Of a DNA stretch of 58,392 nt, positions 1 through 58,392 are shown piece after piece. How positions within the stretch are numbered: the stretch's first letter is position 1; every line of letters starts with the position of its first letter. The notes beneath the pieces were generated by a model. It worked only from the letters and a program-made list of their open reading frames with translations. It searched no databases and was not told the DNA's origin. Both the position numbers and the translations under genes were made by a program. The DNA lies in assembly GCA_022563505.1 (NCBI GenBank), contig JADFNG010000008.1:1-58392 (forward strand). Reading direction: 5' to 3'. This DNA is from Pseudomonadota bacterium. GTDB lineage: Bacteria; Pseudomonadota; Gammaproteobacteria; Steroidobacterales; Woeseiaceae.

Positions 1-318
1 GGCCGGAAGGCGACAGTCGAATCCTCCTATTCTCCGTCGTTTGAACGGCCGCTATCGGAAAAAGCAGACTTTGGTTTTCAGATCGACACCGTGACGGATA
101 CGTAGAAATTTGCCGAGCCTCGGTGAGACTCCGCTAGAGTAACCATTTATCGAACGCCATTTTTTGCTTCTTTCAGCTACTTTCCACTAAGATCTCACCT
201 CAATTATCGTGGCAATGTTGCCGCGCTGCAGTGCCTCTTATTTTATGTTGGAATACTATAAAACAAGGACTTACGAGGCCTAAAATTGGCAAATAAGAGG
301 CAGGAAAAAGGCGCATAA
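1..318. other. Intergenic region before the phosphatase gene
   Basis: No convincing coding region or RNA gene is seen in the first 318 bases. The last third is AT-rich and holds a 12-bp inverted repeat, listed separately, that reaches into the ribosome binding region of the following gene. A stretch near 14-50 resembles a tRNA T-loop but has no pairing arm. Confidence 0.5.
232..302 (+). promoter_or_regulatory. Inverted repeat overlapping the RBS region of the phosphatase gene
   Basis: TGCCTCTTATTT at 232-243 is the exact reverse complement of AAATAAGAGGCA at 291-302, with a 47-base loop between. The right arm contains the start of the purine-rich Shine-Dalgarno stretch just upstream of the ATG at 319. 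If transcription begins before 232, the RNA stem could hide the ribosome binding site. The pairing is seen directly; the regulatory role is inference. Confidence 0.4.
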
Positions 319-813
319 ATGATTGAAATAAAAGAAAAAACTAGTGTTTTATTCGTCTGCATGGGCAACATCTGCAGGTCGCCGACTGCCGAGGGCGTGT
401 TTCGCAAGCTCGTCGCAGACGCCGGTCTTGATGAGCAGATCCACGTCGAATCGGCCGGCACGCATGCCTATCATACGCAAGAGCCGCCGGATCGTCGCGC
501 GCAAGCTGCGGCGGAGCGACGCGGTTTTAATCTTTCTGGTATTCGTGCGCGGCGCGTGTCGGAAAACGATTTTGTCCAGTTTGACCTGATTCTGGCAATG
601 GATAATCTGAACCTGGTTACGTTGCAGGATCGTGCGGGTGAAGACAGTACGAGCAGCATAAGACTGTTCCTGGAGTTCTCGGAAACTGCTCGGGAAACGG
701 AAGTGCCCGATCCTTATTACGGCGGTACCGCCGGGTTCGAACGGGTGCTGGATATTGTTGAAGTGGCGGCGGAGGGGCTGCTGCGGAAGATCCGTAAAGA
801 GCATCTGCCGTAG
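319..813 (+). CDS. Low-molecular-weight protein tyrosine phosphatase
   Basis: A 164-residue cytosolic phosphatase of the LMW-PTP family (Wzb/Ptp type), which hydrolyses phosphotyrosine through a cysteinyl-phosphate intermediate. The P-loop is complete: Cys14-Met-Gly-Asn-Ile-Cys19-Arg20-Ser21 fits CX5RS, and the general acid is Asp131 in a DPYYGG motif. Length is normal for the family. The ATG at 319 follows a purine-rich Shine-Dalgarno stretch. No capsule or exopolysaccharide genes and no tyrosine kinase lie beside it, so its substrate is unknown. Arsenate reductase is the main alternative in this fold, but the DPYY acid motif favours phosphatase. It is convergent with rne, separated by a REPIN. 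Confidence 0.9.
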   Translation: MIEIKEKTSVLFVCMGNICRSPTAEGVFRKLVADAGLDEQIHVESAGTHAYHTQEPPDRRAQAAAERRGFNLSGIRARRVSENDFVQFDLILAMDNLNLVTLQDRAGEDSTSSIRLFLEFSETARETEVPDPYYGGTAGFERVLDIVEVAAEGLLRKIRKEHLP

Positions 814-843
814 AAGGATGACGGCGCACAAGGTCCGGCATAG

Positions 844-922
844 CGCGGTCGCGCCTCAGGAGACGCTCCTGCAAAGATTCTATTGGCACTTCTGTAGGAG
901 CGTCTCCTGAGGCGCGACCGCG
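844..922. repeat. REPIN (two inverted GTAG-type REP arms)
   Basis: A perfect 27-bp inverted repeat, arms at 844-870 and 896-922, with a 25-base spacer. The right arm together with its preceding bases reads TGTAGGAGCGTCTCCTGAGG, the GTAG-type REP pattern known from Pseudomonas and Xanthomonas relatives. It sits between the 3' ends of the phosphatase gene and rne, the usual REP location, and could also act as a bidirectional transcription end. A related copy lies at 35840-35914 in the opposite spacer orientation. Confidence 0.85.
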
Positions 923-926
923 AAGG

Positions 927-3593
927 TCAGTCGCTCGTGTCTTTGTCCGATGATTGCTGCGACGGCGTTGTCTCTGGTTCCCAGGGCAGCAGGCGGCCTG
1001 CCGGTTTCTTCGCCTCACTTTCTGGCGCTGCCGCGGATTTTTTCTCGCTGGTGACGGGTGGTGGCGAATCACCATTGCCCGTCGATGGTGGTGTCTCCGG
1101 TCTTGCCGGGGCTGTCTCCTGGCTTGCCGATTGGTTCGTGTTGTCGTCAGTTGCGGCCGCCGCTTTTTCTTCTTGCGGTTGTTTCAGGATGGGCAGCGTC
1201 GGCTGGGTGTCTTCATAGTCGGCATCACGACTCTTCGATTCCTCTGCCGGTTTCTTCGCTGCGCGTTCAGGCTTTTCTTCCGTTGGCGTTTTCTCAGCGG
1301 CGGTATCGGCCGCAGGACTCTCCGCTGGCGACGCATTGTCCACGTCACGAACGTCTTCTTGCGGCATGTTCGTTACGATCGTCTCAGCAGGCTTCGCCTC
1401 CGTTTTTGGCGCCTCCGCTGCTTGCGGTGAGGTTTCCTGCCTCGATTCGGGCTTGCTCTGAACAGCTTCCGACGCAGGTTTTACGGCCGTCTCATGGTCG
1501 GCTGCAGCCGTCGCCTGCTGTGCATCATCGGTTTGCGTTTCCGTTTCAGATTTTCCCTGACCACCGCGCCGGCGCCGACGACCACCACGACTGCGCCGTC
1601 TGCCCGGCTTGCGCGGCTCGGCACCGGACTCATCACTGCCGGCCTGCGGCGCTGATCGCTGGGCCGCATCTTCGTTTTTCTCTTCTGTCTGGCGACCCTC
1701 TGCTGACCTGGCCTGTGTATTGCGCCTCGAGTCCTGGCCATCTGACTTTCTGGCCGTTTTCTTCGACGCCTGTTTCTTTCGCGGCGAATTTCTGCCATCG
1801 CCTCTTTTCTGCGCTGGGTCGCGCCGTTGGTTGCGCTGACCACCACGCGAACGTCCATCGCTTCGTTTTTGCGGTTTGCGGCCAGACGATCGTTGCCTGC
1901 CGCGTGCAGGCTGTTCGTCGCTTGTGAACAGACCCATGATCCATGCCCAGAGGCCGGGACCTTTTTTCGCGGTTTGCTTGCGTTGCGGCGGCGGGGTTGT
2001 TGCTGCCACCGTTGCGACCGCGGCCAATTCCGTCGGCTTTCTTTGAAGCGCCTGCGGAATGACCTGTTCTTCTTCTTCAATCAGGGCATAACTGGTGCCG
2101 CTATTTTCCGCAAGATCCAGTTGATCGTCGCGGACGCGACGGACCTGGTAATGCGGCGTTTCCAGCAGTGGATTCGCAATCAGTATGACCTGCATCTCGT
2201 GCCGTGTTTCCAGGCTCTGCACCCACTCACGTTTCTCGTTCAAGAGGTAGGTTGCTACTTCCACCGGCAATTGGGCAATCACCTTGGCGGTCCGCTCTTT
2301 ACGTGCCTCTTCGCCGATCAGGCGCAAGATCGCCAGCGCCAGTGACTCAACGCTGCGAATATTGCCGATGCCGGAACAACGCGGGCAAGACAGATTGCTG
2401 GATTCACCCAGCGACGGACGCAGCCGCTGCCGCGACATCTCCAACAGGCCGAAGCGACTGATCTTGCCGAATTGCACCCGGGCCCGGTCCTGACGGACCG
2501 AGTCACGCAGTCGCGTTTCAACCGCTCGCTGGTTCTTTTGCGGTCCCATGTCGATGAAGTCGATGACGATCAGCCCGCCCAGGTCGCGCAAGCGCAGTTG
2601 CCGGCCAATTTCCTCGGCGGCTTCGAGATTGGTATTGTAGGCGGTTTCTTCAATATCGCTGCCCTTTGTGGCGCGCGCGGAATTGATGTCGATTGCGACC
2701 AGCGCTTCCGTGTGGTCGATGACAATGCTGCCGCCTGAGGGCAGGTCGACATTGTGTGCGAATGCCGATTCGATTTGTGATTCGATCTGGTAGCGCGTAA
2801 ACAGGGGCACGGAATCTGTGTAGTGTTTCAGTTTGCGCTGATTGTGCGGCATGACCTGTTCGACGAATTCCTCCGCTTCCTTATAGGTTGCTTCGTCATC
2901 AATCAGAATTTCGCCGATCTCATTGGTCAGATAGTCACGCAAGGCACGTACGATCGCATTGCTTTCGCGGTAAATCAGAAACGGTGTTGGTTTCGACAGG
3001 ACCACGGACTTGATGGCTTCCCAGATGGCAAGCAGGGTATTCAAATCCCATTCCAGCTCTTCGGAGTCCCGATCAATGCCGGCGGTACGCAGGATCACGC
3101 TCATGCCGTCCGGTATGTTGACACCCTGCAGCGATTCGCGAGCAAGATCACGATCCTGTCCGACGATGCGTCGTGACACACCGCCCGATTTTTGTTTGTT
3201 GGGTTTCAGGACGATGAAACGTCCGGCAAGGCTTACAAAGGTGGTCAGTGCTGCGCCCTTGTTGCCGCGTTCTTCCTTGTCGATCTGGACGACGATGTCC
3301 TGGCCTTCTTTCAGGACCTCGCGGATATTCGGTTTGCTGCCCGCGGCAACTTCCTTGATAAAATACTCGCTGGAGACTTCCTTCAATGGCAGGAAACCGT
3401 GGCGGTCTGCGCCGTAGTCGACGAATGCCGCTTCAAGGCTGGGCTCGACGCGGGTAATTCTTCCTTTGTAGATATTGGCCTTTTTACGTTCGCCGGACGG
3501 TAACTCGATGTTGAGGTCGTAAAGGTTCTGACCATCGACCATGGCCATGCGCAACTCTTCTTCCTGAGTTGCATTGATTAACATTCTTTTCAT
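927..3593 (-). CDS. rne: Ribonuclease E
   Basis: An 888-residue endoribonuclease E, core of the RNA degradosome, which processes rRNA and tRNA and starts mRNA decay. The N-terminal half has the S1 domain (about residues 35-120), the catalytic DNase I-like region with metal ligands Asp302 (in AIDINS) and Asp345 (in VIDFIDM), and the Zn-link Cys403-Pro-Arg-Cys406 that joins dimers. From about residue 530 the tail is low complexity, rich in Arg, Lys, Glu, Gln and Pro, as expected for the RNA-binding and scaffold segment. It is somewhat shorter than the E. coli protein (1061). A 428-base divergent spacer precedes it. RNase G is excluded by length and tail. Confidence 0.97.
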   Translation of the reverse strand: MKRMLINATQEEELRMAMVDGQNLYDLNIELPSGERKKANIYKGRITRVEPSLEAAFVDYGADRHGFLPLKEVSSEYFIKEVAAGSKPNIREVLKEGQDIVVQIDKEERGNKGAALTTFVSLAGRFIVLKPNKQKSGGVSRRIVGQDRDLARESLQGVNIPDGMSVILRTAGIDRDSEELEWDLNTLLAIWEAIKSVVLSKPTPFLIYRESNAIVRALRDYLTNEIGEILIDDEATYKEAEEFVEQVMPHNQRKLKHYTDSVPLFTRYQIESQIESAFAHNVDLPSGGSIVIDHTEALVAIDINSARATKGSDIEETAYNTNLEAAEEIGRQLRLRDLGGLIVIDFIDMGPQKNQRAVETRLRDSVRQDRARVQFGKISRFGLLEMSRQRLRPSLGESSNLSCPRCSGIGNIRSVESLALAILRLIGEEARKERTAKVIAQLPVEVATYLLNEKREWVQSLETRHEMQVILIANPLLETPHYQVRRVRDDQLDLAENSGTSYALIEEEEQVIPQALQRKPTELAAVATVAATTPPPQRKQTAKKGPGLWAWIMGLFTSDEQPARGRQRSSGRKPQKRSDGRSRGGQRNQRRDPAQKRGDGRNSPRKKQASKKTARKSDGQDSRRNTQARSAEGRQTEEKNEDAAQRSAPQAGSDESGAEPRKPGRRRSRGGRRRRRGGQGKSETETQTDDAQQATAAADHETAVKPASEAVQSKPESRQETSPQAAEAPKTEAKPAETIVTNMPQEDVRDVDNASPAESPAADTAAEKTPTEEKPERAAKKPAEESKSRDADYEDTQPTLPILKQPQEEKAAAATDDNTNQSASQETAPARPETPPSTGNGDSPPPVTSEKKSAAAPESEAKKPAGRLLPWEPETTPSQQSSDKDTSD

Positions 3594-4021
3594 AGTGTCC
3601 TACTTTTTGATTGCTAGCAGGCAGCGAGGTGAAACGACGAGATATTGCCAGAGCGGCAGAGCAGGGTGGGGGTACAGTCACTCGACGGCGCATCGCGCCG
3701 TGACCATGGACTGCAATCTTCGGGTGGGCGCGAACCTGCAGGATCGCGCTCAGCAAAAACATAATCATGAATACCCTGCGGCGTTGCCGCTTTGGCACGC
3801 GTCGGACTGTCCGTTCGCTGCCAATGGGGTTCCGTACCCGGGTTTGTGGGCTCGGAACGAGTAATATAAATGTGCGACTCGCAATCTCTGCCAATCGCTT
3901 CGAAATACAATATTTGTGCGGCTGTCAGTTGCTCAATAGCCATCACAACGCGTTAATATAGCACAGCAAGCCCGGATCACACCCCTAATCTGCTCCACCA
4001 ATCGCAAATAAGTCACTGTTC
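3594..4021. promoter_or_regulatory. Divergent rne / rluC intergenic region
   Basis: A 428-base gap between the start codons of rne (minus) and rluC (plus). It must hold both promoters and probably a long rne leader; in E. coli a structured rne 5' UTR of a few hundred bases carries autoregulation by RNase E. I did not find an unambiguous promoter or a conserved hairpin by eye. A 110-codon open frame on the minus strand here shows no recognisable protein features and is treated as chance. Confidence 0.45.
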
Positions 4022-5002
4022 ATGCAGCCAAAGTCCAAAAAATTCCCGGCGGGTAAAGTCACCAAGGTCCGCAAGGTCATGATTGATGAGGATCAGGCCG
4101 GGCAGCGTATCGACAATTTTCTGCGCCGCCAGCTCCCGGGCGTGCCGCGCAGTCGCCTGTACCGTATTTTGCGGCGTGGGGAAGTGCGCGTGAACAAGGG
4201 GCGAGTGCGTGCAGACCATCGCTTGCAAGCCGGTGACGAGGTGCGCATTCCGCCGGCGTGGGTCAGGGAGGTCCCCGCTGCAGCGCCTGCAGGGGCCATG
4301 GCGCGAATCGCGGCGGCGATCATCTACGAGGACAAGCACCTGCTGGTCATCAACAAGCCCAGTGGTGTGGCAGTGCACGGTGGCAGTGGCATCCGTCACG
4401 GTGTGATCGAGATGCTGCGTGAACTTCGACCGGACTTGCGAGATCTGTCACTGGCGCATCGCCTCGATCGTGACACGTCCGGATGCCTCGTGCTCGCGAA
4501 ACGCCGCAGTGCGTTGCGCCGCTTGCACGAGCAGTTCCGTGAGGGCAGGGTCGACAAGAATTACCTGGCACTGGTCGTCGGTGACTGGCAGCTCGGCGAC
4601 CATCGGGTGGATGCGCCGCTGCTCGTACGCCACCGGCAAGGTGGCGAACGGCACGTCATCGTCAATGAGCAGGGCAAGTCGGCACGGACCCGGTTTCGCC
4701 TGTCCCGCACCTTTGGCAAGTACAGTCTGCTGCAATGCCAGCCAAAGACCGGGCGCACGCATCAGATTCGTGTACATGCCCTGCACTCAGGCTACCCGCT
4801 GGCGGGTGACGAACGTTATGGAGACCCGGCAGAGAACAGCAAATTGAAAAAATTGGGCTTGAAGCGCCTTTTCCTGCACGCACAATCCATTGCTTTTCCC
4901 GATGGCCCCGGCAATGAGCTGCATTTCACGGCGCCACTCGCGCCGGGTCTGGAGCAATTTCTTGACAAGCTGCCGGGGCGCCTGCGCGGCAAATCAAGAT
5001 AG
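4022..5002 (+). CDS. rluC: 23S rRNA pseudouridine synthase RluC
   Basis: A 326-residue pseudouridine synthase of the RluA family. In E. coli RluC modifies U955, U2504 and U2580 of 23S rRNA. The S4 RNA-binding domain covers about residues 28-85, with ..GEVRVNKGRV.. typical of RluC. The catalytic Asp149 lies in HRLDRDTSG, followed later by GRTHQIRVH. The ATG at 4022 gives the normal N-terminus. Divergent from rne, the classical arrangement for this gene, and its last 9 bases overlap the end of maf on the other strand. RluD is the closest alternative, but the rne-linked position favours RluC. Confidence 0.93.
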   Translation: MQPKSKKFPAGKVTKVRKVMIDEDQAGQRIDNFLRRQLPGVPRSRLYRILRRGEVRVNKGRVRADHRLQAGDEVRIPPAWVREVPAAAPAGAMARIAAAIIYEDKHLLVINKPSGVAVHGGSGIRHGVIEMLRELRPDLRDLSLAHRLDRDTSGCLVLAKRRSALRRLHEQFREGRVDKNYLALVVGDWQLGDHRVDAPLLVRHRQGGERHVIVNEQGKSARTRFRLSRTFGKYSLLQCQPKTGRTHQIRVHALHSGYPLAGDERYGDPAENSKLKKLGLKRLFLHAQSIAFPDGPGNELHFTAPLAPGLEQFLDKLPGRLRGKSR

Positions 5003-5587
5003 CAGGTAACCGAGTTCCTGCAATCGCGTGGAAAGCCAGATCATGGGCAGCCCGATCAGCGCCGTTGGATCGTCCGTAGTGACGGCATCGAAGAGCACGA
5101 ATCCCGCCCCTTCAATTTTGAAACTGCCGGCGCAATCATAAGGCTTGTCGTGGCGCAGATAGGAATCGGCAAGGCGGCGGTCGAATTGGCGAAAATGTAC
5201 TTCGGTTCTGTCGATGTGTTCGTAGCGACGCAGGCTGACCGGATCAAGCAAGCATATCGCCGTCAGAAAGGCGACGGACTTGCCGGATGCCGACAAAAGT
5301 TGTTCGATCGCTTGCGCGTGATCGCCGGGTTTGCCGAGCACTTGTTGATCCAGCACTGCCAGTTGATCCGCACCGATAATCAACGCGTCACGGTGTGTGC
5401 TGGAGACTTTTTCCGCTTTGCGCCGTGCCAGGCTCGACGCGAGGGATTCCGGATCCAGGGAACCATCGGACGTTTCATCAATGTTCGCTGAGACGGTCTC
5501 GTAGTCGTGCAGGAATCGGTCGAGGAGCCCGCGTCGATAGGTCGAAGACGAGGCCAGTATGATGGCTGGGGCGGATAGATTCTGCAT
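4994..5587 (-). CDS. maf: Maf-family nucleotide pyrophosphatase (YceF type)
   Basis: A 197-residue Maf protein, close to E. coli YceF, which hydrolyses m7GTP and related modified nucleotides. Seen: N-terminal ILASSSTYRRGLL phosphate-binding motif, the IIGADQL segment with the acidic residue, LGKPG, and the CAGSFKIEG signature near the C-terminus. An upstream in-frame start at 5674 exists, but the Maf fold begins at Met 5587, so the shorter form is chosen; no strong Shine-Dalgarno precedes it. The gene is convergent with rluC (9-bp overlap) and divergent from yceD, matching the gammaproteobacterial order. Confidence 0.9.
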   Translation of the reverse strand: MQNLSAPAIILASSSTYRRGLLDRFLHDYETVSANIDETSDGSLDPESLASSLARRKAEKVSSTHRDALIIGADQLAVLDQQVLGKPGDHAQAIEQLLSASGKSVAFLTAICLLDPVSLRRYEHIDRTEVHFRQFDRRLADSYLRHDKPYDCAGSFKIEGAGFVLFDAVTTDDPTALIGLPMIWLSTRLQELGYLLS

Positions 5588-5725
5588 CAGGGCAAGTCGA
5601 GTGTGGGTGACGGGCAGTGTAACCGCTTTGCTGCGCAGCCGGATAATTTCCCCGTGTGGCCCGAGACGATGCACAGGTATGCCTGTTCACTGATTTTTAT
5701 GGGTTTTTTTAAAGGTGAAGTTGCT

Positions 5726-5754
5726 TTGACAGTGGCCGCGACTGTCCTTATCAT
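5726..5754 (+). promoter_or_regulatory. Sigma-70 promoter of yceD-rpmF-plsX-fabH
   Basis: TTGACA at 5726-5731, a 17-base spacer, then TATCAT at 5749-5754. This is a perfect -35 and a 5/6 -10. Transcription would start near 5761, only 2-4 bases before the yceD ATG at 5764, so the mRNA may be almost leaderless. Confidence 0.75.
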
Positions 5755-5763
5755 GCGGCCCCC

Positions 5764-6321
5764 ATGAGCCGTCTATTGCTGCATCCTGTATTACCGAGAA
5801 AGCTGGCCGAACGTCGTCAAGTTATTGATTGTAAAGTACAAATAAAGGATTTTTCTCGGTTGGCCGAGATCATGCAGTCTGAACTTGCCGGCTTGCCGGC
5901 GGGCGAAAGAGCCGCGAAATGGCAGCAAACAACCGTTACTATCAGGCTCCGCTTCGATTTTGGGGATTTGGGAAAGTCGGTGCCGCTCCTGGATGGGGAG
6001 GTGTCAACCACGCTGGATGCGGTATGTCAGCGTTGCCTGGAGGCTTGTTCGCTGCCGTTGAAAACGACATTGCGATATTTGTTGATGCCTCTCGATGCCG
6101 ATGCGATTGAGTACAAAGACTACGAGATATGGGAACTGGCCGAGAAGACGATTCGGCTGATTGAAATTGTTGAAGAAGCGCTGATCATGGCAATGCCGTT
6201 GCCGGCACTTCACCGGTCTGCTGATGAGTGTGGACCACTGGCAAAGGAATTATCGCCGGCAGCCACCAAAATGGCACTCCCGTTCGCGGGGCTGAAGGCA
6301 CAACTGGATGAGTCAAAGTGA
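5764..6321 (+). CDS. yceD: YceD (DUF177), 23S rRNA accumulation protein
   Basis: A 185-residue DUF177 protein. The family affects 23S rRNA accumulation in bacteria and plants and is almost always encoded just before rpmF. The conserved CQRCLEAC cysteine segment is present around residue 90. The N-terminus (LHPVLPRKLAE) resembles other YceD starts, supporting ATG 5764, although no Shine-Dalgarno lies upstream and the promoter -10 ends only 9 bases before it. First gene of the rpmF-plsX-fabH block. The biochemical role is not settled in the family. Confidence 0.88.
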   Translation: MSRLLLHPVLPRKLAERRQVIDCKVQIKDFSRLAEIMQSELAGLPAGERAAKWQQTTVTIRLRFDFGDLGKSVPLLDGEVSTTLDAVCQRCLEACSLPLKTTLRYLLMPLDADAIEYKDYEIWELAEKTIRLIEIVEEALIMAMPLPALHRSADECGPLAKELSPAATKMALPFAGLKAQLDESK

Positions 6322-6405
6322 CTATTTATTCCGCTCGAGAGAATTCGGTCGGTTGATTAACCAAGCAGGCAACCCGAAACGGTGGCCTTAAGTGTGGAGA
6401 AAAAA

Positions 6406-6597
6406 ATGGCTGTTCAAAAGAGTCGCAAGACACCTTCGCGGCGCGGTATGCGGCGTTCACATGACAAGCTCGGCGGACCCACTCTGTCCGTGGATCCCAC
6501 TTCGGGGGAGACGCACCTGAGACACCGCGTCACGGCTGACGGTTTCTACCGTGGCAAGCAGGTCATCGAACATCCTGTAGAAGAAGAGCAAGAGTAG
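6406..6597 (+). CDS. rpmF: 50S ribosomal protein L32
   Basis: A 63-residue L32 with the typical start [20 protein letters not shown] and the [14 protein letters not shown] core. ATG 6406 is chosen over an in-frame GTG at 6382 because family proteins begin at MAVQ and GTGGAG precedes this ATG. The C-terminus carries an acidic extension (EEEQE) beyond the usual end. L32 lies near the peptidyl-transferase region of the large subunit. Co-transcribed with yceD and plsX, linking ribosome and lipid synthesis. Confidence 0.96.
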
Positions 6598-6661
6598 TCA
6601 TTCTTAAGTCTCGGCACGGGTCTGACAGCACATCCCTGGCGTCGGCCTGTCTGAAGATTTC

Positions 6662-7672
6662 GTGACAACAGATTCCATTATTTCTCTGGATGCGATGAGC
6701 GGCGACCTGGGCGCCGAGGTGGTCGTGCGTGCGGCCAAGATCAGTCTCGACAAGCATCCTCATCTGCACCTGATTCTGGTGGGTGATGAGGCTGAGTTGA
6801 CGTCGCTCGTCACGCGCATCGTCGGCAAAGAGACGCGGCTGGCGATCCATGCTGCATCAGAGGTGGTGGCGATGTCGGAAGGACCGGCAGACGCGTTGCG
6901 CAAGAAGAAAGACTCGTCGATGCGGGTTGCCATCAACCTGGTGAAGGAAGGCGTAGCGCAGGCCTGTGTGAGTGCCGGCAATACCGGCGCGCTGATGGCA
7001 ACCGCGAAATTCGTTCTCAAGATGCTGCCCGGCATCAAGCGTCCTGCCATCATTGCCGAATTGCCCGCCATTGGCGGCACGGTGCATATGCTTGACCTCG
7101 GTGCGAACACGGTGAGCGATCCGCAGCAATTGTTTCAATTTGCCTTGATGGGATCAATCGTGACGAGCGATATTCGTTCGATCGAACGTCCGCGTGTCGC
7201 CTTGTTGAATATTGGCGTCGAGGATACCAAGGGACATGACACGGTCCGGGATGCGGCGGACTTGCTGCATTCAAGTGGCCTCGACTACATCGGATTTATC
7301 GAGGGCAATGAAATATTTTCCGGTAAAACGGACGTGGTTGTCACCGATGGTTTTACGGGCAATGTCGCGGTGAAGACCATGGAGGGTACGGCCGGCCTGG
7401 CAGCGCACGTTTTGAGGCGTGGTTTCACGCGCAACCTGTTCACTAAAATGCAGGCACTGGTTGCCCGCCCTGTGTTGCAGCGCATCTCGAATGAAATGGA
7501 CTCCCGCAACTACAATGGTGCCTCTTTTGTTGGGCTTGATGGTATCGTTATCAAAAGCCATGGCAGCGCGGACTCGTATTCGTTTCAACATGCAATTGAA
7601 ACGGCTTTGGTCGAGGTCAGGAAACAGGTACCGTTGCAAATAGGCAATTTGTTGCAACAGGAAACCGTATGA
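6662..7672 (+). CDS. plsX: Phosphate acyltransferase PlsX
   Basis: A 336-residue PlsX, which makes acyl-phosphate from acyl-ACP for phospholipid synthesis, at the inner face of the membrane. Start is GTG 6662. The N-terminal glycine-rich motif reads DAMSGD instead of the usual DAMGGD, while SAGNTGALMA and the later GFTGNVAVKTMEG and RNYNGASFVGL segments are conserved. Length is normal. The stop overlaps the fabH start (ATGA), indicating translational coupling. Confidence 0.95.
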   Translation: MTTDSIISLDAMSGDLGAEVVVRAAKISLDKHPHLHLILVGDEAELTSLVTRIVGKETRLAIHAASEVVAMSEGPADALRKKKDSSMRVAINLVKEGVAQACVSAGNTGALMATAKFVLKMLPGIKRPAIIAELPAIGGTVHMLDLGANTVSDPQQLFQFALMGSIVTSDIRSIERPRVALLNIGVEDTKGHDTVRDAADLLHSSGLDYIGFIEGNEIFSGKTDVVVTDGFTGNVAVKTMEGTAGLAAHVLRRGFTRNLFTKMQALVARPVLQRISNEMDSRNYNGASFVGLDGIVIKSHGSADSYSFQHAIETALVEVRKQVPLQIGNLLQQETV

Positions 7673-8637
7673 TTTATTCCAAAATCGCCGGGACCGGCCG
7701 TTATTTGCCCGCACGCATCATGACCAATGCGGACCTTGAAAAAATAGTCGATACCACCGACGAATGGATTCGTACACGCACCGGCGTCGAACGACGTCAC
7801 GTTGCTGCAGAGGATCAAACGACCTCCGATCTCTGTGTTGAGGCGGCCGTAATTGCCATGGAAGATGCCGGTGTAACGGCTGATGACATTGATCTCATCG
7901 TCGTTGGAACAACCTCACCGGATCTGATTTTTCCGAATATCGCAACACTCGTGCAGCATCGTCTCGGCATTCACGGTTGTCCGGCATTCAGCATTGAAGC
8001 GGCGTGTACGGGCTTTCTCTACGCACTGACGACGACGGATAAATTTATCCGCGCCGGTGAAACGAAATGTGCATTGGTAATCGGCGCAGAAATAATAACG
8101 AAACTTGTCGACTGGACCGATCGCGCAACCTGCGTGCTGTTCGGCGATGGCGCAGGTGCGGTCATCGTCAAACCTTCCGAGGAAGCCGGCATTATGTCCT
8201 GCCATCTTGGTGCGGATGGGCAATACAAGGAGTTGTTGTACTACCCGGTTGGCGCATCGAAAGATCTCCACAAAGCGGGCGTGGGAGATTCCAGAATTTT
8301 GATGAAAGGCAATGAGGTCTTCAAGGTGGCTGTCAGGACGCTGGGCAAGGTCGCCCAGGAAGCGCTGGACGCCAATGGCATTGACAAGGATGATCTCGAC
8401 TGGCTGATACCGCACCAGGCCAATCTGCGCATCATTCAGGCAACGGCAAAACGCCTGGGCATACCGATGGAAAAAGTCATTGTTACTGTGCAGGACCACG
8501 GCAATACGTCCGCCGCGTCGGTACCGATGGCGTTGGACGTTGGTGTTCGGGATGGTCGCATTCAACGCGGACATCTCATCTTGCTGGAAGCGTTTGGCGG
8601 AGGGTTTACGTGGGGCTCCGTGTTGATGCGCTACTGA
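7669..8637 (+). CDS. fabH: Beta-ketoacyl-ACP synthase III
   Basis: A 322-residue FabH, which condenses acetyl-CoA with malonyl-ACP to start fatty acid synthesis. The Cys-His-Asn triad is visible: Cys113 (EAACTGFL), His248 (PHQANLR) and Asn278 (HGNTSAAS). Start ATG overlaps the plsX stop by 4 bases. The expected next genes fabD-fabG-acpP are absent; a GST gene follows instead, so the fab cluster is split in this organism. Confidence 0.97.
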   Translation: MIYSKIAGTGRYLPARIMTNADLEKIVDTTDEWIRTRTGVERRHVAAEDQTTSDLCVEAAVIAMEDAGVTADDIDLIVVGTTSPDLIFPNIATLVQHRLGIHGCPAFSIEAACTGFLYALTTTDKFIRAGETKCALVIGAEIITKLVDWTDRATCVLFGDGAGAVIVKPSEEAGIMSCHLGADGQYKELLYYPVGASKDLHKAGVGDSRILMKGNEVFKVAVRTLGKVAQEALDANGIDKDDLDWLIPHQANLRIIQATAKRLGIPMEKVIVTVQDHGNTSAASVPMALDVGVRDGRIQRGHLILLEAFGGGFTWGSVLMRY

Positions 8638-8690
8638 GTCGTGTTGCATTGCGCGGCGGGATTTCTTCAATGGGTCACGGAAAAATATCC

Positions 8691-9347
8691 ATGCAACCAA
8701 AACTCATTATTGGCAATAAGAATTATTCGTCCTGGTCGCTCCGCACTTGGCTGCTGCTGGCAGAAAGCGGGATCGACTTCGAAGAGCAGCGAATTTGTCT
8801 TGATACCCCGGAATTCGCCGCGCAGGTCAGGGCTTTTTCGGCGGCGGCCAAGGTGCCGGTTTTGATGCTCGATGAGCACCCCGTCTGGGACACGCTGGCG
8901 ATCGCGGAAACACTTGCGGAGCGCTGGCCGGAAAAGGGTCTATGGCCTGAAGATCCTGTTGCCAGGGCGCATGCACGCTCGATCAGTGCGGAAATGCATG
9001 CGGGTTTTTTGGCATTACGTGATGCAATGCCGATGAACTGCCGTGCGATGGGGCGTAAGGTAACGCTTGCCGACGATTTGGCGGCGGACATCGACCGCAT
9101 CTTTGCGATCTGGGCAGACTGTCAGCAACGTTATGCGGCGGACGGGGATTGGCTTTTCGGCCGCTTTTGCATCGCGGATGCGATGTTTGCGCCGGTGGTG
9201 CTGAGATTACGCACCTATGGGATTAATCTGCCGGCCTCTGCGGCGGCCTACCCGGCACGATTGCTCGAAAGTCACGCTTTACAGAACTGGCTGGCCGCTG
9301 CCGAGTCAGAGACAGAGGTGGTGGACCAGGACGAGGCAGGACAATGA
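8691..9347 (+). CDS. Glutathione S-transferase family protein
   Basis: A 218-residue GST-like protein. The N-terminal thioredoxin-fold domain has NKNYSSWSLRTWLLL, where the SSWS serine matches the Ser-type catalytic position, and VPVLMLDE supplies the cis-Pro loop. A helical C-terminal domain follows. Close relatives are YfcF-like GSTs of unknown substrate. In-frame starts at 8610 and 8670 exist; ATG 8691 matches the family start. Its stop overlaps the next start by 4 bases (ATGA), so it is coupled to the L,D-transpeptidase gene, with no obvious functional link. Confidence 0.85.
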   Translation: MQPKLIIGNKNYSSWSLRTWLLLAESGIDFEEQRICLDTPEFAAQVRAFSAAAKVPVLMLDEHPVWDTLAIAETLAERWPEKGLWPEDPVARAHARSISAEMHAGFLALRDAMPMNCRAMGRKVTLADDLAADIDRIFAIWADCQQRYAADGDWLFGRFCIADAMFAPVVLRLRTYGINLPASAAAYPARLLESHALQNWLAAAESETEVVDQDEAGQ

Positions 9348-10366
9348 ATTTCAGGCAAACGATATTTTCAATCTCCGCGGCCATGTTGCTTCCGGCGATC
9401 GCGTATGCGGAGGTTTTTCAATTGCCGCCCGCGGGCAATGACGTTGTTGGTGCTGTCACCGTCATCCGGGCTCGTCAGGACGACACGCTGGTCGATATCG
9501 CCCGCCGTCACGGCCTTGGCTACGAAGAAATTATCCGCGCCAATCCCGAGGTCGATAGCTGGTTGCCCGGCGAAGGCACGGAGGTGGTTCTGCCGACCCG
9601 TTATGTCCTGCCACCGGGCCCACGCCGCGGTGTGATTCTGAATCTTGCCGAATACCGCATTTATTATTACCCGGAACCCACAGGCGATGAACTGGGGGTG
9701 GTCATGACCTATCCCATCAGTATCGGCCGGATGGACTGGGAAACGCCACTGGGTCGTACGCGGATTATTTCCAAAGTTCGCAATCCAGCCTGGTATCCGC
9801 CGGCATCGGTGCGTGCGGAACACGCGGCGGCGGGCGATCCGCTGCCGCGCATCGTGCCACCCGGACCCAAGAACCCGCTCGGGGCTTATGCGATGCGCCT
9901 CGGCATACCCGGCTACCTGATTCACAGCACCAATCGTCCCGCCGGTGTCGGTATGCGCGTTTCACACGGCTGTATTCGCATGCTGCCGGAAGACATCGGC
10001 TTCCTGTTCGAAAAGGTCGATGTCAATACGCCCGTTCGCATCATCAATGAACCGATCAAACTGGGCTGGGATGGCGATCAGCTTATCCTGGAGGTGCATC
10101 AGGCACTTGAGGTTGCAACGCCGGTGAGCACAGAGCCTGCTGAGTCGCCTGCAGCGGAGCAGGCAGACGAGCAACCGGCCGAGGATGCCGTCGTCGTGAA
10201 AGACAGCATGACCCTGCTGACCGAGCAGTTTGTTGCTGCCACCGGTTCACGGCAGGCGGAACTCGACTGGGAAACAGCGGCAATGCTGCTGCAACATTCG
10301 AGTGGCATCCCGACGCCAGTCGGACAGGCCATAAAAAACGCCGCGACAAGCGCGGCGTTTGATTAG
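9344..10366 (+). CDS. Exported L,D-transpeptidase with LysM domain (YkuD family)
   Basis: A 340-residue periplasmic L,D-transpeptidase of the ErfK/YbiS/YcfS group, which joins peptidoglycan stem peptides to each other or to Lpp. A signal peptide ends near Ala22; a LysM-like segment covers about 37-85 (DDTLVDIARRHG); the YkuD domain about 96-235 has the catalytic SHGCIRM with His208 and Cys210. The C-terminal 100 residues are Ala/Glu/Gln rich, then a short tail. It is convergent with a small Lpp-like lipoprotein gene, its plausible substrate. The final codons contain the terminator hairpin of that neighbour. Confidence 0.93.
   Translation: MNFRQTIFSISAAMLLPAIAYAEVFQLPPAGNDVVGAVTVIRARQDDTLVDIARRHGLGYEEIIRANPEVDSWLPGEGTEVVLPTRYVLPPGPRRGVILNLAEYRIYYYPEPTGDELGVVMTYPISIGRMDWETPLGRTRIISKVRNPAWYPPASVRAEHAAAGDPLPRIVPPGPKNPLGAYAMRLGIPGYLIHSTNRPAGVGMRVSHGCIRMLPEDIGFLFEKVDVNTPVRIINEPIKLGWDGDQLILEVHQALEVATPVSTEPAESPAAEQADEQPAEDAVVVKDSMTLLTEQFVAATGSRQAELDWETAAMLLQHSSGIPTPVGQAIKNAATSAAFD
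10329..10360 (-). terminator. Rho-independent terminator of the Lpp-like gene
   Basis: A perfect 10-bp stem, AAACGCCGCG (10336-10345) with CGCGGCGTTT (10351-10360), and a 5-base loop. On the minus strand the stem is followed by a run of T, so it terminates the lipoprotein gene ending at 10384. The whole hairpin lies within the last codons of the L,D-transpeptidase on the plus strand. Confidence 0.8.
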
Positions 10367-10383
10367 CAATTTGTAGTTTTAAA

Positions 10384-10686
10384 CTACTTTTGCATTGATT
10401 TCTGGAACATCCGTTCCAGACGATCACGGTTTGCATCACAGCAACTTTGTGCTTCTGTCGCTGCTGACAAAGCCTGATCAGCGGTGCTTTGTGCTGCTGA
10501 CGCTGTCTGAGCAGCACTGTCGGCTGCAGCCCGAGCTGCTTCGGCAGCTGATTTGGCTGCGGCGGCATCTCTTGCTGCACTGTCTGCGGTTGCCTGTGCA
10601 CGATCAATCGCTTCCTGGCTTGCGCAACCTGAGGCAAGACCTAGGATCAGCAGGATCGCGCTCACTTTCAGTACATTCTTAATCAT
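10384..10686 (-). CDS. Small Lpp/OprI-like alanine-rich outer-membrane lipoprotein
   Basis: A 100-residue lipoprotein. The signal peptide ends in LASGC, with lipidated Cys21. The mature part is an Ala-rich heptad-like coiled coil (AQATADSAARDA.., AAEAARAAADSA) as in Lpp and Pseudomonas OprI, and it ends in Lys, the residue through which Lpp is bonded to peptidoglycan. A Cys-Cys pair near residue 81 is unusual. ATG 10686 is used; an in-frame TTG at 10692 is less likely. AAGGA lies 10 bases before the ATG. It has its own promoter and terminator, consistent with an abundant monocistronic transcript. Convergent with an L,D-transpeptidase, which supports the Lpp assignment. Confidence 0.85.
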   Translation of the reverse strand: MIKNVLKVSAILLILGLASGCASQEAIDRAQATADSAARDAAAAKSAAEAARAAADSAAQTASAAQSTADQALSAATEAQSCCDANRDRLERMFQKSMQK

Positions 10687-10724
10687 TTTCAAAAATTCCT
10701 TTGTTGGGATAATTCTGCAGACGC

Positions 10725-10753
10725 ATTATTTCCTAATACGCTGACATCTTCAA
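10725..10753 (-). promoter_or_regulatory. Promoter of the Lpp-like gene
   Basis: On the minus strand TTGAAG (10753-10748), 17-base spacer, AATAAT (10730-10725). Transcription would start about 20 bases further and give a short leader with AAGGA before the ATG at 10686. Confidence 0.6.
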
Positions 10754-10943
10754 CGAAAACATTGATTTTATTTACATTTGTCTCTTTTCCAAGACATTTA
10801 GTGGTGTTGTTCGAAAATGCAGTGGCCGGGCTGCGCCCGCCACTGATTTTCAAAGTTTGTCGCGGGTCATATCGAGCCGGCCTTTGGCCGATCGATATTT
10901 TGTGGGTGGTGGGGTGTTTGTCGGCAGGGTTTTTGGAGGCGTA

Positions 10944-10972
10944 TTTACAAATGCGATATTTACCTGTATAAG
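10944..10972 (+). promoter_or_regulatory. lexA operon promoter
   Basis: TTTACA (10944-10949), 17-base spacer, TATAAG (10967-10972). The -10 lies inside the first LexA box, so repressor binding would block RNA polymerase directly. Confidence 0.65.
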
Positions 10973-11000
10973 ATTACAGTAACTGGATACTTATACAGGT
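10962..11000 (+). promoter_or_regulatory. Two tandem LexA (SOS) boxes
   Basis: Box 1 is CTGTATAAGATTACAG (10964-10979) and box 2 is CTGGATACTTATACAG (10983-10998). Both have the CTG-N10-CAG architecture of E. coli-type LexA sites and sit centre-to-centre 19 bases apart, just before the lexA ATG at 11008. This is the arrangement of an autoregulated lexA promoter and implies that the downstream imuA-imuB-dnaE2 genes are SOS-induced. Confidence 0.9.
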
Positions 11001-11007
11001 AACTAAC

Positions 11008-11625
11008 ATGCGCCGACTGACTCCCAGACAATCTGAGATTCTTAATTTAATTCAAGACTTTATTGCTGAAAATGGCATGCCTCCTACGCGTGCGGAGATT
11101 GCCCGGGAACTGGGTTTTAAATCCGCCAATGCGGCGGAGGATCATTTGCGTGCGTTGCAAAAGAAGGGGGTGCTGGAACTCATTCCGGGTGCCTCACGCG
11201 GCATTCAACTGAAGGATTCGCTGCGGGAACAGATGGGTTTGCCGCTGGTGGGCAGGGTTGCGGCGGGCAGTCCCATCCTGGCCGAGGAGCACATCGAGCG
11301 GCGTTACAAAATTGATCCGAACTTGTTCAACCCAAAGCCGCATTACCTGTTACGCGTGGAAGGCATGAGCATGAAGAACGCCGGCATCCTGGACGGTGAC
11401 CTGGTGGCCGTCCACCGGACATCCGAGATTCGCAGTCGGCAGATTATTGTCGCGAGGCTCGATGATGAGGTCACGGTAAAACGCTATCGCCAGGAAGGCA
11501 CGGTGGTCTGGTTGCTGCCGGAGAATGAGGATTTCGAGCCGATCGAGGTCGATTTAACGTCGCAGTCGCTGGTGATCGAAGGCGTGGTGGTGGGTGTCAT
11601 CCGTGATGGCATATCTCTGCAGTAG
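11008..11625 (+). CDS. lexA: SOS repressor LexA
   Basis: A 205-residue LexA. The N-terminal winged helix (residues 1-70, [15 protein letters not shown] recognition region) binds the boxes upstream. The self-cleavage site is Ala86-Gly87 in GRVAAGSP, and the Ser/Lys dyad is Ser121 (VEGMSMKN) and Lys158 (VTVKRY). RecA filaments trigger cleavage and derepression. First gene of an operon with imuA (21-base gap), imuB and dnaE2, so it controls its own cassette. Confidence 0.97.
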
Positions 11626-11646
11626 CCCGGAGCAGATGGACGAGCT

Positions 11647-12300
11647 GTGGATGATGCACTTGAGAAATTATTACAAAACAACCCACGGCTCTGGCGGGGA
11701 CGTTCGATGGCGTCAGGACTGCAAGGTCTGCCGAGCGGCTATCCCGGGCTGGATCGCCATTTAGCCGGCGGCGGCTGGCCACAACATGCCTTGACGGAGA
11801 TTCTGCTGGAGCATTACGGCGCCGGCGAACTCAAGCTCCTGATGCCGGCGCTGGCGCGTCTGAGTCAGCCTGATCGTGACCACGATCCGGAGTCGACCGG
11901 TTGGCTCGCCTGGATAGCCCCCCCGTTTCAGCCTTATCCACCGGCACTGGTGCAGTGGGGCATCGATCTTTGCCGCGTACTGATTGTGCGTCCCAGGGAG
12001 GAAAGCGAGATCTTGTGGGCAGCAGAGCAGGCTTTATCGTCAGGCAACTGTGCCGCAGTGCTTTTATGGCCAGGTGTGCTTTCTGTTGCGGCCAGCCGGC
12101 GTTTGCAACTGGCGGCCGAGAAGGGCGGCAGCTGGGCGATTGCTTTTCGGCCGCTGAGTGCACGGTCACAATCTTCGGCGGCCGCGTTGCGCATTCTGCT
12201 GAGTGCCAGTCGCGAGGGCACGGAGCTCCATATTCTTAAAAATCGCGGTAGCCGGCCTGCCACGCTGCGCAATGTATTACGCGATTATGCGGATGCTTAG
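11647..12300 (+). CDS. imuA: Translesion synthesis accessory protein ImuA
   Basis: A 217-residue ImuA (SulA/RecA-like superfamily), an accessory factor of the ImuA-ImuB-DnaE2 mutasome. The N-terminal LPSGYPGLDRHLAGGGWP segment is typical of the family in gammaproteobacteria; the body is a shortened RecA-like fold. Start GTG 11647 lies 21 bases after the lexA stop, consistent with one transcript. Identification rests on this segment and on the gene order lexA-imuA-imuB-dnaE2. Confidence 0.9.
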   Translation: MDDALEKLLQNNPRLWRGRSMASGLQGLPSGYPGLDRHLAGGGWPQHALTEILLEHYGAGELKLLMPALARLSQPDRDHDPESTGWLAWIAPPFQPYPPALVQWGIDLCRVLIVRPREESEILWAAEQALSSGNCAAVLLWPGVLSVAASRRLQLAAEKGGSWAIAFRPLSARSQSSAAALRILLSASREGTELHILKNRGSRPATLRNVLRDYADA

Positions 12301-12353
12301 GAATCTGCGCGGCAAAAATACTTTCTACCGCACAGACTCCTGACGCAGCATTC

Positions 12354-13946
12354 ATGTCATCTTCCGATAAACCCTCTGCGGTCTTGCAGGCTGCCACGCC
12401 AACTCCCCCTGAGATAAAGCACGTTCCGAGTTCACGTAAACCGGTACGAGCGGCGATCAAAGCGCGTTTGTGGCTTTGTATTTATTTGCCGGTGCTGCCG
12501 CTGGAAGCGCTGGACAGACAGAAGCGGACAACCGCTCGAGCGGTGTTCGAGGATGAGCAAGGCATACGCCGCGTCATGCTGGCCAATGAAAAAGCAGCGG
12601 CCGCCGGAATAAGACCGGGGTTGTCGGTCAATGCTGCATTGTCGTTATTGCCGGCTTTGCAGCTTGAGATGCGGGACCTGGAGCAGGAAGAACGGACACT
12701 GAAACGGCTGGCCTCGTGGGCAGAACAATTTACGTCATTTGTTTGTATCGAGGCGCCAACGACGTTGTTGCTGGAGATTGCCGGCAGCCTGCGCTTGTTT
12801 GAGGGCATGGTGACATTGCGGCGACGGATTGCGCGCGGCTGTGAAGAAAAGGGCTTGACTGCGCAGCTGGCGATTGCGCCGACACCGCTGGCCGCGCGGT
12901 GGTTTGCTAAGGCCGATCGCGAGGCTTGCATCGATGACATGGCGCTGTTGAACCGCCCATTGAGTGTGCTGCCGCTTCATTGCCTGGATTGGCCGGATTC
13001 AGTCACTGAATCGCTTGGTGGCATGGGCATTACCTGTGTGGGCGATTGTTTGCGTTTGCCAAGAGCCGGTTTTGCGCGACGTTTTGGTGCCGCTCGCCTG
13101 TTGCAGCTGGATCGGGCGCTTGGGCGGGCGCCGGATCCGCGTGTGAGCTACCGTTCTGCAGAACAATTTTGTGCCTTGCATGATCTCGATGAAGAACTCG
13201 ATGACCGTGAATTATTGCTGCAGGTTTGTCGGCAACTTTTATTGAAACTCGAACGGTTTTTATTGACCCGGCAGATGCAGGTACAACGTGTGCAGTTCAG
13301 CTTTTTTCATTTGCGCTCGGCAGCGACGCATCGGGTGCTGTGCAGCGTGCAGGCGGGACGGAATGCTGAGCACTGGTTTGAGTTACTGGATATCCAGCTT
13401 GATCGCATGACCTTGCCGGAAGCGGTGATCTCGATTCGCTTGCGTGGTGGACCGGGTCAGTTGTCGTCCATGGCAACGGACAACCTGCTTTTCGATCCAT
13501 CGATAAAGCCTCGCGAGGGGTCGATTGCCTGTCTGGTGGAGCGCTTGAATGCGCGTATGGGCGAAGCATGCGTGCGTGGGGTCGCAACCGTCGCTGAGCA
13601 TCGTCCCCAGTATGCATGGCGTCCGGTGAGTGTGTCCGATACTGCACCGCGTGGCACGGTGAGGCCGGATGGCGGCAATGAACAGCCGTTGCCGCTTAAA
13701 TTGTGGCGCCCGTTATGGCTGCTGCAAGAGCCGGAACGATTGGCGAGTGACGATGCCCGACCGCTTTATCAGGGTCCTCTGACACTGCTGGATGGGCCGG
13801 AACGACTGGAGTCAGGCTGGTGGGATGATGATGGCATCGCGAGGGATTATTTTGTCGCGTTGACGGTGAACGGAGTGCATCTCTGGATATACCAGGACCG
13901 CAACAAGCAAGCAGCATTTTGGTATCTGCATGGCATCTTTGGTTAA
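12354..13946 (+). CDS. imuB: Y-family polymerase-like protein ImuB
   Basis: A 530-residue Y-family polymerase homologue. In ImuB the polymerase active site is degenerate, and here the N-terminal motif reads LWLCIYLPVLPLEAL, lacking the metal-binding Asp of active Y polymerases. The little-finger region follows at about 280-400. In other bacteria it recruits DnaE2 and the sliding clamp. The N-terminus has about 40 extra residues before the usual LWLC start, so translation might begin further in. Its end overlaps dnaE2 by 17 bases. Confidence 0.93.
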   Translation: MSSSDKPSAVLQAATPTPPEIKHVPSSRKPVRAAIKARLWLCIYLPVLPLEALDRQKRTTARAVFEDEQGIRRVMLANEKAAAAGIRPGLSVNAALSLLPALQLEMRDLEQEERTLKRLASWAEQFTSFVCIEAPTTLLLEIAGSLRLFEGMVTLRRRIARGCEEKGLTAQLAIAPTPLAARWFAKADREACIDDMALLNRPLSVLPLHCLDWPDSVTESLGGMGITCVGDCLRLPRAGFARRFGAARLLQLDRALGRAPDPRVSYRSAEQFCALHDLDEELDDRELLLQVCRQLLLKLERFLLTRQMQVQRVQFSFFHLRSAATHRVLCSVQAGRNAEHWFELLDIQLDRMTLPEAVISIRLRGGPGQLSSMATDNLLFDPSIKPREGSIACLVERLNARMGEACVRGVATVAEHRPQYAWRPVSVSDTAPRGTVRPDGGNEQPLPLKLWRPLWLLQEPERLASDDARPLYQGPLTLLDGPERLESGWWDDDGIARDYFVALTVNGVHLWIYQDRNKQAAFWYLHGIFG

Positions 13947-16900
13947 TGCCATGCCGGACAACTATGCGGAATTGCACGTCCTCAGTAATTTTACGTTTCT
14001 GCGCGGTGCATCGCAGCCGGAAGAACTTGTGCGCCAGGCAGTCGAGTTGGGTTATTCAGCGCTGGCTTTAACCGATGAGTGCTCGGTGTCCGGTGTAGTC
14101 AGAGCCCACATGGCCGCAAAAGAGGCGGGCCTGGAGAAACTGATTATCGGCGCGGAATTCCGGCTTGTCACTGGATTGAAACTCATTGTACTCGCACAAA
14201 GTCATCGGGGTTATACGTCGTTGTGCCAGCTGATTACCCGTGGCCGGCGAGCGGCAGAGAAGGGCAGTTATGTACTCACTGCAAGCGATTTCGAGGATGC
14301 GCTGCCGGATTGCCTGGTGCTTTGGGTGCCCGGCAACCCGCTTTTTCTGGCGGCTGAAGACCGCTGGATTCTGGATGCCTTTGCACAACGATTATGGATT
14401 GCGGTGGAGTTGCTGGCAGATGGTCTGCATCGTCAACGCCTGGAGCGACTCTACGATCTCGGTGAAATCCTGCAACTTCCACTGGTTGCCAGCGGTGATG
14501 TACACATGCATTGTCGTGCTCGCCGTGCTTTGCAGGATACGCTGACGGCGATACGTGAAGGCCTGACCCTGGATCAGGCGGGCTTTTCCCTGTATCCGAA
14601 CGGCGAGCGCTATCTTCGTTCGCGCGCGACGATGGCATCGATCTATCCGCCGGCACTGTTGCGGGAAACGCTCAGGATTGCCGAGCGGATTGATTTTTCG
14701 CTGCATGAATTGCATTACGAATGCCCGCAGGAACTGGTGCCGCAGGGTGAGACAGCGACGACGTATCTCAGGCAGTTAAGCGAACAGGGGATGCGCAGCC
14801 GTTGGCCGGAAGGTGTGCCGGAAAAAGTCATCAAGCTGGTCGAACACGAACTGGAGTTGATTCAGGAGCTGCAATACGAAGCGTTTTTCCTGACCGTGTA
14901 CGACATCGTTACGTTTGCCCGCGGTGAGGGAATTCTCTGCCAGGGACGCGGTTCCGCCGCCAATTCCGCCGTCTGTTTTTGCCTGGGCATTACCGAAGTG
15001 GATCCGGGACGCATGGAGACACTGGTCGAGCGTTTTATCTCCAAAGAACGCAATGAGCCGCCGGATATCGATGTGGATTTCGAACACGAGCGGCGTGAAG
15101 AAGTCATTCAGTATATTTATCGAAAATACGGGCGTGATCATGCTGCATTGGTCGCAACGGTGGTGACCTATCGCCCTCGCAGTGCATTACGCGATGTGGG
15201 CAAAGTGCTCGGCTTGAGTGGCTTGCAAGTGGATCGCCTGGCGCGCTCGATGCAATGGTGGGATGGCAGTGAAGTCGATGACTCCCGTGTGCTGGAAGCA
15301 GGTCTCGATCCTGACAGTCCGGTCATCCGGCGCCTGCTGTGGCTGGTGCGCCAGTTGATCGGCTTTCCGCGCCATCTTTCTCAACACGTTGGTGGCTTTG
15401 TGATTGCGAACGGGCCACTGGCAGAACTGGTGCCGGTGGAGAATGCTGCCATGAAAGATCGCACGGTCATTCAGTGGGAGAAAACCGATCTCAAGGATCT
15501 GGGCCTCCTGAAGGTGGATGTACTGGGTCTTGGCATGCTGACGGCAATACGGCGAAGTTTTGCCTTGATCGAAGCCTACAGTGGCAGGAAATACACGCTG
15601 GCGACAGTGCCGGCGGAAGATCCGCTGGTGTACGACATGATTTGCGACGGCGATACGATGGGTGTGTTCCAGATCGAGTCACGCGCACAAATGGCCATGC
15701 TGCCGCGACTCAAGCCGCGCTGCTATTACGATCTCGTTATCGAAATTGCCATCATTCGGCCCGGGCCCATTCAGGGTGACATGGTGCATCCCTACCTGCG
15801 CCGACGCAATGGCGAAGAAGTGGTGGACTATCCCAGTGATGAGGTACGAAAAGTATTGCAACGAACGCTTGGGGTACCGATTTTCCAGGAGCAGGTGATG
15901 CAACTGGCGGTCGTGGCGGCCGGTTTTACGCCGGGTGAAGCAGATCAGTTGCGCCGGGCGATGGCAGCCTGGAAACGCCGCGGTGGCCTGGAGCCGTTTG
16001 AGGACAAGCTGATTCACGGTATGCGTACGCGCGGTTATACGGAAGAATTTGCACGCCAGATTTTCAAGCAAATAAAAGGCTTTGGTGAATACGGTTTTCC
16101 GGAATCCCATGCAGCGAGTTTTGCGTTACTGGTCTATGTTTCGAGCTGGCTGAAATGCCATGAGCCTGCGGCTTATACTTGTGCGCTGCTCAACAGTCAG
16201 CCCATGGGCTTTTATTCGGCGTCTCAACTCACCCAGGATTTACGCCGGCATGGGGTCGAGATCCGGGAGGTCGGAGTCAATGACAGTGACTGGGATGCCA
16301 GTCTCGAGACCGGGGGCAACGGTCCGCCGGCATTGCGGCTCGGTTTGCGTCAGATAAAAGGCCTGCCGGAATCCGTCGGCCGGTGTATTCAGGAAAAGCG
16401 TGGAGACACACCGTATCGCAGCGTGCAGGAATTGCTTGAGCGGGCCGGTATCAAGCGCCGCGATCTTGATGTGCTTGCGGCGAGCGGTGCTCTGAGCGCA
16501 CTGGGAGGACACCGGCACAAAGCGCGCTGGATGGTTGCCGGAGTTGAAGAGCCGACGCGCCTCTTCTCTTCCATGGATCGTGATGAGGCCACGCCGATGC
16601 TCAGGCGTCCTGCCGAAGGCCAGGACATTGTTGCCGACTACAAGAGCCTGGGACTCACGCTTGGACGACATCCGCTGGCGCTGGTTCGCAAACGCCTGGA
16701 TTTGCACGATTACGTGACGGCGGGAGCGCTGAAGAGCCTGCCGAAGGGCTCCTGCGTCAAAGTGGCCGGTATTGTAATCACGAAACAACGGCCTGGAACC
16801 GCGAGTGGCGTGACCTTCGTCACACTCGAAGACGAGTCGGGGTATACCAACGTGATTGTCTGGAAAAAAATAGCGGAGGAGCAACGCAATGTGTTGCTGA

Positions 16901-17031
16901 ATGCGCGCCTGATAGGCGTTGAAGGTGAATTACAAACCGAGGGAACAGTGATACACGTGATTGCAAGACGGCTGATCGATCACAGTGAGATGCTGGGTGA
17001 ATTGCTGCTTCGCTCGCGGAATTTCCGCTAG
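13930..17031 (+). CDS. dnaE2: Error-prone DNA polymerase DnaE2 (ImuC)
   Basis: A 1033-residue C-family polymerase, shorter than replicative DnaE (about 1160) as expected for DnaE2. It carries out induced mutagenic translesion synthesis. An N-terminal PHP domain (ELHVLSNFTFLRGAS, TDECSVSG) is followed by the palm with catalytic Asp381 and Asp383 in PPDIDVDFEHER, then an OB-fold near 920-1000. ATG 13930 overlaps imuB; ATG 13951 is an alternative start giving MPDNYAELH. Last gene of the SOS operon; a REP-like hairpin follows its stop. Confidence 0.97.
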   Translation: MASLVNAMPDNYAELHVLSNFTFLRGASQPEELVRQAVELGYSALALTDECSVSGVVRAHMAAKEAGLEKLIIGAEFRLVTGLKLIVLAQSHRGYTSLCQLITRGRRAAEKGSYVLTASDFEDALPDCLVLWVPGNPLFLAAEDRWILDAFAQRLWIAVELLADGLHRQRLERLYDLGEILQLPLVASGDVHMHCRARRALQDTLTAIREGLTLDQAGFSLYPNGERYLRSRATMASIYPPALLRETLRIAERIDFSLHELHYECPQELVPQGETATTYLRQLSEQGMRSRWPEGVPEKVIKLVEHELELIQELQYEAFFLTVYDIVTFARGEGILCQGRGSAANSAVCFCLGITEVDPGRMETLVERFISKERNEPPDIDVDFEHERREEVIQYIYRKYGRDHAALVATVVTYRPRSALRDVGKVLGLSGLQVDRLARSMQWWDGSEVDDSRVLEAGLDPDSPVIRRLLWLVRQLIGFPRHLSQHVGGFVIANGPLAELVPVENAAMKDRTVIQWEKTDLKDLGLLKVDVLGLGMLTAIRRSFALIEAYSGRKYTLATVPAEDPLVYDMICDGDTMGVFQIESRAQMAMLPRLKPRCYYDLVIEIAIIRPGPIQGDMVHPYLRRRNGEEVVDYPSDEVRKVLQRTLGVPIFQEQVMQLAVVAAGFTPGEADQLRRAMAAWKRRGGLEPFEDKLIHGMRTRGYTEEFARQIFKQIKGFGEYGFPESHAASFALLVYVSSWLKCHEPAAYTCALLNSQPMGFYSASQLTQDLRRHGVEIREVGVNDSDWDASLETGGNGPPALRLGLRQIKGLPESVGRCIQEKRGDTPYRSVQELLERAGIKRRDLDVLAASGALSALGGHRHKARWMVAGVEEPTRLFSSMDRDEATPMLRRPAEGQDIVADYKSLGLTLGRHPLALVRKRLDLHDYVTAGALKSLPKGSCVKVAGIVITKQRPGTASGVTFVTLEDESGYTNVIVWKKIAEEQRNVLLNARLIGVEGELQTEGTVIHVIARRLIDHSEMLGELLLRSRNFR

Positions 17032-17051
17032 GAGCGACCCGGCCGCTCCTA
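17029..17051. repeat. Single REP-like hairpin after dnaE2
   Basis: TAGGAGCG (17029-17036) pairs with CGCTCCTA (17044-17051) around a 7-base loop. The minus-strand reading begins GTAGGAGCGG, the GTAG REP pattern also seen in the two REPINs. It overlaps the dnaE2 stop codon and lies between convergent genes, where it may stop transcription. Confidence 0.7.
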
Positions 17052-17058
17052 CGCAAAA

Positions 17059-17331
17059 TCAATCGTTGTCGAACTCTATTGCGTAGGTATCTTCAAAACT
17101 CTGTTCTTCCGCCAGTTCTTCAAGCTTGCGGCGAACTTCTTTTTTTCGTGCCAGGTCATCGACATTCGATCGGTCCAGTTCTTTGACAAGACTCTCAACG
17201 TTCACTTCCATTGAAATATCGCCGTCGTCGAAACTGTCTTCCGACATGACTACCGTTGCTTCGGCCGCATCATCGTCGAAATCTTCCAAAATTTCGTTTT
17301 CGGTATTCTTATCATCAACATCAGGTGGCAT
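17059..17331 (-). CDS. Small acidic protein of unknown function
   Basis: A 90-residue, strongly acidic protein (many Asp and Glu in the first half, DDGD and EDFDDD runs), with a helical charged segment ARKKEVRRKLEELAEEQ near the C-terminus. No domain recognised and no signal peptide. ATG 17331 is preceded by CGGAGG at good spacing, so it is preferred over the longer open frame starting at 17475. It lies downstream of gspF on the same strand with a gap of 166 bases and may be transcribed with it or separately. Function unknown. Confidence 0.7.
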   Translation of the reverse strand: MPPDVDDKNTENEILEDFDDDAAEATVVMSEDSFDDGDISMEVNVESLVKELDRSNVDDLARKKEVRRKLEELAEEQSFEDTYAIEFDND

Positions 17332-17497
17332 GCTCAAGCCTCCGCTAGTAATCGCTCTGCATTCAACAGGAACGGTGTCATCCTGAACCGGTTTTTCAAA
17401 GGTATACTCCGAAATTCCGGCGCTTGCAAGACACCGGTTCTCACTTTTTCCACGCCATGAATCGGAGTTCAGCAAAAGGCCCGGATCTCGGGCAGGA

Positions 17498-18712
17498 CTA
17501 ACGGATCAGGTTGTTGATCTCGAAGATAGGCAGCAAGATGGCGAGGACGATCAGCAATACGATGACTGCCATCACGATGACAAGCAATGGCTGCATGATG
17601 CCCAGTAGCGTGGAGATCAAACCATCAACCTCACGCTCCTGATTGCTGGCGGCACGTGACAACATTTCCTGCAGCCGTCCACTTGCTTCACCGCTGGCAA
17701 TCAGGTGTGTTGTCATTGGCGGGAACAGCTTGCTTGCGGCCAGCGACTTGCTGATCATCGCGCCTTCGCGAATGCGCAGCGAGGCTTCTTCGACGGCCTC
17801 CCGCATCGGTATGTTGACAACAACCTGGGACGCGATGTGCAAGGCGGTTAGTATGGGTACGCCGCTGCTTGCAAGAATGCTGAGCGTCTGTGTGAACCGG
17901 GCGGTGTTAATGCCACGAGTCAATGTTCTTACGATGGGGATGCGCAGCAGCAAACGATGGTATTTCCGCTTTGCTCCTTCCCTGCGGAGTAATTGGCGCA
18001 AGCCATAAATGGTCGCGACGATGCCGACGATCAGAAACAACCAGTAGTCGCGCAAGAAATCGCTGGATGCAATCATGATACGTGTCAGCAGGGGCAATTC
18101 CTGGCCGTAATTTTCAAATACATAAACCACTTTCGGTACGACATAGGACAGCATGAAACTGATAATTCCGATTGCGGTGAGGACCAGTGCAATCGGGTAG
18201 ATCATTGCGTTACGAATCTGCTGTTGCAGGATCTGTCGTGATTCCGTGAACTCGGCCAGCCGCTCGAGAACCATATCAAGATGACCTGATTGTTCGCCGG
18301 CCGCAACAGTGGCTCGATAAATCTCTGGAAAAGCTTGCGGAAAATCGGCGAGCCCGTCGGCCAGCGTGTGGCCCTCCAGCACGCGCGATCGAACGCCGAG
18401 AAGAATGCTCTTGGCACGCGGATTTTCGTTTTGCTCGCTGACTGCCAGTAGCGCTTCCTCAAGTGGCAGGCCAGCCTCGGCCAGTGTCGCGAGCTGTCGG
18501 GTGAGCAATGCAAGTTCGTTGGCAGACAGGCCGCGGCGGACATTGATGCTTCTTCTTCCCGAAGCATCCTTTTGTGCGACCTCCGTGACTTTGATGGGCA
18601 GCAGCTGGCGTTCGCGTAAGATCTGCCGAACGTGTCTTGGTGTGTCGCCCTCGATCAGTCCCTTTGATTCTTTTCCGGACTTGTTAAGAGCAACGAATTC
18701 GAAAGCACCCAT
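17498..18712 (-). CDS. gspF: Type II secretion inner-membrane protein GspF
   Basis: A 404-residue GspF/PilC-family platform protein. Two homologous cytoplasmic T2SF domains (about 70-190 and 270-390) with GLPLEEALLAVSEQ and GVPILTALHIA segments, and three hydrophobic membrane segments around 165-190, 215-240 and 375-400. It organises the pseudopilus assembly platform with GspE. Distinguished from PilC by operon context with gspC and gspD. Starts 29 bases after gspE. Confidence 0.94.
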   Translation of the reverse strand: MGAFEFVALNKSGKESKGLIEGDTPRHVRQILRERQLLPIKVTEVAQKDASGRRSINVRRGLSANELALLTRQLATLAEAGLPLEEALLAVSEQNENPRAKSILLGVRSRVLEGHTLADGLADFPQAFPEIYRATVAAGEQSGHLDMVLERLAEFTESRQILQQQIRNAMIYPIALVLTAIGIISFMLSYVVPKVVYVFENYGQELPLLTRIMIASSDFLRDYWLFLIVGIVATIYGLRQLLRREGAKRKYHRLLLRIPIVRTLTRGINTARFTQTLSILASSGVPILTALHIASQVVVNIPMREAVEEASLRIREGAMISKSLAASKLFPPMTTHLIASGEASGRLQEMLSRAASNQEREVDGLISTLLGIMQPLLVIVMAVIVLLIVLAILLPIFEINNLIR

Positions 18713-18741
18713 GCGCGATTCTCAGTGTGATGATGTTGTTG

Positions 18742-20295
18742 CTAGTCGTCTCGTGAGACGCGCAGCACTTCTTCCAGTGTCGTTGTCCCGTCCAGAACAC
18801 GTCGACGCCCATCGGCGCGAATGCTCAGGCTGCTCTTGCGTGCATGGCGTTCAAGCGCTTGCTCACTGGCACCATCGTGAATCATCGCTCGCATCTCGTT
18901 ATCGACGGCGATGATTTCATAGATGCCCGTGCGGCCGCGGAAGCCGGTGTCTGCCGCATCTGCGGGTCGATACAAGGTGGGTGGATTGTCCGCATCCACG
19001 TGGAGTTCACGACATTCGTATTCACTGGCGGTGTAAGCAATTCTTGTTTTGGGGTCCAGTACGCGCACCAGGCGTTGTGCCAGTACGCCGATCAGGCTCG
19101 AGGAGAGCAGGAAAGGTTCAACGCCCATGTCCCGTAATCGCGTTACCGAACCGACGGCGGTATTGGTATGCAGTGTCGACAAGACGAGATGGCCGGTAAG
19201 ACTCGCCTGTACGGCGATCTCGGCGGTTTCCAGATCGCGTATCTCACCGATCATGACGATGTCCGGGTCCTGTCGCAAAATGGCGCGCAGGCCCCGGGCG
19301 AAAGTCATCTGGACTTTGTTGTTGACCTGGGTCTGACCGATGCCGTCGACGAAATACTCGATCGGGTCTTCGACAGTCATGATGTTGCGGCTTAAATCGT
19401 TAATACGGGCAAGCGCTGCGTAAAGCGTCGTCGTCTTGCCCGAGCCCGTTGGTCCGGTGACCAGGATGATGCCATGTGGTCTATGAATCAGGTCATCCAT
19501 GACCGCTTGTGCTTTTTTCTCCATGCCGAGCGAGCCAAGATCCAATCGGCCCGCCTGTTTATCGAGCAGGCGCAGCACCACTCGCTCGCCGTGACCGGAT
19601 GGAATCGTGGACACTCGAACATCGACGGCCCGACCCGCGATTTTCAGGGAAATGCGACCATCTTGTGGCAGGCGTTTTTCGGCGATGTCGAGTTTGGACA
19701 TGACCTTGACACGCGAAACGACCAGCGGCGCCAGGGCCCGCCGCGTCTGCAGGACCTCTCGCAAAACGCCGTCGACGCGGAAGCGAACCGCAAGTCGGTT
19801 TTCGTAAGGTTCGATATGCACGTCCGACGCATTTTCCTTAATGGCTTCGGTCAGGACGGCATTGATGAAGCGAATGATCGGTGCATCGTCATCGCTTTCC
19901 AGCAAATCGGATGGCTCCGGCATTTCCTGGGCGACGCGCAGTAAATCGGTGCTCTCGTCGAGGTCGCCGACCATCTGTATCGCTTTGTGGCTGCCTTGTT
20001 CGTACGTTTGTTGCAGCATTTTGTCAAACGTTTCGGCGGACACCGGGGTCAGCTTCAATGGAATTTCGGCGAAGCGCCGTGCTTCTGCAAGAATCAACGG
20101 TGCTACGCCGCTGCGGTATACGGTGTCCGCAACGCCATCCGTGATTTCACGAATCAATATCCCGTGTCGCTTTGCAAACGAGAAGGGCAGGGCTCTTTCC
20201 AGCGGCGCGCTCGGCTCAACAATGGGCTCAGGGTCTTTTCCAGGCATGCTGTCTGCGCCGTCGTTCATCGGTTCGGACACGTTGCTTACGCTCAT
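18742..20295 (-). CDS. gspE: Type II secretion ATPase GspE
   Basis: A 517-residue secretion ATPase that powers pseudopilus assembly. Walker A GPTGSGKTTT has Lys287; Walker B region RQDPDIVMIGEIRD has Glu351; the Asp and His boxes are present (HLVLSTLHTNTA). The zinc-binding tetracysteine motif of most GspE proteins, expected between about 413 and 452, is missing: only Cys428 remains there and the second CxxC reads ADAADTG. Start overlaps gspD by 4 bases. The fold and neighbours leave little doubt about identity. Confidence 0.95.
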   Translation of the reverse strand: MSVSNVSEPMNDGADSMPGKDPEPIVEPSAPLERALPFSFAKRHGILIREITDGVADTVYRSGVAPLILAEARRFAEIPLKLTPVSAETFDKMLQQTYEQGSHKAIQMVGDLDESTDLLRVAQEMPEPSDLLESDDDAPIIRFINAVLTEAIKENASDVHIEPYENRLAVRFRVDGVLREVLQTRRALAPLVVSRVKVMSKLDIAEKRLPQDGRISLKIAGRAVDVRVSTIPSGHGERVVLRLLDKQAGRLDLGSLGMEKKAQAVMDDLIHRPHGIILVTGPTGSGKTTTLYAALARINDLSRNIMTVEDPIEYFVDGIGQTQVNNKVQMTFARGLRAILRQDPDIVMIGEIRDLETAEIAVQASLTGHLVLSTLHTNTAVGSVTRLRDMGVEPFLLSSSLIGVLAQRLVRVLDPKTRIAYTASEYECRELHVDADNPPTLYRPADAADTGFRGRTGIYEIIAVDNEMRAMIHDGASEQALERHARKSSLSIRADGRRRVLDGTTTLEEVLRVSRDD

Positions 20296-22292
20296 TGCGA
20301 AGAGTCGTCTGACGCGGACCCACCGCTTGATTTCTCTCCCAGGTACTCTTGGAGTGGCGGCAGCGTGGGACGTTCCGTAAACGGCATAATTGCAACGCCG
20401 CCACCGAATTCGGCTCCGCGGCCTCCCCGCAGGACATCGCGCATGTAGTTGTATTTTGCATTAGTTTCGATTGCAGTCTGCGCGCTGTTACGAAGAATTT
20501 TCGCGCGAATGAAAACCATCAGGTTGGTTTTTATTTTATCGGTCTTGCGGCTGCGAAAGAGGGCGCCAATGATCGGAATGCTGCCGAGAATCGGCACCCG
20601 TTGATCGCTCTCGCGCAGCTGATCCTCGAGCAATCCTCCAAGCACCAGTATTTGCCCGTCGTCTATGATGACCGTCGTTTCGATCGTACGTTCGTTCGTA
20701 ATCAAATCCACTGCACCGGCGGCAGACTGGGCGATACTCGAAATTTCCTGTGAAATTTTCAGCAGCAGGGAATTGCCCGCGTTAATTTGTGGTGTGATGG
20801 TAAGTTTGACGCCTATTTTTTGCCGTTGAATGGTCTGAAACGGATTCACGGCACCGCCGACGCTGCCGGTATTGGAAAACGAACCCGTGACAAAGGGTAC
20901 TTCCTGCCCGACGCTCAAAGTGGCCTCTACGTTGTCGGTGGTGACGATGCTCGGTGTCGAAATAATATTGGTGTTGGCGTCACCTTCCAAAGCGTGCAGG
21001 ATTGCAGCGAAGCTGATGCCATTGTCGCTGATGTGGCCTACGCCGAACGTGAGTCCCGAACCAATGAGGCCGGCTGGATTGATATTGCCGTCACCGGCAG
21101 CCGCGCCGGCCAATTGCACGACGCCAGCCCCGCTATCCGGAAAATTGGTCACGGCGACGGGGCTGTTGCCACGGTTGCTGCCGTCCACTGCCCAGGTGAT
21201 GCCCAGTTGCGCCGTTCGGTCAACAATGACTTCGACGATGATCGCCTCGACCAGTACCTGCAGACGACGTATATCCAGTTTGTCAACGATCATCATCAGT
21301 GAGCGCATCATTTTCGGCGGTGCATTCACGACGATTGCATTATTTTGCGCGTCGGCCCAAACGCTGATCTGGCCGCTACCGCCTGCTGCCGCGCCGCCAG
21401 CGACAGCCACTCCTTGTTGCTGCGCAAAATGTTGCTGCAACTTGGGCGCCAGTTCTTCGGCGTCCGCATAGCGCAGATAACGCACTTGCGTGTCACCGCC
21501 GTCTTCCAGCGGCGTATCAAGATGGGCAATCAGTGCACGCAATCGCAAGCGTTCACTCTTGTCCCCACCGATCAGCACGCTGTTGGTGCGTGCATCGGCC
21601 ACCAGGTTGATGGTGACGGGTGCACCATCAGCCCGGGGAGACTGCGTAAGCGCCGTCAGGACGCGCACAATGTCAGTAGCAGATGCGTTGGCCATGGGGA
21701 CGACTTCGATATCCTCATCATTCGACTGATCGATGCGGCGGATGATTGAAAGGAGTCGTTTCACGTTTCCGGCCCGATCGGAAATGATCAGCATGTTGGA
21801 ACCGGGGTGCGCCACCAGATGGCCGTACTGCGGGACCAGGGGCCGCAAAATAGGTACCAGCTGGGCGGCGCCCACATTGTGTACCTGGATGACCTGGGTC
21901 ACGATGTCATCGCCGGCCGTACCGTCAGTGTTGGTGTAGCTGGGGTACTGGCGTGCGCTGGCATCGGGGACAATCTTGATGATATCTCCGGACGTGATTG
22001 CGACGAATCCGTGTACCTGCAGAATCGACAAAAACGCTGCATAGAACGCATCAGGCGTCATCGGCGTCGACGACAGCATCGTCACTTCGGCCCGGACTCT
22101 TGGATCAATAATGAAGTTCTTGCCCGTTACGGCACTGACTGCCTGCACGATAGCGCGCAATTCAGCGCCAACGTAATTGGGCGTGATCAACTGCTGTTGC
22201 GCCAGTGCACTGGACAGGGAAAGCAGAGACAGCAACATTGCACATACCGTGTGCGTACCGAAATCCTTGCAGCTAAATTGCCGTATATTCAA
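20292..22292 (-). CDS. gspD: Type II secretion outer-membrane secretin GspD
   Basis: A 666-residue secretin. A signal peptide ends after SSALAQ near residue 32, then N0-N3 periplasmic ring domains (about 35-340) with LRPLVPQYGHL and related repeats, and a secretin beta-barrel core (about 390-590) with VPFVTGSF and VPILGSIPIIGALF signatures. A Gly-rich insertion lies near 290-310. It forms the outer-membrane exit channel. No pilotin gene is seen nearby. Coupled to gspE by a 4-base overlap and 9 bases from gspC. Confidence 0.95.
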   Translation of the reverse strand: MNIRQFSCKDFGTHTVCAMLLSLLSLSSALAQQQLITPNYVGAELRAIVQAVSAVTGKNFIIDPRVRAEVTMLSSTPMTPDAFYAAFLSILQVHGFVAITSGDIIKIVPDASARQYPSYTNTDGTAGDDIVTQVIQVHNVGAAQLVPILRPLVPQYGHLVAHPGSNMLIISDRAGNVKRLLSIIRRIDQSNDEDIEVVPMANASATDIVRVLTALTQSPRADGAPVTINLVADARTNSVLIGGDKSERLRLRALIAHLDTPLEDGGDTQVRYLRYADAEELAPKLQQHFAQQQGVAVAGGAAAGGSGQISVWADAQNNAIVVNAPPKMMRSLMMIVDKLDIRRLQVLVEAIIVEVIVDRTAQLGITWAVDGSNRGNSPVAVTNFPDSGAGVVQLAGAAAGDGNINPAGLIGSGLTFGVGHISDNGISFAAILHALEGDANTNIISTPSIVTTDNVEATLSVGQEVPFVTGSFSNTGSVGGAVNPFQTIQRQKIGVKLTITPQINAGNSLLLKISQEISSIAQSAAGAVDLITNERTIETTVIIDDGQILVLGGLLEDQLRESDQRVPILGSIPIIGALFRSRKTDKIKTNLMVFIRAKILRNSAQTAIETNAKYNYMRDVLRGGRGAEFGGGVAIMPFTERPTLPPLQEYLGEKSSGGSASDDSSQ

Positions 22293-22301
22293 TTTTGATG
22301 C

Positions 22302-23255
22302 CTACTTGTCGTCGTCGAGATTGAGTTGACTGGTGCTGAGAATTAATACCATCGGTTGTCCGTTTCGTTCCACCGTGACGGAAACCTGATCCGCATTGCC
22401 AAGATTTTCAAATATTTTCATCGCCTGCTGAGGATCCGTTAACGCCGCACCGTCAATGTCCTTGATCAGGTCGCCGGGGCGCAGTCCCAATGCGGCAAAT
22501 TTTTTCCGATCGCGACCCGGGTAAACCCGGTAGCCTTGCTGTTGCCCGCCAACGAAATACGGCGTCGGTCGAATGACGTCTGCGAGTTTTGTGACATTCT
22601 GCGCGAGAATGTTCTGAATACTGGCGCTGTTCGAACGTCTGTTGGCGGTGGTGGTGCGCCGCAGTGACGTCTGATTCCGCCGTATGGGCGTGCTGGATTT
22701 GGGAAAATCCTTCGGCAATCTCAGGGCTTCCAGATTGCCGCTGCGATTCAGGACAATCTGTTCCTTGTAGATCGCGTGAAGGATTGTTCCCGGGACGACC
22801 GCATCATTGATCGCATAGATTTTTTCCTCGTTGCGGTTGTCTGCGATGATCGCCAGCGACAAGCTGTCGTCGCTCCCCGCCATGATGCCTTTGAGCGTCA
22901 GTGCGAGACGCGTCTCTGCGAGGTTTTCAACCGGCCCCTGGGGAATCACTTCGACCGTTTCTGTCGATGCTTTACCGAACAGGTGTGTGCTGGCAATTGC
23001 CTGCACGTCATTGCCACCAGCAGGGCTCCCAGCATTGCCGCCAATGCCGAGAGGCAGAGGCGTTGCTTCGATGGTCTCGCCGAGTGATGATCCGGGAACC
23101 AGGGCCCACACAATGTGCGCCAGTTGCCAGGCAATCGCCACGACCAGGATGAGTGTCATCCAGGCGGGCAAACGAGCACGGGCGAATGCCAGCAATTGTT
23201 GGTTGTCGATGTTACCCAAAGACTCGAGAGCAGATTTTTTAATGTTGATTGCCAT
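22302..23255 (-). CDS. gspC: Type II secretion protein GspC with PDZ domain
   Basis: A 317-residue bitopic inner-membrane protein linking the platform to the secretin. A short cytoplasmic part precedes one membrane segment (about 33-52, TLILVVAIAWQLA), then the homology region near 112-185 (LALTLKGIMAG..), a linker, and a C-terminal PDZ domain (about 235-310, GLRPGDLIKDIDG). First gene of the gspC-D-E-F operon. The pseudopilin genes gspG-K and gspL-N are not in this window, so the system is split or incomplete here. Confidence 0.93.
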   Translation of the reverse strand: MAINIKKSALESLGNIDNQQLLAFARARLPAWMTLILVVAIAWQLAHIVWALVPGSSLGETIEATPLPLGIGGNAGSPAGGNDVQAIASTHLFGKASTETVEVIPQGPVENLAETRLALTLKGIMAGSDDSLSLAIIADNRNEEKIYAINDAVVPGTILHAIYKEQIVLNRSGNLEALRLPKDFPKSSTPIRRNQTSLRRTTTANRRSNSASIQNILAQNVTKLADVIRPTPYFVGGQQQGYRVYPGRDRKKFAALGLRPGDLIKDIDGAALTDPQQAMKIFENLGNADQVSVTVERNGQPMVLILSTSQLNLDDDK

Positions 23256-23576
23256 CGTTGAGAATCAGTTGATTCAGCGGTTCCTGGTCATTTAAGTACG
23301 TTGCCGGTCACAATCTACTAACGCAGACGCCTGATGATAAGGTTTCCGCACAGTGTCAAACAAGTAAAATAACTCGAAAAAATCAAGCGCAGACAAGAGT
23401 ATACCGTCAGAATTACACCCATAACCGACTAACTGGAGCCGTGACAGGGGATTTTTTGCGATAATTATGCGAACAGGCTTGGAGATTGAGTGGCCGGGCC
23501 CATATATAATGGCACTTCGACCCCTGGAGCAGATACTCTGGAACTTTTATTATTGTTATGAGCAGATCCCGTCATC
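23256..23576. promoter_or_regulatory. Divergent gspC / clpS intergenic region
   Basis: 321 bases between the start codons of gspC and clpS. For clpS, TTGGAG (23479-23484) and TATATAAT (23503-23510) give a possible promoter with a longish 18-20 base spacer. The half near gspC is AT-rich but shows no clear promoter to the eye. No gene is seen. Confidence 0.4.
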
Positions 23577-23906
23577 ATGCCTGAGCGCAAGTACGAAGAC
23601 GATCCTCCCGGCAGCCACGGTCTCGCGGTCGAGGAGGCGCGCCCAAAACTGAAACGACCGCCGCTCTACCGGGTCATACTCGTTAACGATGATTTTACGC
23701 CAATGGAGTTCGTCGTCGAGATTCTGCAGGGGGTGTTTCGCATGGAACGCACCAGCGCGACCCGCGTCATGCTGGAAGTGCATACTCAGGGCAAAGGAAT
23801 TTGCGGCGAATACACCCATGAAATCGCCGAAACGAAGGTAGCGCAGGTTAATTTGATTGCAGAGCAGCAGCAGCATCCACTGCTTTGCACGATGGAAGAA
23901 ACGTGA
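23577..23906 (+). CDS. clpS: ClpAP adaptor ClpS
   Basis: A 109-residue ClpS, the N-recognin that delivers N-degron substrates to ClpA. A disordered N-terminal tail is followed by the core LYRVILVNDDFTPMEFV, where NDDFTPMEFV forms the N-end residue pocket, and later EYTHEIAETK. Normal length. The gene lies 34 bases before clpA, the standard pair. Confidence 0.96.
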   Translation: MPERKYEDDPPGSHGLAVEEARPKLKRPPLYRVILVNDDFTPMEFVVEILQGVFRMERTSATRVMLEVHTQGKGICGEYTHEIAETKVAQVNLIAEQQQHPLLCTMEET

Positions 23907-23940
23907 TTCTCGAACATGAATAAGGGCGGCAAGCAAGAAT

Positions 23941-26220
23941 ATGTTAAGTAGCGAACTCGAATTTTGTCTGCATGAAGCGTATCAACGTGCCCGCGATCGT
24001 CAGCATGAATTCATGACGGTGGAGCATTTATTGCTCGCCCTGATCGATATCCCGCGAGTGTATGAAATACTCAAGAATTGTGATGTGAACATTGAGGAGT
24101 TGCGACGACAGCTGACCGAATTCATCGATGAAGCGACGCCATTGATGGCACCCGACGATGACGGTGACGTGCAGTCCACGCTTGGTTTTCAGCGCGTACT
24201 GCAGCGTGCGGTTTTTCACGTGCAATCGAGTGGCCGTAAGGAAGTAAGCGGCAGCAATGTGCTGGTCGCGATATTCAGCGAGAAACAGTCACAGGCGGTC
24301 TATTTCCTGAACGAGCAGGACATCACGCGTCTCGATGTGGTCAATTTTATTTCTCACGGACTGCCCCAGGTGCCGGGCGAGAACGGCCCGGAAGCAGACG
24401 AGGGGTCGATGGGTGCCGATGAGGCGCCTGACGCAAGTGCGTTGTCAAAATTTGCCACCAACCTGAATCAACGGGCCATAGAGGGAAAGATTGATCCACT
24501 GATTGGCCGCGAGATGGAGATTGAACGTACGGTGCAGATCCTGTGTCGACGTCGCAAAAACAATCCCCTGTACGTTGGCGAAGCCGGCGTTGGCAAGACC
24601 GCCCTGGCGGAAGGATTGGCAAGATTGATTGTGGAAGACCGGGTGCCCGAGGTGCTGGCGAACAGCACCATCTATGCGCTCGATCTGGGCTCATTGGTGG
24701 CGGGTACGAAATACCGCGGTGATTTCGAGAAACGACTCAAGGCGGTGATTGGCGAAATTCGCGATGATCCGGGCGCCATTTTGTTTATCGATGAAATTCA
24801 CACGGTGATTGGTGCGGGTGCGGTATCCGGTGGTGTCATGGATGCATCAAATCTCATTAAGCCGGCGCTGGCGAACGGCGAAATGCGCTGTATCGGGTCG
24901 ACCACCTATACTGAATATCGCGGTGTTTTTGAGAAGGATCACGCGCTGGCACGTCGTTTCCAGAAGATCGACATACCGGAACCGAGTATTGCGGAAACGG
25001 TGGAGATTTTGCAGGGGCTGAAAAGCCGCTTCGAAGAATACCATGGCGTTACCTACGAGCCGGAGGCGCTCACAGGCGCGGCCGAGTTGTCGGCAAAATA
25101 CATTAACGACCGGAATTTGCCGGACAAGGCGATTGATGTGATTGATGAGGCAGGTGCCAGCCTGCGACTGCAGACAGGCGAAGATCGCGTCGATCGCGTC
25201 ACGCTCACACTGGTCGAAAATATCGTCGCAAAGATGGCGCGGATTCCACCGAAGAGCGTGTCCACGTCGGACAAGAACGTAATGCGCAGCCTCGAACGGG
25301 ATTTGAAGTTGGTGATTTTCGGACAGGACAAGGCGATTGAAGCGCTGAGCGCGTCCATCAAGATGGCACGCTCGGGATTGACAGACGATGAGAAGCCGAT
25401 CGGATCATTCCTGTTTTCCGGTCCGACAGGCGTTGGCAAGACGGAAGTGACGCGGCAACTTGCAATGATACTGGGCGTCGAGCTGATTCGGTTCGATATG
25501 TCTGAATACATGGAACGGCACACGGTGTCCCGTCTCATTGGTGCGCCTCCCGGATATGTGGGTTATGACCAGGGGGGGCTGCTGACCGAAGCGGTCAGCA
25601 AGAATCCGCATGCCGTCATCTTGCTGGATGAGATCGAGAAAGCGCATCCGGAAGTATTCAACCTGCTGTTGCAGGTGATGGATCACGGTACATTGACCGA
25701 CAACAACGGACGCAAGGCCGATTTTCGCAATATCGTGTTGGTGATGACGACCAATGCCGGTGCGCGGGAGATGAGCAGGGCATCGATTGGTTTCACTCAC
25801 CAGGATCATACTGCGGATGGCATGGAAATCATCAAGAAGACGTTCTCGCCAGAATTCCGCAACCGACTCGATTCAATTATTCAGTTTGCAGCCCTGGATG
25901 CGCGCTCGATCGCACGCGTGGTGGACAAGCTGGTGGTCGAGCTTGAGGTAAAGCTGGAGTCGAACGAAGTGACGCTGGAACTTGACGACGAGGCTCGGTC
26001 ATGGATTGCTGATCGGGGTTACGATCCGAAAATGGGTGCCCGGCCCATGGCGCGGGTGATTCAGGAACACATCAAGCGGCCGCTGGCGGAAGAACTCTTG
26101 TTTGGCAAACTGGCCGAAGGCGGTCACGTGCGCATTACCGTCGGACCCGACGGCGAGCTGCTGCTCAATCTGGAACCGATCGTCAGGGAGCTGGAGCACC
26201 TGCCAGGCACGCAGCCGTAG
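23941..26220 (+). CDS. clpA: ATP-dependent Clp protease ATPase subunit ClpA
   Basis: A 759-residue AAA+ unfoldase. An N-domain (1-140) that docks ClpS is followed by the D1 ATPase with Walker A GEAGVGKT (213-220) and the D2 ATPase with Walker A GPTGVGKT (about 494-501). The ClpP-docking loop IGF lies in RASIGFTHQD near 616. clpP is not in this window. Its stop is 3 bases from the end of the convergent infA. Confidence 0.97.
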   Translation: MLSSELEFCLHEAYQRARDRQHEFMTVEHLLLALIDIPRVYEILKNCDVNIEELRRQLTEFIDEATPLMAPDDDGDVQSTLGFQRVLQRAVFHVQSSGRKEVSGSNVLVAIFSEKQSQAVYFLNEQDITRLDVVNFISHGLPQVPGENGPEADEGSMGADEAPDASALSKFATNLNQRAIEGKIDPLIGREMEIERTVQILCRRRKNNPLYVGEAGVGKTALAEGLARLIVEDRVPEVLANSTIYALDLGSLVAGTKYRGDFEKRLKAVIGEIRDDPGAILFIDEIHTVIGAGAVSGGVMDASNLIKPALANGEMRCIGSTTYTEYRGVFEKDHALARRFQKIDIPEPSIAETVEILQGLKSRFEEYHGVTYEPEALTGAAELSAKYINDRNLPDKAIDVIDEAGASLRLQTGEDRVDRVTLTLVENIVAKMARIPPKSVSTSDKNVMRSLERDLKLVIFGQDKAIEALSASIKMARSGLTDDEKPIGSFLFSGPTGVGKTEVTRQLAMILGVELIRFDMSEYMERHTVSRLIGAPPGYVGYDQGGLLTEAVSKNPHAVILLDEIEKAHPEVFNLLLQVMDHGTLTDNNGRKADFRNIVLVMTTNAGAREMSRASIGFTHQDHTADGMEIIKKTFSPEFRNRLDSIIQFAALDARSIARVVDKLVVELEVKLESNEVTLELDDEARSWIADRGYDPKMGARPMARVIQEHIKRPLAEELLFGKLAEGGHVRITVGPDGELLLNLEPIVRELEHLPGTQP

Positions 26221-26223
26221 CGC

Positions 26224-26442
26224 CTATCGCCCGCGGTAGATGATGCGACCCTTGCTCAGGTCATACGGTGTCAGTTCGACGGTCACACTATCGCCGGTGA
26301 GGATGCGAATATAGTGCTTGCGCATCTTTCCCGAGATGTGTGCGATCACCACGTGGCCATTTTCGAGTTCGACGCGAAATGTTGTGTTGGGCAGGGTCTC
26401 TTTGACCACACCTTCCATCTGCAGGGCTTCTTCTTTTGCCAA
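26224..26442 (-). CDS. infA: Translation initiation factor IF-1
   Basis: A 72-residue S1-like OB-fold protein ([20 protein letters not shown] at the N-terminus, [14 protein letters not shown] in the body), exactly the usual IF-1 length. It binds the 30S A site during initiation. The position next to clpA and aat is the common gammaproteobacterial arrangement. Confidence 0.98.
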
Positions 26443-26531
26443 GGTTCTTCTGTCTCTGGTTGTTAAGGCCCGCGAATTGTGCAGAAACAGGGCCTCTATT
26501 GCAATGCGCCATTGGGCTTGCCAGGCAGAAA

Positions 26532-27260
26532 TCAGACCAGGGTCGCTACGGATGTGCGTTCTTCAGGCCACTCAATAACACGCAGTGGCGGATTGCAAGC
26601 CGATTCCAGCATGTCCTGGAACTCCGGCCGTGGCATCGGCCGAGCCCCGAGAGTCAGGAGATGCGGTGAAACCAGCTGGCAATCCAGCGCCGAAAATGCG
26701 TATTCGAGCAAGAGTTGATTCAGCGCCAACATCGCGATTTTAGAGGCATTTTTGACTTGACTGAACATCGATTCAGCAAAAAAAATACGCCCGATTGCAA
26801 GACCGTACAGTCCGCCGACGAGTTCGTCCCGATGCCAGAGTTCGACAGAATGCGCCCATCCGCTCGCGTGCAGGTCACCGTAGGCGGTCGCCATATCAGC
26901 GGTGATCCAGGTACCGTCCTGGCTGGAACGAGCCGTGGCACAGGCGGCAACAACATGGGTAAAGTCTTGGTTGAAAGAGAATTGGTAGTCGGATTTTCGC
27001 AGTTCGCGCTTTAGCCGGCGCGAAACATGAAATTCGCCGGGCTTGAGGATGCAGCGCGGATCAGGAGACCACCAGAGAATGGCCTGTCCTTCACTGTACC
27101 AGGGGAATATGCCGTGTCGGTAGGCATAGAGAAGACGCTCGGGCGACAGGTCACCGCCCGCCGCGAGTAATCCATCGGGCTCGGTACATGCCTCCGACAC
27201 GTCCGGGAAGGCTTGCGGTGGATCGTCGCTGCTGATCCAGTGAATGCGCGGCGAACTCAA
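26532..27260 (-). CDS. aat: Leucyl/phenylalanyl-tRNA-protein transferase
   Basis: A 242-residue Aat, which adds Leu or Phe to N-terminal Arg/Lys of proteins and so creates N-degrons. Signature segments: [25 protein letters not shown] and [10 protein letters not shown] at the N-terminus, and [19 protein letters not shown] centrally. It works upstream of ClpS-ClpA, encoded nearby, giving a complete N-degron branch apart from ClpP. Its start overlaps the preceding GNAT gene by 4 bases. Confidence 0.96.
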
Positions 27261-28420
27261 GATGAGTCTTCCGGAGCCGGATTCCCGCTGCTTTTCCGAT
27301 ACGGGCTGTGGCGATGCACCGCATCAACGTAGTCTTCAATATGACGCTGTTCTGCGTCGAGATAGTGACCAATGGCCGCGAAGAATTGCGCGTGTTTGAG
27401 CCAATGTGCCGACCAGGTCGTGACCGGACTGAAACCGCGGCTGATCTTGTGTTCACCCTGGGTTCCGGGCTCAAAGTGTTGCAGACGATGGGCGATGCAA
27501 TACTCAATACCCTGGTAGTAACAGGTTTCAAAATGCAGTGCGTCATAGGGTGCATGGCTGCCCCAGTAGCGCCCGTACAAGGAATGACCACCGACGTAAA
27601 ATACAGCCGCCGCGATGGTTTGCTGCTGGTGTTCTGCAATCACAACGGCAATTTTATCGGCTAGTCGACGTGAGACTTCGATAAAAAAATCGAGGTTGAA
27701 GTAGGGTATCGACCCACGGCGGCGAAATGTCGTACTGATGAGGGCGAAGACGTCATTCCAAAGTGATGCGTCCATGTCGCCTCCGTGCAGCCAGCGTAAT
27801 TCAATGCCCTGTTCCGCAACACGGCGACGGTCCCGGCGCACTTTCTTGCGTTTGGCGGAACTGAATTGTTGCAGGAATGCATCGAACGAAGCGTAACCCC
27901 GGTTGTGCCAGTGGAACTGACAGTCCTTGCGCAGTTTGAAGCCGGCCTTTGCCAGCAGCGGCAGCTCATCAGGATGCGGAAACTGAATGTGCAGGGACGA
28001 GAATTGCTCTTTCTGCGCCAACTCCAATGCGCTCTCAAGCACCTGGTTTGCTGCATCAGTGTCGGCGTCATCGGCCAGCAAAATTCGCCGGCTGGGTGCC
28101 GGGGTAAATGCGGCGGCGGCGACCAGCTTCGGGTAATACTCCAGGCCTGCGCGTTCATAGGCCTGTGCCCAGGCCCAGTCGAATACGAATTCACCCCAGG
28201 AATGTGTTTTCTCGTAGAGCGGCATAGCCGCCTGGAGTATGCCTCTGTCGTCGAACAGTGCAATGTGGCGTGGCGTCCAGCCGCTGGCCGGGGACACGCA
28301 ACCGCTGCGTTCTGCCGCCAGTAAAAATTGGTGGTGCAGGAACGGATACTGCTCATGGTTGAGGCGATTCCAGGCTCGCTCTTCGAGTTGCGAAATGTCT
28401 TCGACTATCTCGATTCTCAT
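27257..28420 (-). CDS. GNAT/FemAB-like acyltransferase family protein (COG3146, DUF482)
   Basis: A 387-residue protein of the COG3146/PF04339 family (peptidogalycan biosynthesis-like N-acyltransferase). Seen: the N-terminal PFLHHQFLLAAERSGCVSP motif, HIQFPHPDE, SSAKRKKVRRDRRRV and YGRYWGSHAPYDALHFETCYYQGIEY, all typical of the family. Activity is not established. It overlaps aat by 4 bases, a conserved pairing in many Proteobacteria, and starts 25 bases after trxB, so trxB, this gene and aat probably share a transcript. Confidence 0.85.
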   Translation of the reverse strand: MRIEIVEDISQLEERAWNRLNHEQYPFLHHQFLLAAERSGCVSPASGWTPRHIALFDDRGILQAAMPLYEKTHSWGEFVFDWAWAQAYERAGLEYYPKLVAAAAFTPAPSRRILLADDADTDAANQVLESALELAQKEQFSSLHIQFPHPDELPLLAKAGFKLRKDCQFHWHNRGYASFDAFLQQFSSAKRKKVRRDRRRVAEQGIELRWLHGGDMDASLWNDVFALISTTFRRRGSIPYFNLDFFIEVSRRLADKIAVVIAEHQQQTIAAAVFYVGGHSLYGRYWGSHAPYDALHFETCYYQGIEYCIAHRLQHFEPGTQGEHKISRGFSPVTTWSAHWLKHAQFFAAIGHYLDAEQRHIEDYVDAVHRHSPYRKSSGNPAPEDSS

Positions 28421-28445
28421 GACTTGAGCCCTTCAGGCATCGGCA

Positions 28446-29486
<1,041 letters not shown>

Positions 29487-29704
29487 TCATGAAGTATGTC
29501 CGTTCCCGGTATCTTCAAGATGGGCGGTGAGCGATCAGCGTGCTGGGCAGTGGATCGAACGGCAAGTGTAGGGAAAAGACTTTCTGCTAGCAAAAGTCAT
29601 CCGCCTTGCCCTTGCCGGGGGAGGCCCCCATAACAGGAGACGGATCTTCCAAGGTGTATTAGAATCATTACCTTAGGTATGAATCATCCCCATTCACTTT
29701 AATT

Positions 29705-32038
29705 ATGGCCAAAACCCGCCCGTCAAGCAAATCACAAAATGGAATCTCAGCGCACCTGGTTCGTTCGCTGCGCGAGGGTGCGTTGTGGGTGTTTGGCGCG
29801 CTTGCGGCCATTCTGTGGGTTGCCCTGTTTACCTATAATCCGGCGGATCCAGGATTTACCCAGGCAAGCAGTGCGACGGAAATCAGTAATGGAGTGGGTC
29901 GCGTCGGGGCACTGATCGCTGACGTCCTGTTCAACCTGTTTGGTCGACCCGCGTATCTGTTCACGGTCATGGTGTTCTATTTTGGCTGGATGATATTTAA
30001 CGAGCAGAAGACTCAACAGCATCTGACGCGTGCTGATTTTGCCTTGCGAATCGGCGGGTTTCTGGCGACGCTTGTAACCAGTTGTGCGCTGGCGACATTG
30101 CATTTCTCTGCGCGGGGTTTTCGCGAGACCGCCGGTGGGGTCATTGGACAACTCTCTGGTGGTTTTCTTGAATCCGTCATGAAGCTGCTGGGTGCCAGTA
30201 CGCTGTTGTTCTTTTTGTGGCTGGCCTCTATCTCTGTGTTCCTGGGTATTTCGTGGCTGGGTGTCATGGACCGTGTGGGTCGCTGGAGCCTGCAAGGCTG
30301 GGACCGGGCACGCAGCAAGATCGATGAATTGCGGGATCGGGCCGAAGGCCGGCGCCAGCAAGCGGCACGTCAGGATGTGTTCGCTGCGGAAAAGAAACGC
30401 ACGGCGGGCAGAAAACCTCCGCGCATCGAACCGGTGATCGCTGCGCTTGAAAAGAGTGATAGGGTTGAGAAAGAACGGCAAGTGCCATTATTCGACCCGC
30501 CGTCTGCCGGCGAATTACCCCCTTTTTCACTGCTCGACGATCCACCACCGCGAATTCGAGGTTATTCCGACGAATCGCTCGAGGCGATGTCGCGCCTGGT
30601 CGAAATCAAACTCAAGGATTTTAACATCGACGTCCAGGTGGTCTCGGTATCACCGGGGCCCGTCATCACGCGCTTCGAACTGGATCCCGCGCCGGGTGTA
30701 AAAGTCAGCCAGATTGCCAGCCTGGCCAAGGATCTGGCCCGCTCACTGTCGGTCGTCAGCGTGCGCATCGTTGAAGTGATTCCGGGCAAGTCGTACATCG
30801 GCCTCGAGATCCCGAATGAAATTCGTGAATTGGTTACGCTGGGCGAAATCCTCAAGTCAAAAGCCTACGATGAGCTTGCTTCCCCGTTGACGCTGGCCCT
30901 CGGCAAAGACATCAGTGGCAACTCGGTTGTTGCTGACCTGTCGCGGATGCCGCATTTGCTGATTGCCGGTACCACCGGGTCGGGTAAATCGGTGGCGATC
31001 AATGCCATGGTGTTGAGTCTCGTGTACAAGGCAAAACCCGAGCATGTTCGGCTGATCATGATTGACCCCAAGATGCTTGAGTTGTCCGTGTATGAGGGTA
31101 TTCCGCATCTCCTGACGCCGGTCGTCACGGATATGAAAGAAGCGGCAAACGCGCTGCGCTGGTGTGTCGGTGAGATGGACCGGCGTTATCGTCTGATGGC
31201 CGCCCTGGGCGTGCGCAACATTGGCGGTTACAACCGCAAGGTCAATGATGCGATTGCCGCGGGCGAGCCGATTCTGGACCCGATATTCAAACCACCGGAG
31301 TTACTGGATCCGGACAAGCCCGTTGAGCATCCGGAACTGATGACATTGCCGTTCATCGTCGTCATTATTGATGAACTTGCCGATCTGATGATGATCGTCG
31401 GCAAGAAGGTGGAAGAACTGATCGCGCGGTTGGCACAGAAAGCGCGCGCGTCGGGCATCCACATGTTGCTTGCGACACAGCGCCCGTCGGTTGACGTGAT
31501 TACCGGGCTCATCAAAGCGAATATTCCCACGCGCATCGCGTTCCAGGTGTCGGCCAAGGTGGATTCCCGCACGATTCTCGATCAGATGGGGGCTGAAAAC
31601 CTGCTCGGACATGGCGACATGCTGTATTTGCCGCCCGGCACGTCGCTGCCCACGCGTGTGCATGGCGCGTTTGTCTCCGACAACGAGGTTCACGCGGTGG
31701 TGCGCCACCTGAAAAAAAGCGGCACACCCCGCTATATCGATGAAATTTTGCAGACGCCGACGAGTCCAACACCCGGGCTCACCGGTATTGATAGGTCAGA
31801 CATTGATGGCGGTGATGCAGAACAGGATGCGTTGTACGATCAGGCCGTGCAAATTGTCCTGGATACGCGCAAGGCATCCATTTCGGGCGTGCAGCGTCGC
31901 TTGAAGATTGGCTACAATCGTGCGGCTCGCATGGTGGAAGCGATGGAGGCGGCCGGGCTGGTGGGTCCATTACAGTCGAATGGTTCCAGGGAAATTCTGA
32001 TGGCACCGACGGCAAAGGAGTTGCCGGCAAATGAATAG
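29705..32038 (+). CDS. ftsK: DNA translocase FtsK
   Basis: A 777-residue FtsK. N-terminal membrane segments (about 25-190) anchor it at the septum. A short linker (about 200-290, much shorter than in E. coli) leads to the alpha/beta motor, with Walker A in AGTTGSGKS and Walker B in [12 protein letters not shown]. The C-terminal gamma winged helix ([21 protein letters not shown]) reads KOPS sites and activates XerCD. It overlaps lolA by 8 bases. Confidence 0.97.
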
Positions 32039-32732
32039 CGGTTTTTTGGTCATGCGAGTCGGCCGGAATTTTGCGGCACGTGGGCTGTTCTTGCTGCTCG
32101 GATTCTGCGTTGCGAATGCGTCGCTCGCGCAGGAGTTCGATGCGGGACAGCAGTTGTTGCATGATTTCGTCAATGATGTGAAATCGTTGTCGGCTCGCTT
32201 CGAACAGTCATTGATCGATGCGAACGGTGACGTTCTGGAAACCGCCAGCGGCACAGTGGATATTCGCCGTCCCGGCCGCTTTCGTTGGACCTATTTGCAA
32301 CCGTACGAGCAGCATCTGGTGGCTGATGGTCTCAACGTGTGGAGTTACGACGTCGACCTGGCGCAAGTGACCGTCAATCCCCAGGCGGAATTGCTGCGCA
32401 ACACGCCCGCGCTGTTACTCGGGGGCGCTGATAACGTACTGGATGACTTCGACTACATGGGCAGTTATGAGGATCGCGGGACGGTATGGGTGCGGTTGAA
32501 GCCCGGCAATTCGGCTCACGGGTTCAGCAAAGTAGAACTCGGTTTCACGGACGGCACGCTGTCGCGCATGATGTTTGATGATGCACTGGGGCAAACGACG
32601 CTGATTGCGTTGCTGGATGTCACGATAAACAAAAGGCAGGCCGACGAGTTTTTTGTGTTTGTGCTGCCAGACGATGTTGATCTGGTTGGCGTACCGGTCA
32701 TTGCCGTTCCAGACAGTGCAGCAGATCGGTAG
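32031..32732 (+). CDS. lolA: Outer-membrane lipoprotein carrier LolA
   Basis: A 233-residue periplasmic chaperone that carries lipoproteins from LolCDE to LolB. A signal peptide ends after ANASLAQ. The mature part has LSARFEQSL and [15 protein letters not shown], typical of LolA. ATG 32031 overlaps ftsK; Met 32052 is a possible alternative start. ftsK-lolA-rarA-serS is a widespread order; here a VanZ-like gene is inserted. Confidence 0.93.
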
Positions 32733-33143
32733 GTGCTGTCGCTCCGTTATCATCGACGTTGGCAAATTGCCGGTGCGATCGTCTTGCTGGGCGTTTTTGC
32801 AGCAACACTGATACCGGCGTTCTGGCTTTGGCCGACATTCACCCGAGTCACGCTGTTTGCATTTGACAAGTGGTTACACGGCATCACGTTTCTCTTTTTG
32901 GCCGTATGGTTTTCAGGGCAATACTCACGCGACCGCTATGTTCGCATCGGCGCCGGCTTGTTTGCGTTCGGTATCATCATCGAATTATGTCAACGCATGG
33001 TCTCATATCGCACGGCGGAACTGATGGATTTGGTTGCCGATACCGTTGGCATTGTCATCGGTCTGGCCATCGCCGTTTTTGGGGCAGGTGGCTGGAGTTT
33101 GCGCTTCGAGGAACGACTCGCCCACCGCAAACAGGGTCAATGA
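32733..33143 (+). CDS. VanZ-like membrane protein
   Basis: A 136-residue membrane protein. About four hydrophobic segments (near 13-33, 43-60, 72-88, 103-122) and the DKWLHGITFLFLAVW motif with a conserved Asp and His identify the VanZ-like family. Function is unknown in most bacteria. Start is GTG 32733, directly after the lolA stop, so translation is probably coupled. It occupies a position between lolA and rarA that is empty in many gammaproteobacteria. Confidence 0.8.
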   Translation: MLSLRYHRRWQIAGAIVLLGVFAATLIPAFWLWPTFTRVTLFAFDKWLHGITFLFLAVWFSGQYSRDRYVRIGAGLFAFGIIIELCQRMVSYRTAELMDLVADTVGIVIGLAIAVFGAGGWSLRFEERLAHRKQGQ

Positions 33144-33150
33144 CCGGCTC

Positions 33151-34524
33151 ATGAGCGATCTTTTTTCCAACGCAGCGGGCGAGGGCGATGCCGGCTCAGC
33201 GGGACAACCGCTTGCGGATCGTATGCGGCCCGCCACACTTGATGAATTTTACGGTCAGGAGCATCTGCTGGGTGAGGGCAAGCCTCTCCGTCGGGCGATC
33301 GAACAGGGCAAGGCTCATTCAATGGTTCTTTGGGGCCCGCCCGGAACCGGCAAGACGACGCTGGCCCGGCTGATTTCCCGGACGACCGATGCTCACTTCA
33401 TCGGCTTATCCGCTGTGATGGCCGGTGTGAAGGATATTCGTGCGTCCGTTGCCGAGGCGCGGCAGTACAAGGAGATGAGTGGCCGCTCAACGGTGTTGTT
33501 TCTTGATGAGGTGCATCGCTTCAACAAGTCACAGCAGGATGCGTTCCTGCCTTTCGTGGAAGATGGCACGCTCACTTTCATTGGTGCGACGACGGAGAAC
33601 CCGTCGTTCGAGCTCAATAACGCCCTGTTGTCCCGGGCGCGTGTTTACGTCCTCAAATCTCTCGACGAGACGGCACTTCTTGAGATCGTCAAGCAGGCAC
33701 TTGACGACAAGGATCGTGGCCTTGGCGCCGCCATTACGGCGGACGATGACGCGCTGGCCCTGATTGTGCTGGCGGCGGATGGCGATGCGCGGCGGGCACT
33801 TAACCTGCTGGAGATTGCGGCCGATCTTGCCATGGACAGTGAGGACCACGGCGTCATCCATATCGCACACGCGGAGGAGGTCGCGCAAGGCAGCCACCGC
33901 CGCTTCGACAAACGGGGTGAATATTTTTACGAGCAGATTTCGGCGCTGCACAAGTCGATCCGGGGGTCCGACCCTGACGCTTCTTTGTATTGGCTGATGC
34001 GGATGCTGGACGGCGGTTGCGATCCTTTGTACGTTGCCCGCCGCATGATCCGCGTTGCGTCGGAAGATATCGGCAATGCTGATCCGCGCGCACTGCGGCT
34101 GTGCCTCGACGCCTGGGATGTGCTCAAGCGCCTCGGCAGCCCGGAAGGAGAGCTGGCACTTGCCCAGGCCGTTGTCTTCCTGGCGTGTGCAGCGAAAAGT
34201 AATGCCGTGTACAAGGCGGCCGGGCTGGCCGCCAAAGATGCACGGGACTTTGGTTCCCTGGAGGTCCCGATGCACCTGCGCAATGCGCCGACAAAGCTCA
34301 TGGAGGAACTCGGCTACGGCAGTGATTATCGATACGCTCATGACGAAGACGATGGCGTGGCTTACGGAGAGCAGTATTTCCCCGACGACATGCCGGAGCG
34401 GACGTATTATCATCCGGTTGCGCGCGGTCTTGAACTTAAGATCGGGGAGAAACTGGCCGAGATCGCGAAACGAAATAAGAGCAAGAAAAAACAGGCAAGA
34501 GACGCCGACGATAAACAACGATGA
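33151..34524 (+). CDS. rarA: Replication-associated recombination protein RarA (MgsA)
   Basis: A 457-residue AAA+ ATPase of the RarA/Mgs1/WRNIP1 family that acts at stalled forks. Walker A GPPGTGKT spans 62-69, Walker B LFLDEVHR about 115-122, and sensor GATTENPSFELN follows. ATG 33151 gives the usual start (MSDLF..); upstream in-frame codons from 33034 overlap the VanZ-like gene and are not used. Normal length. Confidence 0.95.
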   Translation: MSDLFSNAAGEGDAGSAGQPLADRMRPATLDEFYGQEHLLGEGKPLRRAIEQGKAHSMVLWGPPGTGKTTLARLISRTTDAHFIGLSAVMAGVKDIRASVAEARQYKEMSGRSTVLFLDEVHRFNKSQQDAFLPFVEDGTLTFIGATTENPSFELNNALLSRARVYVLKSLDETALLEIVKQALDDKDRGLGAAITADDDALALIVLAADGDARRALNLLEIAADLAMDSEDHGVIHIAHAEEVAQGSHRRFDKRGEYFYEQISALHKSIRGSDPDASLYWLMRMLDGGCDPLYVARRMIRVASEDIGNADPRALRLCLDAWDVLKRLGSPEGELALAQAVVFLACAAKSNAVYKAAGLAAKDARDFGSLEVPMHLRNAPTKLMEELGYGSDYRYAHDEDDGVAYGEQYFPDDMPERTYYHPVARGLELKIGEKLAEIAKRNKSKKKQARDADDKQR

Positions 34525-35826
<1,302 letters not shown>

Positions 35827-35839
35827 TTTGCATTTACTA

Positions 35840-35914
35840 CAGTCGCGCCTCAGGAGACGCTCCTACAGGAGTGCCAATAGAAAGATTGTAGGAGCGTCAC
35901 CTGAGGCGCGACTG
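35840..35914. repeat. REPIN, second copy
   Basis: Two 28-base inverted arms (35840-35867 and 35887-35914) with one mismatch, around a 19-base spacer. The right arm begins TGTAGGAGCGTCACCTGAGG. The spacer core AGTGCCAATAGAA is also found, reverse-complemented, in the spacer of the REPIN at 844-922, so both derive from one element. It lies between the convergent ends of serS and the channel gene. Confidence 0.85.
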
Positions 35915-35935
35915 TCGCCAAGCTCAAGTTCACGC

Positions 35936-38743
35936 CTATTTTTTGGAGAGCAAGTCCTTAAGCTCAACCAGTGCATCCTGCCACTGCGTTTGCGAGCGGT
36001 TGTAATCTTCCTCGAAATCCTCGGTGGCCGGTATCCCGGCAACGATGACCGTCAGCTCGGTCTTGCCGTCTTCCTCAAAGAGTCGAAATTCCACCGTCAT
36101 GGGGCCGGTTGAGAGCGGCTTCTCGCCCTCTGGCGGCGCTTGTACCAGTCGCATGCGGCGCGGCGGCATGAAAATATCGATGCGGCCACGGTTTTGGATG
36201 CCGTCTCTGAAGGTGAGATCATAGGCTCCGCCAATGTACGGTGCGAAGCTGCCATCGCCGCCGATCCATTGCTTAATGCTCTCAATATCGGTTAACGCAC
36301 GCCAAACGTCGCTGATCTCCGTCGAAATCGTCATATTCTGAGAGTGGCTGCGGGTAACGTTCTCCATCTGTCGCAAGGTTTGCGCGCCGGCAGTGTCCTC
36401 CGTTCGCTGTGCCGCGGCGGTCACCGGTGTGGCGTCGGCTTCCGGGTAGGAGACGATGTGCAGATCGCGTTGCGGGAACGGGATCGTGATGCCGGCTTCG
36501 CGGAATGCGGCATCAATACCGAAATTGATGTCGCTGATGACCGTAAAGCGTCGATCGATGCGATTGATTCGGCAGCGCAATTCGAAATCGAGCGATGAAT
36601 CACCGAAGCCCATAAACAACGCACGCGGCGCCGGCGCACGACCGTCGGTGATCACATCCGCATGCTCACAGGCAACCCGCTCCAGAATTTCACGCACGTT
36701 TTCGGTATCGGATCCGTAGGCGACGCCGACGAGTATTCGGAGTCGTCCGTAGGTATCGTGCAATACCCAGTTGGTCACCCTGCCTGAGACAAGCTCGGAA
36801 TTGGGGACCAGCACATTCTGATTGTCCATGGTCTCGATTTCGGTCGCACGGATACTGATTTTCCGAACGAAGCCTTCAATATCGCCGACGGATATGAAAT
36901 CGCCCGTCCGTATTGGCCGCTCAAACAGAAGGATCAAACCCGACACAATGTTATTTGCGATTGCCTGCATGCCGAAACCAATGCCAAGAGCCAGGGCGCT
37001 CGATACGAACACCAGGCCGCTCAGGTCAACACCCGCCTGCGTCAATCCAACCAGCAGCGCGATGATGAAGGCGACATAGCCAAACAAAGTGATCAGGGCT
37101 TCGCGCGCACCACGTTCGATGACGATGTGCTGCAGCCAGCGGCGATCGATCCAGCCCTTGACCCAGCCGATGACGATGAGAAGCGCGGCAAAAACCAGCA
37201 TGCCGCCAATGATTTTAGCCGGTACAAGATGGATGTTGCCGACCGTGCCGCCAAGTACAACCAGATCGACCAGTTTCTGTAGTGTCGTGCCGGACTGGTC
37301 CCAGACGTAGATCAGATAGACCAATAAACTGAGCCAGATAACGAGATCGCCAATCAGCTGTATGATGCCCAGGCCGCTGCGCGAGCCCAGCTTCGTGACG
37401 CCAAGATTCGCGCGAAATCGGTCGGCAGTTGGCGTGTCCTGATCGACCAGATAGTCGAAAGCGCTCTTGATGAGCCACAGTAGTATCCAGATGATGAAGA
37501 ACGCCATCGAGGTGCGGGCGACGCCGTGAATCAAATATCCCGCAAAATTCTGGTATCCGGCGAGTACCGCAATGCTGCCGATCAGTAAAGCGAGTGTGGC
37601 GGTCAAGCGTATCAACCGGAAATGATCGCGCAGTCCGGGAATGCGGCGCAGATAGAGGAATACATACAGGAGCGAGATCGCAACGAAGAAAATCATTGCC
37701 GCGCGGCCGGTTACTTCCGGGTCGACCATGCGGATGGTCAGCCAGTTGGTCCCCAGAATGACGAAACTTGCGACGAGGGTGAAAATCAGAATTCGCAAGC
37801 GGAAACGCAACGGTTTGACGTGATGAGGTATCAGCCCCTTCACGCCTGCGGACGGAGACAACGGTCCCGTGGCCCAGCTGACGATGACGCTGCCCATGCC
37901 GAACAGAAATATGCCAAGCGCAATTCGAACGACAGCCAGGTCGAGGGATGGCTCCAGAATCGTCAAATACAGTACTGAGAGGAATGTAAGGCCGATCAGG
38001 AGAGACGGTGAGTACCTTGCAAGCGGCTTTGGAAACAAAAATCGCAGCTTGGGCGAATCCCCGTCTCCACCTGCCGTATTGAACCAGCGATTGAATCGAT
38101 GTCGGATAAACAAGCCCAGACTTGCCGCTAATATGCCGCCACCAATTAACAACCATAGAAGATCAAGCGGCGTGACGCCATCAACGAGCTCCAACTCGTT
38201 GGCGCTGCGTACTTGCTGTGGCCATGCCCGCATGCGCTGCGGGAATGACTGGATCGATTCGAAGACACTGTTAGCCCGATTCGACAGGAATTGTTGTGAC
38301 AGTTTGGTCTGTGTTTCGGCAATGCGTGCAATCAGCGTTGTGGCGCTGTCTTCCAGGCCGGTGCAAGATGCTTGCAGGGCGATCGCCTCATCAAGCAAGC
38401 CCCGAACCTCGGTTCGCTGGTCGAATACGGCCGGTGCGACATCTGCGTCAACGTCCTTTAAAGGCTCGAAACGTGCCTCCAGGCGCGTGCGCTCTTGTGT
38501 TGAATGTGCCGCGCACTCGCTGGCGCTGCCACCGATCTGTACGGCCAGGGTTCGTGCTTCGGTCAGGAAAGTGGGTTCGAAATCTTCCGCATCGAGTTGC
38601 TTGTTAATCGCATCAAGTTCGGCACTGGCGGCAATAGGATCAAACTGATCCTCTTCCTGAGCATGGGGGGCGTAAGAGCAAAACAGCAATAATGCGCTGA
38701 CGACAGAAACAAGGAGTCGCGGAGATTTCGTCACCGGCGTCAT
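35936..38743 (-). CDS. MscS-type mechanosensitive channel with C-terminal SRPBCC (AHSA1-like) domain
   Basis: A 935-residue membrane protein. A signal-like segment (ends near CSYAPHAQ) and a helical periplasmic domain precede about ten hydrophobic segments. The MscS core (about 510-760) has the pore-helix run GLVFVSSALALGIGFGMQAI and the beta-domain ERPIRTGDFISVGDIEG, as in YjeP/MscK relatives. After a linker, residues about 790-935 form an SRPBCC/AHSA1-like domain (ISTEISDVWRALTDIESIKQW, PYIGGAYDLTFRDG, a closing helix). That domain is not part of known MscS architecture. An upstream extension of the open frame to 39088 overlaps the next gene antisense and is not used; ATG 38743 has a weak RBS. 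Confidence 0.85.
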   Translation of the reverse strand: MTPVTKSPRLLVSVVSALLLFCSYAPHAQEEDQFDPIAASAELDAINKQLDAEDFEPTFLTEARTLAVQIGGSASECAAHSTQERTRLEARFEPLKDVDADVAPAVFDQRTEVRGLLDEAIALQASCTGLEDSATTLIARIAETQTKLSQQFLSNRANSVFESIQSFPQRMRAWPQQVRSANELELVDGVTPLDLLWLLIGGGILAASLGLFIRHRFNRWFNTAGGDGDSPKLRFLFPKPLARYSPSLLIGLTFLSVLYLTILEPSLDLAVVRIALGIFLFGMGSVIVSWATGPLSPSAGVKGLIPHHVKPLRFRLRILIFTLVASFVILGTNWLTIRMVDPEVTGRAAMIFFVAISLLYVFLYLRRIPGLRDHFRLIRLTATLALLIGSIAVLAGYQNFAGYLIHGVARTSMAFFIIWILLWLIKSAFDYLVDQDTPTADRFRANLGVTKLGSRSGLGIIQLIGDLVIWLSLLVYLIYVWDQSGTTLQKLVDLVVLGGTVGNIHLVPAKIIGGMLVFAALLIVIGWVKGWIDRRWLQHIVIERGAREALITLFGYVAFIIALLVGLTQAGVDLSGLVFVSSALALGIGFGMQAIANNIVSGLILLFERPIRTGDFISVGDIEGFVRKISIRATEIETMDNQNVLVPNSELVSGRVTNWVLHDTYGRLRILVGVAYGSDTENVREILERVACEHADVITDGRAPAPRALFMGFGDSSLDFELRCRINRIDRRFTVISDINFGIDAAFREAGITIPFPQRDLHIVSYPEADATPVTAAAQRTEDTAGAQTLRQMENVTRSHSQNMTISTEISDVWRALTDIESIKQWIGGDGSFAPYIGGAYDLTFRDGIQNRGRIDIFMPPRRMRLVQAPPEGEKPLSTGPMTVEFRLFEEDGKTELTVIVAGIPATEDFEEDYNRSQTQWQDALVELKDLLSKK

Positions 38744-38800
38744 GGTCTGGCTGTCAGCATTTCGATGGGCACGGCCGCAGTATACAGTGCGCGGCGCCCG

Positions 38801-38835
38801 GCAAAAAGGCGGAGGTCGGCATGCCAACCTCCGCC
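38801..38835 (-). terminator. Rho-independent terminator of the Bax-inhibitor-1 gene
   Basis: GGCGGAGGT (38808-38816) pairs with ACCTCCGCC (38827-38835). On the minus strand the stem is followed by TTTTT (38806-38802), a textbook intrinsic terminator for the gene ending at 38851. It separates that gene from the channel gene downstream. Confidence 0.85.
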
Positions 38836-38850
38836 CTGGACCGCAAGGAT

Positions 38851-39540
38851 TTAGTGGCGACCCATGAAGAGTCGCAGGATGTACCAGAACATCATCGCGA
38901 TCGAGGCAAACAACTGCATGGATGCAGCGACGTATTTGTCCTGCGGGTAGTGATGCATGATGTTGGACGTGTCGTAGAGAATGGCGGCACCGGCAAAACC
39001 GATCATGCCGATGGAGAACCAGGTGCCCAGTTCGAAGCCGAATATGAAGCTGCTGATAATAGCAACGATGGCGAGCATGAAGCCCCAAATCATCATGCCG
39101 CGCAGGAATGAAAAATCCTTGCGGGTGATCATTACGGTTGCGACGAGTCCAACGACGCCCAGAACAGTAACGCCGGCGGCGCTTTCGATCATGCCGGGTG
39201 CCTTGGCGTTGGCGATATAAAGCATCGGCACGAAAATCAGGGCTTCCATGACGATAAATGCAGCGAAGGCCGCATATTGTGCATTCCTGGATTCAAGACG
39301 ATGGGCCAGGCGAGTCGCACCCCAACCGCAAAGAATGAATGCTCCCATGACCATCCACCAGTTTTGCAGCATCGGCATCGCGATGCGTTCTGCAATACCG
39401 GTCTGGAAAAAATACATCTCAATTGCGGCAAAGGCGAGAATTGCACCCATGACATGTGCGTAGCACTTCCAGATGAAGCTTGATCGATCCGCGACGCTGA
39501 GACTCGAGACCGGGGCCAGATAATTGACGTTACCACTCAT
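38851..39540 (-). CDS. Bax inhibitor-1 family membrane protein (YccA/YbhL type)
   Basis: A 229-residue protein with six to seven hydrophobic helices and the family C-terminal segment AAILYDTSNIMHHYP, where the acidic residue belongs to the putative di-Asp calcium/pH sensor of BI-1 proteins. In E. coli YccA interacts with FtsH and HflKC. AGGAG lies 9 bases before the ATG. A strong terminator follows, so it is monocistronic or last in a unit. Confidence 0.9.
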   Translation of the reverse strand: MSGNVNYLAPVSSLSVADRSSFIWKCYAHVMGAILAFAAIEMYFFQTGIAERIAMPMLQNWWMVMGAFILCGWGATRLAHRLESRNAQYAAFAAFIVMEALIFVPMLYIANAKAPGMIESAAGVTVLGVVGLVATVMITRKDFSFLRGMMIWGFMLAIVAIISSFIFGFELGTWFSIGMIGFAGAAILYDTSNIMHHYPQDKYVAASMQLFASIAMMFWYILRLFMGRH

Positions 39541-39728
39541 ACTGCGAAACTCCTGATGATATTCATGTCCACGATGTTAGCATTATTACCGTATAGACAG
39601 GCGCACCTGCCCCGCGGTTCCCGCGAGATATGCGGCTTTTCTTTGTCATTGCAATGCGGGCAGCGATTGTCGGCTCGACAGGCTATGTGTCTTGATGCAT
39701 ATACCTTTCAACTCATTGAATAGTCAAG

Positions 39729-40754
39729 CTATTTTTTCATATATTTCTTGACTGCACGCGGCCCTACTTCGGCGCCGTAAATATTGCCATGGATGTCCAG
39801 CGCGACACCTTCCGCCCCGCTGGTGGGAGAATTATCCTGATCCATTTCCGGGTCGGGGATGAACATCGTCACAAATCCATCCACGGTGCTGCCGATGCGG
39901 ATGCCGCGTTTCCAGCCAGGATTGCGCCGCTCATTCGACTCGGAGTCGGCTGCATAAAGGATGTCATCGTCATCAATATAGAGTCCGCTCGGTCCGCCAA
40001 ACTGTGTCCAGGTGGCGAGGTGTTCGCCGCCCTGATCGAAAATCTGAATGCGCCGGTTGCTGCGATCAGCGACAAACAGTCTTCCCCTTGAGTCCATCGC
40101 CAGTGCGTGCGGGTCGCGGAACTGTCCGCTGCCGTTCCCGGTTGTTCCCCATTCACCCAGGTAGCTGCCGTCGGCAGAGAACTTGACGATGCGGTTGTTA
40201 CCGCCCGCGTCATGGCCATCGGCCACAAAAATGTCGCCGTTCGGTGCAACCAGGACGTCAGAGGGCTTGGTGAATAAATCATGACCGGTCCCTGCGACAC
40301 CTTTCTTGCCGAGCGTCATGAGTAATTCGCCGTCAGGGCTGAATTTCATGACCGTGTGACCGACACCGTCCGGAACCGGGGCATAACCGACTGCATCGGC
40401 GATCCATACGTTGTCGTCCGCATCGACGTACATGCCATGCGGCCAGGTAATCAAACCGGCACCGAAACTCTTGACAACATTTCCATCAAGGTCAAACAAC
40501 ATGACCGGATCGACGTCACTGCCGACGCAGAGGTTGGTACCGCAGCGTTCAGCGATCCAGATGTGCTTGCCGTCATTGGCAGGATAGATGGCACTCGTCG
40601 CACCCCATTCACGCCCGACCGGTATCCTGGCCCAGCCTTCAATGGTTTCGTATGGGTTGGGCGCGTGGTTTTGTGCGCCGGCGTTGGTGACAAACAATGT
40701 ACCGATCAAGGTCACCAACAGCGCTGCAGGTTTTCTTACGTTCCGGACTGACAT
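39729..40754 (-). CDS. Exported NHL-repeat beta-propeller protein
   Basis: A 341-residue secreted protein. Signal peptide ends after VTNAGAQ. The rest is built of NHL-type repeats (DLDGNVVKSFGAGLITWPHGMYVDADDNV type; FSADGSYLGEWGTTG; FRDPHALAMDSRGRLFVADRSN) forming a six-bladed propeller, similar to peptidyl-hydroxyglycine lyases and other NHL proteins. Enzymatic role cannot be decided. Same strand as the FAH-family gene upstream, 49 bases away. Confidence 0.82.
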   Translation of the reverse strand: MSVRNVRKPAALLVTLIGTLFVTNAGAQNHAPNPYETIEGWARIPVGREWGATSAIYPANDGKHIWIAERCGTNLCVGSDVDPVMLFDLDGNVVKSFGAGLITWPHGMYVDADDNVWIADAVGYAPVPDGVGHTVMKFSPDGELLMTLGKKGVAGTGHDLFTKPSDVLVAPNGDIFVADGHDAGGNNRIVKFSADGSYLGEWGTTGNGSGQFRDPHALAMDSRGRLFVADRSNRRIQIFDQGGEHLATWTQFGGPSGLYIDDDDILYAADSESNERRNPGWKRGIRIGSTVDGFVTMFIPDPEMDQDNSPTSGAEGVALDIHGNIYGAEVGPRAVKKYMKK

Positions 40755-40803
40755 TCAATTCTTCCCCTGTTCGTTAAATCTGCTGCACAATCGACCGTTT
40801 CGT

Positions 40804-41628
40804 CTAACGTGCAATCTGGTTTCGTAATACGCCCACGCCCTCAACCTCGATTTCTATGATGTCGCCAGGTTGCATCGCGGATGTGCTGCCAGGTGTGCCC
40901 GTGTAAATCACGTCGCCGGGATACAAGGTCGATGTCTGGCTGATAAAACTGACAATGGCATCAATGTCGTGAATGTGATCTCGCGTACTTTGCGACTGCA
41001 TGACCTTCCCATTGAGTCGGGACTGAACCAGCAGATTCTTGTAGTCAAGTCCCGTGACAATGGCCGGCCCAAGCGGACCAAAAGTGTCCGTCGCTTTGCC
41101 GCGAAACCACTGCAAGTCGTTTGCTTGCCAGTTTCTCTCACTGACATCGTTGCCCGCGGTTATGCCAAAAATATAATCGCTGGCATCCTCAACGGATACC
41201 TTGCTCGCAGTCTTGCCAATGACGACAACCAGTTCGGCTTCATAATGAACGTCCGTCGCGCCATCCGGGTAAACAATGTCGGCGCCAGGACCAATAATGG
41301 TGGTCGGCAGTTTCAGAAAAATGGGTGGATGCGGTGGCAGCACCCGATCGCCGCGGTGACTGTCATAGTTATAGCCGACGGCGAAAACTTTGGAGGGTTC
41401 CGCCGGCGCCAGCAATTGCACATCCGCCAGTGCGACCGATACACCGGTCGTTGTTCCACCCAGATAGGGCGCTGCAGATAACTGGCGAATGGTATCGCCT
41501 TCCTGGACGCCATAACTGACAGTGTCTTCATGGGCGTAGCGCACATAGCGGACCGTATCTTCGGCAATCACGTTGCCGCCAGCCACTAGCAGCACTGCAA
41601 GCAGTGCCGATCGCTGCATTCTTGTCAT
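40804..41628 (-). CDS. Fumarylacetoacetate hydrolase family protein with signal peptide
   Basis: A 274-residue FAH-superfamily protein. The family cleaves C-C bonds or decarboxylates/isomerises beta-keto acids with a divalent metal. Metal-ligand region HYEAELVVVIG and the signatures FGITAGNDVSERNWQ and DTFGPLGPAIVTG are present, ending in LYPGDVIYTGTPG..MQPGDIIEIEVEGVG. Unusually, the N-terminus is a clear signal peptide (SALLAVLLVAGGNVIA) so the protein should act in the periplasm. ATG 41628 follows GGGGA; in-frame starts further up to 41685 are possible. Probably co-transcribed with the NHL gene. Confidence 0.83.
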   Translation of the reverse strand: MTRMQRSALLAVLLVAGGNVIAEDTVRYVRYAHEDTVSYGVQEGDTIRQLSAAPYLGGTTTGVSVALADVQLLAPAEPSKVFAVGYNYDSHRGDRVLPPHPPIFLKLPTTIIGPGADIVYPDGATDVHYEAELVVVIGKTASKVSVEDASDYIFGITAGNDVSERNWQANDLQWFRGKATDTFGPLGPAIVTGLDYKNLLVQSRLNGKVMQSQSTRDHIHDIDAIVSFISQTSTLYPGDVIYTGTPGSTSAMQPGDIIEIEVEGVGVLRNQIAR

Positions 41629-41784
41629 CGTTTTCCCCATCTTGTTCGTTGCTTGCATATTCGGAGTGTTGCCCGACGTTTGCAAGCGATCGGATCGTCT
41701 GATAATACCGCCCGAAATACCTGCTGATGGCCATTCGCGTACTTATGCCTTACACGTTCCTGTGAGCGCTGCGGAACTCAGGTC

Positions 41785-42206
41785 TCAGGAAGAAGAAGAT
41801 CCTTCGAGCAAAGCCTCGACTTTTGCCAGTTCAGCGCCATTCTCCGTGCACACAGCGTAACGTCCTTCTTCGTTATGCGAATACATTGCGACACCCGCGT
41901 ATTCGCCGGCTTTATTAAGAACGTAGAAGTTCACGTTGAAATTAGGCAGCCCTCTGCTGTTCAAGAGACGCTTTTCGATCGTGTATTGCCGTATGCGTCG
42001 CAAGGCTTCCATGCCTGCGTCCCGCGGGCTTTTGCCGCGCCGCCGTTCTTGATGGTGAAACCATTGAATGATGACACAACAACCGGTCTGCTGGCGCCTG
42101 TGTGTACGGCGGGCGCTGCTGCTTTCGCGGTGCTGACCACCGTCGCTGCCAGCCCTGCGGCAGCGCCGGGCAGTACAAATTCCCTTCTGCTTAATTTGTC
42201 TGTCAT
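41785..42206 (-). pseudogene. Glycosylasparaginase remnant with internal deletion and frameshift
   Basis: The first frame from ATG 42206 (preceded by GGGAG) encodes a twin-arginine-like signal (SRREFVLPGAAAGLAATVV) and the mature start RPVVVSSFNGFTIKNGG, as in N4-(beta-N-acetylglucosaminyl)-L-asparaginases. Near 42035 the frame breaks, and another frame continues with DAGMEALRRI.. NFNVNFYVLNKAGEYAGVAMYS to 41785, which matches the C-terminal end of that family. About 200 central residues, including the Thr autoprocessing site, are absent. An ancient internal deletion is the simplest explanation. Function is lost. Confidence 0.75.
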
Positions 42207-42367
42207 TGTTTCGGTCTCCCTCATGCTGGCCGCTTGGCGTATCATCGGACAGGACGATCCTGTCCGAATTTGAGCTTATCGGCCACCGCGGCATTAATGG
42301 GAGACAACTCGCCCTGGTCAATAATTAAAGGCAAAGCTGATTTTAATTTCGAGGTGCACGATAGCGC

Positions 42368-43291
42368 ATGAGCTATAAGAGATTCTCATCCCTGATAATG
42401 TTGCTGCTTTGTTCCTGTATGGCACAATCTGGCGAGCGACGTGACAAGCACGCACTGGTTTTCTTGTCGGATTTCGGCTTGACGGAGCGATTTGTCGCCA
42501 GCATGAAGGGCGTTGCGATGTCGGTGGATCCGACACTGCAATTACACGATCTGACACACCAGATTGAACCATTCAATGTCTGGCAGGCATCCTATATGTT
42601 GGCGGGCACCATCGATTACTGGCCGCAAGGGACGGTGTTCGTGTCGGTCGTGGATCCGGGTGTTGGTACGGACCGCAGGTCAGTGGTCTTGCAAACTGCC
42701 TCCGGTCATTTCGTGGTCACGCCGGATAATGGCAGTTTGACCCTCGTTGCAGAACGACAAGGGATTGTTGCCCTGCGTGAGATTGACGAGTCCGTTAATC
42801 GATTGCGCGGTTCCGAAGACTTCCATACGTTTGATGGGCGCGATGTTTACGCTTATACCGGCGCAAGACTGGCAGCAGGTGTCATCGCATTCGATGCGGT
42901 AGGGCCGTTGCTTGAGCCGTCAGTCAAACAGTTGCCTTATCAGCGACCTGCGCTCATCGCCGAGGGCGTAATGGTCGGCAATGTCGTGCATGTCGAAAAA
43001 CCGTTCGGAAATATTGTGACGAACATCCCGAAGGCTATGCTGGCTGACCTGGGTGTCACCACCGAAGATCGTGTCGACGTACTGGTCGAAATCAGTCATT
43101 CAGGTCGGACAGTTTTCTCGGAGAATGTGCCCTACGTGACGACTTTCGGCCAGGTCGCACAAGGATTGCCAATGCTATACGCAGATTCGTTGAAGACGAT
43201 CGGGCTTGCGGTGAATAACGGGGATTTTGCGACGCAATACGACATCGCTGCCGGAGCGGACTGGCAAATTCGCTTGACTCGGTTGCCGTAG
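42368..43291 (+). CDS. Exported DUF62 S-adenosyl-L-methionine hydrolase
   Basis: A 307-residue DUF62 protein. The family (duf62, SalL and fluorinase relatives) converts SAM plus water to adenosine and methionine. Seen: FLSDFGLTERFVASMKG, VDPGVGTDRRSVV, TPDNGSLTLV and TFDGRDVYAYTGARLA, matching the SAM-binding Asp and hydroxide-activating residues. The N-terminus is hydrophobic with LLLCSCMAQ, a signal peptide or a lipobox-like site, so the enzyme would be exported, which is odd for a SAM-using enzyme. It is not a fluorinase by context. Confidence 0.85.
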   Translation: MSYKRFSSLIMLLLCSCMAQSGERRDKHALVFLSDFGLTERFVASMKGVAMSVDPTLQLHDLTHQIEPFNVWQASYMLAGTIDYWPQGTVFVSVVDPGVGTDRRSVVLQTASGHFVVTPDNGSLTLVAERQGIVALREIDESVNRLRGSEDFHTFDGRDVYAYTGARLAAGVIAFDAVGPLLEPSVKQLPYQRPALIAEGVMVGNVVHVEKPFGNIVTNIPKAMLADLGVTTEDRVDVLVEISHSGRTVFSENVPYVTTFGQVAQGLPMLYADSLKTIGLAVNNGDFATQYDIAAGADWQIRLTRLP

Positions 43292-43392
43292 CCGCGGTGC
43301 CGGCCGAATTGAAGCGGCAACTTCACGCTTGCAATTTGCTGGAGTAGTATCGGGGCCACAATTAAATTCAAAACAGTCGGCAGGAAATCTCA

Positions 43393-45300
43393 ATGCGTCA
43401 CAGCCATGCAGTGTCAAAGAATCTTCCATATTCCATGCTATTGGGTGCTTTGTTGTGCATCGCCTTCAGCACCATCGCTGATGCCAGGGACAAGTCGCTT
43501 AGGGAGCCGGTTCCTGGCGATGACTTCGTTATCCGGGAAGAAATGATTCCGATGCGTGACGGCGTAAAGCTGTACACCATCATCATGGTGCCGAAAAATT
43601 CGGACGGTCATCTGCCGATTATGATGACCCGAACTCCGTATGACGCAGGCGGCATCCTGGCAGGACCGGCGTCGACGAAACTGGGCGTGAATGTTGGTAC
43701 CCGGTTTCTTGGCAACGATTACATCTATGTGTCGCAGGATATTCGTGGCCGCTTCAAGTCGGAGGGCGATTACGTCATGTTCCGGCATCCGATCGGACCG
43801 CTGAATGATTCCGACACCGATCACACGACGGATACGTGGGATACGATTGAGTGGCTGATCAATAACGTTGATTCAAACGGGCGGGTGGGTGTCTGGGGTA
43901 CGTCCTATCCCGGCTGGTTGACGCTGGCGGCACTGAAAGACCCGCATCCCGCACTTGCAGCGGCTGTACCATTCAATCCGGTGGTCGACGTATGGAAAGC
44001 CGATGACTGGTTTCACTGGGGCGCATTTCGTGGTGCATTTGCGTTTGGCTTCATCTACTCAATGCAGTCGAGAACGGATGAATTTACCCGCTACCCCTAT
44101 GAGAAATTCGATTTTTACCAATTGATGATGGAATACGGTGCGCTCGGTAGTGCGCTTAACGATCAACTCGACGAGCGCCATGAGATGTGGACACGGATCG
44201 TGGAGAATCCCGCGTACGGACCGGAGTGGCAGGCGATTGCCGCCGATCAGTGGTTCGATTCGCCGAGCCGCCTGGTGCCGACGCTGCACGTGCATGGTTT
44301 CTGGGATCAGGAGGATATCTACGGTTCACCCGCCGTGTACGCGGCGCTCGAAAAACACGATCGAAAAAACGATACCAACTTTTTTGTTGCCGGTCCGTGG
44401 TACCACGGTCAGCATTTTGCTACCGGCGACCATTTGGGCGACATCGATTTTGATGAGTCGACCTCGGTGCGGTTTCGCGAAGACGTTCTCAAACCGTTTT
44501 TGCGTCGTTATCTGCACGGCGAGGATGCTCCAGCGATCGCGCCGGTCACGGTTTTTGAAACCGGTGTCAATCGCTGGCGTGAATTCGAGAAATGGCCGCC
44601 GGCTGGAGATACCGTTCGGCTGTATCTTCAGGCTGACGGCAAGCTCAGCTTCGACCGACCGAAAGGCGAAGAATCTGCAACACATTACGTGTCCGATCCC
44701 GCCAATCCGGTTCCCTATGCACCACGGCCGAATCTTGCCGTCAATTACGACGTCGATGTGACCGTTGATGCCTGGCGGACCTGGCTGGTGACCGATCAGC
44801 GTTTTGCAGATCATCGTCCAGATGTTGTGAACTGGATCAGCGAACCGCTGCAGGAACCCTTGACCATTCGCGGTGGACTCACCGCGCATGTATTTGCGGA
44901 AACGACAGGCACCGATGCGGACTGGGTTGTCAAATTGATTGACGTCTTCCCCGACCCGGCGCCAGGACTGGTTCAGTCGGGCTACCAGTTCATGGTGAGC
45001 GGCGACATATTCCGCGGTCGGTATCGCGAAGACTATGAGAACCCGCAGCCGATTGAACCCGATGTTGTGCTGGAATACACGATCCCGCTGCCGCACGCGA
45101 ATCACACCATTGCCAAAGGCCATCGTTTGATGGTGCAAATTCAGAGCACCTGGTTTCCTTTATACGACCGCAACCCGCAAACCTACGTCGAAAGCATCAT
45201 GTTTGCACCGGAGGAGGCGTACCAGGCCCAGACGCACAGCATTCATCACGACAGGAAGAATGCGACCTACATTGAGTTCAGGGTTGATGCAAGTCAGTAG
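43393..45300 (+). CDS. Exported CocE/NonD-family alpha/beta hydrolase
   Basis: A 635-residue hydrolase of the CocE/X-Pro dipeptidyl-peptidase S15 group. Signal peptide ends near residue 31 (FSTIADA). The nucleophile is Ser171 in GVWGTSYPGW; Asp in HGFWDQEDIYGS and His in GPWYHGQH complete a plausible triad. The C-terminal jelly-roll domain (about 400-630) has LTAHVFAETTGTDADWVVKLIDV. Members are glutaryl-7-ACA acylases, cocaine esterases and peptidases; substrate cannot be chosen here. The FAD oxidoreductase gene begins 11 bases downstream. Confidence 0.9.
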   Translation: MRHSHAVSKNLPYSMLLGALLCIAFSTIADARDKSLREPVPGDDFVIREEMIPMRDGVKLYTIIMVPKNSDGHLPIMMTRTPYDAGGILAGPASTKLGVNVGTRFLGNDYIYVSQDIRGRFKSEGDYVMFRHPIGPLNDSDTDHTTDTWDTIEWLINNVDSNGRVGVWGTSYPGWLTLAALKDPHPALAAAVPFNPVVDVWKADDWFHWGAFRGAFAFGFIYSMQSRTDEFTRYPYEKFDFYQLMMEYGALGSALNDQLDERHEMWTRIVENPAYGPEWQAIAADQWFDSPSRLVPTLHVHGFWDQEDIYGSPAVYAALEKHDRKNDTNFFVAGPWYHGQHFATGDHLGDIDFDESTSVRFREDVLKPFLRRYLHGEDAPAIAPVTVFETGVNRWREFEKWPPAGDTVRLYLQADGKLSFDRPKGEESATHYVSDPANPVPYAPRPNLAVNYDVDVTVDAWRTWLVTDQRFADHRPDVVNWISEPLQEPLTIRGGLTAHVFAETTGTDADWVVKLIDVFPDPAPGLVQSGYQFMVSGDIFRGRYREDYENPQPIEPDVVLEYTIPLPHANHTIAKGHRLMVQIQSTWFPLYDRNPQTYVESIMFAPEEAYQAQTHSIHHDRKNATYIEFRVDASQ

Positions 45301-45311
45301 TAGAAACGCCC

Positions 45312-46604
45312 ATGGCCGATGAACACTATCCCACTTACGAGAGGCCATGTGGGTGGAACGCGTTGCTGCCCAAGCGAGTACCAAAAAGCTCACTGACGAC
45401 AACAGTAAGCTGCGAGTTGGCGATCGTGGGTGCTGGATATACCGGGCTTGCTGCTGCTCGGCGCTGGGCATCCCTGGCTGGCGATGATCGTGTCGTGGTT
45501 CTTGAATCGAGCGAAGTAGGCGAAGGAAGTCCCGGCAGGAATTCGGGGTTCCTTATCGAAATAATGATGGCCGATGATGCCAATGCCGCTCAAGTCTCAC
45601 GCATGCACGAGTGCAATCGGCTGATCGGAACTGCGATCGATGACTTTCGGGAAATCGTCGACCGTGAGGACATTCGCTGCGGCATGATCCGTACCGGCAC
45701 CTATCGCGCCGCCGCCGGGATTCGTGGTGAGAAAGCCATAGAAAAATATCGGTCCTTTCTCCAGGCGGCGAATCTGGAGCATGTAACGCTCAATCGGGAG
45801 GAACTGGCCGATAGAATTGGCACCGATTTTTACCGCATTGGAATTTACTCCCCCCACTGTTACCTGGTGCAGCCTGCGGCTCTGGTTCGGGGGCTGGCAG
45901 ATAGCCTGCCACCGTCAGTGGCATTGTATGAAAACAGCCCCGCTATTCGATTGGACAAAGCGGGTACAGGTTGGAAAATAACGACACCTGTCGGTTGTGT
46001 TCACGCGGAGCGCGTTATCCTTGCGAATAATGCTTACAGCAGGAAACTGGTTCGTGCCAGCCGGCGAATTGCGGTGATTTATACCTACGCGGCGCTGACG
46101 GAGCCTTTGGACGAAGAACTACTGCAGGCGATGGGAGCGGACACTAATTGGGGTTTGTTGCCGGCGCTTCGGGTAGGAAGTACATTTCGTCGAACCGAAG
46201 ATGGGCGAGTCCTGGTTCGAGCATTTTGGGGTTACGAACAGGAACTCGACAACAAGAAGATTGAAGAAATCCTGCGGCAGAGTCTCAAGCGTCGTTTCCC
46301 GATTCTCGCTGACACGAAATTTCATTCCGTGTGGTCCGGTGCTACAGGCTTGACGATCAATGGATCGCCTGTGTGGGGAGAAGTAAAACCGGGACTATTT
46401 GTGTCGGCAGGCTGTAACGGGGGTGGCATTGTCAAAGGGACGTTGTTCGGGCGCTTGCTTGCAGATTACGCAAGCGGTCAGCCAGTGTCGGAGGTCGAAT
46501 CGTTATTTGGCCAGGCAGGCTGGATGCCAACTGAACCGTTTCGCTGGATTGGCAATGTACTCATAGCGGCATTTGAGCGATATCGTGGCGCTGCCGAATT
46601 GTAG
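45312..46604 (+). CDS. FAD-dependent amine/amino-acid oxidoreductase (DAO, PuuB-like)
   Basis: A 430-residue DAO-family flavoprotein. The Rossmann motif Gly40-x-Gly42-x-x-Gly45 lies in LAIVGAGYTGLAAAR, followed by SPGRNSGFLIE, typical of PuuB/OrdL gamma-glutamylputrescine or similar amine oxidoreductases. C-terminal GCNGGGIVKGTLFGRLLADY closes the FAD site. No signal peptide. 11 bases after the CocE-like gene on the same strand; a shared operon for a nitrogen compound is possible but unproven. Confidence 0.85.
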   Translation: MADEHYPTYERPCGWNALLPKRVPKSSLTTTVSCELAIVGAGYTGLAAARRWASLAGDDRVVVLESSEVGEGSPGRNSGFLIEIMMADDANAAQVSRMHECNRLIGTAIDDFREIVDREDIRCGMIRTGTYRAAAGIRGEKAIEKYRSFLQAANLEHVTLNREELADRIGTDFYRIGIYSPHCYLVQPAALVRGLADSLPPSVALYENSPAIRLDKAGTGWKITTPVGCVHAERVILANNAYSRKLVRASRRIAVIYTYAALTEPLDEELLQAMGADTNWGLLPALRVGSTFRRTEDGRVLVRAFWGYEQELDNKKIEEILRQSLKRRFPILADTKFHSVWSGATGLTINGSPVWGEVKPGLFVSAGCNGGGIVKGTLFGRLLADYASGQPVSEVESLFGQAGWMPTEPFRWIGNVLIAAFERYRGAAEL

Positions 46605-46681
46605 GCTGTTGGATCCAGAAAATATCACAAATAAACCTGACACTTTTTTCTGTTCGGTCAACAATGGATAATCACCTGCCA

Positions 46682-47797
46682 TCACTGTTTGAGTTCATTT
46701 TCTAAAGCGACTGCTTCTTTTGAAGAAATTCCAAGTTTGTCGCGTAAGTTATCCAGGATTCTCCTTTCGCCGTCCGTTACAAGTCCGTCTTCGACAGCGC
46801 CCTCCAATGTGGCGCGGTAGACCTCGAGCCTTCGTAAGTCCAGGTATTCAGGTGTATTCTGAACACTGTGCATGAGGCGGTCAGTCATACGCAGAGCCAA
46901 TCGTTGCATCGGTCTCAGCATGACCAAAATTGCAATGGCGACAATGATGTTCAAGACCGTCCCGCTCACAGGAACAAGCGATTCAAGAACTTCGCTTCCT
47001 ACAATGAAGCCCCCTATTATCAGTGTACCGACGGCACTTTGTTGCAAAGCGAATTTGACTTTAAGATCAATGTTGAATAGCTGAGAGCGCAGGACTGCAT
47101 ATGCCAACAGAAGGAAATATATGAAGTACGCCACAGCGTGGCCTGGGTTGAAGATAAAATCACCCCAGAATTCTATTGGGCGAAGAATCGGATACAGTAA
47201 CTGTACGAGACCGATGTATGCATCGCGAACTCCAAAGGCAATTGCAAACCACATCGCACTATTTCGGGCTGCGGATCCTCTTCGCGCACTAAAGAATGCG
47301 GTCATTGCGACAACGAAGCCGAACAGGTAAACGGCGCCGAGCAATTGTAATGTGCGTTCACCAAAATCGACGAGCTGAAAATTCCATGGAGCCCAGCCAG
47401 GGCTATAAAGCTCCGAAAAAAACCACTCGGGCTTTACGAACACGAGCACCGCAGCCAGAACACTTAAAACACCCAACAGGACTATTGCTGATCGTGAGCG
47501 AAACAGTTTGACCAGCGGCGAATCCAGAGCGATAGCCAAGAAACACAGGTATTGAAATGGCAATGCCACCATTGCAGCCGATCCGGCCGTGATCAACGCG
47601 ATGACAATGAACGGATCCTCGAAAAAGAACAGAATTCCCGTCATGAAAGAAAAAAGACCCTCTAAGATAAGGATCAAACTCAGTGATCTATTAAGAGGTC
47701 TTCCGGGATCAGTTCGCAAGGCAAAGATTGCACAGACCCAAGCAGCGACGAATGCAAACGCGCTTGGAATGCCCCACCAAGTCCAGAATAGGTTCAT
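46682..47797 (-). CDS. Multi-pass membrane protein with short cytoplasmic tail
   Basis: A 371-residue protein with about eight hydrophobic segments (residues 5-290), resembling the membrane sensor halves of histidine kinases (7TM type). No histidine kinase or other catalytic domain follows. The soluble tail (about 315-371) reads LEGAVEDGLVTDGERRILDNLRDKLGISSKEA, a helical segment like a TerB- or EF-hand-type tail. Function unknown. It is the last chromosomal-type gene before the mobile island; base use is somewhat more AT-rich than the core genes. Confidence 0.65.
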   Translation of the reverse strand: MNLFWTWWGIPSAFAFVAAWVCAIFALRTDPGRPLNRSLSLILILEGLFSFMTGILFFFEDPFIVIALITAGSAAMVALPFQYLCFLAIALDSPLVKLFRSRSAIVLLGVLSVLAAVLVFVKPEWFFSELYSPGWAPWNFQLVDFGERTLQLLGAVYLFGFVVAMTAFFSARRGSAARNSAMWFAIAFGVRDAYIGLVQLLYPILRPIEFWGDFIFNPGHAVAYFIYFLLLAYAVLRSQLFNIDLKVKFALQQSAVGTLIIGGFIVGSEVLESLVPVSGTVLNIIVAIAILVMLRPMQRLALRMTDRLMHSVQNTPEYLDLRRLEVYRATLEGAVEDGLVTDGERRILDNLRDKLGISSKEAVALENELKQ

Positions 47798-47919
47798 CGG
47801 ATTGATTCAGCCAATAAGCAGCGTTTCAATAAGTGCAGATACGTGATTTTGCAAGAATACGCCACCGTCGATTCTTCAGTGAGTATCATAAGAAGGATAT
47901 TAATCAGTCGTTAGCTGCC

Positions 47920-48818
47920 TGTGAGGTGCGAATTGCTACTTAGGCGGCTATTGGCAGCTGGTAAAGGCCACGGCAGAATGATTTCCAGCGATAGTTGTTC
48001 AGGCGAGCTGTGCTCTGACCCGCTATGCCAAGGCTAGAGTTTGGCGTTGTGCCGTCCAGCCCTTGGTGCGGGTGCTCCCTTGTGAATGGCGAATCCAATG
48101 ATTCGTCTGGTGCACTGATCAATGACGACCATCACCCAGTGTGTTTTTAGGATCAACGATTCACAGCGAAACAGATCCACACTCCACAAACTGTCTTTAC
48201 TGTGGCCGAGGCATGTTAGCCAGGACGGACCACCCGAGCCAGGATCGGGTCGGTAGTACTTGGTCAGCACTCGCCGCACGGTGTCCTTATTGACCGGGAT
48301 GCCGAAACTCAAGGAAATCTGATCGGCGATCCGCTGGTGTCCAAAGCGGGGATTCCTCTTCTTCATTGCCACGATGGCTGCAACTAGTTCCCGAGATGGC
48401 CCTTTGGGCCCCGGCCTGCCACGCCTGCTGGGTGAAAACAGCTCTCGGTACTTGCACTTCACCAGTGCTCGATGAAAGCTCAGAATCGTCGCGGGTTTCA
48501 GAACGATGGCTGAGCGAAGTAGGCGAGCGGGGTGGATCATACCGGCGCACAGACCAGCGACGATTCGGTCAACCGGCCGCAAATCGGGTGCCCGCTGTCG
48601 AGGGCGGTTGAGGATCAAGAGTTGGTGCTTTAGGAGTAACGACTCGGCAACGACGGAACGGGCACCGCCTGGACGCAATAAACGAATGACAGACACGATA
48701 AGATGGAAAAGCAACAGAAAGAGATCCTGAATAGCCATACCGGCTTAGGCAATGTGAATGCCACAATAGTGTCGACACCACAGCGTTTCAGGTTACGAAT
48801 AGGAATTCGCACCCCACA
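47920..48818 (-). mobile_element. DDE insertion sequence, internally deleted copy
   Basis: An 899-base IS copy. Its ends match those of the intact copy at 50825-52021: TGTGAGGTGCGAATT at 47920-47934 and the inverted AATTCGCACCCCACA at 48804-48818. The complete copy is about 1197 bases, so some 300 bases are lost from the transposase gene. It lies in inverted orientation to the intact copy, and a restriction-modification pair sits between them. No target duplication is evident. Confidence 0.8.
47940..48738 (-). pseudogene. Transposase (rve/DDE integrase type), internal deletion
   Basis: The N-terminal 220 codons (MAIQDLFLLLFHLIVSVIRL..) match the intact transposase at 50910-52001 closely, including SKDSLWSVDLFRCESL with the first catalytic Asp. 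At about 48085 the sequence jumps, out of frame, to EHPHQGLDGTTPNSSLGIAG..LYQLPIAA, equal to the C-terminal 45 residues of the intact copy. The second Asp and the Glu of the DDE triad are gone, so it cannot catalyse transposition. Confidence 0.85.
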
Positions 48819-48990
48819 GCCGCAAGAGTTCGTCAACATCAACTACCAAAGCAATTTCTACGCAGTCACCGATCCGTTTGACGTACAATAGAATTCGACG
48901 CGATTCTGTTTATTTTGCTGAGTTTTGTGCAAGTCTCTATCACGTCGGAGAATTGCCAGTTGACCATTTTCAATAACAAGGCGGTAGTTG

Positions 48991-49596
48991 ATGGCAGGGA
49001 TCAAGAAAAATAAAGTCGCTGATAAGTGCTTCAATCCGAAACTAAAGTTGCCCTATCAGCTGCGAAAAAGCGATTTTCGGGCAGCAATGCAAGATGTGTA
49101 TGACTTTTTTTATGACGTGAATTCTCACCTGACGTCCAAGGGGCTGCAACGTCTGGACGACATGTTAAGGCCGGCAATCATGTCAGGTGTATTGTCAGAC
49201 ATGCTGAACGCAAGCCTTGCGACCCACGCACGCGTTCTGGTTGAAAACAATTATTTCAACGGCCATCCGGACCTAATCGTGCAAGGGATTTATCCAGAAA
49301 ATTCGGCAAAATCTGGCGTCAAAGGAGTTGAAATAAAAACAACGCGGAAAAAAGGTGGTGCCGTAGATACGCATGGTGCGAGAAATCAATGGCTTTGTGT
49401 TTTCGTGTACAAAGTCGACACGGAAACCGAGCCAGCCATCGACAGGAGACCGATGTCATTCACAGAGGTCTATCTTGGCAAGGTGACGATTAACGATTTT
49501 AGAAAAAATTCTCGCGGCGAACTAGGAACCCGTACAGCTACACTGCACAAAGATGGAATTGCAAAACTCAGACAGAGTTGGGTGTATAAGGCCTAG
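48991..49596 (+). CDS. PD-(D/E)xK restriction endonuclease-like protein
   Basis: A 201-residue protein read as the nuclease of a type II restriction-modification pair. The nuclease core is visible: Pro93-Asp94 in GHPDLIVQG and, 19 residues later, Glu114-Ile-Lys116 in GVEIKTTRK, a PD-(D/E)xK site. The N-terminal 75 residues are helical (LTSKGLQRLDDMLRPAIMSG). ATG 48991 follows AAGGCGG. It is convergent with the methyltransferase gene, and the two 3' ends overlap by 29 bases. I do not recognise the specificity. Lower GC content than the core genes suggests horizontal origin. Confidence 0.75.
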   Translation: MAGIKKNKVADKCFNPKLKLPYQLRKSDFRAAMQDVYDFFYDVNSHLTSKGLQRLDDMLRPAIMSGVLSDMLNASLATHARVLVENNYFNGHPDLIVQGIYPENSAKSGVKGVEIKTTRKKGGAVDTHGARNQWLCVFVYKVDTETEPAIDRRPMSFTEVYLGKVTINDFRKNSRGELGTRTATLHKDGIAKLRQSWVYKA

Positions 49597-50740
49597 CAGT
49601 TCCATTGCCAGAATACTCTGTAAGTCTAGGGATAGCATTTACCGCGATCTGATAGTAGTGGGAATCTTTCTCTACACCGACGCTACGTGATCCAATAGCG
49701 TTACAGGCAGCCAAAGTCGAACCGGCTCCAGCGAATGGATCGAGGATGATACCTTTTCCAAGCGGGAGTGCGGCGCGGACAAGCTGACGCAAGAATAGCT
49801 GCGGTTTAAGACTGGGGTGAGCGGCCAACTTACGTTCACTCTTCCTAGTAGGGGAAGACTGGATAACGTCACCGAACGGCTTATCTTTTGCAGGTCGTCT
49901 GAATCCACCCGTTTTCCATTTTCTCAAATTATCTTGAACTCGACCTTCGATAGGTTTTCGATAAACTAACCAAGGCTCCCACATTGACCGCGGCATCACG
50001 CTTACGTCGCTAAATTCCTCGTGGGCAGATTTTGGTCTATCTCCGCCACGCATAGTCATCGTTAGTCGGATAATTTCGCCACGCCGTTCTAGCCCGGCTT
50101 CCGATAGCGCATTCGAAACTAGATGAGATACCAACGGGTTTGACGCAACGATCACGTTTGCGCCCGGAACGAGGCACGGAATCAGCAGTCTCCCCCATCC
50201 CCTAAAAAAAATACTTAATTCTTGAAGTTGATCCTTCGTCAGCGTCGTGAAGCGTGGTAAAGGAGATCGACGGTGGCCGTCAAATGATGGAGGAATTCTC
50301 CATACTCCACCGTTACCATTTCTCAATTTAGTTTGCTGATCTTCTGCATATTCATGAAGTCCGTAAGGTGGGTCAGTCACGACGGCATGTATTGAGTTCT
50401 TGCGTTGAGACTGAAGCCAAGAAAAGCAGTCAGTGTGGTGCAACGTCGACTTTTGAAACCGGAAGGTTTCGTGCGCTTGTTCATCATCCAAGGCGGTAAG
50501 CTTTTGTTGCAGAGCACTTTGAGATCCACCTCGAACCTTGTATATTCCTCGGGCCTCTCTGACAAACAGTTTCGGAGTATTCAATCTCAAGTATGACCGG
50601 ATGGACGACTGGGGAGTAACTCCAATGATTTGTTCCACCGCGTCCTTGATGGTGGGCATTGACATTGGCGTTGTTGATTGAGCAAGAACCTGAAGGATTG
50701 CATCCCGGACACGGCCTGGGGGATTTTTTTGAATGCTCAT
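49568..50740 (-). CDS. DNA methyltransferase (DPPY, beta-type) with N-terminal winged helix
   Basis: A 390-residue DNA amino-methyltransferase (N6-adenine or N4-cytosine). Motif IV DPPYGL (123-128) precedes motif I DPFAGAGST (334-342) and HPSLKPQLF, the beta-class order. Residues about 8-70 form a helix-turn-helix/winged helix resembling HARE-HTH (VRDAILQVLAQ..MPTIKDAVEQIIGVTPQSSIRSYL). The segment between motifs is a target-recognition region. The nuclease gene is its convergent partner. A 22-bp perfect palindrome ends 11 bases upstream of the start, where a repressor or the enzyme itself could act. Confidence 0.88.
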   Translation of the reverse strand: MSIQKNPPGRVRDAILQVLAQSTTPMSMPTIKDAVEQIIGVTPQSSIRSYLRLNTPKLFVREARGIYKVRGGSQSALQQKLTALDDEQAHETFRFQKSTLHHTDCFSWLQSQRKNSIHAVVTDPPYGLHEYAEDQQTKLRNGNGGVWRIPPSFDGHRRSPLPRFTTLTKDQLQELSIFFRGWGRLLIPCLVPGANVIVASNPLVSHLVSNALSEAGLERRGEIIRLTMTMRGGDRPKSAHEEFSDVSVMPRSMWEPWLVYRKPIEGRVQDNLRKWKTGGFRRPAKDKPFGDVIQSSPTRKSERKLAAHPSLKPQLFLRQLVRAALPLGKGIILDPFAGAGSTLAACNAIGSRSVGVEKDSHYYQIAVNAIPRLTEYSGNGTARPYTPNSV

Positions 50741-50750
50741 AGAAAGCCAT

Positions 50751-50772
50751 CTTAGACGTCTAGACGTCTAAG
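50751..50772. promoter_or_regulatory. 22-bp perfect palindrome upstream of the methyltransferase
   Basis: CTTAGACGTCT at 50751-50761 is followed by its exact reverse complement AGACGTCTAAG (50762-50772). It contains two GACGTC hexamers flanking a central TCTAGA. It starts 11 bases upstream of the methyltransferase ATG. Such sites serve as operators for autoregulating methyltransferases or controller proteins in restriction systems; no separate controller gene is seen, so the methyltransferase winged helix or the methylation state are candidate regulators. Confidence 0.7.
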
Positions 50773-50824
50773 GTCAATCGTTTATTTCCAGACTGCGTCA
50801 TCTTTGATTTGTCGATGCTCCACG

Positions 50825-52021
50825 TGTGGGGTGCGAATTCCTATTCATCGCATAAATCCGAGAGATTTCCAATTCTTGTCATGCGCGCCGATTCGGTTAC
50901 GATGATTCAGTGATGCGTGATCTCGCCATAATTTTCATCCACCTTCTCGTAACAATCGCCCGCGTGCTTGGACCTGGTGGTGCTCGGTCCGTGGTCGCCG
51001 AATCGCTCCTCGTCAAACATCAGCTTCTGATCGTCAATCGCTCCAGAGCCCGGGCGCCGGTCCTTCGACCGACAGACCGAGTCATTGTTGGGCTTTGCGC
51101 AATCGTCATGCGCCCTGCTCGCCTGTTACGGTCAGCCATTGTCCTGAAGCCCGCCACGATTCTCAACTTCCATCGTGCAATGGTGAAACGTCAATACAGC
51201 TTGCTGTTCACGCCGAAAACCCGCGGCAAGCCGGGCCCTACAGGACCTGCTCCGGAGCTGATTTCAGCAATCGTCGAGATGAAACGCAGAAACCCGAACT
51301 TCGGTTATCAGCGCATTGCCGACCAAATCGCCTTAGTCTTCGATGTCGAAATTGATAAGGATGTGGTACGGCGCGTGTTAGCCAGACATTATCGACCGCG
51401 GCCTGGATCTAATGGTCCGTCCTGGCTCACGTTCCTCGGCCACAGTAAAGACAGCTTGTGGAGTGTTGACTTCTTTCGATGTGAATCGTTGATCCTCAAG
51501 TCTCACTGGGTGATGGTTGTTATGGATCAATTTAGCCGCCGAATTGTTGGTTTTGCTTCCCATGCTGGGCCGCTCGACGGTCCATCGGTCTGCCGAATGT
51601 TCAATCGCATCGTCAGTGGGTCCGGAGCGCCCCAATACCTGAGCTCCGATAATGATCCTCTGTTTCTGTTTCACCGATGGCGCGCCAATCTACGAATACT
51701 CGATGTGGCAGAGGTAAAAACTGTGCCATACGTGCCATTATCTCACCCATTTGTCGAAAGACTGATTGGCACAGTTCGTCGAGAATATCTCGATCAGGTT
51801 CCTTTCTGGAGTGCTCGTGATCTGGAGAGAAAATTGATGTCATTTCAGGACTATTACAACAAGGACCGTGTTCACCGAGGACTGGGCGGCGCTCCTCCCA
51901 ACGAACAAAGTGACAACGCTGATCGAAAGATCGCTCGCCTGGACGATTATCGCTGGGAAAAACGCTGCCGTAGTTTGTATCAACTCCCGGTCGCGGCTTG
52001 AATACTAATTCGCACCCAACA
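50825..52021 (+). mobile_element. DDE insertion sequence, intact copy
   Basis: About 1197 bases. Left terminal repeat 50825-50846 begins TGTGGGGTGCGAATT; right terminal repeat 52000-52021, read inverted, begins TGTTGGGTGCGAATT; 19 of 22 bases match. It contains one transposase gene. Its right end interrupts the start of an integrase gene (52022-52070). No target duplication is visible. It is related to the deleted inverted copy at 47920-48818. Confidence 0.85.
50910..52001 (+). CDS. IS transposase, DDE integrase-core (IS481/IS3-like)
   Basis: A 363-residue transposase. Conserved N-terminal helical part (GARSVVAESLLVKHQLLIVN) and HTH (NPNFGYQRIADQI), then an rve integrase core with first Asp in LWSVDFFRCES, second Asp in YLSSDNDPLF and Glu in HPFVERLIGTVRREYLDQ. 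All three catalytic residues are present and the frame is open, so it may be active. The family is not settled by eye; IS481-like and IS3-like integrases share this core. Confidence 0.88.
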   Translation: MMRDLAIIFIHLLVTIARVLGPGGARSVVAESLLVKHQLLIVNRSRARAPVLRPTDRVIVGLCAIVMRPARLLRSAIVLKPATILNFHRAMVKRQYSLLFTPKTRGKPGPTGPAPELISAIVEMKRRNPNFGYQRIADQIALVFDVEIDKDVVRRVLARHYRPRPGSNGPSWLTFLGHSKDSLWSVDFFRCESLILKSHWVMVVMDQFSRRIVGFASHAGPLDGPSVCRMFNRIVSGSGAPQYLSSDNDPLFLFHRWRANLRILDVAEVKTVPYVPLSHPFVERLIGTVRREYLDQVPFWSARDLERKLMSFQDYYNKDRVHRGLGGAPPNEQSDNADRKIARLDDYRWEKRCRSLYQLPVAA

Positions 52022-52070
52022 GGTTGCGAACCTGCATGTCCTCGGTCATACGTTTGCGTAACGGTGTCAT
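52022..52070 (-). pseudogene. Truncated tyrosine integrase start (IS91-type accessory integrase)
   Basis: From ATG 52070, with AAGGAG 8 bases upstream, the minus strand reads MTPLRKRMTEDMQVRNL and then runs into the end of the insertion sequence at 52021. This is the typical N-terminus of tyrosine integrases that travel with IS91-like elements. Only about 17 codons remain, so the gene was cut by the IS insertion or by a later deletion. Identification rests on this short conserved start. Confidence 0.6.
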
Positions 52071-52236
52071 GGGTAAGCTCCTTCGTTGGATGAAAGCGCT
52101 GCATAGGCAGCGGCTCCATCTTCTCAAACTTCTCAAAAGGGGCAACGGGACAGGGGGAAACGTCAAAAACGGATGACACCGGGGAAGTTGCGGGGCTCGT
52201 GCTTCTGACTACCGCGAAGCGGTTTAGTCCAACCGC
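52071..52236. other. Leftover sequence between IS and RIT element
   Basis: 166 bases upstream of the truncated integrase start, with no gene seen. A small GC hairpin (ACCGC GAA GCGGT near 52210) lies close to the RIT boundary. The sequence does not encode the missing C-terminal end of the IS66 TnpC in the reading direction expected for a simple insertion. Confidence 0.4.
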
Positions 52237-52266
52237 AATTATCCACGGTGGGTAATTATGGAAGGT
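52237..52266 (+). repeat. RIT left inverted repeat with recombinase core site
   Basis: The outer 21 bases form an imperfect palindrome: AATTATCCAC, G, GTGGGTAATT (one mismatch), like a tyrosine recombinase crossover site. The inner part ends TATGGAAGGT. A further partial inverted copy TTCCATAATT lies at 52336-52345, just upstream of the first recombinase gene. Confidence 0.85.
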
Positions 52267-52392
52267 TCGGGTCAGAGGGTTTCACAAAGCCATAGTTTTT
52301 CCAGTCCCGCACGCAGCAGCTGCCACTGATTTGCTTTCCATAATTTTCGGTGCTCTCTTTCTGACGTTCTACCGTCACGAAGGAGAGTCATC

Positions 52393-53655
52393 ATGTTTGA
52401 TCCTGCACGTTCAAGGCATACACAGATTGCCAGTGAGTGGTTAGCGAAGTCAGCGCTTGCCTGCTATGCGGATACCTACGTTCAATACCTGACCGAGCGC
52501 GGTTATGCCGCTGGGACGATCAAGTGTTATTTCGGCAGCATCGCCCATTTCGCGCATTGGCTGGCAGGACAAGAGGCCGGCCTTGCCGACATCGGAGAAG
52601 ATCTGATCGGTCGCTTCCTTGACCGGCACCTGTTGCATTGTCGTTGCGCGCCACGTTGCAGGCGGATGCGAACCGACGGCCGAGCCGCGCTTGGGCATTT
52701 GCTCAAGATGCTCAGAGCCAACGGGCAATGCGCGCCCCGGCATTCAACAGTGCCGGATGCGATAGCCGCAGAGCTTGAGCACTTCGACTGTTTTCTCAGC
52801 GACGTGCGCGGGTTGTCAACGGCCACCCGTTCCACTCGGCTGCGCTGTCTACGAGATTTTCTCATCGACCGTTTTGGGACCGGGCCGGTGCAACTGAGTT
52901 CGTTGGGTCCGGCCGATGTCATCTGCTTCATAGAGCATTACACATCAGGATGGGCACCAGGGTCGATCAAGCAAGCTGGCACTTCACTGCGAAGTTACTT
53001 CGCTTTCCGCGCCACTCAGGGAGAGCAGACCAAGGCGCTGGCGGCCGCCCTGCCTCGTGTCGCACAATGGCGGCTTGCACCATTACCGCAAGTGCTTTGT
53101 GCGCAGGAGATCACGCAGCTACTGAAGGCCTTCGATCGCAGCGCTGCGACCGGCCAACGCGACTATGCGATCGTCCGCTGCCTCCTCGACCTGGGCTTAC
53201 GCCGAACCGAAGTCGCCCGTCTGCGGCTGGAGGATGTGGATTGGCGCGCCGGAACCCTGCGCATCCATACCAAGGGCAAGCGCATCGATGTGCTGCCGTT
53301 GCCGCAAAAAACCGGTACTGCAATCACGGCGTATTTGCAGAATGGCCGCCCACAAACGACTCGCCGCGAGTTGTTCGTGCGCCACCGCCCACCGATCAAC
53401 GCACCGGCCAGTGCCGATATTGTACGCAATGCGGCTCGCAACGCGGCTAAACGCTGCGGGCTTGAGCATCGTATCCGAGGAACGCATGTCTTCCGTCACA
53501 CACTGGCCGCTCGACTGGTGCAAAGTGGCGCCGGTTTCAAACAGATCGCGGACATGCTGCGTCACCGCTGCCTGGATACAACGACCATCTACGCCAAGGT
53601 CGATCTGCAGGCGTTGTCGCGTGTTGCCTTGCCGTGGCCCGGGAGGCAGCCATGA
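52393..53655 (+). CDS. RIT recombinase A (tyrosine recombinase)
   Basis: A 420-residue tyrosine recombinase, first of the trio. The SAM-like core-binding domain (about 17-105 and 120-210) precedes the catalytic domain with Arg270 (LGLRRTE), Lys294, His365-x-x-Arg368 (HVFRHTLAAR), His391 and nucleophile Tyr400 (TTTIYAKVD). A Cys-rich segment HCRCAPRCRR near 82-91 is unusual and may bind metal. Start ATG 52393 has GGAG upstream. Overlaps the next gene by 4 bases. Confidence 0.9.
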   Translation: MFDPARSRHTQIASEWLAKSALACYADTYVQYLTERGYAAGTIKCYFGSIAHFAHWLAGQEAGLADIGEDLIGRFLDRHLLHCRCAPRCRRMRTDGRAALGHLLKMLRANGQCAPRHSTVPDAIAAELEHFDCFLSDVRGLSTATRSTRLRCLRDFLIDRFGTGPVQLSSLGPADVICFIEHYTSGWAPGSIKQAGTSLRSYFAFRATQGEQTKALAAALPRVAQWRLAPLPQVLCAQEITQLLKAFDRSAATGQRDYAIVRCLLDLGLRRTEVARLRLEDVDWRAGTLRIHTKGKRIDVLPLPQKTGTAITAYLQNGRPQTTRRELFVRHRPPINAPASADIVRNAARNAAKRCGLEHRIRGTHVFRHTLAARLVQSGAGFKQIADMLRHRCLDTTTIYAKVDLQALSRVALPWPGRQP

Positions 53656-54596
53656 ACGCACCTGAGACGATGGCCTCAAAGGTCGAGGCGTATCTGAGGC
53701 TGCGCCGGCAGGCAGGCTTCACTTTGAAGATTGAGGGCCAACAACTGGCCCGTTTTGCTTGCTTTGCAGATAACACCGATCATCAGGGGCCGTTGACACT
53801 CAAGCTGGCCACGCAGTGGGCCACTGCGTCACGTCAGTCAAAACGCCTCACCGCCGCACGGCGTATCGAGGTGTTGCGACCCTTTGCCCGTTACTGTCAA
53901 CAGTTTGAGCCAGACACCGAGATCCCGCCGCGGGGCCTCTTTGGGCGCGCTCATCGTCGCCTGACCCCGCATATTTTCATGGATGGCGAGATTCGTGCCC
54001 TCCTGGCGGCCTGCGCACAGCTGTGTCCACCGAGCGGCTTGCGGGGTGCTACTTGTGCCGCGATCTTCGGCCTCATCGCCGCAACGGGCTTGCGGATCTC
54101 AGAGGCCACGGGATTGAAGCGCCCGGACGTCGATCTCGAACGCGGCTTGCTGCACATCCAACACGCCAAGTTCGGCAAGTCACGCTGGGTGCCGATGCAC
54201 ACCACCACGACACACGCCTTACAACGATATGCACAACAACGTGACCGCGATCCCCTTACCGCCAACACCGCGGCGTTCTTTGTCTTCGACTATGGGCGAT
54301 GCGCTTCAAGCAGGAGTCTGCAGTACGCATTCCAGTTATTGAGAGATCAACTGAAGTGGCGCCCCCGCGGCGACCATGCGGCTCCCCGTATCCATGATCT
54401 GCGGCATTCATTTGTCTGCCATCGGCTTGAACGCTGGTCCGCGCAGGGCCTGGATGTCGATCGTCACATCCTCGCCTTGTCGACCTACATCGGTCACGCC
54501 AAAGTGACCGATACCTACTGGTACCTCACCGCGACTCCCGAGCTGCTGGCGATCGCGGCCAAGCGCTTTACTGACCCGTCGGGAGCGGTCTCATGA
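53652..54596 (+). CDS. RIT recombinase B (tyrosine recombinase)
   Basis: A 314-residue tyrosine recombinase. Catalytic residues: Arg148 (ATGLRISE), Lys173 (HAKFGKSRWV region), His248-x-x-Arg251 (HDLRHSF), His282 (IGHAKVTDT) and Tyr291. ATG 53652 overlaps the stop of recombinase A (ATGA), and is preferred over an in-frame ATG at 53634. Length is typical of the middle member of RIT trios. Probably acts together with A and C, as all three are translationally coupled. Confidence 0.9.
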   Translation: MNAPETMASKVEAYLRLRRQAGFTLKIEGQQLARFACFADNTDHQGPLTLKLATQWATASRQSKRLTAARRIEVLRPFARYCQQFEPDTEIPPRGLFGRAHRRLTPHIFMDGEIRALLAACAQLCPPSGLRGATCAAIFGLIAATGLRISEATGLKRPDVDLERGLLHIQHAKFGKSRWVPMHTTTTHALQRYAQQRDRDPLTANTAAFFVFDYGRCASSRSLQYAFQLLRDQLKWRPRGDHAAPRIHDLRHSFVCHRLERWSAQGLDVDRHILALSTYIGHAKVTDTYWYLTATPELLAIAAKRFTDPSGAVS

Positions 54597-55597
54597 GCGC
54601 CCCGGTGCCGTTGAGCTTTGCCCGCTTGTTGCAGCAGTTTTTCATGCAACGCCTGATGCAACAACAGCGGGCAAGCCCATGTACCGTGGCGGCCTATCGC
54701 GACAGTTTCCGCTTGCTGCTGGCCTTCGCCCATCGGCGACTGGGTAAACGACCCAGCGATATTGCGCTGGATGACCTGAACGCGTCATTTATTCTGGAGT
54801 TTCTCAACCATCTCGAGGTGGAACGTCACAACTGTGTCCGCAGTCGCAATGCCCGCTTCGCCGCGATCCGATCCTTCATGGAATACGTTGCTTTTCAGGA
54901 ACCCTCAGCACTCGCTCTGACACGGTCGGTATTGGCAATACCAATGAAACGCTTCGAGCAACCGCTGATCGGATTTCTCTCGCGTGAGCACGTCGAAGCG
55001 ATTCTTGCTGCGCCGGATCCAAACACATGGACCGGGCAACGCGATCGCGTGATGCTGGCCACGCTCTACAACACCGGCGCGCGGGTATCGGAGTTGATCG
55101 GCATGCGGGTAGTCGATCTCATTCTTAAACCCAGTGGGTCGGTTCTTATTCGGGGTAAAGGCCGCAAGCACAGGTCCGTTCCACTTTGGTCGGCAACCAC
55201 CGCGCAGCTCAAACGCTGGCTGCGAGAATACCCTCGGTCAGCTCAAGAACCCCTCTTCCCAGGCCGGTCCGGTGGCCCACTGACACGCATCGGGTTCACG
55301 GAACGACTGAAGCTCGCCGCCAGGAGGGCCGCGAGTCAATTTCCCGAACTGGGCAAACGACGAGTCTTTCCCCACCTGATTCGTCACTCAACTGCCATGC
55401 ATATGCTGCAAGCCGGTGTCGACATCACGGTCATCGCACTTTGGCTCGGGCACGAGAGCCCCGCGACCACGCATCGGTATGTCGAAGCGGATCTCGCGAT
55501 GAAAGAGCAGGCGCTAAAGGCGCTTCAGGCTCCCTCCCAGAGACCGCTCCGATACCGGCCAAAGGATCGCGTCCTGCAGTTCTTGCAGAGCTTGTAA
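54593..55597 (+). CDS. RIT recombinase C (tyrosine recombinase)
   Basis: A 334-residue tyrosine recombinase with a phage-integrase SAM-like N-domain (about 10-105) and catalytic Arg164 (NTGARVSE), Lys189 (RGKGRKHR), His261-x-x-Arg264 (HLIRHSTAMHML), His287 (LGHESPATT) and Tyr296 (HRYVEAD). It overlaps recombinase B by 4 bases. XerC/D-like sequence is the closest general class, but the trio arrangement marks it as a RIT gene. Confidence 0.9.
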   Translation: MSAPVPLSFARLLQQFFMQRLMQQQRASPCTVAAYRDSFRLLLAFAHRRLGKRPSDIALDDLNASFILEFLNHLEVERHNCVRSRNARFAAIRSFMEYVAFQEPSALALTRSVLAIPMKRFEQPLIGFLSREHVEAILAAPDPNTWTGQRDRVMLATLYNTGARVSELIGMRVVDLILKPSGSVLIRGKGRKHRSVPLWSATTAQLKRWLREYPRSAQEPLFPGRSGGPLTRIGFTERLKLAARRAASQFPELGKRRVFPHLIRHSTAMHMLQAGVDITVIALWLGHESPATTHRYVEADLAMKEQALKALQAPSQRPLRYRPKDRVLQFLQSL

Positions 55598-55718
55598 TTA
55601 TGCACAGCTTGTTACCGTGCTGAACCAGCACAAAGTGCGGCGGTCGATGCCGTTTCGCTCGTAAAATATGCGCATTGGCATCGACCCTCACGCCAACGGA
55701 TCTCCGTCAGCTGCGGTT
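55598..55718. other. Subterminal region of the RIT element
   Basis: 121 bases between the ritC stop and the right repeat, with no gene. It includes a GTAATTATG word at the ritC stop, also present in the terminal repeat, which could be a chance match. Confidence 0.3.
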
Positions 55719-57161
55719 ACCTTCCATAATTACCCACCGTGGATAATTTCTGCCAATCACAAAAGGTCGAATGGCATTCTCGGCTAAGTTGTTGTCAATC
55801 TCGAGGCGGCCATCGTCCAGGTAGCCAATCAGTTTGTCCCATTCATTGTGCAGGTAGTGAAGCGCTATTCCGGTAGCGCTCGTCGGCGGCACCTGGGGCA
55901 TTGCCTGATCCAGCCAAGTACGCATCTCATCAAGGATCGGCCGGGCATGCCGATCACGGTGCGCCTGCCGTTCCTCAGGTTCCAGTTTGCGTGCCTGCTT
56001 CTCCACCCGGTAGAGCTTGCGGATCAGATTAAGCCCGCGATGGGCCTTGCCATGCTTCTTGTTCTTGCCCTGCGCCTTGACCGCGTCACTGAACTTGCGT
56101 CTGGCATGCGCCATGCAACCCACGTGGATGAGATCATTTTCTGCCACGGCGGCGTTGTAACCGTCATAGCCGTCTGTTTGTAAATATCCCTTGAAGCCTT
56201 CCAGCAAGTGCTTGGCAACCTCGGCGCCACGCCCGGGATCGTAGTGAAACAGCACCACCGGACGATCCGGCGGACCGCCGCGTTGCAGCCACAGGTAGGA
56301 TTTCGATTGGGGCTTCCTGCCGGGCTCTTTAAGCACCTGCACCGTGGTCTCATCCATCTGCACGATGTCATAGCTTAAAAGCCGCTCGTGCAGCAGGTTG
56401 ATCAGCGGCTGGATCAGCTGGCCGGCCTGGATCATCCAGTTGGCCAGGGTTGCGCGCGGGAGTTCCACCCCAATACGCTGCAAAATCGTTTCCTGACGAT
56501 ACAGCGGCAGCGCATCCTGGTACTTGCAAACGGCAATGTGGGCCAGCAAGCCCGGTGACGCCATGCTTTTCGGAATCGGCTGTGCCGGTAACGGGGCGGT
56601 CCTGATGCATTGGCCACAGTCACAGGCGTATTTCTTGCGGATATGCCGCAGTACCTGGATCTTCGCCGGGATGATATCGAGCTGCTCCGAGATGACCTCG
56701 CCGATCTCGCTCAGCAACCGGCCGTCATGTTCGCAGCGGCGTGCCGACTCAGGCAGCTCGTGAATGATATCGATGCGTGGCAAGTGATCCGGTATTGGCT
56801 TCCTGCCACGCTTCTTGCGTTTGTGTGCGGCAATCGTGATCTCATCACCGCCGTCTGCCTCCGCATCGGCGGCCGCGTCACTATCGAACTCCGCCTCATC
56901 GAACAGACCGATCTGATCCGGCGACAGCTTTTCGCTGCTCGCCGCATAACGACGCGCCAAAGCGAGATTCAGTTGTTCAGTGAGGGTGAGAACCTGGAAC
57001 TTGTAACGCTGGTTCTCTGTCGTGAGTTGTTCGATCTTTTGATCAACCGCTTGCTTGTCGACTTGCAATTGTTCGTTGCGAACAAGTTGATCAACGACCA
57101 GAGATTTCAATGCATCAACGTCATCAGGCAGTTGATGCAGTGCAATTGGCATGCGTTGCAT
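55707..57161 (-). pseudogene. IS66 transposase TnpC, C-terminally truncated
   Basis: A 484-codon frame whose last dozen residues (after NAIRPFVIGRN) come from the RIT repeat and its flank. Normal parts: N-terminal coiled coil (LKSLVVDQLVRNEQLQ), Cys-rich zinc segment (KYACDCGQCI), and the DDE core with Asp in VQMDETTVQV, Asp in LQTDGYDGYN and Glu in NNLAENAIRP. All three catalytic residues survive, but the last 30-50 residues seen in other TnpC proteins (after FVIGR) are missing, so activity is doubtful. Confidence 0.85.
55719..55748 (-). repeat. RIT right inverted repeat
   Basis: Exact reverse complement of 52237-52266 over 30 bases; matching stops precisely at both ends (52236 versus 55749, and 52267 versus 55718). 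The outer end is fused in frame to the IS66 tnpC sequence. Confidence 0.9.
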
Positions 57162-57187
57162 TATACCAGATCGTTAACTTTAACGCC

Positions 57188-57547
57188 TTATAAAACACTG
57201 GAATAATGCAAACGTTGATGCGGTTTAAAACGCATTACGTCGTAACCATCGAGCAACCAGTTCAGTTGTTGTCCGCTCAAGGTAATCACATCACTTTCAA
57301 CATTGCGTGGCCATTTGAAGCGCGCTTTCTCCAGGCGCTTTTGCCACATGCAAAATCCGCTGCGTTCCCAATAGATTATTTTTACCCGATCGCGACGACG
57401 ATTGCAGAACACAAATAATTGTTCCGAAAACGGGTTCTTGAGCATCGCTTCTTCGACCAAAATACTTAAGCCATTTATACCTTTGCGAAAATCGACTACG
57501 TCCCTGCAAAGATACACCGCCGGTAAATCGTTCGATGGCCGCATCAT
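57188..57547 (-). CDS. tnpB: IS66 accessory protein TnpB
   Basis: A 119-residue IS66 Orf2 protein (PF05717 type), with LCRDVVDFRKGINGLSILVEE and FCNRRRDRVKIIYWERSGFCMW signatures. Required with TnpA and TnpC for transposition of IS66 elements; its biochemical role is unclear. ATG 57547 overlaps the tnpA stop (ATGA). A longer upstream open frame lies antisense in phase with tnpA and is ignored. Confidence 0.92.
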   Translation of the reverse strand: MMRPSNDLPAVYLCRDVVDFRKGINGLSILVEEAMLKNPFSEQLFVFCNRRRDRVKIIYWERSGFCMWQKRLEKARFKWPRNVESDVITLSGQQLNWLLDGYDVMRFKPHQRLHYSSVL

Positions 57548-57879
57548 TCGAGGTCGGCCGCCGTGTTCAACACAGTCAACAATGCTCCGGCTTCGACCGT
57601 GCCGGAAAAATCCACCAACACACCGTTCGGTAACTGGATACGCCACTTCTGATCGACCGTCACCGGCACCGTTTGCAGACGTTGAAACCGGCTGAGCTGC
57701 GCCCCTCGCAATGCGCCTTTCCTCACCAGCATCTTCTTGCCGGCATACATCGCCCCAACATGAAAACCATGCTCTGCGGCATAGGTGGTAACGCTCTTGC
57801 CAGAGGCCTCGCACGCCTGGATGTGCTCCAGCCAGTATTGCTGACGTTCCGTCAGCTTCATCTCCGCCAATAATTCCAT
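57544..57879 (-). CDS. tnpA: IS66 accessory protein TnpA
   Basis: A 111-residue IS66 Orf1 protein with an N-terminal helix-turn-helix (RQQYWLEHIQACEASGKSVTTYAAEHG). ATG 57879 follows GGAG at good spacing and is preferred over the open frame up to 57921. It overlaps tnpB by 4 bases. Named in the IS66 nomenclature; not related to other TnpA transposases. Confidence 0.9.
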   Translation of the reverse strand: MELLAEMKLTERQQYWLEHIQACEASGKSVTTYAAEHGFHVGAMYAGKKMLVRKGALRGAQLSRFQRLQTVPVTVDQKWRIQLPNGVLVDFSGTVEAGALLTVLNTAADLE

Positions 57880-57904
57880 CAACTTGCTCCACTGTAATTG
57901 AAAA

Positions 57905-58392
57905 TCACAGCTTGCAAGCACAAGGATCAGATATATAGACTGCGGTTAATTTGGCGCTTACCTCGAGATATCTCTTCCAGTCTATGATTTGATCCCGCGC
58001 CTCGTTTAATTTGGCGAACGGGTGGCCGTCCTTACGAAAGAGTTTATGTGTCGACTTTTCCAGTTCGACGAGGATATAGTCCAGATCCGCATCGCGAAAA
58101 ACGAAGTCGGTCTTCTTTGCACCAAGCGCCAGCTTCGGCCACATCCTCGTATGCGTGGGACAGAGAATTTCTGGGTGGTCTCGCAAGAAGCTTTGAAGAG
58201 TTTCTTCCCGCCCGGGCTCGGAGTCGAGTAGAGCTTCAAATTCCTTCAATATCGCTCCATACAACCTCCTTGCACCTGCCCGGGGGTCTAAGGACTGAAA
58301 ATGCGCCTCCTGATATTGCCGGGCTACGATAGCGGCCAAAATATCACTCTCCGCCCAATTCGATGCATATTCCTGCTTCCAATGATCTAGAT
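57905..58392 (-). pseudogene. Shedu-like (DUF4263) defence nuclease, truncated and running off the window
   Basis: The frame is open to the window edge at 58392, so the 5' end is missing here; a TTG at 58339 is not the true start. Visible part, about 160 residues: ETLQSFLRDHPEIL, KTDFVFRDADLDYILVELEKSTHKLF and EARDQIIDWKRYL, the pattern of DUF4263 PD-(D/E)xK nucleases used in Shedu anti-phage defence (Asp in TDFVF, Glu in VELEK). After KLTAVYIS the frame ends within a few codons at the IS66 boundary. The C-terminal part of the nuclease is therefore lost. Another PD-(D/E)xK family is possible. Confidence 0.65.

What the first reader, a model, noticed from the sequence alone, without database searches (positions are those of the whole stretch)
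52237..55748. Complete RIT element with three intact recombinases and 30-bp perfect ends
The three recombinase genes overlap by ATGA, all have the full Arg-Lys-His-Arg-His-Tyr set, and the element ends are perfect over 30 bases. RIT elements are rarely studied and their mechanism is unresolved; this copy appears fully functional and recent.
Basis: partly seen in the sequence, partly recalled or inferred. Interest (0 to 1): 0.65.

Follow-up and report, generated by a model that had tools for sequence, protein, structure and literature searches.

The report
RIT transposon with dif-like ends
This is a genuine three-recombinase jumping element (RIT) sitting inside another jumping gene; comparing it with about 90 relatives shows that such elements probably move as circles closed by a small 20-base palindrome, which this particular copy has lost, so it is less intact than it looks.

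Summary
A 3.5-kb RIT element lies at 52237-55748, with ritA, ritB and ritC all open, both overlaps ATGA, full catalytic sets and 30/30 matching inverted ends. It is the only copy in its genome (an incomplete MAG). It interrupts IS66 tnpC at a codon where at least 18 other RIT copies sit. "Fully functional and recent" is not supported.

In about 90 related loci each end is two direct 10-bp half-sites (YTATSnnnRG, 17-bp period). A 20-bp palindrome of two such half-sites lies exactly 6 bp outside one end, left in 20 copies and right in 20. Half-palindrome, 6 bp and half-site together make a Xer/dif-like core. Removing RIT, palindrome and one 6-bp copy restores IS66 tnpC in 17 loci. A held-out set of 12 plasmid loci gave 8/8 complete copies with one palindrome. 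I infer a circular intermediate closed R-N6-palindrome-N6-L that can integrate at either core.

The window copy has no palindrome. Its left end abuts the terminus of an integrase + IS91-type element, which in four relatives sits between RIT end and palindrome. The IS66 3' part is gone. Enzymes look intact, but the copy probably cannot excise by the normal route.

The parts
52237..55748 (+). RIT element as defined by the 30-bp perfect inverted arms
52393..53655 (+). ritA: tyrosine recombinase with two N-terminal core-binding helical bundles and a Xer-type catalytic domain
   Evidence: SAM-like at 27-78, XerC/D model at 131-411; helices 23-109 and 122-208 precede the catalytic domain
53652..54596 (+). 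ritB: tyrosine recombinase (ATG start overlapping the ritA stop)
54593..55597 (+). ritC: tyrosine recombinase with C-terminal extension after the catalytic Tyr
52239..52265 (+). left end: half-site unit1 TTATCCACGG (52239-52248), N7, unit2 TTATGGAAGG (52256-52265)
55720..55746 (-). right end, same two half-sites read inward on the - strand
52233..52238 (.). 6-bp overlap at the left end (CCGCAA), joined to the integrase/IS91-type terminus
55747..55752 (.). 6-bp overlap at the right end (CAGAAA on the - strand), joined to IS66 tnpC
55753..57161 (-). target: IS66 tnpC, cut after ...AENAIRPFVIGR; its last ~70 residues are missing from the assembled genome
57188..57921 (-). IS66 tnpB and tnpA, upstream genes of the interrupted IS66
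52209..52232 (.). terminus CTACCGCGAAGCGGTTTAGTCCAA of an integrase + IS91-family-transposase element, abutting the left overlap
52025..52070 (-). 5' remnant of that element's integrase (MTPLRKRMTEDMQVR...), cut by the insertion sequence to its left
50822..52024 (+). IS481/IS3-like insertion sequence (26-bp ends, 85% complementary); material beyond it no longer belongs to the RIT target

Best explanation
The window holds a RIT element with intact recombinase genes. It works as a site-specific transposon of the Xer/dif type rather than as a simple inverted-repeat transposon. In the family the mobile unit is the RIT body plus one 20-bp palindrome. The palindrome is two head-to-head recombinase half-sites. 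Palindrome half, 6-bp overlap and the first half-site of a RIT end make a dif-like core (CATAA-N6-TTATG). Inferred cycle: recombination between [target-left|N6|RIT end] and [palindrome|N6|target-right], which are in direct orientation, releases a circle R-N6-palindrome-N6-L and an empty target. The near-symmetric circle junction has two equivalent cores, so it can integrate by either one. This leaves the palindrome beside L or beside R and the RIT in either orientation, with 6 bp of donor sequence carried to the palindrome side. Preferred targets in this clade are conserved codons of IS66 tnpC. In the window the RIT first entered IS66 tnpC with its R end next to the tnpC 5' part. An integrase + IS91-type element then entered the L/palindrome core. 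An IS481-like insertion with a deletion later removed most of that element, the palindrome and the IS66 3' end. Shown by sequence: gene content, end architecture, palindrome at 6 bp, 6-bp repeats, restored IS66 frames, identical copies with the palindrome on opposite sides, and the integrase/IS91 position in relatives. Inferred: the circle itself, which recombinase acts where, and the order of events in the window.
For: Ends and palindrome: in 126 ends a 20-mer with >=7/10 palindromic pairs lies at 6 bp in 58, and at any other spacing from 0 to 15 in 0-3. Of loci with both flanks readable, 20 have it left, 20 right, 3 both, 6 neither (one further right-side copy and one both-side copy were borderline). 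Overlap: the 6 bp on the two sides of the palindrome agree 5.67/6 (shuffled 2.31, 0 of 2000 shuffles); non-palindrome end versus outer 6 bp agree 5.05/6 (shuffled 2.25). Where target and donor overlaps differ (for example L053, L065, L066, L068, L083, L097, L103, L118), the outer copy equals the donor's. Empty sites: joined flanks align contiguously to intact IS66 TnpC in 17 loci, 12 at residues 476-478 and 5 at 463-466 in the opposite orientation. Held-out plasmids: 8/8 complete copies have exactly one palindrome, 4 L and 4 R, and 6 restored IS66 sites at residue 476. Mobility: copies 100% identical over 3.2-3.5 kb in one genome with the palindrome on opposite sides (L055/L056/L068, L079/L082, L094/L095, L103/L105). 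Asymmetric palindromes share one orientation in the circle frame in 4/4 informative cases (L079/L082, L076, L091, L093). Displacement: an IS91 transposase was found in the flanks only in L039, L089, L104 and L146, and there the element lies between a RIT end and the palindrome; the window left flank has the same terminus and integrase start.
Against: No circle, excision or transposition was observed; all of this is comparative sequence. Some complete copies without a palindrome (L077, L100) are unexplained. The window host is a MAG, so its left junction could be an assembly chimera through a repeated element. Only four cases bear on palindrome orientation. Many loci share recent ancestry or genomes, so the counts are not fully independent.
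Confidence: 0.75

Rival explanations
1. The palindrome is not part of the element; RIT elements simply prefer to insert next to existing palindromes in the target.
For: Palindromes are often involved in target choice; Van Houdt et al. saw a palindrome overlapping the inverted repeats (PMC3414803). Three copies have palindromes on both sides.
Against: Only removal of RIT + palindrome + one 6-bp copy gives a continuous IS66 TnpC, in 17 + 6 loci. Palindrome sequence follows the element (identical among copies at different targets) and its half-sites resemble the element's own unit2 more than shuffled ones (1.67 vs 1.02 of 3, max 1.37).
Confidence: 0.07
2. The two inverted ends recombine with each other, so the element flips in place; this, not a circular intermediate, explains the palindrome appearing at either side.
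For: Ends are inverted repeats with nearly identical cores, the classical substrate for inversion.
Against: Flipping would reverse an asymmetric palindrome relative to the element; 4/4 informative cases show it unreversed. It does not explain identical copies at different targets.
Confidence: 0.1
3. The window copy is a hybrid left by recombination between two RIT copies at different targets, which also loses the palindromes; no integrase/IS91 insertion is needed.
For: Both window flanks look like the non-palindrome side of targets, and the reciprocal product (palindromes at both ends) exists in L076, L091, L093.
Against: The left terminus is the same integrase/IS91 end that abuts a RIT end or the palindrome in L039, L089, L104, with the integrase start at a similar distance. 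Only one RIT copy is seen in the genome.
Confidence: 0.15
4. The window left junction is an assembly chimera and the true copy is an ordinary IS66::RIT with palindrome.
For: The genome is a fragmented MAG (135 contigs, 82.5% complete, 3.8% contaminated).
Against: The join lies exactly at the RIT overlap and at an integrase/IS91 terminus, as in isolates and plasmids (L039, L104).
Confidence: 0.1

Closest known systems
RIT elements (Recombinase in Trio; Cupriavidus metallidurans CH34 ritABC; Van Houdt et al. 2012)
   Same: Three overlapping tyrosine-recombinase genes in order A-B-C, ~3.5 kb, ~28-30 bp inverted ends, an associated palindrome; CH34 ritA1B1C1 also interrupts an IS66 transposase gene (PMC2864759, PMC3414803).
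   Different: Here the ends are resolved into half-sites, the palindrome into a 6-bp-spaced dif-like partner site, and the target into one IS66 codon; the window copy lacks the palindrome. Ricker et al. 2013, the main RIT survey, could not be read here and may describe part of this.
Caballeronia catudaia, C. jiangsuensis and Paraburkholderia guartelaensis RIT copies (L042, L041, L043)
   Same: Closest relatives found: RitC 74%, RitA 58-62% identical; R or L end in IS66 tnpC at the same codon.
   Different: L042 and L043 carry a palindrome (TTAG-type, borderline in L042) outside the other end; the window copy does not.
XerCD/dif recombination
   Same: Recombinases are Xer-like; core CATAA-N6-TTATG matches the dif layout (own knowledge of dif).
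   Different: Three recombinases, a transferable palindrome, mobile rather than resident sites.
SE, GInt and Tn554-type elements
   Same: Several tyrosine recombinases and, in SE and Tn554, a 6-bp sequence carried from the donor to one side of the new site (PMC10214605).
   Different: No inverted ends or palindrome of this kind in the passages read; the fourth SE/GInt protein is absent here.

Membership tests
RIT element | three adjacent tyrosine-recombinase genes, same strand, short overlaps | tested here: met
RIT element | complete catalytic residues in all three | tested here: met
RIT element | RitA with two sequential core-binding domains (PMC8138268) | tested here: met
   (Xer models align from residue 131, SAM-like domain at 27-78) and AlphaFold model, (mean pLDDT 84, pTM 0.53)
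RIT element | RitC with extra C-terminal helix (PMC8138268) | tested here: inconclusive
   RitC has a conserved ~38-residue tail after Tyr296; its structure was not predicted
RIT element | ~3.5 kb length and 28-30 bp inverted ends | tested here: met
   (3512 bp, 30/30)
RIT element | palindrome flanking the element | tested here: not met
   None at either end of this copy; found in nearly all complete relatives. PMC3414803 mentions a palindrome but does not make it a defining feature; its absence here lowers 'intact copy', not 'RIT'.
RIT element | multiple or mobile copies | tested here: inconclusive
   one copy in an 82.5% complete MAG; relatives have identical copies at different sites
Xer/dif-type site-specific recombination | core of two inverted half-sites around a 6-8 bp overlap | tested here: met
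   half-palindrome-N6-unit1 in relatives; the window copy keeps only the unit1 side
Xer/dif-type site-specific recombination | cleavage at the overlap borders and conservative exchange | not testable with these tools
   6-bp repeats agree with it; no biochemistry

The most novel reading that the evidence does not exclude
RIT elements are a distinct class of site-specific transposon. Their circular intermediate closes through a transferable, element-specific palindrome that provides two equivalent dif-like cores, so one circle can insert in both orientations with a 6-bp coupling sequence. The terminal inverted repeats are then not the recombining pair, and a second, integrase + IS91-type element preys on the same core.
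Probability: 0.65. Interest if true: 0.75.

Novelty: new member of a known kind. Interest (0 to 1): 0.6.

Why it matters
Van Houdt et al. (PMC3414803) wrote that RIT ends do not fit known tyrosine-recombinase sites and that it is hard to see how three recombinases are used; PMC10214605 notes no RIT transposition reproduced in the laboratory and their movement as not tested. The comparison made here names the likely att sites base by base, the overlap, the joint sequence expected in the circle and the target codon, so the question becomes one PCR and one plasmid assay. It also shows that perfect inverted ends and open genes are not enough to call a RIT copy functional.

Tried and rejected
DNA search for near relatives in plasmids: none. 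Search for the end sequence in 396 genomes of the order: only the window itself. Search for the missing IS66 3' end elsewhere in the genome: none. The perfect palindrome at 50752-50771 was tested as the lost RIT palindrome and rejected: its 6-bp neighbours do not match, IS66 sequence does not follow, and the same tandem AGACGTCT repeat is conserved upstream of the same methyltransferase gene in two other genomes. A MetJ operator reading of it was dropped because no MetJ was found in the genome. Hairpin formation by the end itself is not unusual (z -0.9). The pHG1 RIT array gave no match to this end pattern. Viral contigs gave 13 relatives, not followed further. Papers that describe RIT ends in detail (Ricker 2013; Nielsen 2017) are not held.

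Full report
Observation. The element is present as described. Arms 52237-52266 and 55719-55748 are 30/30 complementary. ritA, ritB and ritC are open, on one strand, with ATGA at both junctions. All three are Phage_integrase proteins, nearest by profile to XerC/XerD, and keep the catalytic set when aligned with XerD and an archaeal Xer. RitA has two core-binding bundles before the catalytic domain, the RitA signature named in PMC8138268. RitC keeps a conserved tail after its Tyr. The genome holds one copy.

Relatives. An alignment of ten RitC proteins was used to fetch 80 loci from 84,980 genomes; a few plasmid loci were added. The closest are Caballeronia and Paraburkholderia copies (RitC 74%).

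Anatomy of the ends. Read from outside inwards, each end is unit1-N7-unit2, both units YTATSnnnRG in the same direction (profile of 95 distinct ends). A 20-bp palindrome, itself two head-to-head units, lies exactly 6 bp outside unit1 in 58 of 126 ends and at other spacings almost never. Counting loci with both flanks readable, it is left in 20, right in 20, on both sides in 3 and absent in 6, with two borderline cases. Half-palindrome, 6 bp and unit1 form a dif-like core, CATAA-N6-TTATG.

The 6 bp. In one-palindrome copies three 6-bp words can be read: at the non-palindrome end, between the other end and the palindrome, and outside the palindrome. The last two agree 5.67/6 on average, and first and last agree 5.05/6; shuffled pairs give about 2.3. 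Where the target word differs from the element's word, the word outside the palindrome is usually the element's. This resembles the 6-bp transfer described for SE and Tn554 elements (PMC10214605).

Empty sites. An intact relative of the window's IS66 was found (L123, tnpC 546 aa). Joining the flanks of RIT copies without RIT, palindrome and one 6-bp word gives continuous tnpC alignments in 17 loci: 12 at residues 476-478 (GR-K/N-NW) and 5 at 463-466 in the opposite orientation. The window copy sits at the first site (...AENAIRPFVIGR). Insertion of a RIT in an IS66 transposase gene was already noted for CH34 (PMC2864759).

Held-out test. With the rule fixed, 12 further plasmid loci were fetched. 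Of 19 clear ends, 10 have the palindrome at 6 bp. All 8 complete copies have exactly one, 4 left and 4 right. Six give restored IS66 sites at residue 476.

Mobility and circle. Copies 100% identical over 3.2-3.5 kb occur at different sites in one genome with the palindrome on opposite sides. Where the palindrome is asymmetric, its orientation fits a single joint R-palindrome-L in 4 of 4 cases. This favours a circle opened at either side over flipping in place, but four cases are few.

The window copy. There is no palindrome at either end, and none elsewhere in the window that fits. The right flank is IS66 tnpC; its 3' part is absent from the assembled genome. The left flank, CTACCGCGAAGCGGTTTAGTCCAA, is the terminus of an integrase + IS91-transposase element. 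In L039, L089 and L104 that element lies exactly between a RIT end and the palindrome, and L146 fits the same order. Among the scanned loci an IS91 transposase occurs only in these four. In the window only its terminus and 15 codons of the integrase remain; an IS481-like element (50822-52024) and a methyltransferase gene follow. The simplest history is IS66, then RIT, then integrase/IS91 into the L/palindrome core, then the IS481-like element with a deletion. Both remaining cores are target-arm|N6|unit1 in inverted orientation, so the model predicts at most inversion, not excision, for this copy.

Limits. The circle, the roles of the three proteins and the order of events are inferred. The main RIT survey (Ricker 2013) was not available, so the palindrome architecture may be partly known; Van Houdt et al. 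already mention an overlapping palindrome. Loci are related, so counts overstate independence.

Noticed in passing
window 50752-50771: Perfect palindrome TTAGACGTCTAGACGTCTAA (tandem AGACGTCT boxes) just upstream of an N6/N4 DNA methyltransferase gene (49568-50740, -). Two or three such boxes are conserved upstream of the same gene in two other genomes of the order (L150, L151/L153). No MetJ in the genome, so perhaps an operator of the methyltransferase or its own methylation site.
   Followed up: partly
L039, L089, L104, L146; window 52025-52232: An element of tyrosine integrase + IS91-family transposase inserts precisely at the 6-bp overlap between a RIT end and its palindrome, in either orientation; in L104 its integrase is itself interrupted by an IS66.
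   Followed up: partly
L051, L052, L055, L056, L058: A RIT subgroup uses a second, nearby IS66 tnpC site (residues 463-466) in the opposite orientation.
   Followed up: partly
L071, L073, L172: Another RIT subgroup (N6 TCACGA/TCATGA) shares a different, non-IS66 target encoding a DPW(S/C)PA-like motif; gene not identified.
   Followed up: no
L077, L100: Complete copies without a palindrome and without an integrase/IS91 element nearby; unexplained.
   Followed up: no
window 48034-48738 (-): Small HTH-type protein with weak HTH_32/HTH_21 match, perhaps another transposase fragment near the RIT.
   Followed up: no
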